Shown here: piece after piece, positions 1 to 57,367 of the stretch | Layout of the letters: each line of letters opens with the position of its first letter | Numbering within the stretch: the first letter of the stretch is position 1 | NCBI GenBank assembly: GCA_026671195.1 | Contig: JAPOHD010000059.1 | Location: forward strand, 1 to 57,367 | Length of the DNA stretch: 57,367 nt | Reading direction: 5' to 3' | Source of the DNA: Draconibacterium aestuarii | GTDB lineage: Bacteria; Bacteroidota; Bacteroidia; Bacteroidales; Prolixibacteraceae | Translations under genes and position numbers: made by a program | Notes under the pieces: generated by a model | Databases searched by the model: none | Told to the model about the DNA's origin: nothing | What the model saw: the letters and a program-made list of their open reading frames with translations, nothing else

Positions 1-247
1 ACGCACCACTGAAAACCAAACATCCAAACATCGAAAAAACCATAGTATACATCCCCGCTTCGAACCCGGTATCGTCAACACCCGGTTCAGGCTTGGCCGT
101 GCCGACCGCCCGAACGCTTAATTGTTGTTTGCAGTTTTTATCGTCCGTCGATCCCACCACTAAGCTGGATTTGATTCGCCTTTCTAAAGTTATTCCCTTT
201 TTTACAGGAAGACAAGGAAAATAGTATTTCAGAGATAGGGTTTTTCC
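1..247. other. Left-edge gap, no gene recognised
   Basis: No convincing reading frame or RNA gene is visible. A short inverted pair GAACC / GGTTC lies near positions 64-90 and resembles part of a tRNA T-arm at first sight, but its flanks do not form the 5-bp stem. The stretch is richer in C and G than its right-hand neighbour and may belong to a gene or repeat that starts outside the window. Confidence 0.4.
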
Positions 248-826
248 TTATTCAAACTCAATATAATAATAAGTACCGCCTATTACAATCTTCAGATATA
301 CCCCGCTACTTGCCGTAATATCCACATTAGGAGTAAAAGAAACTTTCAATGCTGTGTTTTTAGTTCCTTTGGTTAAATCAGAAAAGATATCGGATATTAC
401 TCCAATAAATTTAGCAGTTGATTGCGGAATATCAGAGGCAAATTCATTTGCAGCATTGGGTTCTACCATACAGTTTCCTAAAAGCACAGGGCTATTTGAT
501 CCCACTGTTACCGTAAAATTGTTTAAAATAGCCTCTTCTCCATCCGGCATTTCAATATTTTTTAATCCTTCAATTTCAATAGAGCAACTTGCTACCTGCA
601 TTTCGCCACTCTCAAGATTTTTAGCCGGATCTTCGCCAATAATGTCAGCCAGTTTAAAATCATTAAATACCAACTCTCCGTTAACTCCCTCCAGGTTCCT
701 TAACAATCCCTTGTAGGTGTAAACGGTGGTAATTTGTTTTGGAACTCCGGTGTTTTCATCACTTTGACACGAACTAATAAATGCACTCATTACAACAAGC
801 AAAACCAATAATTTCAAAGTCTTCAT
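248..826 (-). CDS. Putative lipoprotein of unknown function
   Basis: A 192-aa protein with a classic lipoprotein signal: a Lys-containing start, a hydrophobic run over residues 5-18 and a Cys at about residue 20 (SAFISSC). It should therefore be exported and lipid-anchored. The mature part is rich in beta-forming and Asn/Gly residues, with no catalytic motif that I recognise. It resembles the many small Bacteroidota lipoproteins that fold as beta-sandwiches or calycin-like barrels, but that is only an impression. It is on the same strand as smpB downstream of it in the window, 166 bp away, and no shared operon is evident. Real gene: likely. Function: unknown. Confidence 0.75.
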   Translation of the reverse strand: MKTLKLLVLLVVMSAFISSCQSDENTGVPKQITTVYTYKGLLRNLEGVNGELVFNDFKLADIIGEDPAKNLESGEMQVASCSIEIEGLKNIEMPDGEEAILNNFTVTVGSNSPVLLGNCMVEPNAANEFASDIPQSTAKFIGVISDIFSDLTKGTKNTALKVSFTPNVDITASSGVYLKIVIGGTYYYIEFE

Positions 827-992
827 ATCTATAAAATGTTTCTTTTAATCTATAATCAATACAATAAATATTCACTTCGGACTCGCCGAACTTCTTTTCA
901 CATAAGGAAGATTTAGAAGTGTTTTGGGAGAAACAGCCGATTTTCAGTCCATATAAATCAGGCCATTTCAGTAGTTATTATACCTGGCAAAA

Positions 993-1454
993 TTAATACT
1001 TCATCATACGATCCATATCGCGTTTAGCGTCTTTACTTTTTAGCGATTCGCGTTTGTCGTATGTTTTTTTACCGCGGGCTAAAGCAATTTCGAGTTTGGC
1101 CAATCCTTTGTCGTTTACAAAAAGCTTTGTGCAAATAATTGTTAAACCCGATTCGCGAACTTTTTTATCCAGTTTCAGAATTTCTTTTTTATTCAGCAGC
1201 AATTTTCGATCGCGTTTGGCCATGTGGTTGTTGCAGGTCCCTAATTCGTACTCTGCAATATGCAGGTTGATAACATACATTTGGCCATTTATAATCTGGC
1301 AGTACGAATCGGTCAGGTTTACTTTTCCGTTACGTATCGACTTAATTTCTGTTCCAACCAGCTGCATTCCGGCCACAAAACGTTCAATCAACTCGAATTC
1401 AAAAGTTGCCTTACGATTTTTAATACTGATATTTTGCTGCGTTTTATGTGCCAT
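993..1454 (-). CDS. smpB: SsrA-binding protein SmpB
   Basis: This 153-aa protein binds tmRNA and delivers it to stalled ribosomes for trans-translation, in the cytoplasm. The family signature is clear: the N-terminal motif NRKATFEFELIERFVAGMQL, the conserved GTEIKSIRNGKVNLTDSY core around residues 35-52, HIAEYE and the basic C-terminal tail (KRESLKSKDAKRDMDRMMKY) that enters the mRNA channel. The length is typical. The next gene upstream on the same strand is the Yip1-like membrane protein, whose stop is 85 bp away, so coupling is uncertain. The tmRNA gene itself is not visible in the window. Confidence 0.97.
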   Translation of the reverse strand: MAHKTQQNISIKNRKATFEFELIERFVAGMQLVGTEIKSIRNGKVNLTDSYCQIINGQMYVINLHIAEYELGTCNNHMAKRDRKLLLNKKEILKLDKKVRESGLTIICTKLFVNDKGLAKLEIALARGKKTYDKRESLKSKDAKRDMDRMMKY

Positions 1455-1539
1455 AATTCGTTGTAAGATTTTTGCAGGATGTAATGAGAACCACTGTTGA
1501 GTCCTTATTTACTTCTACTCAATCTACTGATCTGTAAAA

Positions 1540-2106
1540 TTAATAATAAGCCGTTAACAATTTCGATAAGAATACACTTAAAAAGCTAAACACAAAAAAG
1601 TTGACCACAATAGTAATTAAAATATAACTATGCGCTTTATTTTCAGGCAATTTAACCAATTCTTTTGCCCCCACCCAAAAAATATAGAAACTGTATAACC
1701 CCAGAATATCAACTACATATAAAAATGGAAATAAACCGGTTACTATAGAAACCAACAAAAGGGGGCTCATGGAATAGCCCACCAGCTTTCGAGCCGTTTC
1801 AATATCTTTTTTGCCACCAAAAGTTTTTATAAGTTCATTTGTAAAAAATACTCCTATTATGTATAGTAAAATAAATAACAATATTTCGCGAACAACTTTT
1901 AATAACGGATACTCAATAAAAAAATCGGTACGTTTAAAAAATTCACCAATAAATACTGAAAGAGCCAGTACAACAAAGATTGGTAAAAGGTAAGTAAAGA
2001 TAACTCCATTACTCCCTGATGCATCTTTTTGTTCTTCCCAAAATTCCTTTGGTTTTAATACTAATACTTTAATTTCTGCAATTATTTTTGATAATGATAA
2101 ATCCAT
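1540..2106 (-). CDS. Yip1-family integral membrane protein
   Basis: A polytopic membrane protein of 188 aa with about five hydrophobic segments (roughly residues 40-60, 77-95, 120-145, 150-165, 172-190). The overall pattern, with an N-terminal cytoplasmic segment including KPKEFWEEQK followed by a five-helix bundle, matches the bacterial Yip1/YIP1-like family, whose role is not established. The longer frame begins with a TTG at 2127, but a TATTTTTG promoter box overlaps that TTG, so the ATG at 2106 (MDLSLSKIIAEIK) is the better start. It lies between uvrB and smpB on the same strand. Confidence 0.8.
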   Translation of the reverse strand: MDLSLSKIIAEIKVLVLKPKEFWEEQKDASGSNGVIFTYLLPIFVVLALSVFIGEFFKRTDFFIEYPLLKVVREILLFILLYIIGVFFTNELIKTFGGKKDIETARKLVGYSMSPLLLVSIVTGLFPFLYVVDILGLYSFYIFWVGAKELVKLPENKAHSYILITIVVNFFVFSFLSVFLSKLLTAYY

Positions 2107-2124
2107 CCATTCAAAATTTTGCGG

Positions 2125-2132
2125 CAAAAATA
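2125..2132 (-). promoter_or_regulatory. Bacteroidota -7 box for the Yip1-like gene
   Basis: Minus-strand TATTTTTG fits the phylum's TAnnTTTG -7 consensus and sits about 19 nt upstream of the ATG at 2106. It argues that the TTG at 2127 is not the start codon. Confidence 0.5.
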
Positions 2133-2251
2133 CACTTTTTTAATTAAGGTTTGTATTGAATTTCTTAAGTATTACATGTACTGCTCCTTCAGGAAAAGCA
2201 AAGCTCCACTATAAAAACAGATAAAATACCCTGTTGCTCAAGAGCTTCATT

Positions 2252-4276
2252 TTATACTTTCCGCTTTTTCTCCTGAACCAGATTCTGTAAAGCAAACATT
2301 TCGTCGCGCAAACGGGCAGCTTCTATAAAATCGAGTTCTTTCGCCGAGGCCTGCATTTGCTTTTTCGTTTTTTCAATGGCTTTTTCCAAACCTTCAATAC
2401 TCATGTACTGAACTACGGGATCGGCAGCAATGTCGGGTTGTCCCATTCCTCCATCGTATTGCGGTTGTTTGTCGCTGCGGTATTCGTAGCCAATAATTTC
2501 GCGGGTTGGTTTTATTATTTGTTGCGGTGTAATATTGTTTTCTTCGTTGTATTTTAACTGTTTCTCGCGACGATAATTTGTTGCATCAATGGTTTTCTGC
2601 ATGGAGTTGGTAATTTTATCGGCATACATAATTACCATCCCGTTTATATTACGTGCAGCGCGACCTGCCGTTTGTGTAAGCGAGCGTTCCGAACGCAAAA
2701 ATCCTTCTTTGTCGGCATCTAAAATTGCAACCAGTGAAACTTCGGGTAAATCCAATCCTTCACGCAAAAGGTTAATTCCAACCAGCACATCAAACTCACC
2801 GTTCCTTAGTTGCTCCAGAATTTCTATCCTCTCCATGGTATCTACATCGGAATGAATGTAACGAGTTTTAACCCCCATGTTTACAAGGTATTTCGATAGT
2901 TCCTCGGCCATTCGTTTAGTAAGAGTAGTAACCAAAACGCGTTCGTTTTTTTCAATTCGCAAATTTATTTCGTGCATCAAATCGTCAATCTGGTTGGCAC
3001 TTGGCCGCACATCTATAACAGGATCGAGCAAACCGGTTGGACGAATGATTTGTTCGACTACTACCCCCTCGCATTTCTCCAATTCGTAATCGGCAGGCGT
3101 TGCACTCACGTATATGGTTTGTTTCACCAGACCTTCAAACTCTTCAAAACGTAAAGGGCGGTTGTCAATCGCTGCCGGAAGCCGAAACCCAAATTCAACC
3201 AAATTTGTTTTACGCGAATTATCGCCCCCGTACATGGCTCTGATTTGAGAAATCGTTACGTGACTTTCATCAATTACACATAAAAAATCGTCGGGGAAAT
3301 AGTCCAGTAAACAGAACGGACGACTTCCGGGTTCGCGCCCGTCAAAATACCTCGAATAATTCTCAATACCCGGACAATACCCCAGTTCCCGCATCATTTC
3401 CATGTCGTATTCGGTGCGTTCCAAAATACGTTTGGCCTCAAGTGGTTTACCTATTTCCTTAAAAAAATCGACCTGTTTTACCAAATCATCCTGTATTTGC
3501 CGGATAGACGATTTCATACGATCTTTTGTGGTGACAAAAATATTTGCAGGGTATATTATTATTTCATCAAGCCTTTGAAGAGTTTGCCCGGTTTCGGGAT
3601 CAAAACTTGTTATTTCTTCAATTTCATCGCCCCAAAAAGTAATTCGGATGGCCTCATCGGCATAAGCCGGGTAAATATCAACCGTATCGCCTTTCACCCT
3701 AAAATTACCACGCTGAAAATCAACTTCGCTGCGCGAATAAAGTGCATCCACCAATTGTCGGAGCATACCATTTCGCGAAACCTCCTGACCTGCTTTTAAC
3801 TCCGTTATATTTTCATGAAAATCCTGGGGATTTCCAATTCCGTATAAACACGAAACCGACGAAACAACAATTACGTCGCGTCGTCCGGAAAGCAACGCAG
3901 AGGTAGCACTCAAGCGAAGTTTCTCAATATCCTTATTAATCGAAAGGTCCTTTTCAATGTATGTATCGGTAGATGGCAAATAAGCTTCCGGTTGGTAATA
4001 ATCGTAATAAGAAACAAAATATTCCACGGCATTATCGGGGAAAAACTGTTTCATTTCGCTGTAAAGCTGAGCGGCTAAAGTTTTATTATGACTTAAAACC
4101 AGGGTTGGGCGTTTAACTTCCTGAATTACATTAGCTACGGTAAATGTTTTTCCCGAGCCAGTCACTCCCAGTAAAGTTTGAAAACGTTCGCCATTTTCAA
4201 CTCCTTCCGTCAACTGACGAATGGCTTCAGGCTGGTCACCCGTAGGCTTATACTCCGATATTACTTTAAAATCCAT
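2252..4276 (-). CDS. uvrB: UvrABC system protein B (excinuclease subunit)
   Basis: UvrB (674 aa) is the damage-verification helicase of nucleotide excision repair; it loads with UvrA and recruits UvrC. Visible features: Walker A GVTGSGKTFT near residue 40, the YYDYYQPEAY beta-hairpin region near residue 95, helicase motifs including DESH and TAGRAARN, and the C-terminal UVR motif (LDFIEAARLRDEMFAL) that contacts UvrC. The open frame extends 19 codons further upstream, but family members start as MDFKVISEYKPTGDQPEAI, so the ATG at 4276 is chosen. The length is normal. It is transcribed away from the divergent beta-barrel gene, so the 145-bp gap between them holds both promoters. Confidence 0.97.
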   Translation of the reverse strand: MDFKVISEYKPTGDQPEAIRQLTEGVENGERFQTLLGVTGSGKTFTVANVIQEVKRPTLVLSHNKTLAAQLYSEMKQFFPDNAVEYFVSYYDYYQPEAYLPSTDTYIEKDLSINKDIEKLRLSATSALLSGRRDVIVVSSVSCLYGIGNPQDFHENITELKAGQEVSRNGMLRQLVDALYSRSEVDFQRGNFRVKGDTVDIYPAYADEAIRITFWGDEIEEITSFDPETGQTLQRLDEIIIYPANIFVTTKDRMKSSIRQIQDDLVKQVDFFKEIGKPLEAKRILERTEYDMEMMRELGYCPGIENYSRYFDGREPGSRPFCLLDYFPDDFLCVIDESHVTISQIRAMYGGDNSRKTNLVEFGFRLPAAIDNRPLRFEEFEGLVKQTIYVSATPADYELEKCEGVVVEQIIRPTGLLDPVIDVRPSANQIDDLMHEINLRIEKNERVLVTTLTKRMAEELSKYLVNMGVKTRYIHSDVDTMERIEILEQLRNGEFDVLVGINLLREGLDLPEVSLVAILDADKEGFLRSERSLTQTAGRAARNINGMVIMYADKITNSMQKTIDATNYRREKQLKYNEENNITPQQIIKPTREIIGYEYRSDKQPQYDGGMGQPDIAADPVVQYMSIEGLEKAIEKTKKQMQASAKELDFIEAARLRDEMFALQNLVQEKKRKV

Positions 4277-4344
4277 CAGACGAATATAAGCAAAATTGAA
4301 GTTAAAATTAATCCGAAAACAATTACGAACCATTCAATTTTTGC

Positions 4345-4352
4345 TATTTTTG
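4345..4352 (+). promoter_or_regulatory. -7 box for the beta-barrel/lipoprotein pair
   Basis: TATTTTTG matches TAnnTTTG and lies 68 nt upstream of the ATG at 4421. No clean TTTG -33 element is seen at the usual distance, so confidence is moderate. Confidence 0.4.
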
Positions 4353-4420
4353 CCGCTAACCATTAATGAAAAAGAATTGGAAATTGGCTTGGACACCATT
4401 TCCTGAAAAATACTAAATCT

Positions 4421-5125
4421 ATGAATTTGATTAATCGCCTCGGTTTAATCGTTGTACTGCTATTATTCTTTAATGCCGCCCATTCACAAGAAATAGAAGC
4501 GACAAAATACAAATCAAGTTTAAACAGCGGACTATATTTAGGAGCAGCAGTTTCGACCAACGGATGGGGTTTTAATGCCCGTTATGCATTCAACGACTGG
4601 TTCTCTCTGAAAACAGGATACGAAACCTTGTCGCTCTCCTACTCTTTCGATTTCGATGAATATGATGTTGAATACAAAGCCGACCTTGATTTTAAAACAG
4701 GTGGCATTTTGGCCTTGGCTGATTTTAGTTATACCAGAAACCTGTATATTTCAACCGGAATAATTTTCACTTCGTTTAATCCTAAAGTTACAGGATATGC
4801 GATTAGCGATTATCAATATGGAGACATTACAATATCTGCAGACGATATTGGTTCTTTTAAATTTGAAGCAGAACCAGGACTGAAAGTTTCGCCTTATATT
4901 GGTGCCGGTTACCAGGCATTTTTTGGCAAACGCGATGGCGTTGTTTTTAATTTCGAAACAGGTTTTTATTACATGGGAGCGCCCGATTTTACGATAGAAG
5001 CTGATGGCCTGTTAGCACCAACTGCCGATCCGGCTTTTGGACAAACTGAATATTTGGAAAGCCAGTTTGATGCTTACAAAATTTATCCTGTAATTAAATT
5101 AAACCTGGCTTTTAAACTTTTCTAA
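4421..5125 (+). CDS. Outer-membrane beta-barrel protein, unknown function
   Basis: A 234-aa protein with a cleavable signal peptide (hydrophobic residues 8-19, likely cut after AHSQ). The mature part alternates polar and hydrophobic residues with many aromatic and Gly residues (GLYLGAAVSTNGWGFNARYAF, TGGILALADFSYTRN, VSPYIGAGYQAFFG) and ends KLNLAFKLF, which has the terminal aromatic residue typical of outer-membrane barrels. It is probably an 8-strand porin-like barrel. The lipoprotein gene follows after 19 bp, so the two are probably co-transcribed and may form one cell-surface complex; that is inference. Confidence 0.8.
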   Translation: MNLINRLGLIVVLLLFFNAAHSQEIEATKYKSSLNSGLYLGAAVSTNGWGFNARYAFNDWFSLKTGYETLSLSYSFDFDEYDVEYKADLDFKTGGILALADFSYTRNLYISTGIIFTSFNPKVTGYAISDYQYGDITISADDIGSFKFEAEPGLKVSPYIGAGYQAFFGKRDGVVFNFETGFYYMGAPDFTIEADGLLAPTADPAFGQTEYLESQFDAYKIYPVIKLNLAFKLF

Positions 5126-5144
5126 CCCATTAAAATTTCACGTT

Positions 5145-6779
5145 ATGCAATACAAAACTAAAACAAATAACTGGCAAATATTCGTAGTATTTGCATTGAT
5201 AAGCATATTGTCGGGTTGTGGAGAAATGTTAGACGACCCAACTATTGATAAGAACACAGGAGAAGATGTAAATTTTCTGATTGTGGATTTCAACTTTTTT
5301 AATACGCGGATGAGTTATAAACTTGTTGATTTATCCGACAGTTCGGTGATTACATTACCGGCAAAAATTTGGTTTACCGGCACCAATGCCAACGACATTG
5401 TAAACTTTTCAGGTGAGAAAAAAGAGAACTTCACCACCTCGCAAGGCCAGATGGAACTTACTTTCGATCCAAACGTTCCGGTATCTTCAAATTCTCCCTT
5501 AGAATTTACGGTGCATGTTGAGGTGAATGGTTACGAGACTTTTTCCCAGGGAATTCAGATTAACAGTGAAGGCAAAAAAACATATGAATTGCTGATGACC
5601 AAAGAAAACAGCGGCAATGACGAAGTACTAACAGGAGAAGAAGATGGAGACGGATTTGTATTTTCGATGATGGCAGAAATCACAAAGTCGGCTTCAACCG
5701 ATGAACAACCTTACGAAATTTCGTATCGTATAACCAAGGCCGATCTGCTCAAATTTAAAAATTCTTACGGGCAGCTAATATTTACCGACGAAGCCGAAAT
5801 GATGGGAGCCTACCAACAAGATCCGGAACATTTTTTAATTCTAACAATTAATAAAAGCAACAACTATCCGTTAACCATCGACCGGTTAAGTATTGACGGT
5901 TCCAGCCAAATGGTTTCGTTCAGGAAGTTGGAAGTGGGTACTTTAAAAGGCCTTGATCTGGGAGGAGAAATGGTGACAGATTTAAATGGTGGTATAATTA
6001 GCCAAACAGGTACTTATACTGGATTTGTGGAACCTGATATTTTTGGTTTTGCTGAATTCAAAACCGATAACTGGGAGATTCAGGGAACTACTCTGAACCA
6101 CACTTCGCTGCAGTTTTCATATACACTGGCAAGCGCGTCGCTGGAAGCTCTTTGTGCTACTGGCAGCAGCATCAAATTTTCATCAAATGTAAAATCCAGT
6201 TTTTCGATTGATGCCGACTTCTATGATTCAAATGACAGATTGATTTTTACCAGTAATTTTAAAGGCAGTTTCCCTGAAACATTTACCCTGGAAAATGTTC
6301 CGGCGGAAAGTGCAAGAGTTGCATTCCGGGATAATAATCCTTCCTTCAAACCCGTTCCTGATCTAACAATTGACAATTTGTGCAGCGGTAGTTACGAAGT
6401 TGATGTAACATTGGAAGAAGGTTATAACGAATACCAGATTGTATTCAAAGCCTTGTGTGCCGATAATTCGACGGTTGCCATTGCCCCAACCTACAGTGGT
6501 GAAATTAAAATTAAAAACAGCAACGATCCCTGGCAGGGGATTGATATGATTGGCGGAATTGCCGATGTTATGGCAAAACCCAACCAGGATTATGAAATCC
6601 GTTTACTTTGGAATGAAGAATGGGAAAGCACAACTTTTTCAACCAATTTTGATGCAAATGGCAATTACACAGGCCAATTCAGTTCTGAAGTTACTACTGA
6701 TCAAACGGAAGACGGACGTACAAGAATTAAAATAGCACACGAATTTGAACAAAGTATCTGCGACGAATTGGGGTGGTAA
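5145..6779 (+). CDS. Large surface-type lipoprotein, unknown function
   Basis: A 544-aa protein with a lipobox (LISILSGC, Cys at about residue 25), so it is exported and lipid-anchored. The mature chain has several beta-rich stretches that look like Ig-like or carboxypeptidase-regulatory-like modules (for example LEFTVHVEVNGYETFSQGIQ at about residues 125-145). There is no catalytic motif that I can name. It directly follows the beta-barrel gene and probably shares its transcript. The stop is followed by a gap carrying a large nested palindrome. Gene call is secure; function is unknown. Confidence 0.8.
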   Translation: MQYKTKTNNWQIFVVFALISILSGCGEMLDDPTIDKNTGEDVNFLIVDFNFFNTRMSYKLVDLSDSSVITLPAKIWFTGTNANDIVNFSGEKKENFTTSQGQMELTFDPNVPVSSNSPLEFTVHVEVNGYETFSQGIQINSEGKKTYELLMTKENSGNDEVLTGEEDGDGFVFSMMAEITKSASTDEQPYEISYRITKADLLKFKNSYGQLIFTDEAEMMGAYQQDPEHFLILTINKSNNYPLTIDRLSIDGSSQMVSFRKLEVGTLKGLDLGGEMVTDLNGGIISQTGTYTGFVEPDIFGFAEFKTDNWEIQGTTLNHTSLQFSYTLASASLEALCATGSSIKFSSNVKSSFSIDADFYDSNDRLIFTSNFKGSFPETFTLENVPAESARVAFRDNNPSFKPVPDLTIDNLCSGSYEVDVTLEEGYNEYQIVFKALCADNSTVAIAPTYSGEIKIKNSNDPWQGIDMIGGIADVMAKPNQDYEIRLLWNEEWESTTFSTNFDANGNYTGQFSSEVTTDQTEDGRTRIKIAHEFEQSICDELGW

Positions 6780-6940
6780 AAGAAATTTACAGCTACTGAT
6801 AAATAGGTTGGCAGCTGAAGCATTAATCATTACAAATTAACTGTCTGCATACTTCCTGCTGGCGAATGATGTTTTCCTTCCGGAAAACTGAGACCGGGAA
6901 CTTTCTTAAACCCGGATTATACAATAAGGAGTTGTAATGA
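6780..6940. other. Convergent intergenic gap, left part
   Basis: No gene is supported. Two weak hairpins are seen (CCGGG / CCCGG near 6894-6916). A minus-strand open frame across 6823-7044 has no homology that I can defend and overlaps the palindrome described next, so it is not annotated. Confidence 0.4.
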
Positions 6941-7047
6941 GCATTGAAAATACAATAAAACAAGCACTTGCTGAGACGAGGCATAGCACCGTTCCGGTGA
7001 GTTGAAGCAAGTGAGTGAAGCGCCTTGTTTTGAAGTAGTTTCAATGC
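6941..7047. repeat. 107-nt nested palindromic element
   Basis: Nested perfect inverted arms are seen directly: GCATTGAAA (6941-6949) with TTTCAATGC (7039-7047); AAAACAAG (6957-6964) with CTTGTTTT (7024-7031); CACTTGCT (6965-6972) with AGCAAGTG (7006-7013); and CACCG (6987-6991) with CGGTG (6995-6999). The second and third arms are contiguous on the left and split by a 10-nt bulge on the right. The element lies between convergent genes and could fold as RNA or as cruciform DNA. A dispersed repeat, a structured RNA or a complex terminator are all possible. Confidence 0.6.
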
Positions 7048-7076
7048 GCAATAGACTTTTTAATGCATATTGCGGG

Positions 7077-7688
7077 TTAAATAGGTTGACCAATAGTTAC
7101 TTCGTAAAAATCGGTGACAAGGGTGGCTATCATACCTCCGGCACGCGCTGCCTGCATACCCGGTTCACCATCTTCAAAAACCTGGCAAAATTCAGGAGCT
7201 ATACCCATTTTTTCAGCACACTTTAAAAAAGTCTCGGGGTGAGGTTTTGCGTGTGTTACATCTTCAGCCGAAACCAGAATATCGAAGTATTTATCCAGAC
7301 CAAGAATCTCCATTGTTTTCCACGCCAGTCGGTGATAACCTCCAGTGCCTATAGCCATGGGCAGTTTGCCATGATACTGTTTTGCCAGCTCAACCACCGG
7401 CTCAACGGGTTTCATCTTATGCATAATTTTTTCGTACTCGGCTTCCTTAAAATGGCCCACTTCTTCAGGATGCATGGTTGTACCAAACTGCTCGTTTAGC
7501 TTTTCAATGGTGCCAACTGCAGGAATTCCTGCCAGCGTTGCAAAAAGTTCAGGCGTAAAATCAATGCCGTAATCCACCAAAATATTTTTATACGCCCAAA
7601 AATGAACGGGCATTGTATCGGCCAGCGTGCCATCTAAATCAAAAATTAAGGCTTTGGCCTTTGGATTTACTTCTAACTTTTTAATCAT
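7077..7688 (-). CDS. HAD-superfamily phosphatase (beta-phosphoglucomutase-like)
   Basis: A 203-aa cytoplasmic hydrolase of the HAD IA subgroup. Motif I is FDLDGTLADTMPVHFWAY (nucleophile Asp at about residue 17, acid/base Asp two on); a helical cap covers roughly residues 28-90; motif II is the Thr in AIGTGG; motif III and IV follow as SAEDVTHAKPHPETFLKCA and VFEDGEPGMQAARAGGM. The combination resembles beta-phosphoglucomutase and fructose-1-phosphate/6-phosphogluconate phosphatases (YqaB-like), so a small sugar phosphate is the likely substrate, but it cannot be fixed from sequence alone. It is transcribed alone, convergent with the lipoprotein gene. Confidence 0.88.
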   Translation of the reverse strand: MIKKLEVNPKAKALIFDLDGTLADTMPVHFWAYKNILVDYGIDFTPELFATLAGIPAVGTIEKLNEQFGTTMHPEEVGHFKEAEYEKIMHKMKPVEPVVELAKQYHGKLPMAIGTGGYHRLAWKTMEILGLDKYFDILVSAEDVTHAKPHPETFLKCAEKMGIAPEFCQVFEDGEPGMQAARAGGMIATLVTDFYEVTIGQPI

Positions 7689-7793
7689 AATTACTTATTT
7701 CGATTCGAAATTAATCTTTTATTTTTCGCTTTCTTTACAGTGTTTTACATTTAGGAATTATTTTAAATTTTTTTGCCAATAAATTAATATTCG

Positions 7794-8213
7794 ATGACCG
7801 ACACTTTTTTATACACTTTCCCCCAATGGTTTGTTTTTGCGGGTCTTTTTATGATTATTTATGGTTGGATTGAGAGCAAAAAGGCATTTCGTCTGATTGG
7901 AATTTCCATCTTTATAGTATTGGGAATTTATTCGCTGGTGGTATTACTTGGCGACTACCTGGCAATAGGCAACTATTTGACTCCCGAAGAAGTTGTTAGT
8001 GAAGAAATTGACAATGAAATTTTAAATGAAGTCCCTTTTCAGGCCAAACTTGTGCCGGCATACTTGTGCTTTCTGATTGCTTCGGTCCTGGCAATTCCAA
8101 GCCTTATTCTCGACTGGAAAAATAAAAAGCATGCGCGTATTCTGATTGTTATTTTCAGTCTCGTAGCCTTGATGGGTTTTTTTATTGTTGTAGGCACGGT
8201 TAGGAGTATCTGA
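7794..8213 (+). CDS. Small integral membrane protein, unknown
   Basis: A 139-aa protein with four predicted membrane helices: approximately residues 8-23, 31-52, 84-101 and 112-133. Between helices two and three lies an acidic, soluble loop (PEEVVSEEIDNEILNEV). No family is recognised. It is divergent from the HAD gene, with a 105-bp gap between their starts. Composition agrees with its neighbours. A real gene is likely because the helices are regular and the frame is clean; the function is unknown. Confidence 0.6.
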   Translation: MTDTFLYTFPQWFVFAGLFMIIYGWIESKKAFRLIGISIFIVLGIYSLVVLLGDYLAIGNYLTPEEVVSEEIDNEILNEVPFQAKLVPAYLCFLIASVLAIPSLILDWKNKKHARILIVIFSLVALMGFFIVVGTVRSI

Positions 8214-8420
8214 CACTCTTATTCTTTCATACGATGTTGAGATAATAGCAAACTGGCAGACAGTTTTTATCCAATTTTTCAGAAATATCCAACATAAGGA
8301 TTGTCTCCAAAACTACTCATTACTAACTACATTGATTGAATAACTACACCACTTTACATTGAAACACATAGGTTTAAGCCTCGAATGAAATTCGAAAAAA
8401 AGAGTATGGACGGAAGACAT

Positions 8421-8488
8421 AAGTCGGAAGACCGCATAAAAACATTCAACGATTTATTTCGAAACTCCGGTCTCCGGTCTTCTGACTT
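8421..8488. repeat. Inverted repeat, AAGTCGGAAGACCG type
   Basis: AAGTCGGAAGACCG (8421-8434) is mirrored by CGGTCTTCTGACTT (8475-8488) with a single mismatch, separated by 40 nt. The left arm is preceded by a partial direct copy (GGAAGAC, 8412-8418), and the right arm by a duplicated CCGGTCT. This looks like a decayed dispersed intergenic repeat. Confidence 0.5.
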
Positions 8489-8724
8489 CGATCAAAAAAA
8501 ACAAGTTTATAGATACTAAAGTAGCTGCAATAAATTGCAGGGTTTTAAACCAGTAATCAGAAAATAAATATCAAATCAACATATAAAAGTACCCTACTTC
8601 AGTACAACACTCAGGAGTAATAAACCCCAAATTACCGTACACATTATCATCCAGTTATTTGATTAATAAAAACCAGTTGGCAAAAATGTCTTTGTAGATC
8701 TTCAGAGTTAATACTTTTAATTAA

Positions 8725-8984
8725 CCTGAGTTCGATTTAAATTTTAAAATTCAGATTGCTATAAAAAGCTGATTAGCAAGACAAATTTTTGAGGAATAGT
8801 GAACTATTATGAAGAATTTGACGAAGCAAATCCGCTTTTTATTCAAAGCTTTTGTAAAAACACTTATAAACAGCAATCTTCTGCGTATAAATGATTCAAA
8901 ATAGCCCGCTATTCTTTCGCCATTTATACTTGAATCTTACTATTTCTAAGCGTTCTGAATCTAAAATTTTACGTCGAACTCAGG
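8725..8984. mobile_element. MITE copy 1 (non-autonomous element, 260 bp)
   Basis: The ends are an imperfect ~31-bp terminal inverted repeat: left CCTGAGTTCGATTTAAATTT..., right the complement of CCTGAGTTCGACGTAAAATT.... Counting one more base on each side (ACCTGAG...CTCAGGT), the element is flanked by AATTA on both sides, a possible 5-bp target duplication. Inside are two further hairpins: ATAAAAAGCTGATTAGC (8761-8777) with GCAAATCCGCTTTTTAT (8826-8842), 15 of 17 paired, and GTATAAATG (8885-8893) with CATTTATAC (8921-8929), capped by AATAG / CTATT. No transposase is encoded. A nearly identical copy lies at 18087-18347. Confidence 0.85.
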
Positions 8985-9136
8985 TAATTACTCTCACAAA
9001 CCCAACATTCTGCAATAAATAATATTATGTTGCGTTATCACAAAACCATAATCAACTTATTTTTTCGATTAGAAACGACATAGAAGAGTGAAATAAATAC
9101 AATTATTACTTACAAAAACTAACATTAAATCTGCAC

Positions 9137-11485
9137 ATGAGAAATGTACTATTAGGCCTTTGCATGGCCCTAATCCTGGTTGGAAATGCAAGCGAATCAT
9201 CGGCGCAAACCCCTATTGTACCCGTTGATGGCGACGGTACTGAGATCAATCCATATCATATCTCAAGTTTGGAAAATCTTTATTGGCTGTCGCAAAACGA
9301 AGAGGAGTGGGATAAACATTATATTCAAACGGCTGACATAAATGCTGCAGCAACAAAAACCTGGGATTTCGGTGACCATGATGAGGATCCAAACACACCG
9401 GATACAACAATGGGATTTACACCCATTGGCTTTTTCGGCTTTACTACAATCGCATTTACAGGTAGCTATAACGGTGATGGTCACACAATTGACAGTCTGT
9501 ATATAAACCGCTTAACTCCTTTTGCTGTTGGCCTGTTTGGACATACAAACGAAGCATCAATCACCAGATTAGGTTTGACGAACCTGGAAGTTACAGGTGG
9601 AAGTTATTATATTGGGGGTGTTATTGGATCAGCCTACAAATCAGAAATTTCGTATACCTATGCAAAGGGTATAATAAAAGGCAGCACAAGTGGATTTCTG
9701 GTTGGAAACCTGGAATATTCTACCATTTATGATTGCTACGCCGCAGGTACAATAGCTGAAGGCTACTCAGATGGATTACTTGGATCGGGGGCAAATAGCC
9801 TGATAAAAAATTCGTACAGTGCAGTAAACGCAGTAAACCGGACTCCTTGTATGTTAGGCGGACACTATGATTTGGAAAACGCTTTTTATGATACCGATTT
9901 AGCCGGAGATAACCGTGTGGATACTATGGCGAAAGTAAGCTATGAGCTAAAACTTTCGTGCACCTACCTGGAATCGGGCTGGGATTTTATGGATGAGGAC
10001 GTAAATGGTACAGGAGGTGTTTGGGGAATGAATGAGAAAAATAATAACGGTTATCCTTTCCTGTGGTGGGAAGGCTATGAGAATGCAGCCAATTACAGCA
10101 ATTGTTGCTTTTACCCGGAATTTGTGATCGAAGGAGACGGGAGTGCTGAAAATCCTTATCAGCTTGAAAATGATTGTCAGTTAAAATGGTTGTCGCAAAA
10201 TGATTCTGTCTGGAATAAACATTTTATTCAGATAAACGACATCAGCCTCAGTGCATCAATAAACTGGAACTATGGAAATCAGGATCAGGATGGGAATACA
10301 GCGCTTGAACCGCTGGGATTTAAACCCATAGGACACTATTTTCGAAATGCAAACCAAACCATAACAACAGTCGGATTTGAGGGAACATATAACGGACAGG
10401 GATTTATGATTACAGATTTATACATGAACCGTCCCCAATTAGACCATATTGGATTTTTTGGAGTTATAAAATCAGGAAAAGTTAAAAACTTAGGCATTAC
10501 CAGGGCCAATATAACCGGCGGCACTGCAACGGCAATTTTTGCGGGCAATATTCAAGAATCAACCATTGAAGATTGTTATTCACAAGGTAGCGTAACCGGA
10601 GGCACTGTTTACGGAGGTATGGTCGGAGGTTTTGTAGGTGGTGTAAATTGGGATTCATACATTAATCGCTGCTATGCCGATTGCGATGTTAAATCAGACT
10701 ATGGCGATGTTGGTGGTTTTATGGGAAGTGGTAGCGGAGAGATAAGCTTTTGTTATGCTTTGGGTACTGTAAGCGGAGGCTCTTCTGTTGGCGGTTTTGT
10801 GGGGTTTCAGAGTGGAACAATTAAAAATTCGTATTGCAGAAACAGCATCAGTTCTGAGGCAAACAGAAATGTTGGCGGTTTTGTGGGTTGGGGCCACACG
10901 GATGGCAGAGCGGAACATTGTTACAGTGCCAGTATTGTGAATTGCCCCGATGGTAACTATGTAGATGGGTTTGTTGGTGTCCGAACAGAATTTTATATGG
11001 ATGACTGCCTGTTCGACAGTACCTTAACAAGCATGCACAATATCCATGGCGGAATACAGTATCCCACTGATGAAATGAAAGACATGTGCACTTACCTCAA
11101 TCGTCACTGGGATTTTTTTTCGGAAAATGGTAACGGTACCGACGATTATTGGAAGATAAATGAAAATTATAATGATGGATATCCGTTTTTGTTTTGGCAA
11201 GACGGCCAGCATACCGGCGACTGCCTTGTCAACTCGGCAACAACACTTACTGATGAAATCAAGTTTCAAGCATATCCAAACCCGGCTCAATCGGTAATAA
11301 CCATCGAAACTACAACATTGAGCAGCAAAGTGGAAATCATCGATTCAAAAGGGAATTTAATCACAACCCTATATGCAAATGGAGAACCGATAACGGTAGA
11401 TATAAGTTCTTTCCATGCCGGGCTCTATTTTGTCAGGGAAATTACCGACGATGCTATCTACTCGCAAAAAATAATTAAACAGTAA
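9137..11485 (+). CDS. Secreted GLUG-repeat protein with T9SS sorting domain
   Basis: A 782-aa exported protein: signal peptide at residues 1-23 (cut near SSAQ), two large homologous halves (about 32-310 and 333-690), and a C-terminal type-A T9SS domain (about 705-782) with FQAYPNPAQSVITIET and a terminal KIIKQ. Each half begins GDG-(T/S)-x-x-NPY and contains NLxxLSQNxxxWxKHxIQ, an F-x-G-x-Y-N-G-x-G segment and GLUG-like units such as VGGFMGSGSGEISFCYA and VGGFVGFQSGTIKNSYC. GLUG repeats form a beta-helix seen in adhesins and bacterial surface proteins. It is probably delivered to the surface by T9SS. The ligand is unknown. Confidence 0.9.
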   Translation: MRNVLLGLCMALILVGNASESSAQTPIVPVDGDGTEINPYHISSLENLYWLSQNEEEWDKHYIQTADINAAATKTWDFGDHDEDPNTPDTTMGFTPIGFFGFTTIAFTGSYNGDGHTIDSLYINRLTPFAVGLFGHTNEASITRLGLTNLEVTGGSYYIGGVIGSAYKSEISYTYAKGIIKGSTSGFLVGNLEYSTIYDCYAAGTIAEGYSDGLLGSGANSLIKNSYSAVNAVNRTPCMLGGHYDLENAFYDTDLAGDNRVDTMAKVSYELKLSCTYLESGWDFMDEDVNGTGGVWGMNEKNNNGYPFLWWEGYENAANYSNCCFYPEFVIEGDGSAENPYQLENDCQLKWLSQNDSVWNKHFIQINDISLSASINWNYGNQDQDGNTALEPLGFKPIGHYFRNANQTITTVGFEGTYNGQGFMITDLYMNRPQLDHIGFFGVIKSGKVKNLGITRANITGGTATAIFAGNIQESTIEDCYSQGSVTGGTVYGGMVGGFVGGVNWDSYINRCYADCDVKSDYGDVGGFMGSGSGEISFCYALGTVSGGSSVGGFVGFQSGTIKNSYCRNSISSEANRNVGGFVGWGHTDGRAEHCYSASIVNCPDGNYVDGFVGVRTEFYMDDCLFDSTLTSMHNIHGGIQYPTDEMKDMCTYLNRHWDFFSENGNGTDDYWKINENYNDGYPFLFWQDGQHTGDCLVNSATTLTDEIKFQAYPNPAQSVITIETTTLSSKVEIIDSKGNLITTLYANGEPITVDISSFHAGLYFVREITDDAIYSQKIIKQ

Positions 11486-11825
11486 GGTCTCCTTTTGTAT
11501 AAAAGTTACACTACAGACCGGTTTACTTTGAACAGATTCCTCTCCGTCAGTCGACCATAGCTGTTAACTGACGGAGAAGCAAAAGCAGCTTTTTCATGAT
11601 GGCCAACTTTCCCGATCACTGCTGTGCTCCTATAAAACAGAATAGTAAACACCGGCGAATTCCAAAATTACAACAGATATAAATAAGCTATCCATCAATT
11701 CACCATTCATATTTGTTAGCATTATATCAAAAATAGAATCAACTTGCAAACAACATTGTGTAAATAAATTACCAATTCCCTATCTTGCCGAAAATTACAG
11801 AATAAACAGATTTAAATTATTTATT
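11486..11825. other. 340-bp gap between GLUG gene and aminotransferase
   Basis: Contains a perfect 11-bp stem-loop (listed separately) shortly after the GLUG stop, then AT-rich sequence that must hold the aminotransferase promoter. No gene is seen. Confidence 0.5.
11541..11577 (+). terminator. Stem-loop after the GLUG gene, possible terminator
   Basis: TCTCCGTCAGT (11541-11551) pairs perfectly with ACTGACGGAGA (11567-11577) around a 15-nt loop, 56 nt after the GLUG stop. There is no immediate T-tract, only a CTTTTTC a dozen nt on, so it may instead be an RNA-stabilising or repeat-type hairpin. Confidence 0.4.
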
Positions 11826-13121
11826 ATGAATCCACAGGCTGCTGAATTAAACAGTGTTATACAAGAAAAAAGCTCGGTTGTTTATGATCTACTTTCTGAA
11901 AGAGGGAAAAACATTTTCTTTCCTAAAAAGGGAATTTTAGGACAAACCGCTGAAGCAAAAGGAACAAAAATTAACGCCACAATTGGAGCTGCCATTGAAG
12001 ATGATGGTTCGCCAATGCGGTTGGAAGCCATTGCATCGAAAATAAACATGGATCCATCATTAGCTTTTCCATATGCACCAAGCTTTGGACGTCCCGACAT
12101 CAGGGCAAAATGGAAAAGTATGATTTACCAAAAAAATGAATCGTTAAAGGATGTCGAATTAAGTTTGCCGGTTGTTACCAATGCTCTTACGCACGGTATT
12201 AGTATGGCAGGTTATATGTTTGCCAACGAAACTGACGAAATTATTGTTCCTGATTTGTTTTGGGGAAATTACAACCTGACACTTACAAATGCCTATGGTT
12301 GTAAACTTGGAAAATTCAATCTGTTTAAAGATGGTGCGTTCGATTTGAATGCCTTTGAAACAAAGTTAAATGAAGGCGGCATTGGGAAAAAAATTGTGAT
12401 TTTGAATTTCCCAAACAATCCATCGGGTTATACTCCAACGGTTGAGGAACAAGATGCCATTGTTGCCATAATAAATAAAGCTGCCGAAGCAGGCAATAAA
12501 ATTGTAGCGATTACCGACGACGCCTATTTCGGGTTGGTGTACGAAGAAGGAATAGCAAAGGAAAGTATTTTTGCCCCTTTGAGCCAGTTGCACGAAAATG
12601 TATTGGCCGTAAAAATTGATGGAGCAACCAAAGAAGACTACGTATGGGGTTTCCGCGTTGGTTTTATAACCTATGGTATAAAAGGTGGCGACGCAGCATT
12701 ATATAGTGCGCTTGAATCGAAAACAGCCGGTGCCATTCGTGGAAATATTTCGAATGCTGCTAACATTTCGCAATCGTTGTTATTAATCGCTTTTGAAAGC
12801 CCTGAATATACCAGCCAAAAAGAAGCCAAATATGCGATAATGAAAAAACGTTACGACGCAGTAAAAGAGGCTTTAACTGAAGAAAAATACAAAGAGTGCT
12901 TTGAAGCAATTCCGTATAACTCAGGCTATTTTATGTGTGTACAATTAGCTGAAGGATTAGTGGGTGACAAAGTTCGTCAGGTACTGATTGACAAATACAG
13001 CATTGGATTAATTGCTTTGGGCAACGTACTGCGGGTAGCCTATTCGGCAGTTGCTGCCAGCGACGTAAAAGAAATGTTTGAAGGCATTTACATGGCGTGT
13101 AAAGACTGTAAAAACCAGTAA
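11826..13121 (+). CDS. PLP-dependent aminotransferase, class I/II
   Basis: A 431-aa cytoplasmic enzyme of fold-type I. Visible: the family segment YAPSFGRPDIRAKWKS near residue 83, NFPNNPSGYTPT (substrate and PLP contacts) near residue 195, DDAYFGLVYEE near residue 233, the probable PLP lysine in DGATKEDYVWGFRVGF near residue 270, and RVAYSA near the C-terminus with the carboxylate-binding Arg. This subgroup is annotated in Bacteroidota as aspartate/aromatic-type or alanine-like aminotransferase; the amino donor is not fixed by sequence. It stands alone, ended by a strong terminator. Confidence 0.9.
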   Translation: MNPQAAELNSVIQEKSSVVYDLLSERGKNIFFPKKGILGQTAEAKGTKINATIGAAIEDDGSPMRLEAIASKINMDPSLAFPYAPSFGRPDIRAKWKSMIYQKNESLKDVELSLPVVTNALTHGISMAGYMFANETDEIIVPDLFWGNYNLTLTNAYGCKLGKFNLFKDGAFDLNAFETKLNEGGIGKKIVILNFPNNPSGYTPTVEEQDAIVAIINKAAEAGNKIVAITDDAYFGLVYEEGIAKESIFAPLSQLHENVLAVKIDGATKEDYVWGFRVGFITYGIKGGDAALYSALESKTAGAIRGNISNAANISQSLLLIAFESPEYTSQKEAKYAIMKKRYDAVKEALTEEKYKECFEAIPYNSGYFMCVQLAEGLVGDKVRQVLIDKYSIGLIALGNVLRVAYSAVAASDVKEMFEGIYMACKDCKNQ

Positions 13122-13140
13122 ACAGTAACCGTATTCATTA

Positions 13141-13182
13141 AGAAAGCCGTTTCAAAAAAAATTGAAACGGCTTTCTTTTTTT
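13141..13182 (+). terminator. Rho-independent terminator of the aminotransferase
   Basis: AGAAAGCCGTTTCAA pairs with TTGAAACGGCTTTCT (15 bp) around a short A-rich loop and is followed by a run of Ts. It lies 20 nt after the stop, between convergent genes. Confidence 0.92.
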
Positions 13183-13215
13183 CAAAAGATAACTATGTTC
13201 TTGAGAAACCAGTAC

Positions 13216-13842
13216 TTATTCAAGTATTCCAACCAACTCTTCAAACTCTATCATCTTAACACCCAGTTTTTTCCAGTTTTCGAAAGGCAACGGAATATTC
13301 GGAAGTTCTTTAATTGCATCCTCAATTACATAAACCTTATCCACCCTCTTAGCCAAACCAACTACAGCATCGTTTACACACACATTGGTGGTAACGCCGT
13401 AGACCACAACCGTTTTGGGTGACAGATTTTTAAGAATCAATTCGGTGTAAGGATTTCCTGCAAACACATCAAAAGCATCTTTTCGAATTACAATGTTTCG
13501 CTTTGTTATAAGCTCTTTTACATTTAAATATTCCTTGTCCCAATCAAAAACCACAGCATCAGAAGGCAAAGTTTCCCTCACATATTCAGCTCCACTGGTA
13601 GTTGCCATACAATGTTCCGGAAAAGTGCTTACGAAATCAGGAGCAGCAGAAAGTTCAGCTGAATTTTTATAATGATAATCAGCCGTATTTACCACCCCGA
13701 TGTTTTGTTTGGCTGCCAATTCCGTGATTTTACCCCAGACTGGTTTTAGCAACTCTGCACCAGAAACATATAGTTTCCCCTCAGGCTCCACAAAATCAAT
13801 CTGTGTATCCACGTTCCAAAAAATAATTTGCGAAGTATTCAT
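13216..13842 (-). CDS. Isochorismatase/nicotinamidase-family cysteine hydrolase
   Basis: A 208-aa cytoplasmic enzyme of the isochorismatase-like fold. The catalytic set is visible: Asp in WNVDTQIDFVEPEGKLY (about residue 11), a Lys in VIRKDAFDVF, and the nucleophile Cys in YGVTTNVCVNDAV (about residue 152), preceded by the usual cis-peptide position. A metal-binding DYHYK segment near residue 55 matches nicotinamidases (D-x-H), and the FPEHCM segment also fits that group. Nicotinamide deamidation in NAD salvage is therefore plausible, but I leave the substrate open. It is convergent with the aminotransferase and divergent from the M16 gene. Confidence 0.85.
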   Translation of the reverse strand: MNTSQIIFWNVDTQIDFVEPEGKLYVSGAELLKPVWGKITELAAKQNIGVVNTADYHYKNSAELSAAPDFVSTFPEHCMATTSGAEYVRETLPSDAVVFDWDKEYLNVKELITKRNIVIRKDAFDVFAGNPYTELILKNLSPKTVVVYGVTTNVCVNDAVVGLAKRVDKVYVIEDAIKELPNIPLPFENWKKLGVKMIEFEELVGILE

Positions 13843-14028
13843 AACATTTATTTATGCTTCTCTATTTATACTTTTTTCTATACCTTCCCCCAAAATAATC
13901 ATTTAACAATGATATTTAACCAAAAGATGCATTCCTTGTGTAATTATTATTGTCAATATTGTACTTACTGTGAACGTATGAAGAAGAAAACAGTTATATA
14001 GAAATAGTATATTTTAAACATCACAAAT

Positions 14029-16842
14029 ATGAAAAAACACATTTTAACCCTGCTGGCCCTTTTAATTGTAATACCGTTTATAACTTTCGCGCAAGGAATG
14101 TTAGACCAACCCGTACCGGTTGACGCGGCCGTGCGAATGGGAAAACTCGAAAACGGAATGACATATTTTATCCGTCATAACGAAGAGCCCAAAGAGCGGG
14201 TAAGTTTTTACATGGTTCAGAATGTTGGAGCCCTGGTTGAAGATGACGACCAAAACGGCCTTGCACACTTTCTGGAGCACATGGCTTTTAACGGCACCCA
14301 ACACTATCCCGAGAAAGGATTTCTGGATTACCTGGAAAAAAACGGCGTTGCCTTTGGGCGTAACATTAATGCCTACACCGCTTTTAACGAAACCGTTTAT
14401 AACCTGAGCGATGTACCTTCAACCCGCGAAGGACTGATCGATTCGTGTTTATTGGTATTACACGACTGGTCCGACTTTCTTGAATTAAGCAACGAAGAAA
14501 TTGATGCCGAACGTGGCGTAATATCTGAGGAATGGCGAACCAGACGGAATTCAGGTTTTCGCATGCGCAACCTATGGTTCCCGGTAGTTTTTGAAGGTTC
14601 GAAATGGGCCGAACGCGATGTTATCGGCGACCTGGATATTATTAAAAACTTTGAGTACGAAACGCTGCGTAAATTTTACCACGACTGGTACCGTACCGAC
14701 CTGCAGGCTGTGGTTATTGTTGGCGATATAGATGTAGATGCCGTTGAAACCAAAGTAAAAGAGCTGTTCTCGGCTATTCCTGCTGTCGAAAATCCAAAAA
14801 CTCGCCCTGTTTTTGAGATACCGGAACATGACGAAACAAAATACGTGCTGGCTACCGACAAAGAAGCTACAAATTCATCCATAAGCATTTATATCAAGCA
14901 CAAAGGCACCCCACCGGCCGATAAAAACATTGGCTATTTACGTGAAGATTACATTTCCAATCTTTTTAACCAGATGACGCGTGACCGTATTCAGGAACTG
15001 CTTCAAAAAGGAAATCCCCCGTTTATTAACGGATCAGTTCAGGTGGGTGGTTTTGTGAGAGGATACGATGCGGCCTACATTACGGCAACTGCCAACCCCG
15101 ACAAAGAGGACGAAGGGCTAAAAGCCATTTATACCGAAGCGCAACGTGTGGTTCGTTTTGGTTTTACCGAGGGTGAATTAAATCGTGCCAAAGTGAATCT
15201 GTTAACCAACATGGAAAGTGCGTACAAACAACGCGATAAAATATCGAATGACAGATATGCACGCGGTATCCAGGAATATTTTTTAACAGGCGAACCTTTA
15301 ACCGATGCTGAATTCGACTGGCAGTTTGGACAAGCTATTCTGGAAACCATTACGCTGAACGATGTAAATGCACTGGCTACAAAAATGATCGTTCCGGAAA
15401 ACCGCGTTGTGGTAATTACTGGTCCTGAAAACGGGACCAAACACTTAACAGAAGAAGAAACAATGGCTATTCTTGCTGAAGTTGAAAAATCGGAAATTAA
15501 TCCCTACGAAGATACAGCCGAAGCAGCCTCTTTAATTGAAGGTGAATTGCCGGGAGCTGAAATCATTTCGAGCAAAAAACTGGACGAATTGGATGCAGTT
15601 GAATGGAAACTCTCGAACAATGCCACCGTAATTTACAAACATGCCGATTACGAAAAAGACCAGATACAATTAAAAGCCTACAGTCCGGGCGGCAGCTCAC
15701 TCTTTGGTTCTGATGATCTATATACTTCAATGATGCTGAATCAGTTTATCGATGCTTTTGGTGTGGGTGATTTTGATGCCATTACACTGAAAAAAATGTT
15801 AACCGGCAAAAAGGTTGGTATGACAACAAGTTTGAGTGATCTGGATGAAGGATTTAATGGCAACAGTACACCGAAAGATTTTGAAACGATGATGCAGTTA
15901 TTGTATCTTCAGTTTTCGAATCCGCGTTTCGACCAGGAAGCTTACGAAGCTCTGAAAAGCCGCTACGTGGCCTTTTTATCAAACATGGCCAATAATCCGA
16001 AGAAGATTATGAGCGACTCGACCAGTTTGATTGTCAGCAACTACCACGATCGTACAAAACTGATGTCAGCCAACATGTTTGACGAAATTTCGTTCGAAAA
16101 AATGAAAGAGTTATACTTAGATCGTTTTACCGATATTGGCGATTTTACCTTTTTCATTGTTGGAAATATAGAAGAAGAAGTAGCTAAAGAAATGGCTGCC
16201 AAATACATTGGCTCTTTGGAAGATTCACCTCGTGAAGAAGAATGGGTGGATCACAATATTGATATGCCGGAAGGCAAAACCGAAAAGAAAATTGAGGTGC
16301 CGCTGGAAACAGAAAAAGCCAATGTAAATGTATTTATTCGAACAGAAATGGATTATACCCCGGCTAACAACATCGAATTTCAGGTTCTGAAAGAGATTCT
16401 GAATTTACGTTACACGGAAGAGATTCGCGAAAAAGAAGGTGGAACATATGGTGTAGGTGTTGGAGCAGCATCGCGGAAATACCCCACTGCCCGCAAAACA
16501 CTGCAAATGGTATTTGATGCCGATCCTGAAAAAGCCGATCACCTTAAATCAATTCTTTTCAGCGAAATTGATAAGATTGTAGAAAATGGCCCCACACAGG
16601 TCGATCTCGACAAAGTGGTGTTAAACATGAAAAAGAACCGGCAACAAGCCAAAGAGCATAATAATTACTGGTTAAATGCCTTGTATAATCAGTATTACTA
16701 TGGTTTTAATACCGATGCAAAAGAAAATTTCGATGATATTCTGGATAATCTGACAACAGCCCAGATCCATGAATTTACAAAGACATTTTATAGCGGTGCC
16801 GATGTTGTAGATATTGTTTTTCTCCCGAAAAAAGCGGAATAA
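14029..16842 (+). CDS. M16 (pitrilysin/insulinase) family zinc protease
   Basis: A 937-aa exported protease with signal peptide (residues 1-22, cut near TFAQ). The inverted zinc motif HFLEH is at about residue 83 within GLAHFLEHMAFNGT, and the distal Glu is supplied by the EIDAERGVISEEWR segment about 75 residues later. Two M16 halves follow each other: an active N-terminal half and a C-terminal half without the HxxEH motif but with the conserved REKEGGTYGVGVGA segment near residue 805. The two-half, ~930-aa form is common in Bacteroidota periplasmic peptidases that degrade peptides. It is monocistronic and ended by a terminator. Confidence 0.94.
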   Translation: MKKHILTLLALLIVIPFITFAQGMLDQPVPVDAAVRMGKLENGMTYFIRHNEEPKERVSFYMVQNVGALVEDDDQNGLAHFLEHMAFNGTQHYPEKGFLDYLEKNGVAFGRNINAYTAFNETVYNLSDVPSTREGLIDSCLLVLHDWSDFLELSNEEIDAERGVISEEWRTRRNSGFRMRNLWFPVVFEGSKWAERDVIGDLDIIKNFEYETLRKFYHDWYRTDLQAVVIVGDIDVDAVETKVKELFSAIPAVENPKTRPVFEIPEHDETKYVLATDKEATNSSISIYIKHKGTPPADKNIGYLREDYISNLFNQMTRDRIQELLQKGNPPFINGSVQVGGFVRGYDAAYITATANPDKEDEGLKAIYTEAQRVVRFGFTEGELNRAKVNLLTNMESAYKQRDKISNDRYARGIQEYFLTGEPLTDAEFDWQFGQAILETITLNDVNALATKMIVPENRVVVITGPENGTKHLTEEETMAILAEVEKSEINPYEDTAEAASLIEGELPGAEIISSKKLDELDAVEWKLSNNATVIYKHADYEKDQIQLKAYSPGGSSLFGSDDLYTSMMLNQFIDAFGVGDFDAITLKKMLTGKKVGMTTSLSDLDEGFNGNSTPKDFETMMQLLYLQFSNPRFDQEAYEALKSRYVAFLSNMANNPKKIMSDSTSLIVSNYHDRTKLMSANMFDEISFEKMKELYLDRFTDIGDFTFFIVGNIEEEVAKEMAAKYIGSLEDSPREEEWVDHNIDMPEGKTEKKIEVPLETEKANVNVFIRTEMDYTPANNIEFQVLKEILNLRYTEEIREKEGGTYGVGVGAASRKYPTARKTLQMVFDADPEKADHLKSILFSEIDKIVENGPTQVDLDKVVLNMKKNRQQAKEHNNYWLNALYNQYYYGFNTDAKENFDDILDNLTTAQIHEFTKTFYSGADVVDIVFLPKKAE

Positions 16843-16866
16843 TCAATCAATACTGAGATACCATTA

Positions 16867-16901
16867 AACCGGGGTGATTTGCACTCCGGTTTTTTTTTTT
16901 T
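16867..16901 (+). terminator. Rho-independent terminator of the M16 gene
   Basis: AACCGGGGTG (16867-16876) pairs with CACTCCGGTT (16882-16891) with one mismatch and is followed by a long T-tract. It sits 24 nt after the stop. Confidence 0.9.
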
Positions 16902-17021
16902 GAATGTCTGTTAAAAAACGACAATTCTTTTTTGTCCGGAGCTCAGGTTATTATGTAAATTCAGATTATCTTGTGTCTTTACATTCAAGTAGATTCCAAA
17001 CAAAGCCAAAGCATCCCTGCC

Positions 17022-17753
17022 ATGACAAAAGAAAATACAACCTACAGTGGCTTAACAAAGGAGCGATCAGACACTCCCAACCAATCGGTAGCCATATTTT
17101 TACAGGAAGCAGAAAACCTTTACCTGTGGAGCCTCAATGATGTTGAGCTATTAAGTTCGGTAGGCATCAAAAAAGACATAATTAATGAGTTGCCCCAACG
17201 CATAGAAGCATGCCGAATGGCACAGACCTCCTGGAACAATTATCGGCATTTGGAAGGAGAAGCACAAAAACAGTGGAAGCTACTGGCTCCGCAGGCAATG
17301 AAATTAAAAAAAGAACTTTTACAGGCCATGCGCTTTGCGTTTCGAAATAACAAACATCTGCTAGATTCAATTTCGGGCAAATCAAAAGACAGTGGACTGG
17401 AACATTTTTTTCAAGAACTTAATGATATTGCCGTACTTGGTCATGCGAATAAAGAATTACTGATTAATATCAATTTCGATTTATCACAGCTTGATGCTGC
17501 TGCCTCAAAATCGAAAGAGTTATCAGGACTCTGGGCTGAAACACACACAAGTGACAAAGAGAAGAACGAAGCCAGAAAACAACGCAATACCACTTTCTGG
17601 CATTTACACGAACTTGTTACCGAAATCCGAAACGCCGGTAAATATGTTTTCCGAAATGATAAAAGCAGGTATATCGGGTACATCAGCCCGTTTTGGAAGA
17701 ATAAATACAACAAACGGACTAAACCGAATAAACCACAAACGCCCGAATATTAG
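17022..17753 (+). CDS. Unrecognised helical protein beside the 21-bp array
   Basis: A 243-aa protein from the ATG at 17022 (MTKENTTYSGLTKER); an upstream ATG at 16971 in frame is less likely because it adds a non-conserved-looking 17-residue leader. It has no signal or membrane segment and is strongly helical and polar. Notable stretches are YLWSLNDVELLSSVGIKK, GLEHFFQELNDIAVLGHANK, and a basic C-terminal region (YVFRNDKSRYIGYISPFWKNKYNKR) that could bind nucleic acid. I recall similar uncharacterised proteins in other Bacteroidota but cannot name a family. The 21-bp repeat array begins about 28 bp after its stop, so a link between protein and array is worth testing. Confidence 0.7.
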   Translation: MTKENTTYSGLTKERSDTPNQSVAIFLQEAENLYLWSLNDVELLSSVGIKKDIINELPQRIEACRMAQTSWNNYRHLEGEAQKQWKLLAPQAMKLKKELLQAMRFAFRNNKHLLDSISGKSKDSGLEHFFQELNDIAVLGHANKELLININFDLSQLDAAASKSKELSGLWAETHTSDKEKNEARKQRNTTFWHLHELVTEIRNAGKYVFRNDKSRYIGYISPFWKNKYNKRTKPNKPQTPEY

Positions 17754-17780
17754 GATTTTAATCAAGAAAACAGCCTTTAT

Positions 17781-18010
17781 TACTGAGCGAGCAATAGTAG
17801 GTAGTAAACGAGCAACTATTTTTAGTAAACGAGCAACTTTTTTTACTGTACGAGCAACATTTCATATTAAACGAGCAATGTATTTTGGCTTACGAGCAAT
17901 GCTCGTTTACTAATAGTAATTACTCGTTCTATATTTTATCTTGCTCGTTTATCTTATTTTATTACACGTAACTTATTTTTATGTACTCGTATTCAGTTTT
18001 TATTTGCTCA
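17781..18010. repeat. Phased 21-bp array: six direct then six inverted units
   Basis: The core CGAGCAA occurs at 17788, 17809, 17830, 17851, 17872 and 17893, exactly 21 bp apart. The reverse-complement core (CTCG, with variants CACG and CTCA) follows at 17902, 17923, 17944, 17965, 17986 and 18007, again exactly 21 bp apart. The whole array is symmetric about position 17899. Unit consensus is roughly TAGTAAACGAGCAAC plus a T-rich spacer of six bases. Only the cores are mirrored; the spacers are not complementary. In one frame the left half reads as repeated Arg-Ala heptads, which I treat as a by-product of the 21-bp period. No promoter or terminator is obvious inside. Confidence 0.92.
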
Positions 18011-18086
18011 CCAAGGAATTATAACACCAGGTTTCAACCAAGGCCATTGAAAGAGACCTGCACATTGCCCTGCCCAATACTAAAAA
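18011..18086. other. Short spacer between array and MITE
   Basis: Seventy-six bp of unremarkable sequence. It lacks a further 21-bp unit at the expected position 18028, which fixes the right border of the array. Confidence 0.5.
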
Positions 18087-18347
18087 CCTGAGTTCGATTT
18101 AAATTTTAAAATTCAGATTGCAATAAAAAGCTGATTAGCAAGACAAATTTTTGAGGAATAGTGAACTAGTGCGCTAAAATTTGACGAAGCACATCCGATT
18201 TTTATTCAAAGCTTTTGTAAAAACACTTATAAACAGCAATCTTCTGCGTATAAATGATTCAAAATAGCCCACTATTCTTTCGTCATTTATACTTGCACCT
18301 TACTATTTCTAAGCGTTCTGAATCTAAAATTTTACGTCGAACTCAGG
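18087..18347. mobile_element. MITE copy 2 (261 bp)
   Basis: This is nearly identical to the copy at 8725-8984 and in the same orientation, with the same CCTGAGTTCGA ends. Differences are scattered substitutions plus a small replaced patch (CTAGTGCGCTAAAA in place of CTATTATGAAGAA, near 18166-18180). The second inner hairpin is intact, while the right arm of the first has additional mismatches (GCACATCCGATTTTTAT). A target duplication is not clear; TAAA occurs on both sides if the ends are taken as AACCTGAG...CTCAGGTT. It separates the 21-bp array from the terminator of the DsbD-like gene. Confidence 0.85.
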
Positions 18348-18350
18348 TTT

Positions 18351-18385
18351 AAAAAACCGTTTGCAGCAGAACGAGCAAACGGTTT
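18351..18385 (-). terminator. Terminator of the DsbD-like gene
   Basis: On the minus strand, AAACCGTTTGC pairs with GCAAACGGTTT (11 bp) and is followed by a short T-run. It is 55 nt after the gene's stop. Confidence 0.8.
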
Positions 18386-18439
18386 CCCAATTAAATATCA
18401 GTAATGTCAGGGTAAATTCGAAAATTACCCTTCTCTCTC

Positions 18440-20371
18440 TTACAATCCCTGCTCAAGAAAAGCTTTGAACTCATCATCATCGAACGTCACTCCCATGCGG
18501 TGTTCAGTGCCGTCGGGTTCAATAATTACATGAAAAGGAATACTGTTGGTTTCGTACTTCGAAATTTGCAGGTCGAGGTTCTTTTTCCCCAAAGTCTTTT
18601 TTATTTTCCCATCAACCGGAGAAGTTACCCATTCGCTTTCTTCAAGTTTTGTTCTGTCATCGGTGTATAAACCAACAATTACATATTTCTCTTCCAACAT
18701 TTTCAGCACTTCCGGATTCATCCACACCGAGTTTTCCATTTTTTTGCAGTTGGCACAGGCATGTCCCTTAAACACAACAAACACAGGCTTCCCCTGCTCC
18801 TTTGCACACGCCAAACCCTGCTCAAAATCGAAATACCCCGGCAAACCATGCGGCAAATGCAATTTGTCGGCATATTTTGCCGGCCCGCATTCTGCCTCGG
18901 CTACGTGTGCAGAAGAAGAAGTAGCAGACGCTGTAACATAACTATTGGCACTTGGCGGCGGAATTAAGGCTGAAATCGATTTTAGCGGAGCACCCATCAA
19001 TCCGGTAAACAAATAAACCACAAACGTAAAAGTTACTATCGACAGGAACAACCTACCTACACTAACATAAGGTACATCGCTGTCGTGCGAGAATTTAATT
19101 TTACCGATAAAGTACAAACCAAGAAAAAAGAAAACTACGATCCAGATGGCAAGATAAATTTCACGATTTAAAATACCGAAACCGTAAACCTGATCGATAT
19201 TGCTTAAAAACTTTAATCCGAAGGCCAAAAGAATAAAAGCGAAAACAACTTTTATTGAATTTAACCAACCACCGGACTTTGGAAGTTTATTCAGTGCCGA
19301 CGGGAATATTGCCAGCAAGGTGAACGGGGTTGCAAAAGCCAATCCAAAAACAAACATACCAATTAATGGACGTATGCCTCCATGCTGAACGGCCTCTATA
19401 ATCAGGGCTCCAATAAATGGGCCGGTGCACGAGAATGAAACAATTACGGTGGTAAGTGCCATAAAAAAGGCCCCGATAAAACCACCTTTATCGGCTTTTG
19501 AATCGGTTTTATTAACCAAACTGTTGGGTAAAATCATTTCAAAAGCGCCAAAAAACGAAATGGCAAAAACCAGGAACAAAGTAAAAAACAGCAAATTAGG
19601 AATCCAGTGCGTACTTAAAATACTACCCACATTGGGGCCAAATATACCTACTGAAAACAATGCACCAAGTAAAGTAAAAATGGCAACTATTGATAGTCCA
19701 AAAAACATTCCTGTACGAATGGCCTTTCCCCGATTATCGCTACCCCGCATAAAAAACGAAACAGTCATCGGGATCATTGGGAAAACGCAGGGTGTTAATA
19801 TGGCAGCCAACCCGGCCAACGCCGATATTAATATAAACAGCCACAGTGTTTGTCCTTCTTTCGAACCTGATGTAGCAGAAGATTCAGATGTTTCAGTCTG
19901 CGCCTGAGTTGCAGCATCCTGGTTAAATTTAAATGAAAATTCTACTTCTTCCGGAGGAGTGCAGGTTTCATCGTTACAACTCATAAAAAGTACGTAACCT
20001 TTTATTTCTGTTGGCCCTGTCGATTTCAATTGTATTTTCTGAGTCAAAGCTGCTTTTCCTCCAAAATACCCCATATCCATCTGGAATGTTTCGTCAAAAT
20101 GAATTTCCGGAGCAGGATTCTTTTGAATTTCCCCAACCAGTTCAAATAAAGTTGAATCTTCGTATACAAAGGTTGTGGCAATCGGACCACCTTCCGGCAA
20201 ATACGTATCGTATAAATGCCATCCTTTCTCAATGCTGGCGTTAAAAATTAAATCTACCTCTTTCCCATTCTGTTTTGAATCAAATGTCCACGTAGTTGGA
20301 TTTACAATTTGAGCGCTGCCAACCAACGCTCCCGTTACAATTAAAATTAGTGTTACAAATATTTTTCTCAT
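18440..20371 (-). CDS. dsbD: DsbD-like thiol:disulfide reductase
   Basis: A 643-aa inner-membrane protein that carries electrons from cytoplasmic thioredoxin to periplasmic thiols. Order of parts: signal peptide (1-20); an N-terminal periplasmic immunoglobulin-like domain ending in the Cys pair of FMSCNDETCTPPEEV (about residue 135); a multi-helix membrane domain (about 175-475) with the redox segment ILTPCVFPMIP and partner FSCTGPFIGA; and a C-terminal thioredoxin domain with HACANCKKM (CxxC) near residue 545. All three cysteine pairs are present, so it should be functional. The LuxR-like gene lies 126 bp upstream on the same strand. Confidence 0.94.
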   Translation of the reverse strand: MRKIFVTLILIVTGALVGSAQIVNPTTWTFDSKQNGKEVDLIFNASIEKGWHLYDTYLPEGGPIATTFVYEDSTLFELVGEIQKNPAPEIHFDETFQMDMGYFGGKAALTQKIQLKSTGPTEIKGYVLFMSCNDETCTPPEEVEFSFKFNQDAATQAQTETSESSATSGSKEGQTLWLFILISALAGLAAILTPCVFPMIPMTVSFFMRGSDNRGKAIRTGMFFGLSIVAIFTLLGALFSVGIFGPNVGSILSTHWIPNLLFFTLFLVFAISFFGAFEMILPNSLVNKTDSKADKGGFIGAFFMALTTVIVSFSCTGPFIGALIIEAVQHGGIRPLIGMFVFGLAFATPFTLLAIFPSALNKLPKSGGWLNSIKVVFAFILLAFGLKFLSNIDQVYGFGILNREIYLAIWIVVFFFLGLYFIGKIKFSHDSDVPYVSVGRLFLSIVTFTFVVYLFTGLMGAPLKSISALIPPPSANSYVTASATSSSAHVAEAECGPAKYADKLHLPHGLPGYFDFEQGLACAKEQGKPVFVVFKGHACANCKKMENSVWMNPEVLKMLEEKYVIVGLYTDDRTKLEESEWVTSPVDGKIKKTLGKKNLDLQISKYETNSIPFHVIIEPDGTEHRMGVTFDDDEFKAFLEQGL

Positions 20372-20497
20372 TCTTTTCAGATTTTATAATCGACTTAAAA
20401 TTATGACAACTACAAATTTAAACTTGAAAACAAAAAAAAGGATCTTTAGTTGATAAAAAACTGTGTAATACGGGGTTGAAATTAGGACTAGACCCCC

Positions 20498-21583
20498 CTA
20501 CCCTTCTAATTTTAACCCTTTGTAATAATCGACAGCCTCTTTGCGGTTAGCCAGTTGCAACTGTTTGTAAATGCTGTTAATGTGTGTTTTTACTGTACTC
20601 AATTCCACATACAGTTCTTGCGCAATTTCTTTATTGGTTTTCCCTTCGGCTAATAACTTTAGTATTTCCTGTTCCTTTACCGTTAATTTTGAAAATGAGT
20701 TCCGGTATTTATCGTCCTCACTTTGTGCCAGTGCCTTTCTTCTTCCGGAAGATAAAAAAAGCAATACGATTACAACAATCAGAAGCAAAATAACCACACT
20801 CTGAGCAATCAGCAAATTATCTTTCCACCTGGGCTGAACACCGGGTATTTCGCAAACCAGATCGCGAAAACCAATCAGTTTTTCGAGCAGCTCGGTATAC
20901 GATTGCGTATAAAGGGCATCCGGATACTGAGCTTGTATACGTTTCTGAAAGTCAAAATAGAAGTCGCTGTTTTTTAAAAAATCGGTATCTTTTTCTTCTA
21001 AATGATAAAGCGCATATAAACCAACAAGTGAATTCTCCTGGGTGCGAACAAAAGCGCGGATATAATTTTCCAGATCCTGTGTCAGATAATTACTTTTTGC
21101 TTTTGTAATATCAGAAGTAAATTTTTGTTTGCGTTTTGCTACTTCAGTATCAAATTCGAGAATCGTATTATTATCGGGCGAACCGGTAAGTTTAAGTATT
21201 GACAAAGTGTTGTTTTCCACTTTGCCCTCAATTTCAATACTCGAATTCTTATCAAGTAAAAGATGCATATAATTTCGGTGGGTAGTGGTATTAAATTCAA
21301 CCATCGAATTGTTTCCCTTTACAAGGTAGAGTCGGTAAAACCTTAAATCTGCGGGGATACTTGAAGTTTCGATTAAAAAACTTCCGTTGGGCTGAATAAA
21401 AGTTTCGGCAATAATAAAATCGGGCGAAGCAACAAACAGATTCTCCGGAGAATTAAGCGAAGCTAAATACACAACCGGTTGCCAATCGTTTTGAAGATCA
21501 ATAGTACCCTTAATTTCCATCGCCTTTGCCGAAAAGGAAAGTAAGAATATTAAAAAACCATATTGTAATTTATTCAACTTCAT
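20498..21583 (-). CDS. Membrane-anchored LuxR-type transcriptional regulator
   Basis: A 361-aa protein with an unusual order: an apparent signal peptide (residues 1-21), an extracytoplasmic beta-rich then helical region (about 22-245), one membrane helix (about 250-270, SVVILLLIVVIVLLFL), and a cytoplasmic C-terminal LuxR helix-turn-helix (about 295-355: LTVKEQEILKLLAEGKTNKEIAQ, then VELSTVKTHINSIYKQL). This layout suggests that an outside signal is passed across the inner membrane to a DNA-binding domain, a design found in Bacteroidota. No kinase or receiver domain is present. It lies upstream of the dsbD-like gene on the same strand, so envelope or redox stress is a possible signal; this is inference. 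Confidence 0.88.
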   Translation of the reverse strand: MKLNKLQYGFLIFLLSFSAKAMEIKGTIDLQNDWQPVVYLASLNSPENLFVASPDFIIAETFIQPNGSFLIETSSIPADLRFYRLYLVKGNNSMVEFNTTTHRNYMHLLLDKNSSIEIEGKVENNTLSILKLTGSPDNNTILEFDTEVAKRKQKFTSDITKAKSNYLTQDLENYIRAFVRTQENSLVGLYALYHLEEKDTDFLKNSDFYFDFQKRIQAQYPDALYTQSYTELLEKLIGFRDLVCEIPGVQPRWKDNLLIAQSVVILLLIVVIVLLFLSSGRRKALAQSEDDKYRNSFSKLTVKEQEILKLLAEGKTNKEIAQELYVELSTVKTHINSIYKQLQLANRKEAVDYYKGLKLEG

Positions 21584-21610
21584 TTTATGCTGCTTAGCTA
21601 AGGCGAAAAT

Positions 21611-21643
21611 AAAAAAAAGCCGCTCATTTAACGAACGGCTTTT
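21611..21643 (-). terminator. Terminator of the RNase G gene
   Basis: On the minus strand AAAAGCCG pairs with CGGCTTTT and is followed by eight Ts. It begins four nt after the RNase G stop. Confidence 0.88.
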
Positions 21644-21646
21644 CTT

Positions 21647-23197
21647 TTATAAAATAATTTCTTCCAAACTCTCATCAAAAAAATGATATTCCAAATAGGA
21701 ATATGAACTGACAGCTTCCACATCTACCCACTTCAGGTATTTCAGAAACCAGTTTCTCTGGATACTTCTGAAACCTTTGGTTAAATAAGCTGCCACAAAA
21801 GGATGAACTTTTAAATGCAATTTCTTTTTGTTCAACTCTTTTAGTGCGTATTTTACTTTACCGTCTATTTCGTCGGCAAATAATACTGTAGGCACAATTT
21901 TACCTGTTCCTTTACAAGTCGGACAGCTTTCTGCTGTTTCGATATTCTCCTCGGGACGAACCCGTTGCCTGGTGATTTGCATCAGGCAAAACTTGCTTAA
22001 AGGTAAAATGTTGTGCTTGGTCCGATCGTCGGCCATAACCTCCTTCATGTGTTCATTCACTTTCTGGCGGTTAGCGGCAACGTGCATGTCGATGAAATCA
22101 ATTACAATAATTCCACCCATGTCTCTCAACCTCAATTGTCTTGCTATTTCTTTGCAGGCGGCCAAATTCACTTCCAGGGCATTTTTTTCCTGGTCGTTAC
22201 CTGCCCTTGCGCGGTTACCACTGTTAACATCTATTACATGAAACGCTTCGGTATGCTCTACAATTAAATAGGCACCATCTTTAAATGAAACTGTTTTTCC
22301 AAACGACGCTTTAATTTGTTTATCGACTCCAAAATGGTCGAATATAGGTTGGCGCCCTTTGTAATACTTAACAATTTTTCTTTTGTCAGCTTGAATACTA
22401 CCTATGTAATCGGCAATTTCTGTGCTAACCGAATGGTCGTTTACAATGATACTGTTAAAATCAGGATGATAAATGTCGCGCAGCAGTGCTGTAGTTCGGT
22501 CAATTTCGCTAATAAGTAACGAAGGTGCCTGAACCCTGCTAAGCTGATGAAAAATAGTTTCCCATTTCTCGACAAGTCTTGTGAGCTCCTGATCGAGCTC
22601 TGCAACTTTTTTTCCTTCGGCTACAGTTCTGATAATTACCCCGTATTTACGAGGTTTAATGCTTTGTACTAATTTTTTTAACCGGTTTTTTTCCTCATTG
22701 GTTCTAATTTTTTGCGACACAGATATTTTGTCGCTAAAGGGCATTAAAACCAGGTTCCGGCCTGCAATTGAAATTTCGGATGTTAAACGTGGTCCTTTTG
22801 TTGAAATGGGTTCTTTGGCAACTTGTACCAAAATTTTCTGACCTACTTTTAACAGTTCGTTTACTTTACCTTCTTTGTTAATGTCGGGTTCCGACTGAAT
22901 CCTTGAGATGGAAGAAATTTTGTTTTTACGGGACGATGCAATTCGCAAGAATTTATTCAGTGTTGCAAACTGTGGCCCCATGTCGAGGTAATGTAAAAAA
23001 GCATCTTTACTGTAACCAACGTCGATAAATGCAGCGTTTAAACTAGGCATAATCTTCTTCACTTTGCCGAGGTAAATGTCCCCAACAGCGAATTTTGCCC
23101 CGCTTCTTTCTCTACTTAGTTCAACAAGCTTTTTGTTTTCCTGTAAGGCAATAACAATTTCGGATGGAGTTACATCAATTAATAAATCGCTACTCAC
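21647..23197 (-). CDS. rng: Ribonuclease E/G family endoribonuclease
   Basis: A 516-aa endoribonuclease for rRNA maturation and mRNA decay. The N-terminal S1 domain (about residues 36-120) begins VGDIYLGKVKKIMPSLNAAF; the catalytic acidic residues lie in HVIDVNSGNR (about 320) and GIIVIDFIDMH (about 363); and the zinc-link cysteines are in ESCPTCKGTG (about 425). It lacks the long C-terminal scaffold of RNase E, so it is of the RNase G type. An insertion within the S1 region (residues ~80-115) is common in Bacteroidota. It lies downstream of the small basic peptide gene and HU on the same strand, but a 265-bp gap and hairpin separate them. Confidence 0.93.
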   Translation of the reverse strand: MSSDLLIDVTPSEIVIALQENKKLVELSRERSGAKFAVGDIYLGKVKKIMPSLNAAFIDVGYSKDAFLHYLDMGPQFATLNKFLRIASSRKNKISSISRIQSEPDINKEGKVNELLKVGQKILVQVAKEPISTKGPRLTSEISIAGRNLVLMPFSDKISVSQKIRTNEEKNRLKKLVQSIKPRKYGVIIRTVAEGKKVAELDQELTRLVEKWETIFHQLSRVQAPSLLISEIDRTTALLRDIYHPDFNSIIVNDHSVSTEIADYIGSIQADKRKIVKYYKGRQPIFDHFGVDKQIKASFGKTVSFKDGAYLIVEHTEAFHVIDVNSGNRARAGNDQEKNALEVNLAACKEIARQLRLRDMGGIIVIDFIDMHVAANRQKVNEHMKEVMADDRTKHNILPLSKFCLMQITRQRVRPEENIETAESCPTCKGTGKIVPTVLFADEIDGKVKYALKELNKKKLHLKVHPFVAAYLTKGFRSIQRNWFLKYLKWVDVEAVSSYSYLEYHFFDESLEEIIL

Positions 23198-23397
23198 AAC
23201 CTTTAGTTAATCTTTAATTTTTGTCACAGTTAAATTTTATTTTCAGAAATCTCATGAAGAATTTTTGAATTACTCATACTGAAATCAAGGTAAACAAATA
23301 CCTGCCATTTAAGATAATTTCATTAATGAAATATTAAAAAGACAATAAAATAAAATTTGAACGGTAACTTCGTTAATACTAATGTTCATAACAGATT

Positions 23398-23426
23398 AAA
23401 CCTAAAGCAACAACTGCTTTAGGTTT
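23398..23426 (-). terminator. Perfect 12-bp stem-loop after the HU/peptide pair
   Basis: AAACCTAAAGCA (23398-23409) pairs with TGCTTTAGGTTT (23415-23426) around a 5-nt loop, 36 nt after the stop of the small basic peptide gene. The T-tract is weak, but position and stem support a terminator for the HU transcript. Confidence 0.65.
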
Positions 23427-23461
23427 AATCAATATTCCTAAGATTTTATCGGTATAAAACC

Positions 23462-23554
23462 TTATTTTTTCTTCTTGTGCCTGTTCTTACGCAATCTTTT
23501 TTTGCGTTTATGAGTGGCCATCTTATGTCTCTTTCTTTTTTTTCCGCTCGGCAT
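23462..23554 (-). CDS. 30-aa highly basic peptide (MPSGKKRKRHKM...)
   Basis: This frame encodes 30 residues, of which 21 are Lys, Arg or His, beginning MPSGKKRKRHKMATHKRKKR. It starts only six nt after the HU stop on the same strand and ends before a perfect stem-loop, so it is almost certainly co-transcribed with HU. The internal Met at position 12 (MATHKRKK) could be an alternative start. Peptides of this sort occur widely in Bacteroidota, as far as I recall, and are often missed by gene callers. The composition suggests RNA or ribosome binding, as for the smallest ribosomal proteins; that is inference. Confidence 0.8.
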   Translation of the reverse strand: MPSGKKRKRHKMATHKRKKRLRKNRHKKKK

Positions 23555-23560
23555 AACTCT

Positions 23561-23845
23561 TTATTTTACTTGATTTTTAACTTGTGATACAAACGTTTTC
23601 GCTGGTTTAAACGAAGGAATATTGTGCGCTGGAATAATGATCGTAGTGTTTTTCGAAATATTTCTAGCTGTCTTTTCTGCTCTTTTTTTAACAACAAAAC
23701 TACCGAAACCTCTTAAGTAAACATTTTTACCATCTACCAATGAATCTTTTACTGTTTCCATAAAAGCTTCAACCGTTTTTTGAACAGTTACTTTCTCAAT
23801 TCCAGTTTCTTTAGAAATTTCATTTACAATATCTGCCTTAGTCAT
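23561..23845 (-). CDS. HU/IHF-family DNA-binding protein
   Basis: A 94-aa nucleoid protein that bends and compacts DNA as a dimer. It opens with the standard MTKADIVNEISKETGI helix pair, carries the family core VYLRGFGSFVVKKRAEKTARN at about residues 42-62, and has the intercalating Pro in the arm segment IIIPAHNIPSFKPAKTF. The length is typical. It has its own promoter divergent from mutY and is followed after six nt by the small basic peptide gene. Confidence 0.96.
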   Translation of the reverse strand: MTKADIVNEISKETGIEKVTVQKTVEAFMETVKDSLVDGKNVYLRGFGSFVVKKRAEKTARNISKNTTIIIPAHNIPSFKPAKTFVSQVKNQVK

Positions 23846-23895
23846 CTCTTAAATTATTTAATTTTCAATGTATTAATCGTTTTTATTCGAGTTTG

Positions 23896-23903
23896 CAAAA
23901 ATA
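23896..23903 (-). promoter_or_regulatory. -7 box of the HU transcript
   Basis: Minus-strand TATTTTTG matches TAnnTTTG, 51 nt upstream of the HU start. Confidence 0.55.
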
Positions 23904-23940
23904 AAAATATTTATAAAACCGGAAAGCATTTCAATTAAAT

Positions 23941-23948
23941 TATTTTTG
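23941..23948 (+). promoter_or_regulatory. -7 box of the mutY operon
   Basis: TATTTTTG matches TAnnTTTG, 35 nt upstream of the mutY ATG and back-to-back with the HU promoter. Confidence 0.55.
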
Positions 23949-23982
23949 TTTTTCTGTAAGATATTTAACCAGTTAGCGTAAA

Positions 23983-25032
23983 ATGGACAGTTTCATCAGC
24001 TCTTTACACCAGTGGTACCGCATAAATAAACGTGATTTGCCATGGAGAAATACACAAGATCCTTATCAAATTTGGATTTCGGAAATTATTCTCCAGCAGA
24101 CCCGAATTGCACAAGGTACAAATTATTATCTGCGTTTTATCCATACTTTCCCAACAATTGTACATTTGGCAGAGGCAAACGAAGATGAAGTTTTAAAACT
24201 ATGGCAAGGTTTGGGGTATTATTCGCGGGCCCGCAACCTGCATTCAACCGCAAAAACCATTGTTCATTCGCACGGGGCCAAATTTCCAACCAACTATACC
24301 GACCTACTAAAACTTAAGGGAATTGGTCCGTACACTGCTGCTGCCATTGCTTCAATGGCTTTTGATCTCCCCTATCCTGCTGTTGATGGAAATATTTACC
24401 GGGTGTTATCAAGATATTTCGGAATTGCTACTCCCATTGACTCTTCCGGGGGGAAAAAACAGTTTCAACAATTGGCCGAAGAATTAATAATAAATAAACC
24501 GCCAGGCATGCACAACCAGGCATTAATGGAATTTGGCGCTCTTCAGTGTGTTCCCAAATCGCCCGACTGCAGTTTATGCCCGGTTGCCGATACTTGTTTT
24601 GCTAAACTGAATCAATTAATTGAACAGCTACCTGTAAAATCGAAAAAGACCAAACAGAGCAAACGGTACTTCTACTACTATTTAATTGATGACGGTACTC
24701 ATATATATATAAATAAGCGCACATCGAATGACATTTGGAAAAATTTGCATGAACTTCCTCTTCTGGAAAGTCCGCACGAAATTTCGGATGAAGAAATTAT
24801 TCAAAAAAAAGTTCCTTATATTAATGGTACAAATTTTAATATAAAACTGGTTTCTTCGCCAAAAAAACATATATTAAGTCACCAGGTTATTCATTCGAAA
24901 TTAATATATATTGAAGTAAACACCGATGTTGATATATCTAAGCCTCTAATTCGGGTAAATAAAAAAGATATTTCTAAATTTGCTGTACCCAGATTAGTGG
25001 AACAATTTTTTGAAACGTTTAATCTGGTTTAA
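23983..25032 (+). CDS. mutY: A/G-specific adenine DNA glycosylase
   Basis: A 349-aa base-excision repair enzyme that removes adenine mispaired with 8-oxoguanine. The catalytic Glu is in WISEIILQQTRI (about residue 37), the helix-hairpin-helix is LLKLKGIGPYTAAAIASMAF (about 108-127), and the catalytic Asp is in YPAVDGNIYRV (about 138). The [4Fe-4S] cysteines fit C-x6-C-x2-C-x5-C in CVPKSPDCSLCPVADTC (about 187-203). A Nudix-like C-terminal domain recognises 8-oxoG (about 230-345). It is the first gene of a mutY-ssb-gldE-gldD run whose order is conserved in Bacteroidota. Confidence 0.97.
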   Translation: MDSFISSLHQWYRINKRDLPWRNTQDPYQIWISEIILQQTRIAQGTNYYLRFIHTFPTIVHLAEANEDEVLKLWQGLGYYSRARNLHSTAKTIVHSHGAKFPTNYTDLLKLKGIGPYTAAAIASMAFDLPYPAVDGNIYRVLSRYFGIATPIDSSGGKKQFQQLAEELIINKPPGMHNQALMEFGALQCVPKSPDCSLCPVADTCFAKLNQLIEQLPVKSKKTKQSKRYFYYYLIDDGTHIYINKRTSNDIWKNLHELPLLESPHEISDEEIIQKKVPYINGTNFNIKLVSSPKKHILSHQVIHSKLIYIEVNTDVDISKPLIRVNKKDISKFAVPRLVEQFFETFNLV

Positions 25033-25090
25033 AAAAACAAACAGGTGGATATTTTACAATTTAAATGTTAACCAAAATAAATTAAAGATT

Positions 25091-25534
25091 ATGTCAGTAA
25101 ATAAAGTTATTTTAGTAGGGAACGTAGGAAAAGATCCGGAGGTCAGACATCTTGACTCAGGCGTGGCCGTTGCAAATTTCCCTTTAGCAACTTCGGAATC
25201 GTATACTGCAAAAAACGGCGAACGTGTGACCACTACCGAATGGCACAACATTGTTTTGTGGCGAGGATTGGCTGATGTAGCTGAAAAATATGTCACCAAA
25301 GGCCGTCAACTGTATATCGAAGGCAGAATCCGTACGCGTTCGTATGACGATAAAGACGGCAACAAACGCTACATTACTGAAATTTATGGCGACAGCATGC
25401 AAATGTTAGGCACCAAGGCAGATAATCAGGGCGGAGGAACTCAAAGTTCGCAAGCAAGTCAACAAGCATCGACTCCAACATTTAACGAACCGGAAATTGA
25501 AGAACCTGCTGGCGATGATGATTTACCATTCTAA
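25091..25534 (+). CDS. ssb: Single-stranded DNA-binding protein
   Basis: A 147-aa SSB with an N-terminal OB fold (about residues 1-105; MSVNKVILVGNVGKDPEVR, then TTEWHNIVLWRGLADVAEKY), a Gln/Ser/Gly-rich linker, and the acidic tail GDDDLPF that recruits repair and replication partners. The open frame begins 27 codons earlier, overlapping mutY, but the ATG at 25091 gives the normal SSB start. It lies between mutY and gldE in a tight operon. Confidence 0.97.
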   Translation: MSVNKVILVGNVGKDPEVRHLDSGVAVANFPLATSESYTAKNGERVTTTEWHNIVLWRGLADVAEKYVTKGRQLYIEGRIRTRSYDDKDGNKRYITEIYGDSMQMLGTKADNQGGGTQSSQASQQASTPTFNEPEIEEPAGDDDLPF

Positions 25535-25550
25535 AACAAAATATTAACTA

Positions 25551-26870
25551 TTGGAAACAGAACTGCTTCATGCAAACGCCGCTTTAGGCACCTGGGATAT
25601 CGATTTTTATCCTTTTTCTTTTGAAATAGCAATTTCGATTATAATTGTTCTTTTTCTATTACTAAGTTCAGCACTGATCAGTGGCTCAGAAGTAGCGTAT
25701 TTTTCGCTTAGTGCAGCTGACAAAAAAAAGCTAAAAAAGAAAAGTAAAACCAACGATCGCATTTTAAAGAACCTTGAAAGCCCCGAAAAACTGCTGGCTA
25801 CCATACTGGTAACCAACAATTTTGTAAATGTGGGTATAATTATTTTAACGGCGTACATTACAAACAACCTGGTTGAATTTGTGAATGCTCCCGTTTTGGA
25901 ATTTGCTTTCCAGGTTGTTCTTATTACTTTTTTCCTTTTGCTTTTTGGCGAAATTATCCCAAAAGTTTATGCTTCTCATTTTGCATTAAGTTTTGCAAAA
26001 TTTATGGCACTTCCGCTCCAAACTCTCGAAAAGCTGTTCCGTCCTTTAAATTCCATTCTTATTTATTCCACCGGATTTGTTAACCGGCGTCTGCAAAAAC
26101 ACAAAAAAGACATTTCAATGGAAGATATTTCGCAGGCACTGGAATTGACTTCAGAACAGGAACTCTCGGAAGAAAAGGATATTTTGGAAGGAATTGTAAA
26201 ATTTGGGAATAAAGATGTTAGTGAAATAATGAAACCGCGCGTTGATGTTGTTTCCATTGATATTAAAATGGGATTCACTGAAGTTTTGCAGATCATCAAC
26301 GATTCAGGGTACTCCAGAATTCCGGTTTACATCGACTCATTCGATAATATCAGCGGAATACTCTATATTAAAGATATACTTCCGCACAGCCATAAATCCA
26401 ATACTTTCAGATGGCAAACATTAATTCGGGCACCTTTTTACGTTCCTGACACAAAAAAAATCAGTTCGCTGCTTGAAGAGATGCAGAAAACAAAAATTCA
26501 TTTGGCCATTGTGGTAGATGAGTATGGTGGTACCTCGGGAATTGTAACGCTCGAAGATATTCTGGAAGAAATTGTTGGCGACATAACCGATGAATTTGAT
26601 GAAGAGGAAAACTTCTTTACTAAAATTGCTGAGAATGAATTTTCGTTTGATGCCAAAGTGTTGCTCGGCGACTTTTACAAAATTGTAAATTGCAACGACA
26701 CCATTTTTAACGACGTAAAAGGCGACGCAGACACCCTTGCCGGTCTCATTCTCGAAATTAAGGGAGCAATTCCAACTTTACACGAAAAAATAAAATGTAA
26801 AAACTTTATATTTACGATTGAAGAAGTCGACAACCGCAGAATTAAACAAATAAAAGTGCTTATCAATTAA
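25551..26870 (+). CDS. gldE: Gliding motility-associated protein GldE (CorC/HlyC-like)
   Basis: A 439-aa inner-membrane protein. Parts: an N-terminal DUF21/CNNM transmembrane domain with about four helices (residues 25-185), a pair of CBS domains (about 205-335; VMKPRVDVVSID-like and TKIHLAIVVDEYGG-TSGIVTLEDILEEIVGDI), and a C-terminal CorC-HlyC domain (about 350-437). In Flavobacterium, GldE supports gliding and T9SS together with GldD; the context ssb-gldE-gldD identifies it. The start is TTG at 25551, 16 nt after the ssb stop; no ATG at the right place was found. Confidence 0.9.
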   Translation: METELLHANAALGTWDIDFYPFSFEIAISIIIVLFLLLSSALISGSEVAYFSLSAADKKKLKKKSKTNDRILKNLESPEKLLATILVTNNFVNVGIIILTAYITNNLVEFVNAPVLEFAFQVVLITFFLLLFGEIIPKVYASHFALSFAKFMALPLQTLEKLFRPLNSILIYSTGFVNRRLQKHKKDISMEDISQALELTSEQELSEEKDILEGIVKFGNKDVSEIMKPRVDVVSIDIKMGFTEVLQIINDSGYSRIPVYIDSFDNISGILYIKDILPHSHKSNTFRWQTLIRAPFYVPDTKKISSLLEEMQKTKIHLAIVVDEYGGTSGIVTLEDILEEIVGDITDEFDEEENFFTKIAENEFSFDAKVLLGDFYKIVNCNDTIFNDVKGDADTLAGLILEIKGAIPTLHEKIKCKNFIFTIEEVDNRRIKQIKVLIN

Positions 26871-26911
26871 TAATTCTTTTAGGTGCTTATTTGCACAATG
26901 AAGTATCGGCT

Positions 26912-27496
26912 ATGAAAATCTGGCAAATAATTTTTATTCTTTTTTTTATAGTGGGCTGCAAAGAAAGCTACACTCCGAAACCCCGTGGCTTTTTCAGAAT
27001 CGATTTCCCTGAAAAAAGTTATGTGAATATTGCCAGCAAGTACCCTTACAGTTTTGAAATTCCCTCCTATTCCAGAGTCGAAAAAGACAAACGCAATCCC
27101 GACCATCAGAATTGGATAAATGTAACCATACCCGCGAATAAAGTGGAAGTACATATTTCTTACTACGATTTAACCGATCCGAAAAAATCATCGCGTGAAT
27201 TGTTAATCGAATTTATGGAGGAAACACGCAGATTGGCCTACAAACATTCAATAAAAGCCGATGCCATTGAAGAGCAGATTTTTATGAATCCAGCAAAACA
27301 TGTATACGGAACCATCTATAAAATTGAAGGAAATGCTGCTTCTCCCATGCAATTTTTCCTCACCGACAGTACAAAACACTTTCTGCGCGGAGCTTTTTAC
27401 ATACGTGAGGTGCCCGATATTGATTCATTGCGACCCGTAATTAATTTTATAGAACCCGACATTATCCGAATGATTGAAACAACCAGTTGGAATTAA
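26912..27496 (+). CDS. gldD: Gliding motility lipoprotein GldD
   Basis: A 194-aa lipoprotein. The frame opens at 26891, but the ATG at 26912 gives a proper lipoprotein signal (MKIWQIIFILFFIVGC, lipobox Cys at residue 16). Family features are KPRGFFRIDFPEKSY near residue 25 and WINVTIPANKVEVHISYYDL near residue 70. GldD is needed for gliding and for T9SS function in Flavobacterium. It directly follows gldE, as in related genomes. Confidence 0.92.
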   Translation: MKIWQIIFILFFIVGCKESYTPKPRGFFRIDFPEKSYVNIASKYPYSFEIPSYSRVEKDKRNPDHQNWINVTIPANKVEVHISYYDLTDPKKSSRELLIEFMEETRRLAYKHSIKADAIEEQIFMNPAKHVYGTIYKIEGNAASPMQFFLTDSTKHFLRGAFYIREVPDIDSLRPVINFIEPDIIRMIETTSWN

Positions 27497-27505
27497 TGAT
27501 AGAAA

Positions 27506-28138
27506 ATGCCATTTGTAAAAGAAATAAATACACCGGAAGGTAAAATTGCCATCTGGAATTTAAACGACTCCACAAAAGAACTCGGTTCTTACTGTTCACT
27601 CAGTAATTCTGATCAGGAAAAATTGAACAATATTACTTCCGAAAGAAGAAAAAAAGAATTTCTGGCTTCGCGCATCCTTGTTAAAAAACTGACTGGCAGT
27701 AATCAGCAAATTATATACAACAAATCGGGGAAACCATTTTTAAAAGACCGGGAAAAACACATTAGCATTTCGCACTCAGCCAATTTTGCTGTAGTTTTTA
27801 TTTCGGAGAGAAAAATTGGTATCGATATTGAACAAACCGACCGAAATATTGACCGGATTGCCGCCCGTTTTCTTCACCACAAAGAGAAGGATTTTATTTC
27901 GATGCTTGAAAACCAACAATTTGCAAAAATCCTTTTTTGGGCTGCAAAAGAAGCCATTTTTAAATGCGCCGATTCCGTGGGCATCCAGTTTAACAAACAA
28001 ATACGAATTGCGGATTTTGACATTGAGAGATCAAGAAAGTTCAACGGAACGTTAATGAATTCAACAAAAAATATCCAGTATGAATTGCATTATCTTATAA
28101 TTGAAAACAATGTGATGGTTTATTGCGTTGAACAATAA
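27506..28138 (+). CDS. 4'-phosphopantetheinyl transferase (Sfp-like)
   Basis: A 210-aa enzyme that transfers phosphopantetheine from CoA to carrier proteins. The family motifs are KPFLKDREKHISISHSANF (about residues 76-95), IGIDIEQ (metal-binding Asp and Glu, about 107-113) and FWAAKEAIFK (about 148-157). It starts ten nt after gldD and so extends that operon. ACP of fatty-acid synthesis is the simplest client, since no polyketide or non-ribosomal cluster is visible nearby. Confidence 0.9.
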   Translation: MPFVKEINTPEGKIAIWNLNDSTKELGSYCSLSNSDQEKLNNITSERRKKEFLASRILVKKLTGSNQQIIYNKSGKPFLKDREKHISISHSANFAVVFISERKIGIDIEQTDRNIDRIAARFLHHKEKDFISMLENQQFAKILFWAAKEAIFKCADSVGIQFNKQIRIADFDIERSRKFNGTLMNSTKNIQYELHYLIIENNVMVYCVEQ

Positions 28139-28149
28139 AATTTACTACT

Positions 28150-29646
28150 ATGCAAAAAGCGGAAAATCAGATATTAATCATTTTTGGTGCCTCGGGCGAT
28201 TTAACCAAGCGGAAACTCATTCCCGCACTTTTCGAATTATACAAACAAAATCTGCTCCCCGATAAATTTGCAGTTTTAGGAGCCTCGCGTTCTACACTTT
28301 CAGACGATGAATTCAGAAAGCGGGCTGATGAGTTTTTACCGAATAATGAGAAACTTGACGAGTTCAAGAAAAAACTGTTTTACCAGGCTGTACAAAATAA
28401 TTCGGCAGAAGATTTTAAACCGTTAAAAAGCCGGTTAAAGGAAATCACCGAGTCGTTGGGTATCGAAAAGAACTACATTTTCTATCTTTCAACCCCTCCT
28501 TCGCTATACGGAATTATCCCAAAATTTCTGACTGATAATGGATTAAGCACTTCCAACAAATATTTCCGCAGATTAATTGTTGAAAAACCCTTTGGAACCA
28601 CTCTTGAATCGGCAAAGGAATTAAATATTCAGCTGTTAAATTATTTTTCGGAAAACCAGATTTACCGAATCGACCATTACCTGGGAAAAGAAACCGTACA
28701 AAACATGTTGGTTACCCGCTTTTCAAACGGGATATTTGAGCCGCTTTGGAACCGCCGTTATATTGATCGCATTGAAATTACTTCAGCTGAAAGTTTAGGA
28801 GTTGAAGGCCGGGGAGGTTATTACGATCATTCGGGGGCTTTACGCGACATGCTTCAGAACCATTTACTACAGGTGGTTGGCTTTGTTGCCATGGAAGCTC
28901 CGGTTGTGGTTGAGGCAAATGCAATCAGGAACGAAATTCTTAAAGTGTTTCAATCGTTTCGCCCCATTCAGGAAAATGAAGTTTCGCGTTATGTAATACG
29001 CGGACAATACACCGAATCGAAAATTGGAGGGCAGCAAGTTGTTGGTTATCGCGACGAGCCCGGTGTTGACAGATTTTCAAGAACAGAGACGTTTGTTGCC
29101 TTGAAATTTTTTATTGACAACTGGCGCTGGGCCGGTGTTCCCTTTTACATACGAACAGGAAAAAAATTACCAACCCGCGTTACAGAAATTGTTATCCATT
29201 TTAAAAATGTGCCACACAATTTGTTTGGTACATCATCTTTCGAACACTCCAACAATCAGTTGATTATTCGCATTCAACCAGATGAAGGAATCTTGTTGAA
29301 GTTTGGTATGAAAACGCCGGGGGCAGGGTTCAAGGCGCAAACTGTTAACATGGATTTTCATTATTCCGATCTGGCCGACACCAATGTTCCGGCTGCCTAC
29401 GAACGCCTGTTACTCGATTGTATGCAAGGCGACGCCACACTCTACGCCCGCGGCGACGCTGTTGAGGCCGCCTGGAAATTTGTTCAGCCCATTTTAACTG
29501 CATGGGAAACAAATCCCGAAATCCCGATTTATGGTTACCCTGCCGGAACCTGGGGCCCCGAAGACTCCGACAAATTAATTTTGCACGGACAATGGCGGTA
29601 TCCGTGTAAAAACTTAACCAACGATGGTTTGTACTGCGAATTATAA
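28150..29646 (+). CDS. zwf: Glucose-6-phosphate 1-dehydrogenase
   Basis: A 498-aa cytoplasmic enzyme that oxidises glucose-6-phosphate to 6-phosphogluconolactone with NAD(P)+, the first oxidative step of the pentose phosphate pathway. The coenzyme-binding GASGDLTKRKLIPALFEL is at about residues 11-28, and the active-site signature RIDHYLGKETVQNM near residue 175. The length is normal. The gene starts 11 nt after the PPTase stop and is followed by pgl 31 nt on, so both enzymes of the first two steps are co-ordinated. Confidence 0.97.
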   Translation: MQKAENQILIIFGASGDLTKRKLIPALFELYKQNLLPDKFAVLGASRSTLSDDEFRKRADEFLPNNEKLDEFKKKLFYQAVQNNSAEDFKPLKSRLKEITESLGIEKNYIFYLSTPPSLYGIIPKFLTDNGLSTSNKYFRRLIVEKPFGTTLESAKELNIQLLNYFSENQIYRIDHYLGKETVQNMLVTRFSNGIFEPLWNRRYIDRIEITSAESLGVEGRGGYYDHSGALRDMLQNHLLQVVGFVAMEAPVVVEANAIRNEILKVFQSFRPIQENEVSRYVIRGQYTESKIGGQQVVGYRDEPGVDRFSRTETFVALKFFIDNWRWAGVPFYIRTGKKLPTRVTEIVIHFKNVPHNLFGTSSFEHSNNQLIIRIQPDEGILLKFGMKTPGAGFKAQTVNMDFHYSDLADTNVPAAYERLLLDCMQGDATLYARGDAVEAAWKFVQPILTAWETNPEIPIYGYPAGTWGPEDSDKLILHGQWRYPCKNLTNDGLYCEL

Positions 29647-29677
29647 TATATTTGTAAGGACACATTAATTAACTGAG

Positions 29678-30409
29678 ATGGAAACATTTACTGAAGTTCG
29701 GATTTTTTCGAAGCCCAAAAAAGTTTTCAATGCAATTGCAAAAGAAATATTGAAACTTACTCAAAATTCAACCCAGGAAATTATAAATATTGCACTTTCC
29801 GGAGGGAATTCTCCCAAAGGATTGTTTAAAAAACTAAGCAGTAAATATGCAAACGAAATTCCATGGGAACGAATTCATTTTTGGTGGGGCGACGAGCGCT
29901 GTGTTTCGCCTGAAGACGAACAGAGCAACTACAAAATGACAGTTGATTATTTGTTGTCAAAAATTTCGATACCGGCAGAAAATATCCATCGGATAAAAGG
30001 AGAAGCCGATCCTGAAGAAGAAGCTGTTCGCTATTCAAAAGAAATGGACGAATTGCTGAATTCGCGCGGAGAAAACCCGGTTTTCGACATTATACTCCTG
30101 GGTTTGGGCGACGATGGACACACCGCATCTATTTTTCCTGATCAGTTAGAACTGTTTGAATACAAACACAATTGTGCTGTGGCTCAGCACCCCATTACAG
30201 GGCAAAAACGGATAACAATTACAGGCAATGTTTTAAATAATGCCAGTCAAATATTCTTTCTGGTTACAGGAGAAAATAAATCCATGCGTATTGCAGAAAT
30301 AATGAACGACAACGAAGCCGCTAAACTTCTTCCGGCCTATTATATTTCGCCCACAAATGGTGAATTAATTTGGTTTTTGGACGAGCCAGCTGCCTCGCAA
30401 ATTTCGTAA
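29678..30409 (+). CDS. pgl: 6-phosphogluconolactonase (DevB/SOL type)
   Basis: A 243-aa enzyme that hydrolyses the lactone made by Zwf. It carries NIALSGGNSPKGLFKKL (about residues 37-53), WERIHFWWGDERCVSPEDEQSNY (about 66-88), and ILLGLGDDGHTASIFP (about 144-159) with the catalytic His. It belongs to the glucosamine-6-phosphate isomerase-like fold rather than to the beta-propeller lactonases. The zwf-pgl pair is typical. A propeller-type lactonase is found elsewhere in the window (50866-51984). Confidence 0.95.
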   Translation: METFTEVRIFSKPKKVFNAIAKEILKLTQNSTQEIINIALSGGNSPKGLFKKLSSKYANEIPWERIHFWWGDERCVSPEDEQSNYKMTVDYLLSKISIPAENIHRIKGEADPEEEAVRYSKEMDELLNSRGENPVFDIILLGLGDDGHTASIFPDQLELFEYKHNCAVAQHPITGQKRITITGNVLNNASQIFFLVTGENKSMRIAEIMNDNEAAKLLPAYYISPTNGELIWFLDEPAASQIS

Positions 30410-30421
30410 GTAGAAAGCCAG

Positions 30422-31429
30422 TTACTGAACCGGTTTTAATCCCAGAATTTCCGTGCCAAATGTTTCTGTGGCGGAAATAACTTCATCAAAACAACCCGAT
30501 GTTAATTCGCAACCGATAACATGATCACCTGCTTCAGGAAACGCTTTTTTAACTTTCCTTCCAGGAATAGTTCCCAGTTGGTCAAACATTTTATGCATGG
30601 CATCTACCCGAACAGTTTGATCCTGGTTTTCTTCATCTTTATAATAATACCCCAGGAAAACAGGTGCCGTAACATTCTTGTAAGTTTCTCTTTTCATGGT
30701 AGCTTCAACCAGTTGTTGCAAATACACCACAGCCTCCATCCGGTATTTACAATTCCAATACTGGCAACCTTTCGACTCAAAATCCTCATCCGTAACCCGG
30801 TATTTACTGTGCATAACTTTACGGCCTATTTGTAAGCCCCAGGGTTTCGAAAGCATAAATGCGGTTGAATTATTTATCCTGATATTGGGGGAATACAGAA
30901 TAATTCCGTCAACATATTCAGGGAAATCTGCTGCCAGTTTCAAAGCCAGAGTTCCGCCGGTTGAAGTACCCATTATTATTACCTTTTTACCGAGGGTTCG
31001 TGCAACCATTAAAGCTTCTTTGGCTGATCTCCACAGTTTATCAGGCGTCATATCAATCAAGGCGTCTTCAGTTTCCAAACCATGATCGTGCAAACGTGGA
31101 ATGTACAAATTGCATCCAAATTTCTTAGCAAAATTTACATGTGCCGGATAACCTTCGTACCACGAAGCAGAAAACCCATGCAAATATAAAACGCAATAAT
31201 CTGTGCGTTCTTTTACCGAGTCTTTTTCCCAAAATATTCGCGACTCGTTATCGGGTTTTATTGAAAACGCAGCCTCCTTTTTTTGAACAAAACTCTCAAT
31301 ATTTCCAATACTGGCCGATATGGAAGGTAAATCTTTATTTATCTCCGGTTTTGGTGGCTTCGGTCCTAATAAATAAACTACAATTGCCAGCAGAATTACT
31401 ATTCCAAGAAAACGTTTTATTCGTTTCAT
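30422..31429 (-). CDS. Alpha/beta hydrolase (serine esterase/lipase type)
   Basis: A 335-aa hydrolase with an uncleaved N-terminal membrane anchor (residues 5-22) and a periplasmic-side or cytoplasm-facing alpha/beta domain. Motifs: oxyanion segment LYLHGFSASWYEG (about 83), nucleophile elbow GTSTGG (about 155, Ser), with GDHVIG near the C-terminus supplying the catalytic His; an Asp in VRVDAMH is a candidate third residue. It resembles monoacylglycerol lipase or serine aminopeptidase S33-type enzymes. The substrate is unknown. It is convergent with pgl and separated from dinB by 47 bp on the same strand. Confidence 0.85.
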   Translation of the reverse strand: MKRIKRFLGIVILLAIVVYLLGPKPPKPEINKDLPSISASIGNIESFVQKKEAAFSIKPDNESRIFWEKDSVKERTDYCVLYLHGFSASWYEGYPAHVNFAKKFGCNLYIPRLHDHGLETEDALIDMTPDKLWRSAKEALMVARTLGKKVIIMGTSTGGTLALKLAADFPEYVDGIILYSPNIRINNSTAFMLSKPWGLQIGRKVMHSKYRVTDEDFESKGCQYWNCKYRMEAVVYLQQLVEATMKRETYKNVTAPVFLGYYYKDEENQDQTVRVDAMHKMFDQLGTIPGRKVKKAFPEAGDHVIGCELTSGCFDEVISATETFGTEILGLKPVQ

Positions 31430-31476
31430 AAAAATCTGTTTTTATTACGAAAATACAATATTAAACCATACTATTA

Positions 31477-32556
31477 TTAAAATTCTAAAATGAGTTGAAC
31501 AGGCTTTTGATCCTCAGTTTCATAAATAAAATTCGATAAAGTTAAACCCAATAAACGAATTCCCTTTTCAAAACCACCTTCAACTTTCATCAGTTTTTTA
31601 CTTTCTGAAATAAACAACATTTTTGAATCAAAAAAACCGTTGAGTGTTTTACTTCGGGTATGTTGTTCAAAATCGGCATATTTGAACTTAAGAGTGAGTG
31701 TTTTTGATTTTACATTTATCCGTTGCGCTCGTTCCCAAACTTTGTCCGCAATTTGCATCAGTTCATTTTCCAGATCTTCAGTTCGAAACAGATCATGCAA
31801 AAAAGTATTTTCAGCTCCAACTGATTTTCTTTCGCGCGATGGTTGAACCAAACGATTATCTTCGCCACGACAAATTCCGTAATAATAGTTACCAGCCTTC
31901 CCAAACAAACGAATCAGCTCCAACCGATCGATCTGTTTTAAATCGCTGCCGTACCAAACTCCAATTTTATTGAGTTTTTCTGCTGTTACCTTTCCAATTC
32001 CGTAGAATTTTCGCACCTCAAGTTTATCGATAAACTGCTGTGCCTGATCGGGAGTAACCACAAAAATGCCATTGGGTTTGTTGACATCGGACGCTACTTT
32101 AGCCAGAAACTTATTGTATGAAACTCCGGCCGAGGCCGTAAGTCCCGTTTTTTCAAATATACGCTGTTTGATTTCTTTTGCTATTAGGGTAGCCGACGGC
32201 TTACCTTTTTTTGCGTAGGTAACATCCAGATACGCCTCATCTAGCGAAAGTGGTTCAACTAAATCGGAATATTCCAAAAATATTTCACGTATTTGATTCG
32301 AAATCTCTTTGTAACGATCGAAACGGGGTTTTACAAAATTCAGGTTGGGGCACTTTCGTTTTGCTACTTTCGACGACATTGCTGAACGTACACCAAATTT
32401 TCGGGCTTCGTAACTCGCCGCAGCAACAACACCACGTTCGCTTGTTCCACCAACGGCCACTGGTTTTCCACGCAATTCAGGATGATCCAATTGCTCCACT
32501 GATGCAAAAAACGCATCCATATCAATATGAATAATTTTGCGTGTTACCTCTGTCAC
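31477..32556 (-). CDS. dinB: DNA polymerase IV (Y family)
   Basis: A 359-aa translesion polymerase. The palm motifs are visible: IHIDMDAFFASVEQLDHPEL (first catalytic Asp, near residue 10) and PLSLDEAYLDVT (second Asp-Glu, near residue 105); helix-hairpin-helix and little-finger domains follow, with FYGIGKVTAEKLNKIG near residue 180. The frame extends to an ATG at 32613, but that sequence lies inside the terminator of the upstream gene. The GTG at 32556 (VTEVTRKIIHIDMD), with a purine-rich AGAAGAA before it, is therefore chosen. Confidence 0.94.
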   Translation of the reverse strand: MTEVTRKIIHIDMDAFFASVEQLDHPELRGKPVAVGGTSERGVVAAASYEARKFGVRSAMSSKVAKRKCPNLNFVKPRFDRYKEISNQIREIFLEYSDLVEPLSLDEAYLDVTYAKKGKPSATLIAKEIKQRIFEKTGLTASAGVSYNKFLAKVASDVNKPNGIFVVTPDQAQQFIDKLEVRKFYGIGKVTAEKLNKIGVWYGSDLKQIDRLELIRLFGKAGNYYYGICRGEDNRLVQPSRERKSVGAENTFLHDLFRTEDLENELMQIADKVWERAQRINVKSKTLTLKFKYADFEQHTRSKTLNGFFDSKMLFISESKKLMKVEGGFEKGIRLLGLTLSNFIYETEDQKPVQLILEF

Positions 32557-32587
32557 GGTTCTTCTTTTGCGTAAAAATAACAACAAA

Positions 32588-32618
32588 AAAGGTGTTATGT
32601 AAAAACATAACACCTTTT
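32588..32618 (-). terminator. Terminator of the OmpA/PD40 gene
   Basis: GGTGTTATG (32591-32599) pairs with CATAACACC (32606-32614) and is flanked by runs of A and T, giving T-tracts on both strands. It lies between the OmpA-family stop and the dinB start. Confidence 0.88.
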
Positions 32619-32638
32619 CGCTAACATCTTATTTTTTG

Positions 32639-34189
32639 TTACTCATCATCCATTTCTAAAATTTTGAACTCAGTACGACGATTTTTTCGATGATCGGCTT
32701 CCGAACATTTCACACCATCGTCACACTTGTTTACCAATTCAGTTTCGCCATATCCTTTAGCAATAATCCGTTCCTTACTAATTCCTTTGCTCACAATATA
32801 GCCAACTGCTGATTCAGATCTTTTCTGGCTTAGCGTCAAATTATATGAATCGCTACCGCGGCTATCAGTATGCGACCCTAATTCAACTTTCCAGTCAGAA
32901 TTGTCATTCATTACTTTCACCAGTTTATCCAACTCAACTTCCGATTCAGGGAGAATATTCCATTTGTCGAAATCATAATAAATATTTTCCATTACAAACT
33001 TTTGCCCTACTTTAACTTTTTCAATCCACAAAGTATCGCGAATTATACCAAAAGGTTTGCCAACGGTTGAGATGGTTTTTGAATCATTCATAAAACCGTC
33101 CATATCTGTTTTGAAAGTGTATGTTTTATCCTTTTCGAGTTCTTGTTTGAAAATAAGCCCTGTTAATACCTTCAGAACATTTCCAACACTTAATCTGGCT
33201 CCCTTAACAGGTTGTTTGGTTTTCTTATCCATTACAACCAATTCAAGTTCGTATTTTCCTTGTTTCTCAAGAATAACTTTGTAGATATCATCGTTACCTA
33301 TACCACCGGTTTTATTCGAAGTATAATAGCCAACCTCTTCATTTTTATGAATCACAAAACCAAAGTCATCGCCATCAGAATTCAGCTCTGGAATTTCGGA
33401 AACAGCTGTCATATTATCGCCAAACATTCCTACATGATATATATCCAAGTCATCGCCACTTCCCCTTCCGTTTGTAGAAAAAATTAACATTTTATCTTTG
33501 TAAATAAAGGGAAACATCTCATTACCATCAGTATTAATCTTATCTCCCATGTTCAGCATCTCTCCCCAAACTCCGTTGTTGCGAACAGCCATATAAATAT
33601 CCGTACCTCCAAATCCTTTCCCGGGAATATCGGACACAAAATACAAGGTATCACCGGTTGATGTTACCGAAGGGTGCCCAACCGAATAGGTAGGATCGTT
33701 AAACGGAAGTTCGCCCGTTTTGGTCCACACTCCGTTTTGTTTTTCAACAATAATAATTTTCAACCGAATGTCGGCCTTTTGGTACACTTTGTTTCTGATC
33801 TCGGGATTTTCGAAATTGCTCAAAGTTACAAATAACTCGCCGGTTGCTTCGCAATATGATACTGGGCCTGCATGGTAACCCTGGCTAATATCAGCCAACT
33901 TAATTAATTTGTTCCCCGTTACATTTCCTTTAGTATCAACTTTGGATGTGTACAAATCGTAAAAAATATCTTTGCTCTTTCCTTCAGCCAACTTTTGAAT
34001 TTCTTCATCGGTAAAAGCTGAAAACCACAACTCATCGCCAACAAACGCCGGCCCGAAATCACTTTCCGTTGTATTCAAATCAGTCTTCTCAATGCTCAAC
34101 TTTACCATCTTCTCAAAATAAACACAGTTATTCTGAGCACTTAACATAATAGGAATAATTCCCAATAGAAAAAGTAATACTCTTTTCAT
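32639..34189 (-). CDS. OmpA-family protein with PD40 propeller repeats
   Basis: A 516-aa exported protein: signal peptide (1-18, cut near LSAQ), a WD40-like/PD40 propeller (about residues 35-305, with segments such as VGHPSVTSTGDTLYFVSDIPG and KGFGGTDIYMAVR), a carboxypeptidase-like beta domain (about 310-390), and a C-terminal OmpA peptidoglycan-binding domain (about 400-510; ELGSHTDSRGSDSYNLTLSQKR and DHRKNRRTEFKI). Similar layouts occur among T9SS-associated or envelope-anchoring proteins (PorE and relatives), though the N-terminal TPR of PorE is absent. It probably tethers an outer-membrane complex to peptidoglycan. Confidence 0.9.
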   Translation of the reverse strand: MKRVLLFLLGIIPIMLSAQNNCVYFEKMVKLSIEKTDLNTTESDFGPAFVGDELWFSAFTDEEIQKLAEGKSKDIFYDLYTSKVDTKGNVTGNKLIKLADISQGYHAGPVSYCEATGELFVTLSNFENPEIRNKVYQKADIRLKIIIVEKQNGVWTKTGELPFNDPTYSVGHPSVTSTGDTLYFVSDIPGKGFGGTDIYMAVRNNGVWGEMLNMGDKINTDGNEMFPFIYKDKMLIFSTNGRGSGDDLDIYHVGMFGDNMTAVSEIPELNSDGDDFGFVIHKNEEVGYYTSNKTGGIGNDDIYKVILEKQGKYELELVVMDKKTKQPVKGARLSVGNVLKVLTGLIFKQELEKDKTYTFKTDMDGFMNDSKTISTVGKPFGIIRDTLWIEKVKVGQKFVMENIYYDFDKWNILPESEVELDKLVKVMNDNSDWKVELGSHTDSRGSDSYNLTLSQKRSESAVGYIVSKGISKERIIAKGYGETELVNKCDDGVKCSEADHRKNRRTEFKILEMDDE

Positions 34190-34337
34190 AATATTTTGAA
34201 TTTAGGATTCTAACTATATATAAACAAAACAAATATTAAGGAAAACCTAAGTACTCCTTAATACGACCCTTATTTTTCTAATGCAATCCAGTAAATTGCT
34301 GTTAGAATCACCAAGTTAGGTCATTTAACTTAATTAG

Positions 34338-35747
34338 TCAAGCCCTTTTAGTGAGTAAAACCACATTTTCGACGTGATGTGTGTGCGGGAACATGTCAAC
34401 AGGGCAGATTTTCTCAATTTGGTAAAACTCGTCCATAATTGCAATATCCCGAGCCTGGGTTGCAGGATTACAACTTACATAAACTATTCTATCGGGAGCG
34501 ATCTTTAAAATCGTATTTATAACATCGGCATGCATGCCTGCTCTGGGAGGATCGGTAATGATGACTTCAGGTTTGCCGTATTCCTGAACAAAAGCTTCAT
34601 CAAGAACATCCTTCATATCGCCGGCAAAAAACGAAGTATTGATAATATTATTAATTTCAGAGTTCACTTTTGCATCTTCAATGGCTTCAGGCACATATTC
34701 AATTCCCACGACCTTTTTTGCACTCTTGGCAACAAAGTTAGCAATGGTTCCTGTTCCGGTATACAAGTCATAAACCGTTTCAGTACCATCAAGGTTGGCA
34801 AAATCGCGTGCTACCTTATACAATGTATAGGCCTGCTCCGAATTGGTCTGATAAAAACTTTTAGGCCCAATTTTAAACTTAAGTCCTTCCATTTCTTCAA
34901 AAATATACTCGCGACCACTAAAAGTCTCGATTTTTTGATCAGTAATCGTATCGTTCCCTTTTGGATTAATCACATATAATAAGGAAGTAATTTCGGGGAA
35001 CTCATTTTTAACAGCATTCAACAATGCAACCCGTTTATTTTCATCTTCGTGATAAAAAGTCACAATCACCATTGTTCCGCCGGTTGAACTTGTACGGATA
35101 ATTAAAGTCCGGAGAAATCCTTTCTGCTCCCTTATATCAAAAAACTGAAGATTATTTTGTATTGCATAATCATATATAAAATTTCGAATTTTGTTGGAAG
35201 GTTCGGGTTGCAGCCAACATTTATTTATGCTTATCACTTTATCGAACAAACCCGGTACATGAAAACCAAGCGCATCTGGTTTCTCAATCTCTTCTCCTGC
35301 CTCCACTTCGCCATAAGTTAACCAGCGTTTATTCGAAAAAGTAAACTCCAGTTTATTTCTATAAAAAGTATTTTCTTTTGAACCTAAAATAGGCATTATT
35401 TCGGGCATATGAATTTTGCCAATCCGCAACAACTGATCTTGTACCTGTTTTTGCTTGTAAAACAATTGTTTCTCGTAAGGCAACATTTGCCATTTACACC
35501 CTCCACACACTCCAAAGTGTTCGCAAAAAGCATCAATGCGGTCTTTACTATATTTCTTGTATTCCTTTATAAAAGCTTCCTGGTATCTTTTCCTTTTTTT
35601 GCTTACCTGTAAATCAACCACATCTCCGGGGATTGCCAATTTTGTAAATACAACCATTTCTCCCACTCTGGCTACAGCTTTTCCCTCTGCGCCAATATCC
35701 TCTATCGTTACGTTTTCGTAAAACGGTTTTTTCCTGTTACGTGCCAC
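34338..35747 (-). CDS. rlmD: 23S rRNA (uracil-5-)-methyltransferase RlmD-like
   Basis: A ~469-aa SAM-dependent enzyme that methylates U1939-type uridines of 23S rRNA. It has an N-terminal TRAM domain (about residues 1-65), iron-sulphur cysteines in FCEHFGVCGGCKWQ (C-x5-C-x2-C), a SAM fold beginning DLYTGTGTIANF, the DPPRAGMH motif, and the catalytic Cys in VYVSCNPATQ. The start is set at GTG 35747 because a TATATTTG box lies just upstream and would overlap the ATG at 35774; the longer frame to 35837 is less likely. A small-RNA locus lies across the divergent gap. Confidence 0.93.
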   Translation of the reverse strand: MARNRKKPFYENVTIEDIGAEGKAVARVGEMVVFTKLAIPGDVVDLQVSKKRKRYQEAFIKEYKKYSKDRIDAFCEHFGVCGGCKWQMLPYEKQLFYKQKQVQDQLLRIGKIHMPEIMPILGSKENTFYRNKLEFTFSNKRWLTYGEVEAGEEIEKPDALGFHVPGLFDKVISINKCWLQPEPSNKIRNFIYDYAIQNNLQFFDIREQKGFLRTLIIRTSSTGGTMVIVTFYHEDENKRVALLNAVKNEFPEITSLLYVINPKGNDTITDQKIETFSGREYIFEEMEGLKFKIGPKSFYQTNSEQAYTLYKVARDFANLDGTETVYDLYTGTGTIANFVAKSAKKVVGIEYVPEAIEDAKVNSEINNIINTSFFAGDMKDVLDEAFVQEYGKPEVIITDPPRAGMHADVINTILKIAPDRIVYVSCNPATQARDIAIMDEFYQIEKICPVDMFPHTHHVENVVLLTKRA

Positions 35748-35760
35748 TCTATTTTTTTTG

Positions 35761-35768
35761 CAAATATA
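35761..35768 (-). promoter_or_regulatory. -7 box of rlmD
   Basis: Minus-strand TATATTTG matches TAnnTTTG and is 13 nt upstream of the GTG at 35747. It implies a very short leader and decides the start codon. Confidence 0.55.
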
Positions 35769-35893
35769 ATTCATTATTACAGATTGCCCCATTCTGTAGC
35801 TCTTTCTCGATTCCCAAAAAAAAATCAAGTTTCCCACATTGGGAAAACGAGTCGTTTCAACCCACTCAAACCCACTTTTATGTTTCGTATGGC

Positions 35894-35923
35894 TTTGCTA
35901 AATAAATCATTTCCCTATATTTG
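35894..35923 (+). promoter_or_regulatory. Full promoter of the candidate small RNA
   Basis: TTTG (35894-35897), an 18-bp spacer and TATATTTG (35916-35923) closely match the Bacteroidota pattern TTTG-N19-21-TAnnTTTG. No start codon follows in a usable frame; the next sequence is the structured region below. Confidence 0.65.
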
Positions 35924-35929
35924 CTATTG

Positions 35930-36094
35930 ATTTAATGGTTGGTTTTATTTTCAATAAGTAAAACTTAAAAGGGGAAAGCGACTTCTGTATTTATGATTGG
36001 TTTTGTGTTTAGGGGTTTGTAAATTATCAATCATCTTCAAAAAGCGTCCATAGAGCTTTCCCCTTCCTTTTTTACCCGCGAGGGTATTTTTTTT
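35930..36094 (+). ncRNA. Candidate free-standing small RNA (~165 nt)
   Basis: Predicted transcript from about 35930 to the T-tract at 36094. Structure visible by eye: 5' hairpin GTTTTA (35942-35947) / TAAAAC (35959-35964); a long closing stem AAGGGGAAAGC (35969-35979) with GCTTTCCCCTT (36055-36065), 11 perfect pairs; an inner stem ATGATTG (35993-35999) with CAATCAT (36028-36034); internal single-stranded regions between the two; and a terminator TACCC / GGGTA with eight Ts (36073-36094). It has its own promoter and lies between the divergent rlmD and ABC-F genes, so it is not a leader of rlmD. Whether it matches a known Bacteroidota RNA family could not be checked. Confidence 0.6.
36073..36094 (+). 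terminator. Terminator of the candidate small RNA
   Basis: TACCC-GCGA-GGGTA followed by eight Ts. It precedes the separate promoter of the ABC-F gene, which argues against simple read-through from the small RNA into that gene. Confidence 0.8.
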
Positions 36095-36131
36095 GTCTTC
36101 ACTTTTACGTTTCATGTCAACCTTTAATAAT

Positions 36132-36139
36132 TATCTTTG
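36132..36139 (+). promoter_or_regulatory. -7 box of the ABC-F gene
   Basis: TATCTTTG matches TAnnTTTG and is 18 nt upstream of the ATG at 36157. Confidence 0.5.
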
Positions 36140-36156
36140 CACAATTTTGAAAACAA

Positions 36157-38103
36157 ATGATTTCGTTAGATAAAATAAATTTAAGTTTTGGAGGCTACAC
36201 GCTGTTTAAAGAGATTAGCTTTTTAATTAATCCAAAAGATAGAATTGGATTGATAGGAAAGAATGGTGCTGGAAAAACCACTTTGTTAAAAGTTATTACA
36301 GGAAAACAAAACCCAAGCTCAGGCAATGTGGTTATTCCCAAAAATGTAACTGTTGGCTATCTTCCACAGCAAATGAAACTAACCGATTCGAGATCTTTAA
36401 AAGAAGAAACAACACTTGCTTTTGAAGAACTCCTTCAATTAGATAAGAAAATTGCCAAACTGAATCATGAAATAGCCGAAAACGATGACTATCATTCTGA
36501 AGAATATTTAAATAAACTGGATTTAGTAACGGAACTACATGAGCGTTACCAAATGTTGGGCGGCGACAATTATGAAGCGGAATTGGAACAAACGTTACTT
36601 GGCCTTGGATTTGAAAGAACTGACTTTGACAGGATGACTTCAGAGTTTAGCGGAGGATGGCGGATGCGTGTAGAGCTTGCCAAACTTCTACTAAAAAAAC
36701 CTGATGTATTTCTGCTTGATGAGCCGACGAACCACCTTGATATTGAATCGATACAATGGCTCGAAGACTTTTTAAAAACTTATAGCGGCGCAGTTGTACT
36801 TGTTTCGCACGACCGAACTTTTTTAGATGCAGTTTGTAACCGAACAATCGAAATTTCGCTAGGTAAAGTAACCGACCAGAAAATGAACTATTCGAAGTTT
36901 GTTGTATGGAAAGAAGAACAACGCGAAGTAAATCTGGCTGCTTATCGCAACCAGCAAAAGATGATTGAAGATACAGAACAATTTATTCAGCGTTTCAGAT
37001 ACAAGGCAAGCAAAGCTGTTCAGGTTCAATCGAGGATAAAACAACTCGATAAGTTGGATCGAATTGAAATTGAAGAGGAAGATAATTCGGCTTTAAAACT
37101 AAACTTTCCCCCCGCTCCCCGTTCTGGGAGAGTTATTGTTGAGGCAAAAAACATAAGCAAGTCATATGGCGATCTTTCTGTTTTGGAAAATATTAACTTA
37201 ACAATTGAAAATGGCGAGAAAGTTGCTTTTATAGGCCGAAACGGTGAAGGAAAAACAACTCTGTCCAGAATTATTATGAACGAGTTGGAACATACAGGAA
37301 CGATACAGCTCGGACACAATGTAAAGGTGGGTTATTTTGCACAAAATCAAGCACAACTATTAAATGAAGAACTGACAATTTTTGAAACAATTGATGAAAT
37401 AGCAGTTGGTGAAATCAGAACAAAAATTCGCGATATACTCGCAGCCTTCCTTTTTAAAGGAGAAGACATTGATAAAAAAGTAAAAGTATTAAGTGGAGGC
37501 GAAAAATCGAGGTTGGCAATGATACGTCTGATGTTGGAACCGGTTAACTTTCTTATTCTGGATGAGCCAACCAACCACCTCGACATGCGTTCAAAAGAAA
37601 TATTGAAAAATGCATTGGCTAATTTCACGGGAACAGTTTTGGTTGTTTCTCACGACCGTGATTTTTTGGATGGTTTGGTAAATTGTATTTACGAATTCAG
37701 GAATAAAAAAGCAAAACAACATTTAGGTGGAATCTTCGATTTTTTATACCGAAAAAAAATAGAATCGCTGAAAGAAATTGAGGCCAAATCAAGTGCTGCC
37801 AAAACAAGTAGACAGGAATCAAAGGTTAAATCGAATAATGAACTTACCTTTGAGGAAAGAAAAGAAATCAGCAAAACAATTTCGCGTTTGGAAAAAAAGA
37901 TTATTCAAACCGAAGAAAATATTGCTGAACTTGAAGAAGAAATTGAGGAAATGGATAAGCTCCTTTCGTCGTCGGCACAATTAGATGACCACTCCATTTT
38001 TGAAAATTACGAGAATAAAAAATCTGAACTGGAAGCAATCCTGCACAATTGGGAAGCTGAACATGAAGAGTTAGAGAGTTGGAAATTAAAAAAGACCTGG
38101 TAA
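36157..38103 (+). CDS. ABC-F family ribosome-associated ATPase
   Basis: A 648-aa soluble protein with two ATP-binding cassettes and no membrane segments. Cassette 1: Walker A GLIGKNGAGKTT (about residue 36), signature FSGGWRMRVELAK and Walker B FLLDEPTNHLD (about 190). Cassette 2: IGRNGEGKTT (about 365), VLSGGEKSRLAM and FLILDEPTNHLD (about 468). An inter-domain linker (about 250-310) contacts the ribosomal E-site region in ABC-F proteins. A C-terminal coiled coil (about 540-648) resembles Uup. The role is translation-related; antibiotic protection cannot be claimed. It is in operon with rlmB, whose ATG follows the stop after one nt. Confidence 0.93.
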   Translation: MISLDKINLSFGGYTLFKEISFLINPKDRIGLIGKNGAGKTTLLKVITGKQNPSSGNVVIPKNVTVGYLPQQMKLTDSRSLKEETTLAFEELLQLDKKIAKLNHEIAENDDYHSEEYLNKLDLVTELHERYQMLGGDNYEAELEQTLLGLGFERTDFDRMTSEFSGGWRMRVELAKLLLKKPDVFLLDEPTNHLDIESIQWLEDFLKTYSGAVVLVSHDRTFLDAVCNRTIEISLGKVTDQKMNYSKFVVWKEEQREVNLAAYRNQQKMIEDTEQFIQRFRYKASKAVQVQSRIKQLDKLDRIEIEEEDNSALKLNFPPAPRSGRVIVEAKNISKSYGDLSVLENINLTIENGEKVAFIGRNGEGKTTLSRIIMNELEHTGTIQLGHNVKVGYFAQNQAQLLNEELTIFETIDEIAVGEIRTKIRDILAAFLFKGEDIDKKVKVLSGGEKSRLAMIRLMLEPVNFLILDEPTNHLDMRSKEILKNALANFTGTVLVVSHDRDFLDGLVNCIYEFRNKKAKQHLGGIFDFLYRKKIESLKEIEAKSSAAKTSRQESKVKSNNELTFEERKEISKTISRLEKKIIQTEENIAELEEEIEEMDKLLSSSAQLDDHSIFENYENKKSELEAILHNWEAEHEELESWKLKKTW

Positions 38104-38104
38104 A

Positions 38105-38839
38105 ATGAACAAAGAAGATTTTGTATTTGGAACAAGAGCCGTTATAGAAGCCATAAAAAACGGTAAAACAATTGATAAAATTCTAGTAAAAAAAGGATTA
38201 AGCAACGACTTGTTCTCTGAGCTGCAAGACCTTATAAAAGAAAACAGAATAGCGGTCCAGCATGTTCCGGTTGAAAAAATCAATCGCGTTACGCGCAAAA
38301 ATCATCAGGGAGTATTGGCCTTTATATCTCCCATTGAATTCGACAATATTGAAACCGTACTTCCGGCTATTTACGAAGAAGGGAAAACTCCACTTATTCT
38401 GATTTTAGATCAAATTACGGATGTAAGAAACTTCGGTGCAATTGCGCGTTCAGCTGAATGTGCCGGTGTTCATGCCATCATTATACCGGAAAAAGGAATG
38501 GCCCGCATTGGAGGCGATGCCATCAAAACCTCGGCCGGCGCCATTCATCATATTCCAATTTGCAGGGTGACAAATCTTTATTCCACAATTCAGTTTCTTA
38601 AAGATTCCGGGATACACATTGTGGCTGCAACCGAAAAAGGCGAGAAATTATACACAGAAGCCAATTTTAAAATACCAGCCGGAATCGTCATGGGTTCTGA
38701 AGACACCGGCATTTCGTCGCAAATACTTAAAATAGCAGACGAACAATTAAAGATCCCAATTCTAGGTAAAATAGAATCTTTAAATGTTTCTGTTTCTGCG
38801 GCATTGATGATTTACGAGGCAATTCGGCAACGTAATTAA
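38105..38839 (+). CDS. rlmB: 23S rRNA 2'-O-methyltransferase RlmB/TrmH family
   Basis: A 244-aa SpoU-family enzyme. The N-terminal substrate-binding domain covers about residues 1-75 (DFVFGTRAVIEAIKNGKTIDK), followed by a knotted SAM domain with LILDQITDVRNFGAIARSAECAG (about 98-120), IVMGSEDTGIS (about 195) and PILGKIESLNVSVSAALMIYEA (about 218-239), the three SpoU motifs. It very probably methylates 23S rRNA (G2251-type). Its start follows the ABC-F stop by a single nucleotide, and its last codons overlap the convergent Lrp gene by four nt. Confidence 0.93.
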   Translation: MNKEDFVFGTRAVIEAIKNGKTIDKILVKKGLSNDLFSELQDLIKENRIAVQHVPVEKINRVTRKNHQGVLAFISPIEFDNIETVLPAIYEEGKTPLILILDQITDVRNFGAIARSAECAGVHAIIIPEKGMARIGGDAIKTSAGAIHHIPICRVTNLYSTIQFLKDSGIHIVAATEKGEKLYTEANFKIPAGIVMGSEDTGISSQILKIADEQLKIPILGKIESLNVSVSAALMIYEAIRQRN

Positions 38840-39303
38840 CTATTTACAGGAATTGTTCTTTTGAATGATTCTTCCAACGAAATAAAGGTTTCGGTACTGG
38901 CTACACCTTCTATTTTTTGAATTTGTCCGCTCAGAACATATTTCAGATGTTCATTATCTTTTGCATATACTTTTACAAAAATGGCATAAGCACCTGTAGT
39001 ATAATGACATTCAACAATTTCAGGAATTTTTTCAAGCTCCTTCACCACTTCTGTAAACAAGCCCCCTTTTTCAAGAAAAATTCCAATGTATGTGCAGGTT
39101 TTAAATTCAACTTTTTTAGGATTAATATGATATCCGGAACCAACTATCACCTCAAGGTCAACCATTCGGTTTACTCGTTGATGTACAGCTGCTCTTGAAA
39201 TTCCGACCTCCTTTGCTACATCTTTAAAAGGTATTCTCGCATTTTTTGTAATTATATCCAGAATTTTTAAATCCCAGTCATCTAAGTTATTCCTCAAAGT
39301 CAT
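38836..39303 (-). CDS. Lrp/AsnC-family transcriptional regulator (copy A)
   Basis: A 155-aa regulator: N-terminal helix-turn-helix (about residues 10-60; DLKILDIITKNARIPFKDVAKEVG, ISRAAVHQRVNRMVDL) and a C-terminal RAM ligand-binding domain (about 70-150; YIGIFLEKGG, EIVECHYTTGAYAIFVKVYAKD). Lrp-type proteins bind amino acids and act as local or global regulators. It is divergent from the ammonium transporter gene, with a shared 350-bp control region, and is a close paralogue of the regulator on the other side of that gene (41032-41517). Confidence 0.94.
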   Translation of the reverse strand: MTLRNNLDDWDLKILDIITKNARIPFKDVAKEVGISRAAVHQRVNRMVDLEVIVGSGYHINPKKVEFKTCTYIGIFLEKGGLFTEVVKELEKIPEIVECHYTTGAYAIFVKVYAKDNEHLKYVLSGQIQKIEGVASTETFISLEESFKRTIPVNS

Positions 39304-39653
39304 GTTTTACAATTTTCTATCAAAATTATCAAAAAACAAACATTAATTCAAGTTTGACTCCTGCTAAAAACAAAAAAGTAACAAAATGAAAACAATAATA
39401 CCAACAACCTGCAAAAACCGCTATTCTTTATCAATTTGTTAACTAACTATCATCTATTATTTCATATTTCCACTTTTTTGGCATTTATGGCAATGTTTTT
39501 CATATATTCACACTCAATATTTATCATTCAGACAGCGATAAATAAACATTAGTACGAACAAAACAGCATTAAGTTGAACTATTTTCTGAAAGAATTAAAC
39601 AAGCTTTCAGAAGTCGGTTTAGACATTAATGGCTGTTCTAAAATTACAGACAA
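39304..39653. promoter_or_regulatory. Divergent control region between Lrp copy A and amt
   Basis: Three hundred and fifty bp, very AT-rich, with no gene. It contains the Lrp copy A promoter: minus-strand TAATTTTG (39321-39328) with a TTG element 20 bp upstream. The promoter of amt should also lie here, but I find no unambiguous -7 box and no proper sigma-54 site (a TGGCA at 39479 lacks the right spacing). Binding sites for either Lrp protein are expected but not identified. Confidence 0.5.
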
Positions 39654-40982
39654 ATGAAAAATACGAGCAGTTGGTGGATCATTTTAGGCCTGTTGATTAT
39701 TGTGGCCTTTTTAGGAATAATTATTCCATCAGGATTGGAAAATCAAGACTACACAAATCTGGATACCGGTGACACCGCATGGATGCTAACAGCAACAGGA
39801 CTAGTTCTTTTAATGACACCCGGACTGGCCTTCTTTTATGGAGGTATGACACAATCGAGAAACATTATTTCAACAATGCTGCAAAGTTTTATTGCTATGG
39901 GAATTGTGAGCGTACTTTGGGTAGTAGTTGGTTTTAGTATTGCTTTTGGCGAAAGTATCGGGGCCGAAGGTTTTGGTTTGTTCGGAAATCCGATGACCTA
40001 CTTTATGTTTAAAGGAGTTGGAGGGGGAACACACCCTGATCTTGCACCAACTTTCCCTTTTGCTGTTTTTGCAATGTTTCAGTTAAAATTTGCCATAATC
40101 ACCCCGGCTCTAATCACCGGATCTTTTGCCGGACGTGTTCGTTTCAGAGCCTATATGTTGTTTATGGTTTTGTTCATTCTATTTATTTATGCACCACTTG
40201 CTCATTGGACCTGGCATCCGAACGGATTTTTAAGAAATTGGGGTGTACTTGATTTTGCCGGAGGTACAGTAGTTCATATGTCGGCGGGTTTTGCGGCACT
40301 TGCAGGTGCTATTTTTCTGGGACGCAGAAAAGATGCCAACAAAGAGTTTAAGCCGGCAAATATACCCTATATCCTGTTAGGAGCAGGAATGCTTTGGTTT
40401 GGTTGGTTTGGATTTAATGCCGGTTCTGCCCTTGCTGCCGATGCAATTGCAGCTTCGTCATTGGTAAACACAAATACTGCTTCGGCTGCTGCCATGTTAA
40501 CCTGGATATTTTTCGACGCTGCACAAGGGAGAAAACCTTCAGCCGTTGGCGCTGCAATTGGATTAGTTGTTGGATTGGTAGCTATTACACCTGCTGCAGG
40601 ATATGTAAATGTTGGATCAAGTATTTTTATCGGAGTTATTGCTGCTATTGTAAGCAACTACGCCATCACACTTCGTACCAAATCAAAACTTGATGATACT
40701 TTAGATGTTTTTCCGGCACACGGGATGGGAGGTATTGTAGGAATGCTTGCTACTGCTGTTTTTGCCAATGATGTTGGATTAATTCATGGAGAAACCACAA
40801 CCTTCCTATACCACCTGCTAGCACTGGTAATAGTTGGTATATTTACATTTGGCGGTTCACTGCTAATGTACAAAATCACCGATATGATTATACCATTACG
40901 AATTTCTCCTCACGGTGAGAAGATTGGTCTGGATATTAGCCAACACGACGAATCGTATAACTTTGTTTATTCTGAAGAATAA
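39654..40982 (+). CDS. amt: Ammonium transporter (Amt/MEP/Rh family)
   Basis: A 442-aa inner-membrane channel-type transporter for ammonium. It has an N-terminal anchor-like helix followed by eleven predicted transmembrane helices. Family segments are visible: GLVLLMTPGLAFFYGGMTQSRN (about residues 50-70), HWTWHPNGFLRNWGVLDFAGGTVVHMSAG (about 183-211; the twin-His pore and Trp gate), WFGWFGFNAGSAL (about 246-258) and VFPAHGMGGIVG (about 350-361, second pore His). No GlnB/GlnK gene is adjacent; instead Lrp-type genes flank it on both sides. Confidence 0.96.
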   Translation: MKNTSSWWIILGLLIIVAFLGIIIPSGLENQDYTNLDTGDTAWMLTATGLVLLMTPGLAFFYGGMTQSRNIISTMLQSFIAMGIVSVLWVVVGFSIAFGESIGAEGFGLFGNPMTYFMFKGVGGGTHPDLAPTFPFAVFAMFQLKFAIITPALITGSFAGRVRFRAYMLFMVLFILFIYAPLAHWTWHPNGFLRNWGVLDFAGGTVVHMSAGFAALAGAIFLGRRKDANKEFKPANIPYILLGAGMLWFGWFGFNAGSALAADAIAASSLVNTNTASAAAMLTWIFFDAAQGRKPSAVGAAIGLVVGLVAITPAAGYVNVGSSIFIGVIAAIVSNYAITLRTKSKLDDTLDVFPAHGMGGIVGMLATAVFANDVGLIHGETTTFLYHLLALVIVGIFTFGGSLLMYKITDMIIPLRISPHGEKIGLDISQHDESYNFVYSEE

Positions 40983-40995
40983 TAAAAACAATAAA

Positions 40996-41030
40996 AAAAG
41001 AAAGCCGGCAAAAACCGGCTTTCTTTTTTT
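40996..41030 (+). terminator. Terminator between amt and Lrp copy B
   Basis: AAAAGAAAGCCGG pairs with CCGGCTTTCTTTT around a 6-nt A-rich loop and is followed by Ts; the left arm is also preceded by a run of As, so it can act in both directions for the convergent pair. Confidence 0.92.
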
Positions 41031-41031
41031 A

Positions 41032-41517
41032 TTATTTAATTGGAACCTGTCGCTTAAAATCCATCTCGAGCGAAATGAATGTTTCCGTTCTTGCTATTCC
41101 TTCAATGTCCTGCAGTTCTTCGTCGATTAAACGTTTTAAATGCTTATTCGTTTTGGTTTGAATTTTTACAAAAATTGCATAAGCTCCCGTAGTGTAATGA
41201 CACTCAATAATCTCAGGAATCTTTCTTAGAGCTTCAGCGACCTGACTATGGTATTTCGCTTTATCTAAATAAATTCCCATGTATGCACAGGTATTGTAAC
41301 CCAACTTTTGAGGATTAACAATAAATTCGCTTCCGTGCACTACTCCAATATTTAATAAACGCTGAACGCGCTGATGAATAGCAGCACCTGAAACTCCGCA
41401 CTCGCGAGCAACTTCTAAAAATGGGATTCGGGCATTTTTGGTAATTAATTTAAGTATTTTTTCATCGAGCTGATCAATATCGGCAGCCTTTTCTTCTTCA
41501 AAATCAGTAGCTTTCAT
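41032..41517 (-). CDS. Lrp/AsnC-family transcriptional regulator (copy B)
   Basis: A 161-aa regulator whose HTH (about residues 15-70; KILKLITKNARIPFLEVARECG, VSGAAIHQRVQRL) and RAM domain (about 78-158; YMGIYLDKAKYHSQV, IIECHYTTGAYAIFVKIQTK) are very similar to copy A; the segment IECHYTTGAYAIFVK is almost unchanged. It is convergent with amt and separated from it by a bidirectional terminator. The pairing of two paralogues around one transporter suggests nitrogen control, but which gene is regulated cannot be told from sequence. Confidence 0.94.
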   Translation of the reverse strand: MKATDFEEEKAADIDQLDEKILKLITKNARIPFLEVARECGVSGAAIHQRVQRLLNIGVVHGSEFIVNPQKLGYNTCAYMGIYLDKAKYHSQVAEALRKIPEIIECHYTTGAYAIFVKIQTKTNKHLKRLIDEELQDIEGIARTETFISLEMDFKRQVPIK

Positions 41518-41654
41518 TTTAAATTTTCTGAATTAGTTTCATTTTAGAGGACAAATGTATATAATTATTACGATCGTTAAGCTAAGCTGCTTAAAAACAT
41601 ATATTTTATAACAATTCGTAAGCTAATATAATTTGAGCGATATATCCGAATTCG

Positions 41655-42980
41655 TTAGTTTCTAATTTTTAATCCAATTTGAGCGATGTCAGCCCCGGTT
41701 GGTTCCTGGAAAACCCTCAGTTCAAATTCAGGTATTACGGCAAAAATGTGATCAAAAATATCGGCCTGAATGGCTTCGTAATGTGCCCATTCCTGATCGT
41801 TGCAAAATACATAAATTTCAATGGGTAATCCTTTTCCTACTGGCTGCAACTGCCTCACCAAAAAAGTCATGTCATTATGTACTTTCGGATGCTGTTTTAA
41901 ATAAACTTCCAAATATTTCCTGAAAATACCAATATTGGTTTGGTGACGGCCACTTATAAAATCTTCCTCAGTAAGGTTTTTCCCTTTGTTGTATTCCTTT
42001 AACTCCTCTTCTTTTTGGCGAACATAACCACGAATTAAATCAAACTTTTCAAATCGACTAAGCATCGCTTCGTCACAAAATTTTATTGAATTGGTATCAA
42101 TGGCAACCGAACGTTTTATTCTGCGTCCGCCCGACTCTTCCATCCCTTTCCAATTGTTAAACGACTCTGAAACCAGAGAATAGGTTGGAATTGTTGAAAT
42201 GGTTTTATCCCAGTTTTGAACTTTTACGGTGTTCAAAGTAATATCAATAACAGTTCCGTCAGCACCATGGCTTTTCATTTCTATCCAATCGCCAATCTTC
42301 ACCATATTATTGGCTGACAACTGAATAGAAGCCACAAATCCAAGAATTGTATCTTTAAACACCAACATTAAAACGGCTGCCATTGCTCCCAAACCTGTCA
42401 ACAGAACGGTTGGATTCCGGTTGAGTAAAACCGACAGAATCATGATACCAGCCATGAAAAAGACAAATATTTTTACCAACTGCACATATCCCTTTATTGG
42501 GCGATGATGAGAATATTCGGTTGTATTGTATATCTCCAAACCCGAATTCAATACCGAATTGGTTACAGATACAACAATCACGGTAAAGTATATTTTCGCA
42601 ATATTAATCAGGAATCCCGTCAAGGAGAAATAATGATCTTTGCTTAACTCAGCCAGTACATCAGGCGCCAAATCACTTAACTCCTTATGTATTAAGGGAT
42701 AAGAAAAATCGGCAGCGTACAACAAAATAAAAGCCGGTACCAAATGTGCCAATCTTTTAAAAACATTGTTTTTTACAAGAATATCGTCCCACTGGGTTTT
42801 GGTTCGCTCCGCCACCCGTTGTACAATCTTCAGAAATATATGCCGGGTAATAAAATGAGCCAGCCAGGCAATAAAAATTATTAAAACAATTGTAAGAAAA
42901 GCCGATGTTGGCTTTACCCAAAACTCGGCACCACCAATTTCTCTTAAATACTCCAGTAAGAATTTGTAAAAGGTTCTCAT
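41655..42980 (-). CDS. MscS-family mechanosensitive channel (YbdG-like)
   Basis: A 441-aa inner-membrane channel. It has about five transmembrane helices in the first 190 residues, then the pore-lining helix and MscS beta domain (ILSVLLNRNPTVLLTGLGAMAAVLMLVFKDTILGFVASIQL, split here for reference across residues 180-220; followed by VKIGDWIEMKSHGADGTVIDI). The soluble C-terminal vestibule runs to about residue 430. The length and the extended C-terminal part resemble YbdG/MscM rather than the short MscS. It relieves turgor on hypo-osmotic shock. It stands alone on the minus strand. Confidence 0.9.
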   Translation of the reverse strand: MRTFYKFLLEYLREIGGAEFWVKPTSAFLTIVLIIFIAWLAHFITRHIFLKIVQRVAERTKTQWDDILVKNNVFKRLAHLVPAFILLYAADFSYPLIHKELSDLAPDVLAELSKDHYFSLTGFLINIAKIYFTVIVVSVTNSVLNSGLEIYNTTEYSHHRPIKGYVQLVKIFVFFMAGIMILSVLLNRNPTVLLTGLGAMAAVLMLVFKDTILGFVASIQLSANNMVKIGDWIEMKSHGADGTVIDITLNTVKVQNWDKTISTIPTYSLVSESFNNWKGMEESGGRRIKRSVAIDTNSIKFCDEAMLSRFEKFDLIRGYVRQKEEELKEYNKGKNLTEEDFISGRHQTNIGIFRKYLEVYLKQHPKVHNDMTFLVRQLQPVGKGLPIEIYVFCNDQEWAHYEAIQADIFDHIFAVIPEFELRVFQEPTGADIAQIGLKIRN

Positions 42981-43035
42981 GTTTTTAGTTGCTGATTATT
43001 TCTAATTTTGGCCAAAATTAATAAATCAACATAAT

Positions 43036-44316
43036 ATGAAGCTGAAATTCGTGCTTATTCTTTCGTTGCTACCAATATTGTCGTTCGCTCAAATTGATTA
43101 CAACAGCTATTTCAAAAATAAATCGTTGCGTTTCGACTTTCTTTTGGGAGGAAACAACAAAGAAGTGGTCGTATATCCGCAGGAAATGAAACAGGAACCT
43201 TATTGGGCCGGTTCGAAAACTAATTTAATCGATCCTTTAAACTATGGTAGTTATCGTTTCAGGGTATTCGATGCAAAATCCGACAGTCTGATTTTCAGCA
43301 AAGGTTTTAGTACACTTTTTCAGGAATGGCAAACTACTGCCGAAGCCAAACAAACCCACAAAACTTTTTACCAGGCAGCAATCTTTCCATATCCTAAAAA
43401 ACCTGTCAAACTTAAAATTGAAGCTCGCCAATGGGACGGAACTTTCGAAACACTATCTACAACTGAAATTGATCCGAAAGACTATTTTATTCTGAAAGAG
43501 CAGGCAAATAATTTCGAATCGGTTGACATTATAAATAACGGTAAACCTGAAAACAAAGTTGACCTGGTAATTTTGGCTGAAGGATATACAATTCACGAAA
43601 AAGAGAAATTTATAGCCGATGCAGAAAGAGTTTCGGGATATTTATTCGAGAAGAAACCTTTCAAATCGGAAAAAGAAAATTTCAATGTAAAGGCCGTATT
43701 CACTCCTTCCAATGAATCGGGGACCGATGTTCCGGGAGAGAACCTATACAATAACACACATTTCAACTCAAGCTTTTATACCTTCGACTTGCCACGCTAC
43801 CTTACTACCAGCGACATGAAAACGGTTTACGATGCTGCGTCGGTAGTTCCTTACGATCACATTTATGTTTTGGTAAATACTGAACGTTATGGCGGTGGCG
43901 GATTTTACAACTTTCTATCGGTTTGTACGGCCGATAACGAACTAACAGATAAAGTTTTTGTGCACGAATTCGGACATGGTTTTGCAGGATTGGGCGACGA
44001 ATATTATAACTCGGCCGTGGCTTACGAAAATTTTTACAACCTTGAAGTTGAACCCTGGGAAGCCAACATCACAACCTTGGTTGATTTTAATAAAAAATGG
44101 AAATCGATGATCGACAAATCAACTCCGGTTCCAACCCCCCGAAAAGACAAATACAAAAACACCGTTGGAGTATACGAAGGTGGCGGTTACATGGCAAAAG
44201 GAATTTACAGTCCGCATATCGACTGCCGGATGAAAACAAACGTTGCCGAAGGATTTTGCCCGGTGTGCGAGGAAGCAATTCGTAAGGTAATTCGGTTGTA
44301 TACAAATGAGGATTGA
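43036..44316 (+). CDS. M64-family secreted metallopeptidase (IgA-peptidase type)
   Basis: A 426-aa exported protein with signal peptide (1-18, cut near SFAQ), an N-terminal M64 domain of beta structure (about 20-150) and a catalytic domain with the zinc motif HEFGHGFAGLGDEYY (about residues 312-326; HExxHxxGxxD). A Cys-rich region near the end (DCRMKTNVAEGFCPVCEEAI) is typical of the family. M64 takes its name from the Clostridium ramosum IgA protease, but most members have unknown targets. The stop is followed within 12 bp by the second 21-bp-period array. Confidence 0.92.
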   Translation: MKLKFVLILSLLPILSFAQIDYNSYFKNKSLRFDFLLGGNNKEVVVYPQEMKQEPYWAGSKTNLIDPLNYGSYRFRVFDAKSDSLIFSKGFSTLFQEWQTTAEAKQTHKTFYQAAIFPYPKKPVKLKIEARQWDGTFETLSTTEIDPKDYFILKEQANNFESVDIINNGKPENKVDLVILAEGYTIHEKEKFIADAERVSGYLFEKKPFKSEKENFNVKAVFTPSNESGTDVPGENLYNNTHFNSSFYTFDLPRYLTTSDMKTVYDAASVVPYDHIYVLVNTERYGGGGFYNFLSVCTADNELTDKVFVHEFGHGFAGLGDEYYNSAVAYENFYNLEVEPWEANITTLVDFNKKWKSMIDKSTPVPTPRKDKYKNTVGVYEGGGYMAKGIYSPHIDCRMKTNVAEGFCPVCEEAIRKVIRLYTNED

Positions 44317-44328
44317 AGAGGTATAAGC

Positions 44329-44622
44329 TCCGTAATCCTCACAATTTTACCCGTTAAGCTCGCTTTTTTACTCGTAATCTTCCGAATTTTGCTCGTAATC
44401 CGCATAAATTATGCGGAAATCCTAATAATTTTACTGAACGACCTCACTTCTTTTTTGGAAAAGCTCGCTTTTTGTTAGAATTTCCTCACTTTTTTTGAGG
44501 TAAACGACATAAAATACGAGCCTTTCGACACAATTTTGCCCGTTACAGCTAAAAATGACGTGGTGTTCCTATGTTTTTACCCCACTGATGAGGATTTTTG
44601 CTTGTCTGACGAGGTTCTTAGT
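44329..44622. repeat. Second 21-bp-period array, degenerate (~14 units)
   Basis: Units start at 44329, 44350, 44371, 44392, 44413 and onward every 21 bp to 44602. The consensus is roughly CTCGTAATCCTCNNATTTTNN. The cleanest units are 44371 and 44392 (CTCGTAATC). The T-tracts keep the same phase even where the core has decayed: for example 44469, 44574 and 44595 differ by multiples of 21. A 19-bp perfect palindrome, TCCGCATAAATTATGCGGA (44399-44417), straddles two units. The CTCGT core and 21-bp period are shared with the array at 17781-18010, but here there is no clean two-arm symmetry. Confidence 0.75.
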
Positions 44623-44786
44623 ACTGTTCGCCGCGCGAGAAGGAAAATAAAGGCAGTTGTTTTAGCAGATAATGTTTTAAAATGTGAGGTGAAACGCGTT
44701 TGGGATTAGAGTGTGAACCATTGGCATTGAAAAGCAGAGTAGCTTTGCTAATACCATACCTTCGGAAGCAAGTTTAAACCCGAAAT
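44623..44786. other. Gap after the second array
   Basis: No gene is seen. A short imperfect hairpin (AGCAGAG...CTTTGCT, near 44733-44750) is the only structure noted. Confidence 0.4.
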
Positions 44787-44822
44787 AAAAAGGGCGATGC
44801 TGAATTTCAACATCGCCCTTTT
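44787..44822 (-). terminator. Terminator of the DUF6249-like gene
   Basis: AAAAGGGCGATG pairs with CATCGCCCTTTT (12 bp), with T-tracts on the minus strand. It lies 17 nt after the stop. Confidence 0.9.
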
Positions 44823-44839
44823 CATACTTTCTATTTCTG

Positions 44840-45172
44840 TTATTCTTCGTTTTTAGCCAGATGCTTAATTACAAAGTAGGCTGCAATTAAACCAACTCCC
44901 CCGCAAACCAGAATTGCGGTAAAGAATGCCACTACTTCATTTATCGCATTCGAAAGTGCATAACCTACAACTACTCCAACTCCAAGTGCAATAAGGAAAA
45001 TACCCCACTTCACTAAGTCAAGTCTGCGTCTTACCGGATCGGCTTTAAAAATCCCGGCATCCATTCCTTTTTCAACTAATGCTAAACGTTCTTTTGTACG
45101 TGTTGTCCAGTAAACATACAGAATAGCAAAAATTGCCAGAAAAAATCCTATCGGCACAAATAATCCTTCCAT
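44840..45172 (-). CDS. Small membrane protein, DUF6249-like
   Basis: A 110-aa protein with three hydrophobic helices: about residues 5-22, 54-71 and 78-101. A short basic, amphipathic segment (TRTKERLALVEKGMDAGIF) follows the first helix, and VRRRLDLVKWG precedes the second. This pattern matches the DUF6249 group of Bacteroidota proteins, which usually sit beside an ECF sigma factor and a membrane anti-sigma partner, exactly as here (divergent sigma gene at 45371). The role is not established; a part in envelope signalling is a guess from context. Confidence 0.8.
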   Translation of the reverse strand: MEGLFVPIGFFLAIFAILYVYWTTRTKERLALVEKGMDAGIFKADPVRRRLDLVKWGIFLIALGVGVVVGYALSNAINEVVAFFTAILVCGGVGLIAAYFVIKHLAKNEE

Positions 45173-45370
45173 GATATTAATTTTTAAATTGTTTTTAATT
45201 TTTGTTTTCGCTCTTTTGACGCGACTTCCTTCGATCGGTTACACATTTAAAAATTTATTTTTGAGTTTTATTGATTTTTAGAAACCCGTTAAAAAAAAAA
45301 GACCTGTTTGCGAATAAATATTTTAGTAGTAATTTGTAACCGTCCAACCATTATTACGTCAAAAGAACAG

Positions 45371-45937
45371 ATGGAGCAAAAAGACGATATCTACTATATT
45401 GAGAAAGTAACAGCAGGACAAACTAATTACTTTTCGTATATCGTTGAACGATATCAGGATATTGTTTTTTCAATTGCTCTGAAAGTTCTTAAAAATCGTG
45501 AGGATGCCGAGGAAATGGCACAGGAAAGTTTCATTAAAGCCTACAAATCGTTGCATACTTTTAAGGGAACTGCAAAATTTTCGACCTGGCTTTACCGGAT
45601 AACCTATAACAATTGCATATCGGAAGTCAGAAAGCGAAAAATCCATTATACATCAACCGACGAAGTGGAAGTAAAAGATGAAACAACTGAAATAAACCTG
45701 GATGGTATACCGGAAGAAAACCGGGCAAAATGCATACAAGAAGCACTCAGGAAACTTCCCGAAGAGGAATATACTTTGGTACTGCTTTACTACTTCGAAG
45801 AACAATCGATTGAAGAAATAAGCAAGGTTACCAATCTCTCGGAAAGTAATACGAAAGTAAAATTGTATCGGGCGCGTAAAAAGCTCTATACAATTTTAAA
45901 TGAAATGATGAAGGATGAGTTATACACAATATTATGA
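45371..45937 (+). CDS. ECF-type RNA polymerase sigma factor
   Basis: A 188-aa sigma-70 family protein of the extracytoplasmic-function group. Region 2 spans about residues 20-90 (YIVERYQDIVFSIALKVL, then DAEEMAQESFIKAYKSLHTF and FSTWLYRITYNNC); region 4 spans about 125-180 (LPEEEYTLVLLYYFEEQSIEEIS, then SNTKVKLYRARKKLY). Region 3 is absent, as expected. The frame begins at 45308, but the ATG at 45371 (MEQKDDIYYIEK) follows a purine-rich AAAAGAAC and gives the usual length. The stop overlaps the start of the next gene (ATGA), which indicates translational coupling. Confidence 0.93.
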   Translation: MEQKDDIYYIEKVTAGQTNYFSYIVERYQDIVFSIALKVLKNREDAEEMAQESFIKAYKSLHTFKGTAKFSTWLYRITYNNCISEVRKRKIHYTSTDEVEVKDETTEINLDGIPEENRAKCIQEALRKLPEEEYTLVLLYYFEEQSIEEISKVTNLSESNTKVKLYRARKKLYTILNEMMKDELYTIL

Positions 45938-46341
45938 ATGAATTAGAAGACATAAAATTACAGGCATTCCTGAAAAAATTGGAACTGGACTCGCCCAAAC
46001 CCGATTTTACAGTGCGCGTAATGAATAAGATTTTCGAAGAAAGCAATGCGCTGGAAAGGATTAAATCGGAGAAGATTTTAGGAAAAGGATTCTGGATCTT
46101 TATGATATTATTTGTTGTACTGTTTGCAGCTATTTTTATCCTTTACAACACAGGTGCCCAACCGGATAGCCAATTACCGAACCTGCTTCCCGAGGTTAGC
46201 CAGGGAATAGGCGAAAAATACGACTCATTTTTCAGCAAGTTAGCTGGAGCACCTCTTGCGATTGGAGGAATTTTAGCCGCATTCTCTGTTCTTTTATTCC
46301 TCGATCGGATTATTATCTCCAACAGTAAAATATTTGCTTAG
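45934..46341 (+). CDS. Candidate membrane anti-sigma partner
   Basis: A 135-aa protein coupled by a 4-nt overlap to the ECF sigma gene. It has a short cytoplasmic N-terminus (about residues 1-48, acidic and helical), one membrane helix (about 51-70), a periplasmic stretch with Pro and Ser (about 72-107) and a second hydrophobic helix near the C-terminus (about 107-127). No zinc-binding anti-sigma (ZAS) motif H-x3-C-x2-C is present. The coupling and the layout make an anti-sigma role likely, but the sequence itself does not prove it. Confidence 0.72.
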   Translation: MNELEDIKLQAFLKKLELDSPKPDFTVRVMNKIFEESNALERIKSEKILGKGFWIFMILFVVLFAAIFILYNTGAQPDSQLPNLLPEVSQGIGEKYDSFFSKLAGAPLAIGGILAAFSVLLFLDRIIISNSKIFA

Positions 46342-46360
46342 ATAAATAGAAAAAGTGACA

Positions 46361-46417
46361 AAAAGAGAACCGCTCTTTCTGTTTTTTTATCAGAAAGAGC
46401 GGTTCTCTTTTTTTTTT
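46361..46417 (+). terminator. Long terminator after the sigma/anti-sigma pair
   Basis: AAAGAGAACCGCTCTTTCTG (20 nt) pairs perfectly with its complement around a T-rich loop and is followed by at least nine Ts; the left arm is also A-rich, so it serves both convergent transcripts. Confidence 0.94.
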
Positions 46418-46426
46418 AGAATGGTC

Positions 46427-47128
46427 TTATTCGTATTGCTTTACAATTCCTGTCATTATTAAATACTGGGCAGCAATATAAGTCGTCATTACAAAAAGTC
46501 CTTCATACGGAATGGCGATTAAAAACCGGTTGATCGCAATTAAAGAATCGGAACAAACAAAAAGCAGCGAACCGGCAAAAACCATACTAAAACTTTTAGG
46601 GTGCCCGTTATCGTATCGATTTAGCGCCATCGACGCCATGGTTAAAATAGCGACTACATAAATAAAAACAGCCACCTTTAAAACGGCATCAAGGTGTGGA
46701 AACAAGACGATGTACATAATCAACCCGAAACCGATGTACGGAGTTAACCACACGGGTTTCTTTTTCAGAAACGGTTTTTTACCCGAAATAGTTATGGTAC
46801 GTAAAAAGAGGAAAGCATAAAGTAGTTGGGCCACTAAAAAGGAAGCTATTCCGAGTACAAAATACATGAATTCGCCCGAGAACATTAATAACCAATCGCC
46901 AAACCACGAAAATAGAAATCCAAACCCCGCCAGTTTCACAACCTGCTTGTCGAAATTTCTTGCATGGAGAAAAAAGTAGCCTCCAATCCAGATCATTATA
47001 AATGGCTTAAATACGTGATCAACCCAGGGACTTTGGATAAATTCACCTGCTAAGTCACCTACAACTATGAGAAGAAAAAGAAAATGAAGAAGTACTTTTT
47101 TCATTCTTCGGGATCGTTTAGTTGCCAT
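46427..47128 (-). CDS. YhhN/TMEM86-family membrane protein (lysoplasmalogenase-like)
   Basis: A 233-aa polytopic protein with about eight membrane helices. Family residues are present: GDWLLM (about residue 72, acidic residue inside a helix) and VCSDSLIAINRF (about 190-201), both probable catalytic acidic positions in the YhhN/TMEM86 family, whose mammalian members hydrolyse lysoplasmalogens. The frame begins at 47188, but its first twenty residues are atypical; the ATG at 47128 (MATKRSRRMKK) places positive charge before the first helix and is preferred. The next ATG at 47104 (MKKVLLHFLF) is a further option. Confidence 0.85.
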   Translation of the reverse strand: MATKRSRRMKKVLLHFLFLLIVVGDLAGEFIQSPWVDHVFKPFIMIWIGGYFFLHARNFDKQVVKLAGFGFLFSWFGDWLLMFSGEFMYFVLGIASFLVAQLLYAFLFLRTITISGKKPFLKKKPVWLTPYIGFGLIMYIVLFPHLDAVLKVAVFIYVVAILTMASMALNRYDNGHPKSFSMVFAGSLLFVCSDSLIAINRFLIAIPYEGLFVMTTYIAAQYLIMTGIVKQYE

Positions 47129-47292
47129 AAAAATAAGATTATTCCAATAAAAAAATGGAAATAGGTTGGTAATTAAATAAATACACAATACGATCGGTCG
47201 AAATAAAAGTCACTTCAACCGATTTCTCATCTACAATTAAACACGAAATAATTACCGGTCAGAAAATTGAATATTTGGATTTTGTGCTTCAA

Positions 47293-48258
47293 TTAATAAC
47301 ACTGCTCGGCCATCAAATAACCACGAACATACTCTTTCACGCCATCCTCCAGTTCAACAAAAGGTTTGGTATAACCCACCTCGCGCAGTTTATTCACTTT
47401 TGCCTCGGTAAAATACTGGTAACGCCCCCTTAAATCAACAGGTGTATCAACAAACGAAATCTCAGGATTTATTCCTATACTTTTGAAAACAGCGGTAGTT
47501 AAGTCCAAAAACGAACGGGCCTTTCCTGTTCCTACATTATAAATTCCGGAGTGATCCTGGTTTTCCATAAAATACATCATCACATCGGCAATGTCTTCAA
47601 CATACACAAAATCACGACTTTGCTCCCCATCTTTATAATCTTTATGATGCGAACGGAACAATTTCATCTGGCCGGTTTCCTTTATGATTTTAAAGGCATG
47701 CAGCACCACCGATGCCATTCGTCCCTTGTGGTATTCATTTGGCCCGTAAACATTAAAAAATTTCATTCCTGCCCAAAATGGAGGAGTTCGAAATTGTTTC
47801 AGCGCCCATACATCAAAATCATGTTTCGACCATCCATACAGATTTAAAGGACGTAAATCGGAAATATATTTGTGCGAATCGGAAAAACCTACCTCACCAT
47901 TACCATAAGTAGCAGCCGACGAAGCATACAACAAGGGCACCTGAATCTCGGAACAGATATTCCAGAGACGCTGTGTATAAATTAAATTAAGTTGCTGATA
48001 TAGGTCCGGTTCCTGCCCAACAGTATCAGTACGTGCACCTAAATGAAAGATAAAATCGACATCTTGTGCATGTTTAATGAGCCATTTAAAAAAATCATCG
48101 CGATCAATAAATTTTCGATACTTTTTCTGCAAAAGATTAAGATCTTTCCAGGGATCGTCAAATTTGTCAACAAGAATAAGATCCTTGTATCCTGCTTTAT
48201 TAAGCTTTCCGACAAGATAACTACCGATGAAGCCGGCTGCGCCTGTTACAACTATCAT
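47293..48258 (-). CDS. hldD: ADP-glyceromanno-heptose 6-epimerase family protein
   Basis: A 321-aa short-chain dehydrogenase-type epimerase that converts ADP-D-glycero- to ADP-L-glycero-manno-heptose for the lipopolysaccharide core. The NAD(P)-binding motif is VTGAAGFIGSYLVGKL (about residues 4-19); the catalytic YxxxK is in NLYGWSKHDFD (about 138-148), preceded by LLYASSAATYG with its Ser. The FFNVYGPNEYHKGRM segment is characteristic of HldD/RfaD. It stands alone on the minus strand. The window has no other heptose gene. Confidence 0.94.
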   Translation of the reverse strand: MIVVTGAAGFIGSYLVGKLNKAGYKDLILVDKFDDPWKDLNLLQKKYRKFIDRDDFFKWLIKHAQDVDFIFHLGARTDTVGQEPDLYQQLNLIYTQRLWNICSEIQVPLLYASSAATYGNGEVGFSDSHKYISDLRPLNLYGWSKHDFDVWALKQFRTPPFWAGMKFFNVYGPNEYHKGRMASVVLHAFKIIKETGQMKLFRSHHKDYKDGEQSRDFVYVEDIADVMMYFMENQDHSGIYNVGTGKARSFLDLTTAVFKSIGINPEISFVDTPVDLRGRYQYFTEAKVNKLREVGYTKPFVELEDGVKEYVRGYLMAEQCY

Positions 48259-48526
48259 TTATTAACATGGTTTCGTTTGGTACAACTAAAAACTGCTGTT
48301 TCCCGAATAAAGTGGCTCATAGTAACAACTACATTCATTGTTTTTTATTGTACGAGGCGCAAAATAAATTTAACTTTTTTTAATAAACAAAAATATTTAC
48401 TCAATCTGACGAATTAAAGTCATTGTTAGTCTTTTCTTTATATAGAATTTAAAAATGATAATTAAATACACAATTTAAAAGGCCAGGAGTAGAAGATAGT
48501 ATTAAAAAGAGGAGGAGTTTTATGAA
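48259..48526. other. Gap between mqnB and hldD
   Basis: 268 bp, AT-rich, with no gene. It must carry the hldD promoter, but I find no clear TAnnTTTG box. A TTTTTATTGTA near 48340 is a weak candidate only on the plus strand, so nothing is annotated. Confidence 0.4.
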
Positions 48527-49213
48527 TCAATTAACCGGAACCAATAAATTTTTCATCACCACAAGTACTGCTTCTTTTAAATTTTCCAGTGCCAGCGGAA
48601 TATCCCATTTTGATGAATCGCGAGGTTCTACAAAATTTGAAACGGAGCGGATTTGATAACAATTAACTCCAATCCAGTTACAAACATAAATTACAGCAGC
48701 ACCCTCCATCGACTCAATATGTGCTGAAAATTTACATCGTATTTCTGAGATACTTGATGTTCGTCCATAGCTTTTATTGGTAGTAATCCCGCGAACCTTT
48801 TTCAGATCTATTTTTCCATTTGAATTCGATGCCTTTAATATCCCATGTTCAAACGGAAACTCATTTATTTTCATAAATCCCGATTCGAAGAGTGTTAGAA
48901 ATTCATCTTGTTTCTCAATTCCCAGATCTGCAAATTCCTCAGAAACCACACTCACAACTTCACCAATTTTTAGCTCCGGGGTTAAACTACCTGCAATTCC
49001 CACATTGAGTACCAAATCGTATTTTTTCTCGTGTAAAGCATTCGTTAAATGAAAAGTAGTAAACGTAGTTCCAATCCCGGTAATCAAAATATCAATTTCA
49101 TTTCCGTTAAATCGGTATACTTTTAACAAATGACTCTTTTCGTCCACCTTTTCCAATTCATCAACCAGCAATTTCACCTCCATCCAGGTAGCTGCAACTA
49201 TCAAAATCTTCAT
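48527..49213 (-). CDS. mqnB: Futalosine hydrolase
   Basis: A 228-aa nucleosidase that splits futalosine (hypoxanthine release) in the alternative menaquinone pathway. It has the purine/uridine phosphorylase-like fold: MKILIVAATWMEVKLL, DILITGIGTTFTTFHLTNAL, LVLNVGIAGSLTPELKIGEVV, then HIESMEGAAVIYVCNW with the ESMEGA loop and an acidic residue in SNFVEPRD. These match MqnB rather than MTA/SAH nucleosidase. It points to a respiratory chain with menaquinone. It is divergent from folE; no other mqn gene is in the window. Confidence 0.92.
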   Translation of the reverse strand: MKILIVAATWMEVKLLVDELEKVDEKSHLLKVYRFNGNEIDILITGIGTTFTTFHLTNALHEKKYDLVLNVGIAGSLTPELKIGEVVSVVSEEFADLGIEKQDEFLTLFESGFMKINEFPFEHGILKASNSNGKIDLKKVRGITTNKSYGRTSSISEIRCKFSAHIESMEGAAVIYVCNWIGVNCYQIRSVSNFVEPRDSSKWDIPLALENLKEAVLVVMKNLLVPVN

Positions 49214-49319
49214 ATCTTCAAAATTGTCAAAATCGCTTTATTTAAGAAATCATCTATCCTTTCATACTGATTTTCTGAAAAAAAGTTAATCTTTGTACCA
49301 AATTTTAATCGACATTTCC

Positions 49320-49943
49320 ATGTGTTCACCAAAATATGACGACTCGAAAGGGTACGAAAGAATTGATGTTTTTAACGATGACGCAACACAAAAAATCTCA
49401 GAACATTATAGAAGTATTTTAGAAATAGTAAGCGAAGACCCATCGCGCGAGGGACTTCAAAAAACGCCGGAAAGAGTTGCCAAAGCCATGCAGTTTTTGC
49501 TTCAAGGGTACAAAACTGATCCGGTTGAAATATTAAAATCAGCCATGTTTCAGGAAAATTACCGACAAATGGTAATTGTAAAAGACATTGAAATCTTCTC
49601 GATGTGTGAACACCACATGTTACCTTTTATTGGCAAAGCTCATGTTGCCTACATTCCGAACGGGACTATTACCGGATTAAGCAAAATTGCACGGGTGGTT
49701 GATGTTTTTGCGCGAAGACTTCAGGTACAGGAGCGACTCACCATGCAGATTAAAGACTGCATTCACGATACATTAAAACCTCTTGGCGTTGCTGTAGTTA
49801 TCGAGGCTCAACACCTTTGCATGCAAATGAGGGGAATACAAAAACAACATTCAATAACAACCACTTCCGATTTTACAGGAGCTTTTCAGAAAGTAGCTAC
49901 ACGCGAAGAGTTTATAAAGTTGATTAGTTCGAAACTGAGTTAA
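49320..49943 (+). CDS. folE: GTP cyclohydrolase I
   Basis: A 207-aa enzyme that opens the GTP ring to give dihydroneopterin triphosphate, the first step of folate and pterin synthesis. Zinc and active-site motifs are visible: [18 protein letters not shown] (about residues 99-116) and [12 protein letters not shown] (about 161-172). Other family features are [19 protein letters not shown] and [12 protein letters not shown]. The frame opens at 49293, but the ATG at 49320 ([16 protein letters not shown]) fits homologues better. It is divergent from mqnB and convergent with the MBL gene. Confidence 0.96.
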
Positions 49944-49957
49944 GGATTCGTTTTGAA

Positions 49958-50755
49958 TTAAAAAAAGTATGAATCACCCAGATTCAGAGGAATAAAATCT
50001 TCTCCCCATTCTTTTCGAAGTACTTCAATTGATTTATCTCCGGTACAGTGAGAGGGTGCAATTTTCTCAAAACCAAGCTTTCGTATCTTATCTGAAATCT
50101 GAATTACTTCGTTTTCCGACTTGTGCATGATATGAAAACCACCGCTTACGAGTTGCATTTTTTTATCGGGGAAATGATTTCTTACCGACTCGCACATTTC
50201 TGCAATACCCGGATGCGCGCAACCTGTAAGCATTATCAATCTGTCCTCCTTTTCAATAATCAGTGCCTGCTCCCTGATTCCGTTGTCTTGATTCATAAAA
50301 ACTTCAGTCAACCAAACTCCATCAGCAATTTTATGGTATTTGGTATTCACTTTAAATTTTACTGAACTGAATTCTGTTTTAAGCGATGATTTAAAATCAT
50401 TCGGCAAATACACTTTCGTCCCCTTTTTTACCTCTTTTAAAACCATTTCCAGGCCACCTGTATGGTCTTTATGTTGGTGCGAAATGACTATGCTTGCAAT
50501 TTTTGAAGGATCAAGGTTCAGTTTCATCAGGTTTTCTTGCAGCAATGTAGCTTTCGTTCCTGTATCGAACAATATCACCACATCCTCTTTTTCAATCCAA
50601 ACCGAATACCCCCAGTTTGTTCTTAAATAATTTTTTGAAGGAATATTATTGTAGACAACTATAAATGAATTACTTTTTTGCGAAAAGCTAAATTTGGCTG
50701 AAATAAAAAATAATAAAACCAGAAATAACGTTAACCTCTTTTTCATCACCGACAA
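49958..50755 (-). CDS. Exported MBL-fold hydrolase
   Basis: A 265-aa metallo-beta-lactamase-fold protein with a signal peptide (about residues 1-26, cut near FSFSQ; MKKRLTLFLVLLFF after a short MSV). The metal-binding motif HQHKDHTGG (HxHxDH, about residues 92-100) is intact, and TGCAHPGI (about 179) and SGGFHI (about 204) supply further ligands; a His in IAPSHCTGD (about 236) completes the site. The subgroup is like the dihydropteroate/RFA-P synthase-like hydrolases annotated in methanogens, but the substrate here is unknown. It follows no partner on the same strand. Confidence 0.87.
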   Translation of the reverse strand: MSVMKKRLTLFLVLLFFISAKFSFSQKSNSFIVVYNNIPSKNYLRTNWGYSVWIEKEDVVILFDTGTKATLLQENLMKLNLDPSKIASIVISHQHKDHTGGLEMVLKEVKKGTKVYLPNDFKSSLKTEFSSVKFKVNTKYHKIADGVWLTEVFMNQDNGIREQALIIEKEDRLIMLTGCAHPGIAEMCESVRNHFPDKKMQLVSGGFHIMHKSENEVIQISDKIRKLGFEKIAPSHCTGDKSIEVLRKEWGEDFIPLNLGDSYFF

Positions 50756-50865
50756 ATATTAAAGTTTATTTATTAACTGATATTCAATACAAAACCAAAT
50801 TACTGTCCGGCCAAATCTATACGGATTCTTTCTGCCAACTGATCGATCGGATCATATCTATAAAA

Positions 50866-51984
50866 TTACAAAAAATCGATACAAACAGGACTGGAAAGCT
50901 CTATCCTCTTACCTGAGAACTCCGGGATTCCGTTTGTTTTATTTATTTTAAAAACAGTGATATCACCGCTTTTCTGATTGGCTACCAACATCCATTTTCC
51001 ATCCGGTGTAATTCTAAAATTACGCGGCCAGTTGCCTTCAACTGGTACCGTTCCCAAAATTTCTAAAGTCTGATCCTTTGGATTCACTTCGAAAACAGCA
51101 ATTGAATTGTGTCCTCGATTTGACCCATAGATATATTTTGCGTCGGCCGAAATATGAATGTCGGCACAATAACTTTCGCCTTTAAAATCTTTTGGCAAGG
51201 TTGAGATATTTTGGAACGCATCCCACTGGCCTTTTTCCTTTCGAACAGCAGTAATGGTTGAATTTAATTCATTAATTACATATATAACCTGCGCGTTGGG
51301 ATGAAACTCAAAATGCCTTGGTCCAGCTCCCGGAGCCATTTTTATATCGTTTTGGTGCGAACAAATTAATTCTCCATTCTCCAAACGATATATATTTAAC
51401 TGGTCGGTTCCCAGGTCAGCACTAAATACCTCATTCTCAAATGGTGAAAACCGAATAGAATGCGCATGAGGAACACTCTGTCGTGCTTTATCAGGCCCCG
51501 AACCGCTGTTTTCGATAACCGTAGTTGCCCCTGCTAAACTACCATCCTCGTTAACGGGATAAAGCGACGTGGTTCCTCCGCCATAGGTTGCAATGGCTAC
51601 AAATTTTCCGTCAGGCGAAACGTCCACATGGCAGGGATCATTTCCGTTTGAAACCTGTTTATTCAGAAACTTCAGATTTCCATTTTCCCCAACTTTATAC
51701 GCACAAATATATCCTCCACTTCTTTCAACCTCAGCGGGAACTCTTGTTGCCACATATAAATATTCTTTATCGGGCGACAAACATAAAAAATTAGGATTAT
51801 CGCTTCCCTTAAATGTTTTGGTCAGTTCTACATCGCCTGTTTCCGTATTAAAACTGCACAAATAAAATCCTTCAGCTCCTTCAGAAGTAAATGTTCCCAC
51901 ATAAAAATGTTGCAGGTTTGTAGTTTGACTGTGTACCGTTAATGAAAATAGCAGAACTATCAAATTCAAAATATGTTGTCTCAT
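50866..51984 (-). CDS. Secreted seven-bladed lactonase family protein
   Basis: A 372-aa protein with signal peptide (1-19, cut near VHSQ) and a beta-propeller of the YbhE/lactonase type. Repeats and family segments are visible: FYVGTFTSEGAEGFYLCSFN (about 28-47), NPNFLCLSPDKEYLYVA, NDPCHVDVSPDGKFVAIATYGGG (about 113-135), PHAHSIRFSPFENEVFSADLG (about 172-192), PGAGPRHFEFHPNAQVIYVINEL (about 221-243) and NWPRNFRITPDGKWM. The E. coli relative is a 6-phosphogluconolactonase, but export here makes that job unlikely. It is an unrelated fold to the DevB-type pgl at 29678-30409. Confidence 0.9.
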   Translation of the reverse strand: MRQHILNLIVLLFSLTVHSQTTNLQHFYVGTFTSEGAEGFYLCSFNTETGDVELTKTFKGSDNPNFLCLSPDKEYLYVATRVPAEVERSGGYICAYKVGENGNLKFLNKQVSNGNDPCHVDVSPDGKFVAIATYGGGTTSLYPVNEDGSLAGATTVIENSGSGPDKARQSVPHAHSIRFSPFENEVFSADLGTDQLNIYRLENGELICSHQNDIKMAPGAGPRHFEFHPNAQVIYVINELNSTITAVRKEKGQWDAFQNISTLPKDFKGESYCADIHISADAKYIYGSNRGHNSIAVFEVNPKDQTLEILGTVPVEGNWPRNFRITPDGKWMLVANQKSGDITVFKINKTNGIPEFSGKRIELSSPVCIDFL

Positions 51985-52026
51985 AATTTTTTAGTTTATT
52001 TATGTACTAATATAAAAGGAAAACAG

Positions 52027-52263
52027 ATGAAAACACCCGTTATCGCAGAAAAAGCTCCTAAAATGCTCACTCTAGAACCCGGAACTTATTATTGGTGTGC
52101 CTGTGGGAAAAGTAAAAATCAGCCCTTTTGTGACGGTTCTCACCGAGGATCGGAATTTACACCAATGCCTTTTACAGTTGATAAAAAGAAGAATGTGTGG
52201 TTATGTCAGTGCAAACATTCGAAAAATGCACCTTATTGCGACGGTACCCACAGGACCTTATAA
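52027..52263 (+). CDS. CDGSH iron-sulphur domain protein (two motifs)
   Basis: A 78-aa protein with two [2Fe-2S] CDGSH motifs of the form CxCx2(S/T)x3PxCDG(S/T)H: CACGKSKNQPFCDGSH (about residues 25-40) and CQCKHSKNAPYCDGTH (about 58-73). Tandem-motif CDGSH proteins occur in bacteria and archaea and are thought to take part in redox or cluster transfer. The frame extends to 51973, but the ATG at 52027 (MKTPVIAEK) gives the compact form and avoids overlap with the divergent lactonase start. It is convergent with the flavin reductase-rubredoxin gene, another redox protein, 30 bp away. Confidence 0.92.
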   Translation: MKTPVIAEKAPKMLTLEPGTYYWCACGKSKNQPFCDGSHRGSEFTPMPFTVDKKKNVWLCQCKHSKNAPYCDGTHRTL

Positions 52264-52293
52264 TAAAATACATCACTCCCATTTTCTTGCTCG

Positions 52294-53037
52294 CTACGAC
52301 ACCTTTTTGAAAAAATCTTTGTCGGCGTTACAAATCGGGCACCTATAATCCTCAGGCAGATCTTCGAAAGCAGTTCCGGGAGGTATTCCCATGGATGGGT
52401 CACCTTCTTCCGGATCATACTGAAAGCCACAAATAGTACACGAATAAATGCCATCGCCGGTTTCTTTAGCCGGCTCTGCTGCCAACTGTTCTTCTATTGC
52501 AATTTCAGACTCAGGCTCATCAGCCAATTTATCCGGATCAATATATGTCGGTGCATTTTTGGGCGACCGCATTTTGTATTTTGCATGATAATAAGCATAC
52601 GTTAACGGTTCCTCATTCGACAATACACCCCCATCAACCACTTCTGCAATAATCAGGTAATGCGATCCCACATCCATAGAATTCAACACTTCACAATCGA
52701 ACCAGGCAACCGACGAATCAATAACGATTGGTGCACCTGTTTTTGCAGTTATGGTCTCAACTCCCTGAAACTTATTCATATCGGAACCCGACATAAATCC
52801 AAACTTCCCGATAAGCGATGTATCCACCTCCTTTTTTAAGATGGAGATTGAAAACCTTTTACTGTCCAGAATTTTCTGTGCCGAATAATTGTCTTTGTTG
52901 CAACTAATGGCGATTTTCGAGGGTTCTGCCGTTATCTGAAATGCTGTATTTGCAATATATCCCACCTTTTCGCCTTCGTACTCGGTGGCAATTATGTATA
53001 ATCCGTATGATAATTTATGAAATGCTGAGTAATTCAT
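52294..53037 (-). CDS. Flavin reductase-rubredoxin fusion protein
   Basis: A 247-aa two-domain cytoplasmic protein. Residues about 1-160 form a flavin reductase-like FMN-binding domain ([57 protein letters not shown]). After an acidic linker (about 165-195) comes a rubredoxin (about 198-247) with two CxxCG-type pairs: [15 protein letters not shown] and [13 protein letters not shown]. This order matches the so-called high-molecular-weight rubredoxins of anaerobes, which pass electrons to flavodiiron oxygen reductases. The frame continues to 53121, but the ATG at 53037 is the usual start. No flavodiiron gene is in the window. Confidence 0.93.
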
Positions 53038-53782
53038 CGTTTGGTAACTTTGTGTAATTCTCCATAAATTTAACAATATACGCTTACATTCATCCCTCTG
53101 ATAAATATTTAATTTTAGCAAACGACAGAAAAATTCACAATGAAATGTCCTCTACGGCTATTATCGGCTTTTACCTTCATCTTCTCATCAATCTTTCGTC
53201 CGGTTGTTATCCGTTTTTTTTTCATAACTCAAAAGGTTGTACTATAACCACACCTTCTTTCCCGGCATAAAACACGATATCCGATTACCAGAATGAAAAA
53301 TGCAAAAAAAGCGTGCCAGACTGGGAATATTCCCAATAAGAAAACTCACAATCAATCAAATTTCACCTAATGCTGACTGATGGAACCATTCAATCACTTC
53401 CTACAATTCTCGATTACAGCAATCTCTTTTCCAGAAAGGCTGACACCTGAACAAACCAGAAAAGACAGATAACAAATCCGCTGTCAATGATCCACCGGAA
53501 CATCATAGCAAAATGTAGATGCGAGATAGATTAAACCTGAAATCGGAAAATAAACAGGCCTACTGGCAATTTTATTTCTTAAAATTTTATTTGAATTTAC
53601 AATTGGTAAAAAAGTTTAAAACAAGTTCGAATATTAATTTCTAATACCACTCCAGACCTGCCTTATGTCCAATTTATGTTTTAAAATTGGGAAATATTCC
53701 ATCTTTTCTTCCAATATTTGGACAATAATTTTGTTCCGCATTGTATTTTAACTAAATTTAAAACCTCTAAATACGAAAACTT
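53038..53782. promoter_or_regulatory. 745-bp control region upstream of the NtrC-type gene
   Basis: No gene is visible. It carries a perfect 14-bp palindrome TGGGAATATTCCCA (53322-53335) and two further near-palindromes with the same ATATT centre close to the regulator: TGGGAAATATTCCA (53688-53701) and TCCAATATTTGGA (53710-53722). The latter two are about 21 bp apart centre to centre. TGTCCAA (53666-53672) and TTGGACA (53718-53724) form an enclosing inverted pair. I found no sigma-54 -24/-12 site. The promoter of the flavin reductase gene lies at the left edge. Confidence 0.5.
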
Positions 53783-55141
53783 ATGACCAACCAGAGTATC
53801 AAAAACCAGTACAAAGTATTTATAGTAGAAGATAACGTACTTTATGCACGGGTGTTAAAAAAGCAATTACTTGACGACCAATTGCAGGTAAAAGTATTCC
53901 ACAACGGTACTGATTTCATTAATTGTATGCATGAAAAGCCGGATGTAGTAACACTCGACTACACGCTTCCCGATATGACAGGGAAAGAAGTTCTTGCGAA
54001 AATTCAGGAAAAGCTTCCCAATACACAGGTTATTGTAATTTCGGCACAAGACAACATTAGCACGGCTATTGAACTGATGAAAAACGGTGCTTATGATTAC
54101 ATTATGAAGGCTCCCGATACCAGGGAAAAACTGAGCAACATCATAAAAAACATCTACAAAACCGATCAGTTAAAAACAGAAAATATTATTCTGAAAGATG
54201 CGGTTAAGGAGAAATATAATTTTAAAAACCTGATAAAAGGCAACAGTCGCGAAATTGACCATGTTTTTGAATTAATGAACAAAGCGATACAAACCAATAT
54301 TTCGGTTTCAATATCAGGGGAAACAGGAACAGGTAAAGAACTGGTTGCAAAAGGCATTCACTACAACTCACGCAGAAGTGTAAAACCCTTCGTTGCGGTT
54401 AACGTTTCGGCTATTCCTGATGGCTTAATTGAAAGCGAATTGTTTGGACACGAAAAAGGGGCTTTTACAGGTGCCGACTTTAAAAAAATAGGAAAATTCG
54501 AGCTTGCCAATGGCGGCACACTATTTTTAGATGAAATTGCCGACCTGAACCTAAACCTGCAAGCTAAATTGCTCCGTGTAATTCAGGAAAGGGAATTGGT
54601 AAGACTGGGTGGAAACGATACTATTCCGCTTGATGTGAGAATAATTACAGCCACGCATAAAAACCTGGCAACCCTTTCGGGAGACGAACAATTCAGACAG
54701 GATTTATACTATCGATTACTGGGACTTCCAATTGAAATACCTCCTCTGCGTCAGCGTGGAAACGATAAAATATTACTGGCCAAGTTTTTTGTTGATGAGT
54801 TCTGCAAAGAAAACGACATGGAGCCAAAAACCATTTCGAGCGAGGCCAAACAAATGCTTTTGTCGTATCATTACCCGGGAAACATCAGGGAATTAAAAGC
54901 AATTATGGAACTATCGTGTGTAATGTGTACCCGCGATCTGATTAAACCGAGCCACCTGAATATGAATATTGATGAAAGTGTTCAGAATCTTTTGGCATCG
55001 GAAAAAACTCTGGAAGAATACAATAGCGAGATTATAAAATTCTTTTTGAACAAATACAATCAGAATGTGCGGCTGGTAGCCTCCAAACTGGGTATCGGAA
55101 AATCAACCATTTACCGAATGCTGCAAAAAAGCATGAATTAA
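53783..55141 (+). CDS. Sigma-54-dependent response regulator (NtrC type)
   Basis: A 452-aa regulator with three parts. Receiver domain (about 10-130): phosphoacceptor Asp in DVVTLDYTLPDMTG, conserved Thr/Ser in VIVISAQD and Lys in YIMKAPD. AAA+ domain (about 150-385): Walker A GETGTGKELVAKGIHYNS, the sigma-54 contact GAFTGADFKK, Walker B GTLFLDEIADL, and arginine-finger region. C-terminal Fis-type HTH (about 415-452; VRLVASKLGIGKSTIYRML). All key residues are present. No sensor kinase lies nearby, so it is an orphan response regulator. It is preceded by a long palindrome-bearing leader. Confidence 0.95.
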   Translation: MTNQSIKNQYKVFIVEDNVLYARVLKKQLLDDQLQVKVFHNGTDFINCMHEKPDVVTLDYTLPDMTGKEVLAKIQEKLPNTQVIVISAQDNISTAIELMKNGAYDYIMKAPDTREKLSNIIKNIYKTDQLKTENIILKDAVKEKYNFKNLIKGNSREIDHVFELMNKAIQTNISVSISGETGTGKELVAKGIHYNSRRSVKPFVAVNVSAIPDGLIESELFGHEKGAFTGADFKKIGKFELANGGTLFLDEIADLNLNLQAKLLRVIQERELVRLGGNDTIPLDVRIITATHKNLATLSGDEQFRQDLYYRLLGLPIEIPPLRQRGNDKILLAKFFVDEFCKENDMEPKTISSEAKQMLLSYHYPGNIRELKAIMELSCVMCTRDLIKPSHLNMNIDESVQNLLASEKTLEEYNSEIIKFFLNKYNQNVRLVASKLGIGKSTIYRMLQKSMN

Positions 55142-55170
55142 AAAATACATTTAATCCGCGTTAAAGCATA

Positions 55171-55206
55171 AAAAATCCCGATCAAAATTTTGACCGGGAT
55201 TTTTTT
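55171..55206 (+). terminator. Terminator between the NtrC-type gene and fabD
   Basis: AATCCCG with CGGGATT plus TCAAAATTTTGA forms a long imperfect stem, and T- and A-runs on either side allow it to act on both convergent transcripts. It lies 30 nt after the regulator's stop. Confidence 0.9.
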
Positions 55207-55222
55207 ATATCGTGTAAACGAA

Positions 55223-56110
55223 TTATCCTTCGTAACTGCTAACTCCGGCAGTTTCCATTTTTCTGTCCACTTTTTTAACCAATCCCTGAAGTACTTTTCC
55301 CGGGCCAACTTCGGTAAACGAAGTAGCACCATCAGCAATCATATTTTCCACAATCTGTGTCCATTTTACAGGAGCGGTAAGTTGTGCAATCAGATTTTCT
55401 TTAATTACTGCAGGATCAGAAACAGGCTGTGCATTTACATTCTGATAAACCGGACATGTTGGAACACTAAAGGTAGTTGCTTCAATTGCTGCAGCTAACT
55501 CTTCGCGTGCTGGCTCCATAAACGGTGAGTGAAAAGCACCACCAACAACCAGTTTAATGGCACGTTTTGCACCTTTTTCAGTCAACAATTCACAAGCTTT
55601 GTCAATACCTGCTTCCGAACCCGAAATCACCAATTGCCCGGGGCAGTTATAATTTGCAGGAACAACCACATCGTCAATTTCAGCACAAACTGCTTCAACC
55701 ACATCATCGGCCAAACCAACAATGGCAGCCATGGTTGAGGGTGCAATTTCGCAGGCTTTTTGCATCGCCATTGCACGTTGCGAAACCAGTTTCAAACCAT
55801 CTTCAAAGGTTAATGTTCCGTTTGCTACCAGCGCCGAGAATTCACCCAAAGAATGGCCGGCAACCATATCCGGTGCAAAATCGCCCAATGTTTTGGCCAA
55901 CAATACCGAGTGTAGAAAAATAGCCGGCTGGGTAACTTTGGTTTGTTTCAGGTCTTCTACTTCACCGTCAAACATAATGTCGGTGATATTGAAACCTAAA
56001 ATATCGTTTGCTTTTTCGAATAATGCTTTTGCTTCAGCAGAATTTTCGTATAAATCCTTTCCCATTCCCGGGAATTGAGCTCCCTGACCGGGAAAAACAA
56101 ATGCCTTCAT
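55223..56110 (-). CDS. fabD: Malonyl-CoA:ACP transacylase
   Basis: A 295-aa enzyme that loads malonyl groups on ACP for fatty-acid synthesis. It opens MKAFVFPGQGAQFPGMGKDLY; the nucleophile Ser is in VAGHSLGEFSALVANG (about residue 88) with Arg and His partners in QRAMAMQKACE and GGAFHSPFM (His near 195). The length is normal. It is transcribed alone from a TAACTTTG promoter, without the rest of the fab cluster. Confidence 0.96.
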   Translation of the reverse strand: MKAFVFPGQGAQFPGMGKDLYENSAEAKALFEKANDILGFNITDIMFDGEVEDLKQTKVTQPAIFLHSVLLAKTLGDFAPDMVAGHSLGEFSALVANGTLTFEDGLKLVSQRAMAMQKACEIAPSTMAAIVGLADDVVEAVCAEIDDVVVPANYNCPGQLVISGSEAGIDKACELLTEKGAKRAIKLVVGGAFHSPFMEPAREELAAAIEATTFSVPTCPVYQNVNAQPVSDPAVIKENLIAQLTAPVKWTQIVENMIADGATSFTEVGPGKVLQGLVKKVDRKMETAGVSSYEG

Positions 56111-56137
56111 AATTTTTTAAATTTTAAAAACTGGGCG

Positions 56138-56145
56138 CAAAGTTA
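56138..56145 (-). promoter_or_regulatory. -7 box of fabD
   Basis: Minus-strand TAACTTTG matches TAnnTTTG, about 28 nt upstream of the fabD start. Confidence 0.5.
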
Positions 56146-56580
56146 AATTAAATTTACAAGCAGCTTTCCATTTTCGCCTTATTGTAAAAAATATTACAAA
56201 ATCTTTAGTACTGATATCGAACATCGGGTTGTTTGGTTCGAGAATTAAGAAACGAACTAAAAATTATCTATCCATTTGAGAATGTGTCTCTCCTGCCGGA
56301 GGCCATACTCTCTGGCTTAATCCAAAGAGTATGCAGAAAGATCAAGGCTGCTTTTGCCCTTCGCACTTCATCTTCGCAAAACCTAATTTCGGACGGGTGA
56401 TCTCCTCATAACTTCGGAGCTTCCCGCTCTCTCTAAGGTTTTGTTTCGATTCAGCACTTGATCAAAAGAGACCAAAGTTCTAAAGCGCATCGCACAACAT
56501 CAAAGCATCGGCCTCGGGCTGTGAACCGAAAAACAAAAAATGCATGATAAACATTCTAAAAAATAAAAATTCGACTGTTT
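56146..56580. other. Gene-free gap with a GC-richer patch
   Basis: Between about 56281 and 56545 the base composition is clearly richer in G and C than its surroundings, and no frame longer than about 60 codons is open. It includes a near-perfect hairpin (56304-56333: CATACTCT-C-TGG with CCA-A-AGAGTATG). This looks like a decayed coding sequence or a dispersed intergenic element, not a functional gene. Confidence 0.45.
56304..56333. repeat. Hairpin in the GC-richer patch
   Basis: CATACTCT(C)TGG pairs with CCA(A)AGAGTATG around a 6-nt loop. No T-tract follows, so it is unlikely to be a terminator. Confidence 0.5.
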
Positions 56581-57105
56581 CTAAGAAAAACACCAGAAAA
56601 GAACCAGATACTTTAGCAATAATCCGAACGCACTAACAGCGAAAAAACGTTTGAAACGATAATGCAACATACCGGCAGCAAGGGCGATAACCGGCGAAGA
56701 CAAAGGCAGTAGGTTAAACACAAAAATGGTAAGCATTCCGTATTGCCTGATTTTATGTTCGGCCTTTACAATCTTTTCTCTGTCCATAAGTTTAAAAATT
56801 CGTTTGGGACGAATTAACCGGCCAAATCCATAATCGATACATTGGGCAACCATTGCGGTGGCCAGCGCAACGGCAATTACTTCCAATCCGGAGTAAAAAG
56901 GCAGGTAATAAATAAATGCCAGCTCAACGGGCATCAGTAAAAAAAACAGGTAGCCTGAAAAATGAACCAGCCCAAACGAAAAAATACTTTCGGTTTTTCC
57001 GGCATAAAGTTCGCGGCCAATGGTAAACGAGAACACACAAATAGCAACTACCGAAGCAAGCAGGATTACATAGAACTTCCTGGGTATTTTTATTCTGGCC
57101 TTCAT
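56581..57105 (-). CDS. VTT-domain (DedA/SNARE-associated) membrane protein
   Basis: A 174-aa inner-membrane protein with about five hydrophobic helices. The family centre is visible: FYSGLEVIAVALATAMVAQCIDYGFGRLI (about residues 69-97) with the small-residue-rich helix pair, and LLPLSSPVIALAAGMLHYRFKRFF (about 131-154), the counterpart of the DedA re-entrant PxSP-like region. DedA/VTT proteins include undecaprenyl-phosphate and phospholipid scramblase-type transporters; this shorter form has no assigned substrate. It is on the minus strand, with no close partner. Confidence 0.82.
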   Translation of the reverse strand: MKARIKIPRKFYVILLASVVAICVFSFTIGRELYAGKTESIFSFGLVHFSGYLFFLLMPVELAFIYYLPFYSGLEVIAVALATAMVAQCIDYGFGRLIRPKRIFKLMDREKIVKAEHKIRQYGMLTIFVFNLLPLSSPVIALAAGMLHYRFKRFFAVSAFGLLLKYLVLFWCFS

Positions 57106-57269
57106 CTACTTAAAAGCATTAAAAGTCAATAAAATCTATTTGTAAAGGTACGCAAATCGGGCGAAGCTTCTGCAACCAAACAAATCCCAATCATCCCCCA
57201 TTATCAATCCCAACTCCGAACACCACTGCCGCACGATTGTACCTAAAATCCGCAAGTATTGTTGAAAAA

Positions 57270-57306
57270 AAGCTGTAAAACTATTCAAATGAATGCTTTA
57301 CAGCTT
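57270..57306. repeat. Hairpin upstream of a possible truncated gene
   Basis: A 10-bp perfect stem with an inner ATTCA/TGAAT pair. It could be a leader structure of the gene starting at 57349 or an isolated repeat. Confidence 0.45.
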
Positions 57307-57348
57307 CGGTACTTTCACCTAAATTGGTGTTGCTACAAAATACCAGTT

Positions 57349-57367
57349 ATGAAAGTAATAAATTCTA
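57349..57367 (+). CDS. Possible gene start truncated by window end
   Basis: ATG followed by six codons (MKVINS) reaches the window edge. There is no convincing ribosome-binding site; a leader hairpin lies 43 bp upstream. The identity cannot be told. Confidence 0.2.

What the first reader, a model, noticed from the sequence alone, without database searches (positions are those of the whole stretch)
17781..18010. Perfectly phased 21-bp array: six direct and six inverted copies around one dyad
The twelve cores fall at exact 21-bp steps on both arms (17788 to 17893 and 17902 to 18007) and are symmetric about position 17899. Twenty-one bp is two DNA helical turns, so every core faces the same side of the helix, as a multivalent protein-binding platform would need. 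The cores are conserved while the spacers vary, and the two arms are not complementary outside the cores, so selection seems to act on the cores and phase rather than on a long hairpin. I know of no described element with this layout. Structure is seen; function is inference.
Basis: partly seen in the sequence, partly recalled or inferred. Interest (0 to 1): 0.75.

Follow-up and report, generated by a model that had tools for sequence, protein, structure and literature searches.

The report
Protein gene with self-matched DNA array
Many relatives of an uncharacterised bacterial gene carry, next to the gene, a row of short DNA sites spaced two turns of the double helix apart, and the sites tend to change together with the tip of the protein, as if gene tip and target were one exchangeable part; what the pair does is unknown.

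Summary
The array is real: six perfect CGAGCAA cores (17788-17893) and six mostly imperfect inverted cores (starting 17899-18004), all on 21-bp steps about 17899. It belongs to the gene before it (17022-17753), an unannotated all-helical protein with nine matches in its own genome. A 20/21-bp phased array follows the stop codon in 72 of 90 and 67 of 77 relatives scored, against 1 of 179 other genes. Two-arm symmetry recurs (44 of 122 arrays have a tight dyad) but is not required. Mirror-image cores match no better than other pairs, so no hairpin is being conserved. Cores differ widely between relatives. Only the protein's C-terminal tail tracks them (partial r 0.55; other windows at most 0.22), with a code-like pattern at one residue: His with GCAGG 9 of 9, Asn with ACAGG 14 of 15. 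In L003/L004, tail codons plus array are a divergent block (47-67%) inside an otherwise 83-100% identical locus. Best reading: a self-targeting DNA-binding protein whose specificity helix and multi-site target change as one cassette. Binding is inferred; the biological output is unknown.

The parts
17022..17753 (+). 243-aa protein gene, all-helical model, no Pfam family above cut-off; distant relative of NCBIfam NF052641 (PQLLE family, no function)
17682..17750 (+). codons of the C-terminal tail (residues 221-243, after conserved Y220); the region that tracks core type in relatives; residue 229 (tail position 9) is the position that varies with one core base in two clusters of relatives
   Evidence: predicted helix 223-233
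17788..17899 (+). left arm: six perfect CGAGCAA cores at 21-bp steps
17899..18010 (-). right arm: six inverted cores at 21-bp steps, one perfect, five with 1-2 mismatches; dyad at 17899

Best explanation
The array is the DNA target of the protein encoded next to it. The helical protein reads the 6-8 bp core with its basic C-terminal helix (about residues 222-237). One protomer or dimer sits on each core; because cores are two helical turns apart, all lie on the same DNA face and can touch, making a cooperative nucleoprotein complex on about 230 bp, in many relatives built outward from a central palindrome. Specificity changes fast: the 3' end of the gene (tail codons) and the array after it differ, or are swapped, as one block, so a new tail comes with matching sites. 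SHOWN by computation: gene-array association, phase, lack of mirror compensation, tail-core tracking, block boundaries in the pairs examined. INFERRED: binding, cooperativity, same-face contact, swapping as the cause of the block. GUESSED (about 0.3): the complex marks, holds or bridges loci in a self-specific way, in the manner of iteron or centromere complexes, with orphan arrays of the same core as partner sites.
For: Association: 72 of 90 and 67 of 77 relatives have a phased array in the 450 bp after the stop, against 1 of 179 other genes and 3 of 78 upstream regions. Phase: the self-match spectrum of 90 downstream regions, not restricted in period, peaks at 21 (887), 20 (346), 42 (724), 63, 84, 105 and 126 over a background of about 15. 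Within arrays core columns are 0.71-0.91 identical, spacer columns 0.32-0.45 (90 arrays; cores were chosen for similarity, spacers were not). Tail: partial r 0.56 and 0.55 for the two tail windows, at most 0.22 elsewhere; tail given body 0.395, 0 of 500 restricted permutations reach it; 0.62 for the 170 pairs with bodies at least 75% identical. All 35 loci with a CAGG-type core among 122: H9 with GCAGG 9 of 9, N9 with ACAGG 14 of 15. On the tree of the body alone, tail type and core switch together in at least two places (branch support not examined). TGCGAG cluster: D9 with final G 4 of 4, N9 with final C or T 4 of 4. L003/L004 (both flanks conserved): flanks mostly 92-100%, body 83-100%, block from about -35 to +240 at 47-67%. 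L013/L029: DNA 95-100% identical up to about 130 bp before the stop, 85% and 63% over the last 130 bp, then 30-45%; 16 of 18 residue differences lie at 212-241. L058, whose downstream DNA is cut off by a contig end, has a tail that predicts GGTGATAAC; such an array is present in the genome, near the end of contig C57.
Against: No binding experiment. Pairs are not independent; on 50 disjoint sister pairs tail identity separates 19 same-core from 23 different-core pairs (0.71 v 0.44, P 6e-7), but body identity does too (0.88 v 0.66, P 7e-4). Tail and array are adjacent, so hitch-hiking in recombination could tie them without recognition; the leader between stop and array tracks core only weakly (r 0.21), which argues against this, with a noisy measure. 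Non-coding DNA diverges faster than coding DNA in any case. In 34 short-tail relatives of 122 the tail cannot explain core differences (e.g. ISRYKRR with GTGGGG and with TCAGCG); there the best window is residues 24-35, r 0.39. Exceptions to a one-residue rule: one N9 with GCAGG (L031, weak core), K9 3 GCAGG and 1 ACAGG, S9 one of each, R9 2 GCAGG; two N9 tails have another core, CGAGTAA. 28 of 150 distinct loci have no array by this score. The model has no clear fold match.
Confidence: 0.72

Rival explanations
1. The array works as RNA: a long imperfect hairpin in the 3' untranslated region.
For: As RNA the window array folds better than all of 200 shuffles (z -3.46). In several CAGG-cluster relatives the array starts about 8 bp after the stop.
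Against: Mirror-partner cores match no better than non-partners (0.760 v 0.763, 33 arrays). 26 of 122 arrays are one-arm. In one clade a terminator-like hairpin, judged by eye, lies between stop and array. The phase is 20-21, that of B-DNA, not 22.
Confidence: 0.07
2. Mobile or satellite repeats: REP- or MITE-like DNA spread with or without a helper, with no role for core recognition.
For: 16 of 23 strong phased arrays in 1.66 Mb of the genome have no family gene within 1.3 kb. Gene plus array is absent between the same neighbours in G008. Only four pairs among the 91 loci share both flanks.
Against: Unequal exchange or copying would homogenise spacers too; spacers within an array are near random. 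Cores follow the protein tail. No transposase domain found.
Confidence: 0.1
3. Ordinary transcription factor with an autoregulatory operator array.
For: The related PQLLE genes have phased arrays just upstream of their start.
Against: In this family the array is downstream (67 of 77, against 3 of 78 upstream), and the next ORF of 120 aa or more is convergent in 59 and codirectional in 53 of 122 loci (10 unscorable), so no promoter is consistently placed to be regulated.
Confidence: 0.15
4. Tail and array are linked only because they sit side by side in a recombining block; something else reads the cores.
For: By eye the block includes the terminator between them in one clade, and spacers group with core type: 0.587 identical for same-core, 0.516 for different-core pairs at equal body identity.
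Against: The leader, closer to the array, tracks core less than the tail does (0.21 v 0.55). The same residue position varies with one core base in two separate clusters.
Confidence: 0.15

Closest known systems
Iteron-type replication initiators with their iterons (e.g. RepA of P1, RepE of F; recalled, no call)
   Same: One protein gene beside an array of sites about two turns apart, some of them downstream of the gene; orthogonal specificities.
   Different: No Rep domain found, all-helical model, no match in 72,556 plasmid records; two-arm dyad in many; specificity follows a C-terminal tail.
Partition centromere complexes (ParR/parC, ParB/parS clusters; recalled, no call)
   Same: Multivalent same-face binding to an array near the gene.
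   Different: No ParB or ParR domain found; a partner NTPase was not looked for.
REP/RAYT elements (recalled; PMC3733652 seen only in the search listing)
   Same: Gene plus nearby short inverted sites, with orphan copies elsewhere.
   Different: No Y1 transposase domain found; sites are phased arrays, not single palindromes.
BrickBuilt MITE of Porphyromonas gingivalis (PMC4596501, passages read)
   Same: Intergenic tandem repeats of similar size in a Bacteroidota genome.
   Different: 23-nt repeats without spacers, leader and tail with terminal inverted repeats; the passages read report no linked protein gene.
NCBIfam NF052641 PQLLE family
   Same: Distant sequence relative (E 2.8e-8); its genes also have phased arrays.
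   Different: Window protein is below the family cut-off (33.7 v 80 bits); arrays there are upstream, and one-arm in the four that I read.

Membership tests
Iteron replication initiator (Rep_3) | Rep initiator domain | tested here: not met
   Pfam scan, no match above cut-off
Iteron replication initiator (Rep_3) | Array of about 19-22 bp iterated sites next to the gene | tested here: met
Iteron replication initiator (Rep_3) | Sits on a plasmid or phage replicon | tested here: not met
   No match in the plasmid, phage and viral-contig collections
Iteron replication initiator (Rep_3) | Initiates replication at the array | not testable with these tools
   needs an experiment
REP/RAYT | Y1 transposase domain | tested here: not met
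   Pfam and NCBIfam, no match
Partition system | ParB/ParR-type DNA-binding domain | tested here: not met
   Pfam, no match
Partition system | Partner NTPase gene | not tested
   Neighbours differ between loci but were not scanned for NTPases
NCBIfam NF052641 PQLLE | Score above curated cut-off of 80 bits | tested here: not met
   33.7 bits, E 2.8e-8
Four-helix-bundle S23/IVP family | Same fold | tested here: inconclusive
Known anti-phage defence system | PADLOC model match | tested here: not met
   None for the window protein; one of 49 members matches PtuB at E 0.0038
Known RNA family | Rfam match at gathering score | tested here: not met
   0 matches in the window

The most novel reading that the evidence does not exclude
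A previously undescribed class of self-specific protein-DNA loci: a helical protein whose C-terminal recognition helix and adjacent, helically phased, multi-site target evolve and are exchanged as one cassette, giving several mutually orthogonal specificities in one genome. Two further small protein families (157-aa and 107-aa) with phased signal beside some of their genes suggest a general architecture in these bacteria, and a C-terminal-only fragment that keeps a matching array (L086) could be a silent specificity cassette.
Probability: 0.55. Interest if true: 0.9.

Novelty: categorically new. Interest (0 to 1): 0.82.

Why it matters
If right, nature has already made a large set of matched protein tails and DNA cores, each core repeated several times beside its reader. 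That would make a protein-DNA recognition code readable from sequence alone, and would expose an unrecognised kind of chromosomal nucleoprotein locus in Bacteroidota. The rapid, linked change of reader and target is also a sign of conflict or self/non-self sorting that can now be tested.

Full report
WHAT IS THERE. The array was confirmed base by base: six perfect CGAGCAA cores at 17788-17893 and six inverted cores starting at 17899-18004, every step 21 bp, dyad at 17899. The right arm is worn (1 perfect, 3 with one mismatch, 2 with two). Eight phased steps were seen against a maximum of 2 in 200 dinucleotide shuffles. The first core starts 35 bp after the last base of the stop codon of the 243-aa gene 17022-17753.

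IT BELONGS TO THE GENE. The protein has no Pfam family above cut-off and is a distant relative of NCBIfam NF052641 'PQLLE family protein', below cut-off. It has nine matches (one a short fragment with stops) in its own genome and matches in 22 of 61 genomes searched, own included, and in 15 of 295 genomes of the order, own included. A scan of GTDB contigs gave 153 places, of which 80 were kept (Draconibacterium, Maribellus, Sunxiuqinia, Aquimarina, Marivirga, Carboxylicivirga and others). None was found in the plasmid, phage and viral collections. Downstream of 90 relatives the summed 6-mer self-match spectrum peaks at 20/21 bp and multiples up to 126 bp; upstream there is only a small bump at 21. 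Scored per locus, 72 of 90 have an array in the 450 bp after the stop, against 1 of 179 other genes of contig C20 (90 of the 95 loci then held, the other five being fragments or cut by a contig end). In the second set it is 67 of 77 downstream (of 80 loci) and 3 of 78 upstream. After removing duplicates there are 150 loci, 122 with an array: 55 two-arm, 26 one-arm, 32 palindromic-core, 9 mixed; steps of 20, 21 and 22 bp number 306, 729 and 49 (this scorer asked for partners at 20-22 bp, while one search did not restrict the period). Of the 55 two-arm calls, 44 have a tight dyad (cores starting 6-12 bp apart), 4 lack one central site, and 7 have a distant or odd second arm that may be chance.

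DNA SITE, NOT HAIRPIN. Core columns are alike within an array (0.71-0.91; partly by construction) while spacers are near random (0.32-0.45). In 33 two-arm arrays with close arms, mirror-partner cores are no more alike than non-partners (0.760 v 0.763, P 0.52) and the same holds for spacers (0.390 v 0.398, P 0.71). One-arm arrays cannot form the hairpin. The 20-21 bp step is two turns of B-DNA. This supports protein sites on one DNA face. As RNA the window array does fold better than shuffles (z -3.46), as inverted cores must.

THE CORE CHANGES, AND THE PROTEIN TIP FOLLOWS. Cores range over CGAGCAA, TGCGAGG, CCTGTT, TGTAGGA, GGTGATAAC and many others. Protein similarity predicts core similarity only in part (Mantel r 0.42). 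A sliding-window scan over 693 pairs at least 55% identical (of 7,225) finds one region whose identity predicts core similarity beyond the rest of the protein: the C-terminal tail, partial r 0.56 and 0.55 (475 and 448 pairs scorable); all other windows lie between -0.30 and 0.22. Aligned on conserved Tyr220, tail identity given body identity has r 0.395 (508 of the 693 pairs; the rest have a tail under 8 residues), while body given tail has -0.09; none of 500 permutations within close clusters reached the tail value. The AlphaFold model (mean pLDDT 88.7) is all helix and puts residues 223-233 in a C-terminal helix; confidence falls to about 60 from residue 231.

A CODE-LIKE PATTERN. I counted all 35 loci with a CAGG-type core among the 122. 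Tails with His at position 9 have GCAGG (9 of 9); tails with Asn have ACAGG (14 of 15; the exception L031 has a weak core). Lys tails are 3 GCAGG and 1 ACAGG, Arg 2 GCAGG, Ser one of each, and three tails are too short or missing. Two Asn tails in the same cluster have another core, CGAGTAA. On the tree of the body alone, tail type and core switch together in at least two places (L010/L065, and L024/L025/L028 against L026 and L012, branch support not examined). In the TGCGAG cluster, Asp at the same position goes with a final G (4 of 4) and Asn with C or T (4 of 4). Two loci were outside the fit. L062, whose array is displaced by an inserted element, has the TGTAGGA core of its tail type (I had seen its motif beforehand, so it is not a blind test). 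L058, whose downstream DNA is cut off by a contig end, has a tail of the GGTGATAAC type; I then searched for that core and the genome holds one clear such array, about 1.5 kb from the end of contig C57, and a looser run of three on C66; the reversed control pattern gave 2 and 5 matches against 8 and 6.

TAIL AND ARRAY AS ONE BLOCK. L003 and L004 lie in the same place with both flanks conserved. Flanks are mostly 92-100% identical and the body 83-100%, but from about 35 bp before the stop to about +240 identity is 47-67% (two further windows at 92% and 65%), then 92-100% again to about +1,240; their tails differ at N9/D9 and their cores at the last base. L013 and L029 are 95-100% identical in DNA up to about 130 bp before the stop, then 85%, 63% and 30-45% through tail and array; 16 of their 18 residue differences lie at 212-241. 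L067 and L068 show the same drop (body 87-95%, then 38%). L005 and L008 (downstream flank shared, upstream not) have body 92-100%, tail and array 55-58%, then mostly 80-95%. Less clean: L025/L026 fall more gradually, and L037/L040 are too diverged to tell. In the CAGG cluster, spacers of L010/L065 are nearest to arrays of the same core although their bodies are nearest to proteins of the other type. By eye L021 keeps spacers resembling those of L019/L067 but carries two kinds of changed core, so site-by-site change also occurs. L086 is a C-terminal fragment with a full array and no body, and it fits the Asn-ACAGG pairing.

SURROUNDINGS. In G008 the two neighbours of the window gene (M16 peptidase and DsbD) are adjacent, with neither gene nor array between them, so gene plus array is gained or lost together or nearly so. 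The same genome as the window has an array with the same core and no such gene nearby (L104). A scan of 1.66 Mb (26% of the genome; part of it chosen because it holds family genes) found 23 strong 20/21-bp arrays, against 0-4 for the other lag pairs tested and 8 for the overlapping 21/22 pair. Seven lie within 1.3 kb of a family gene and 16 do not; of these one is inside a long ORF and one (C67:51408) lies beside a broken C-terminal fragment. PQLLE genes show lag-20/21 signal in the few hundred bases before the start in 20 of 21 loci (low threshold, no background control, four read by eye). For a 157-aa family the mean lag-20/21 signal is 6.1 downstream and 5.4 upstream against 0.9 background, and for a 107-aa family 3.5 downstream, 0.8 upstream and 0.24 background (23 of 24 loci each; some members lack it).

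HOW IT PROBABLY WORKS. Shown: association, phase, independence of cores, tail-core tracking, block structure in the pairs named. Inferred: the tail helix reads the core, and protomers two turns apart assemble on one face, often from a central palindrome. Unknown: the output. Orthogonal, fast-changing specificities beside their own targets resemble incompatibility or self-recognition systems, so I favour a locus-marking or bridging complex over a plain operator, at about 0.3. Residue 229 and the tail are candidate determinants, not proven ones, and short-tail relatives (34 of 122) need another explanation.

COMPARISON. It works somewhat like iteron or centromere arrays, but no defining domain of those families was found (membership table). 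Seven searches of the held library listed no paper describing it. The verdict 'categorically new' rests on that, on the lack of a family for the protein, and on the linked tail-and-target block, for which I recall no precedent.

Noticed in passing
window 44310-44600: A second, degenerate 20/21-bp phased array with CTCG-type cores after a peptidase-like gene (43036-44316), without a family gene near.
   Followed up: partly
window 18087-18347: A ~261-bp element with inverted ends (CCTGAGTTCGA...TCGAACTCAGG) just after the array; a closely similar copy lies between stop and array of paralogue L062. MITE-like, judged by eye.
   Followed up: no
L104 4800-5065 (G000 C20:716804-717060): Orphan two-arm array with the window's core, between convergent genes, one of them a glycosidase-like ORF; no family gene.
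   Followed up: partly
L188-L207, L217: PQLLE-family genes carry phased arrays of direct cores just upstream of the start; several PQLLE copies in the genus are broken.
   Followed up: partly
L351-L374 and L375-L398: Two further small families (157 aa and 107 aa, no Pfam match above cut-off) show 20/21-bp phased signal beside some of their genes.
   Followed up: partly
L257, L258 downstream of the M16 gene: At the same M16-DsbD intergenic site, two relatives have a quite different repeat array (TTAAACGTTTGGTTAAAC, about 41-bp step, by eye) in the bases shown.
   Followed up: no
L086 1501-1900 (reverse of G033 C98): C-terminal-only gene fragment followed by a complete AACAGG array: possible silent tail+array cassette.
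   Followed up: partly
G000 C45:307188: Very strong phased array of near-identical ~41-bp units, no family gene within 1.3 kb.
   Followed up: no
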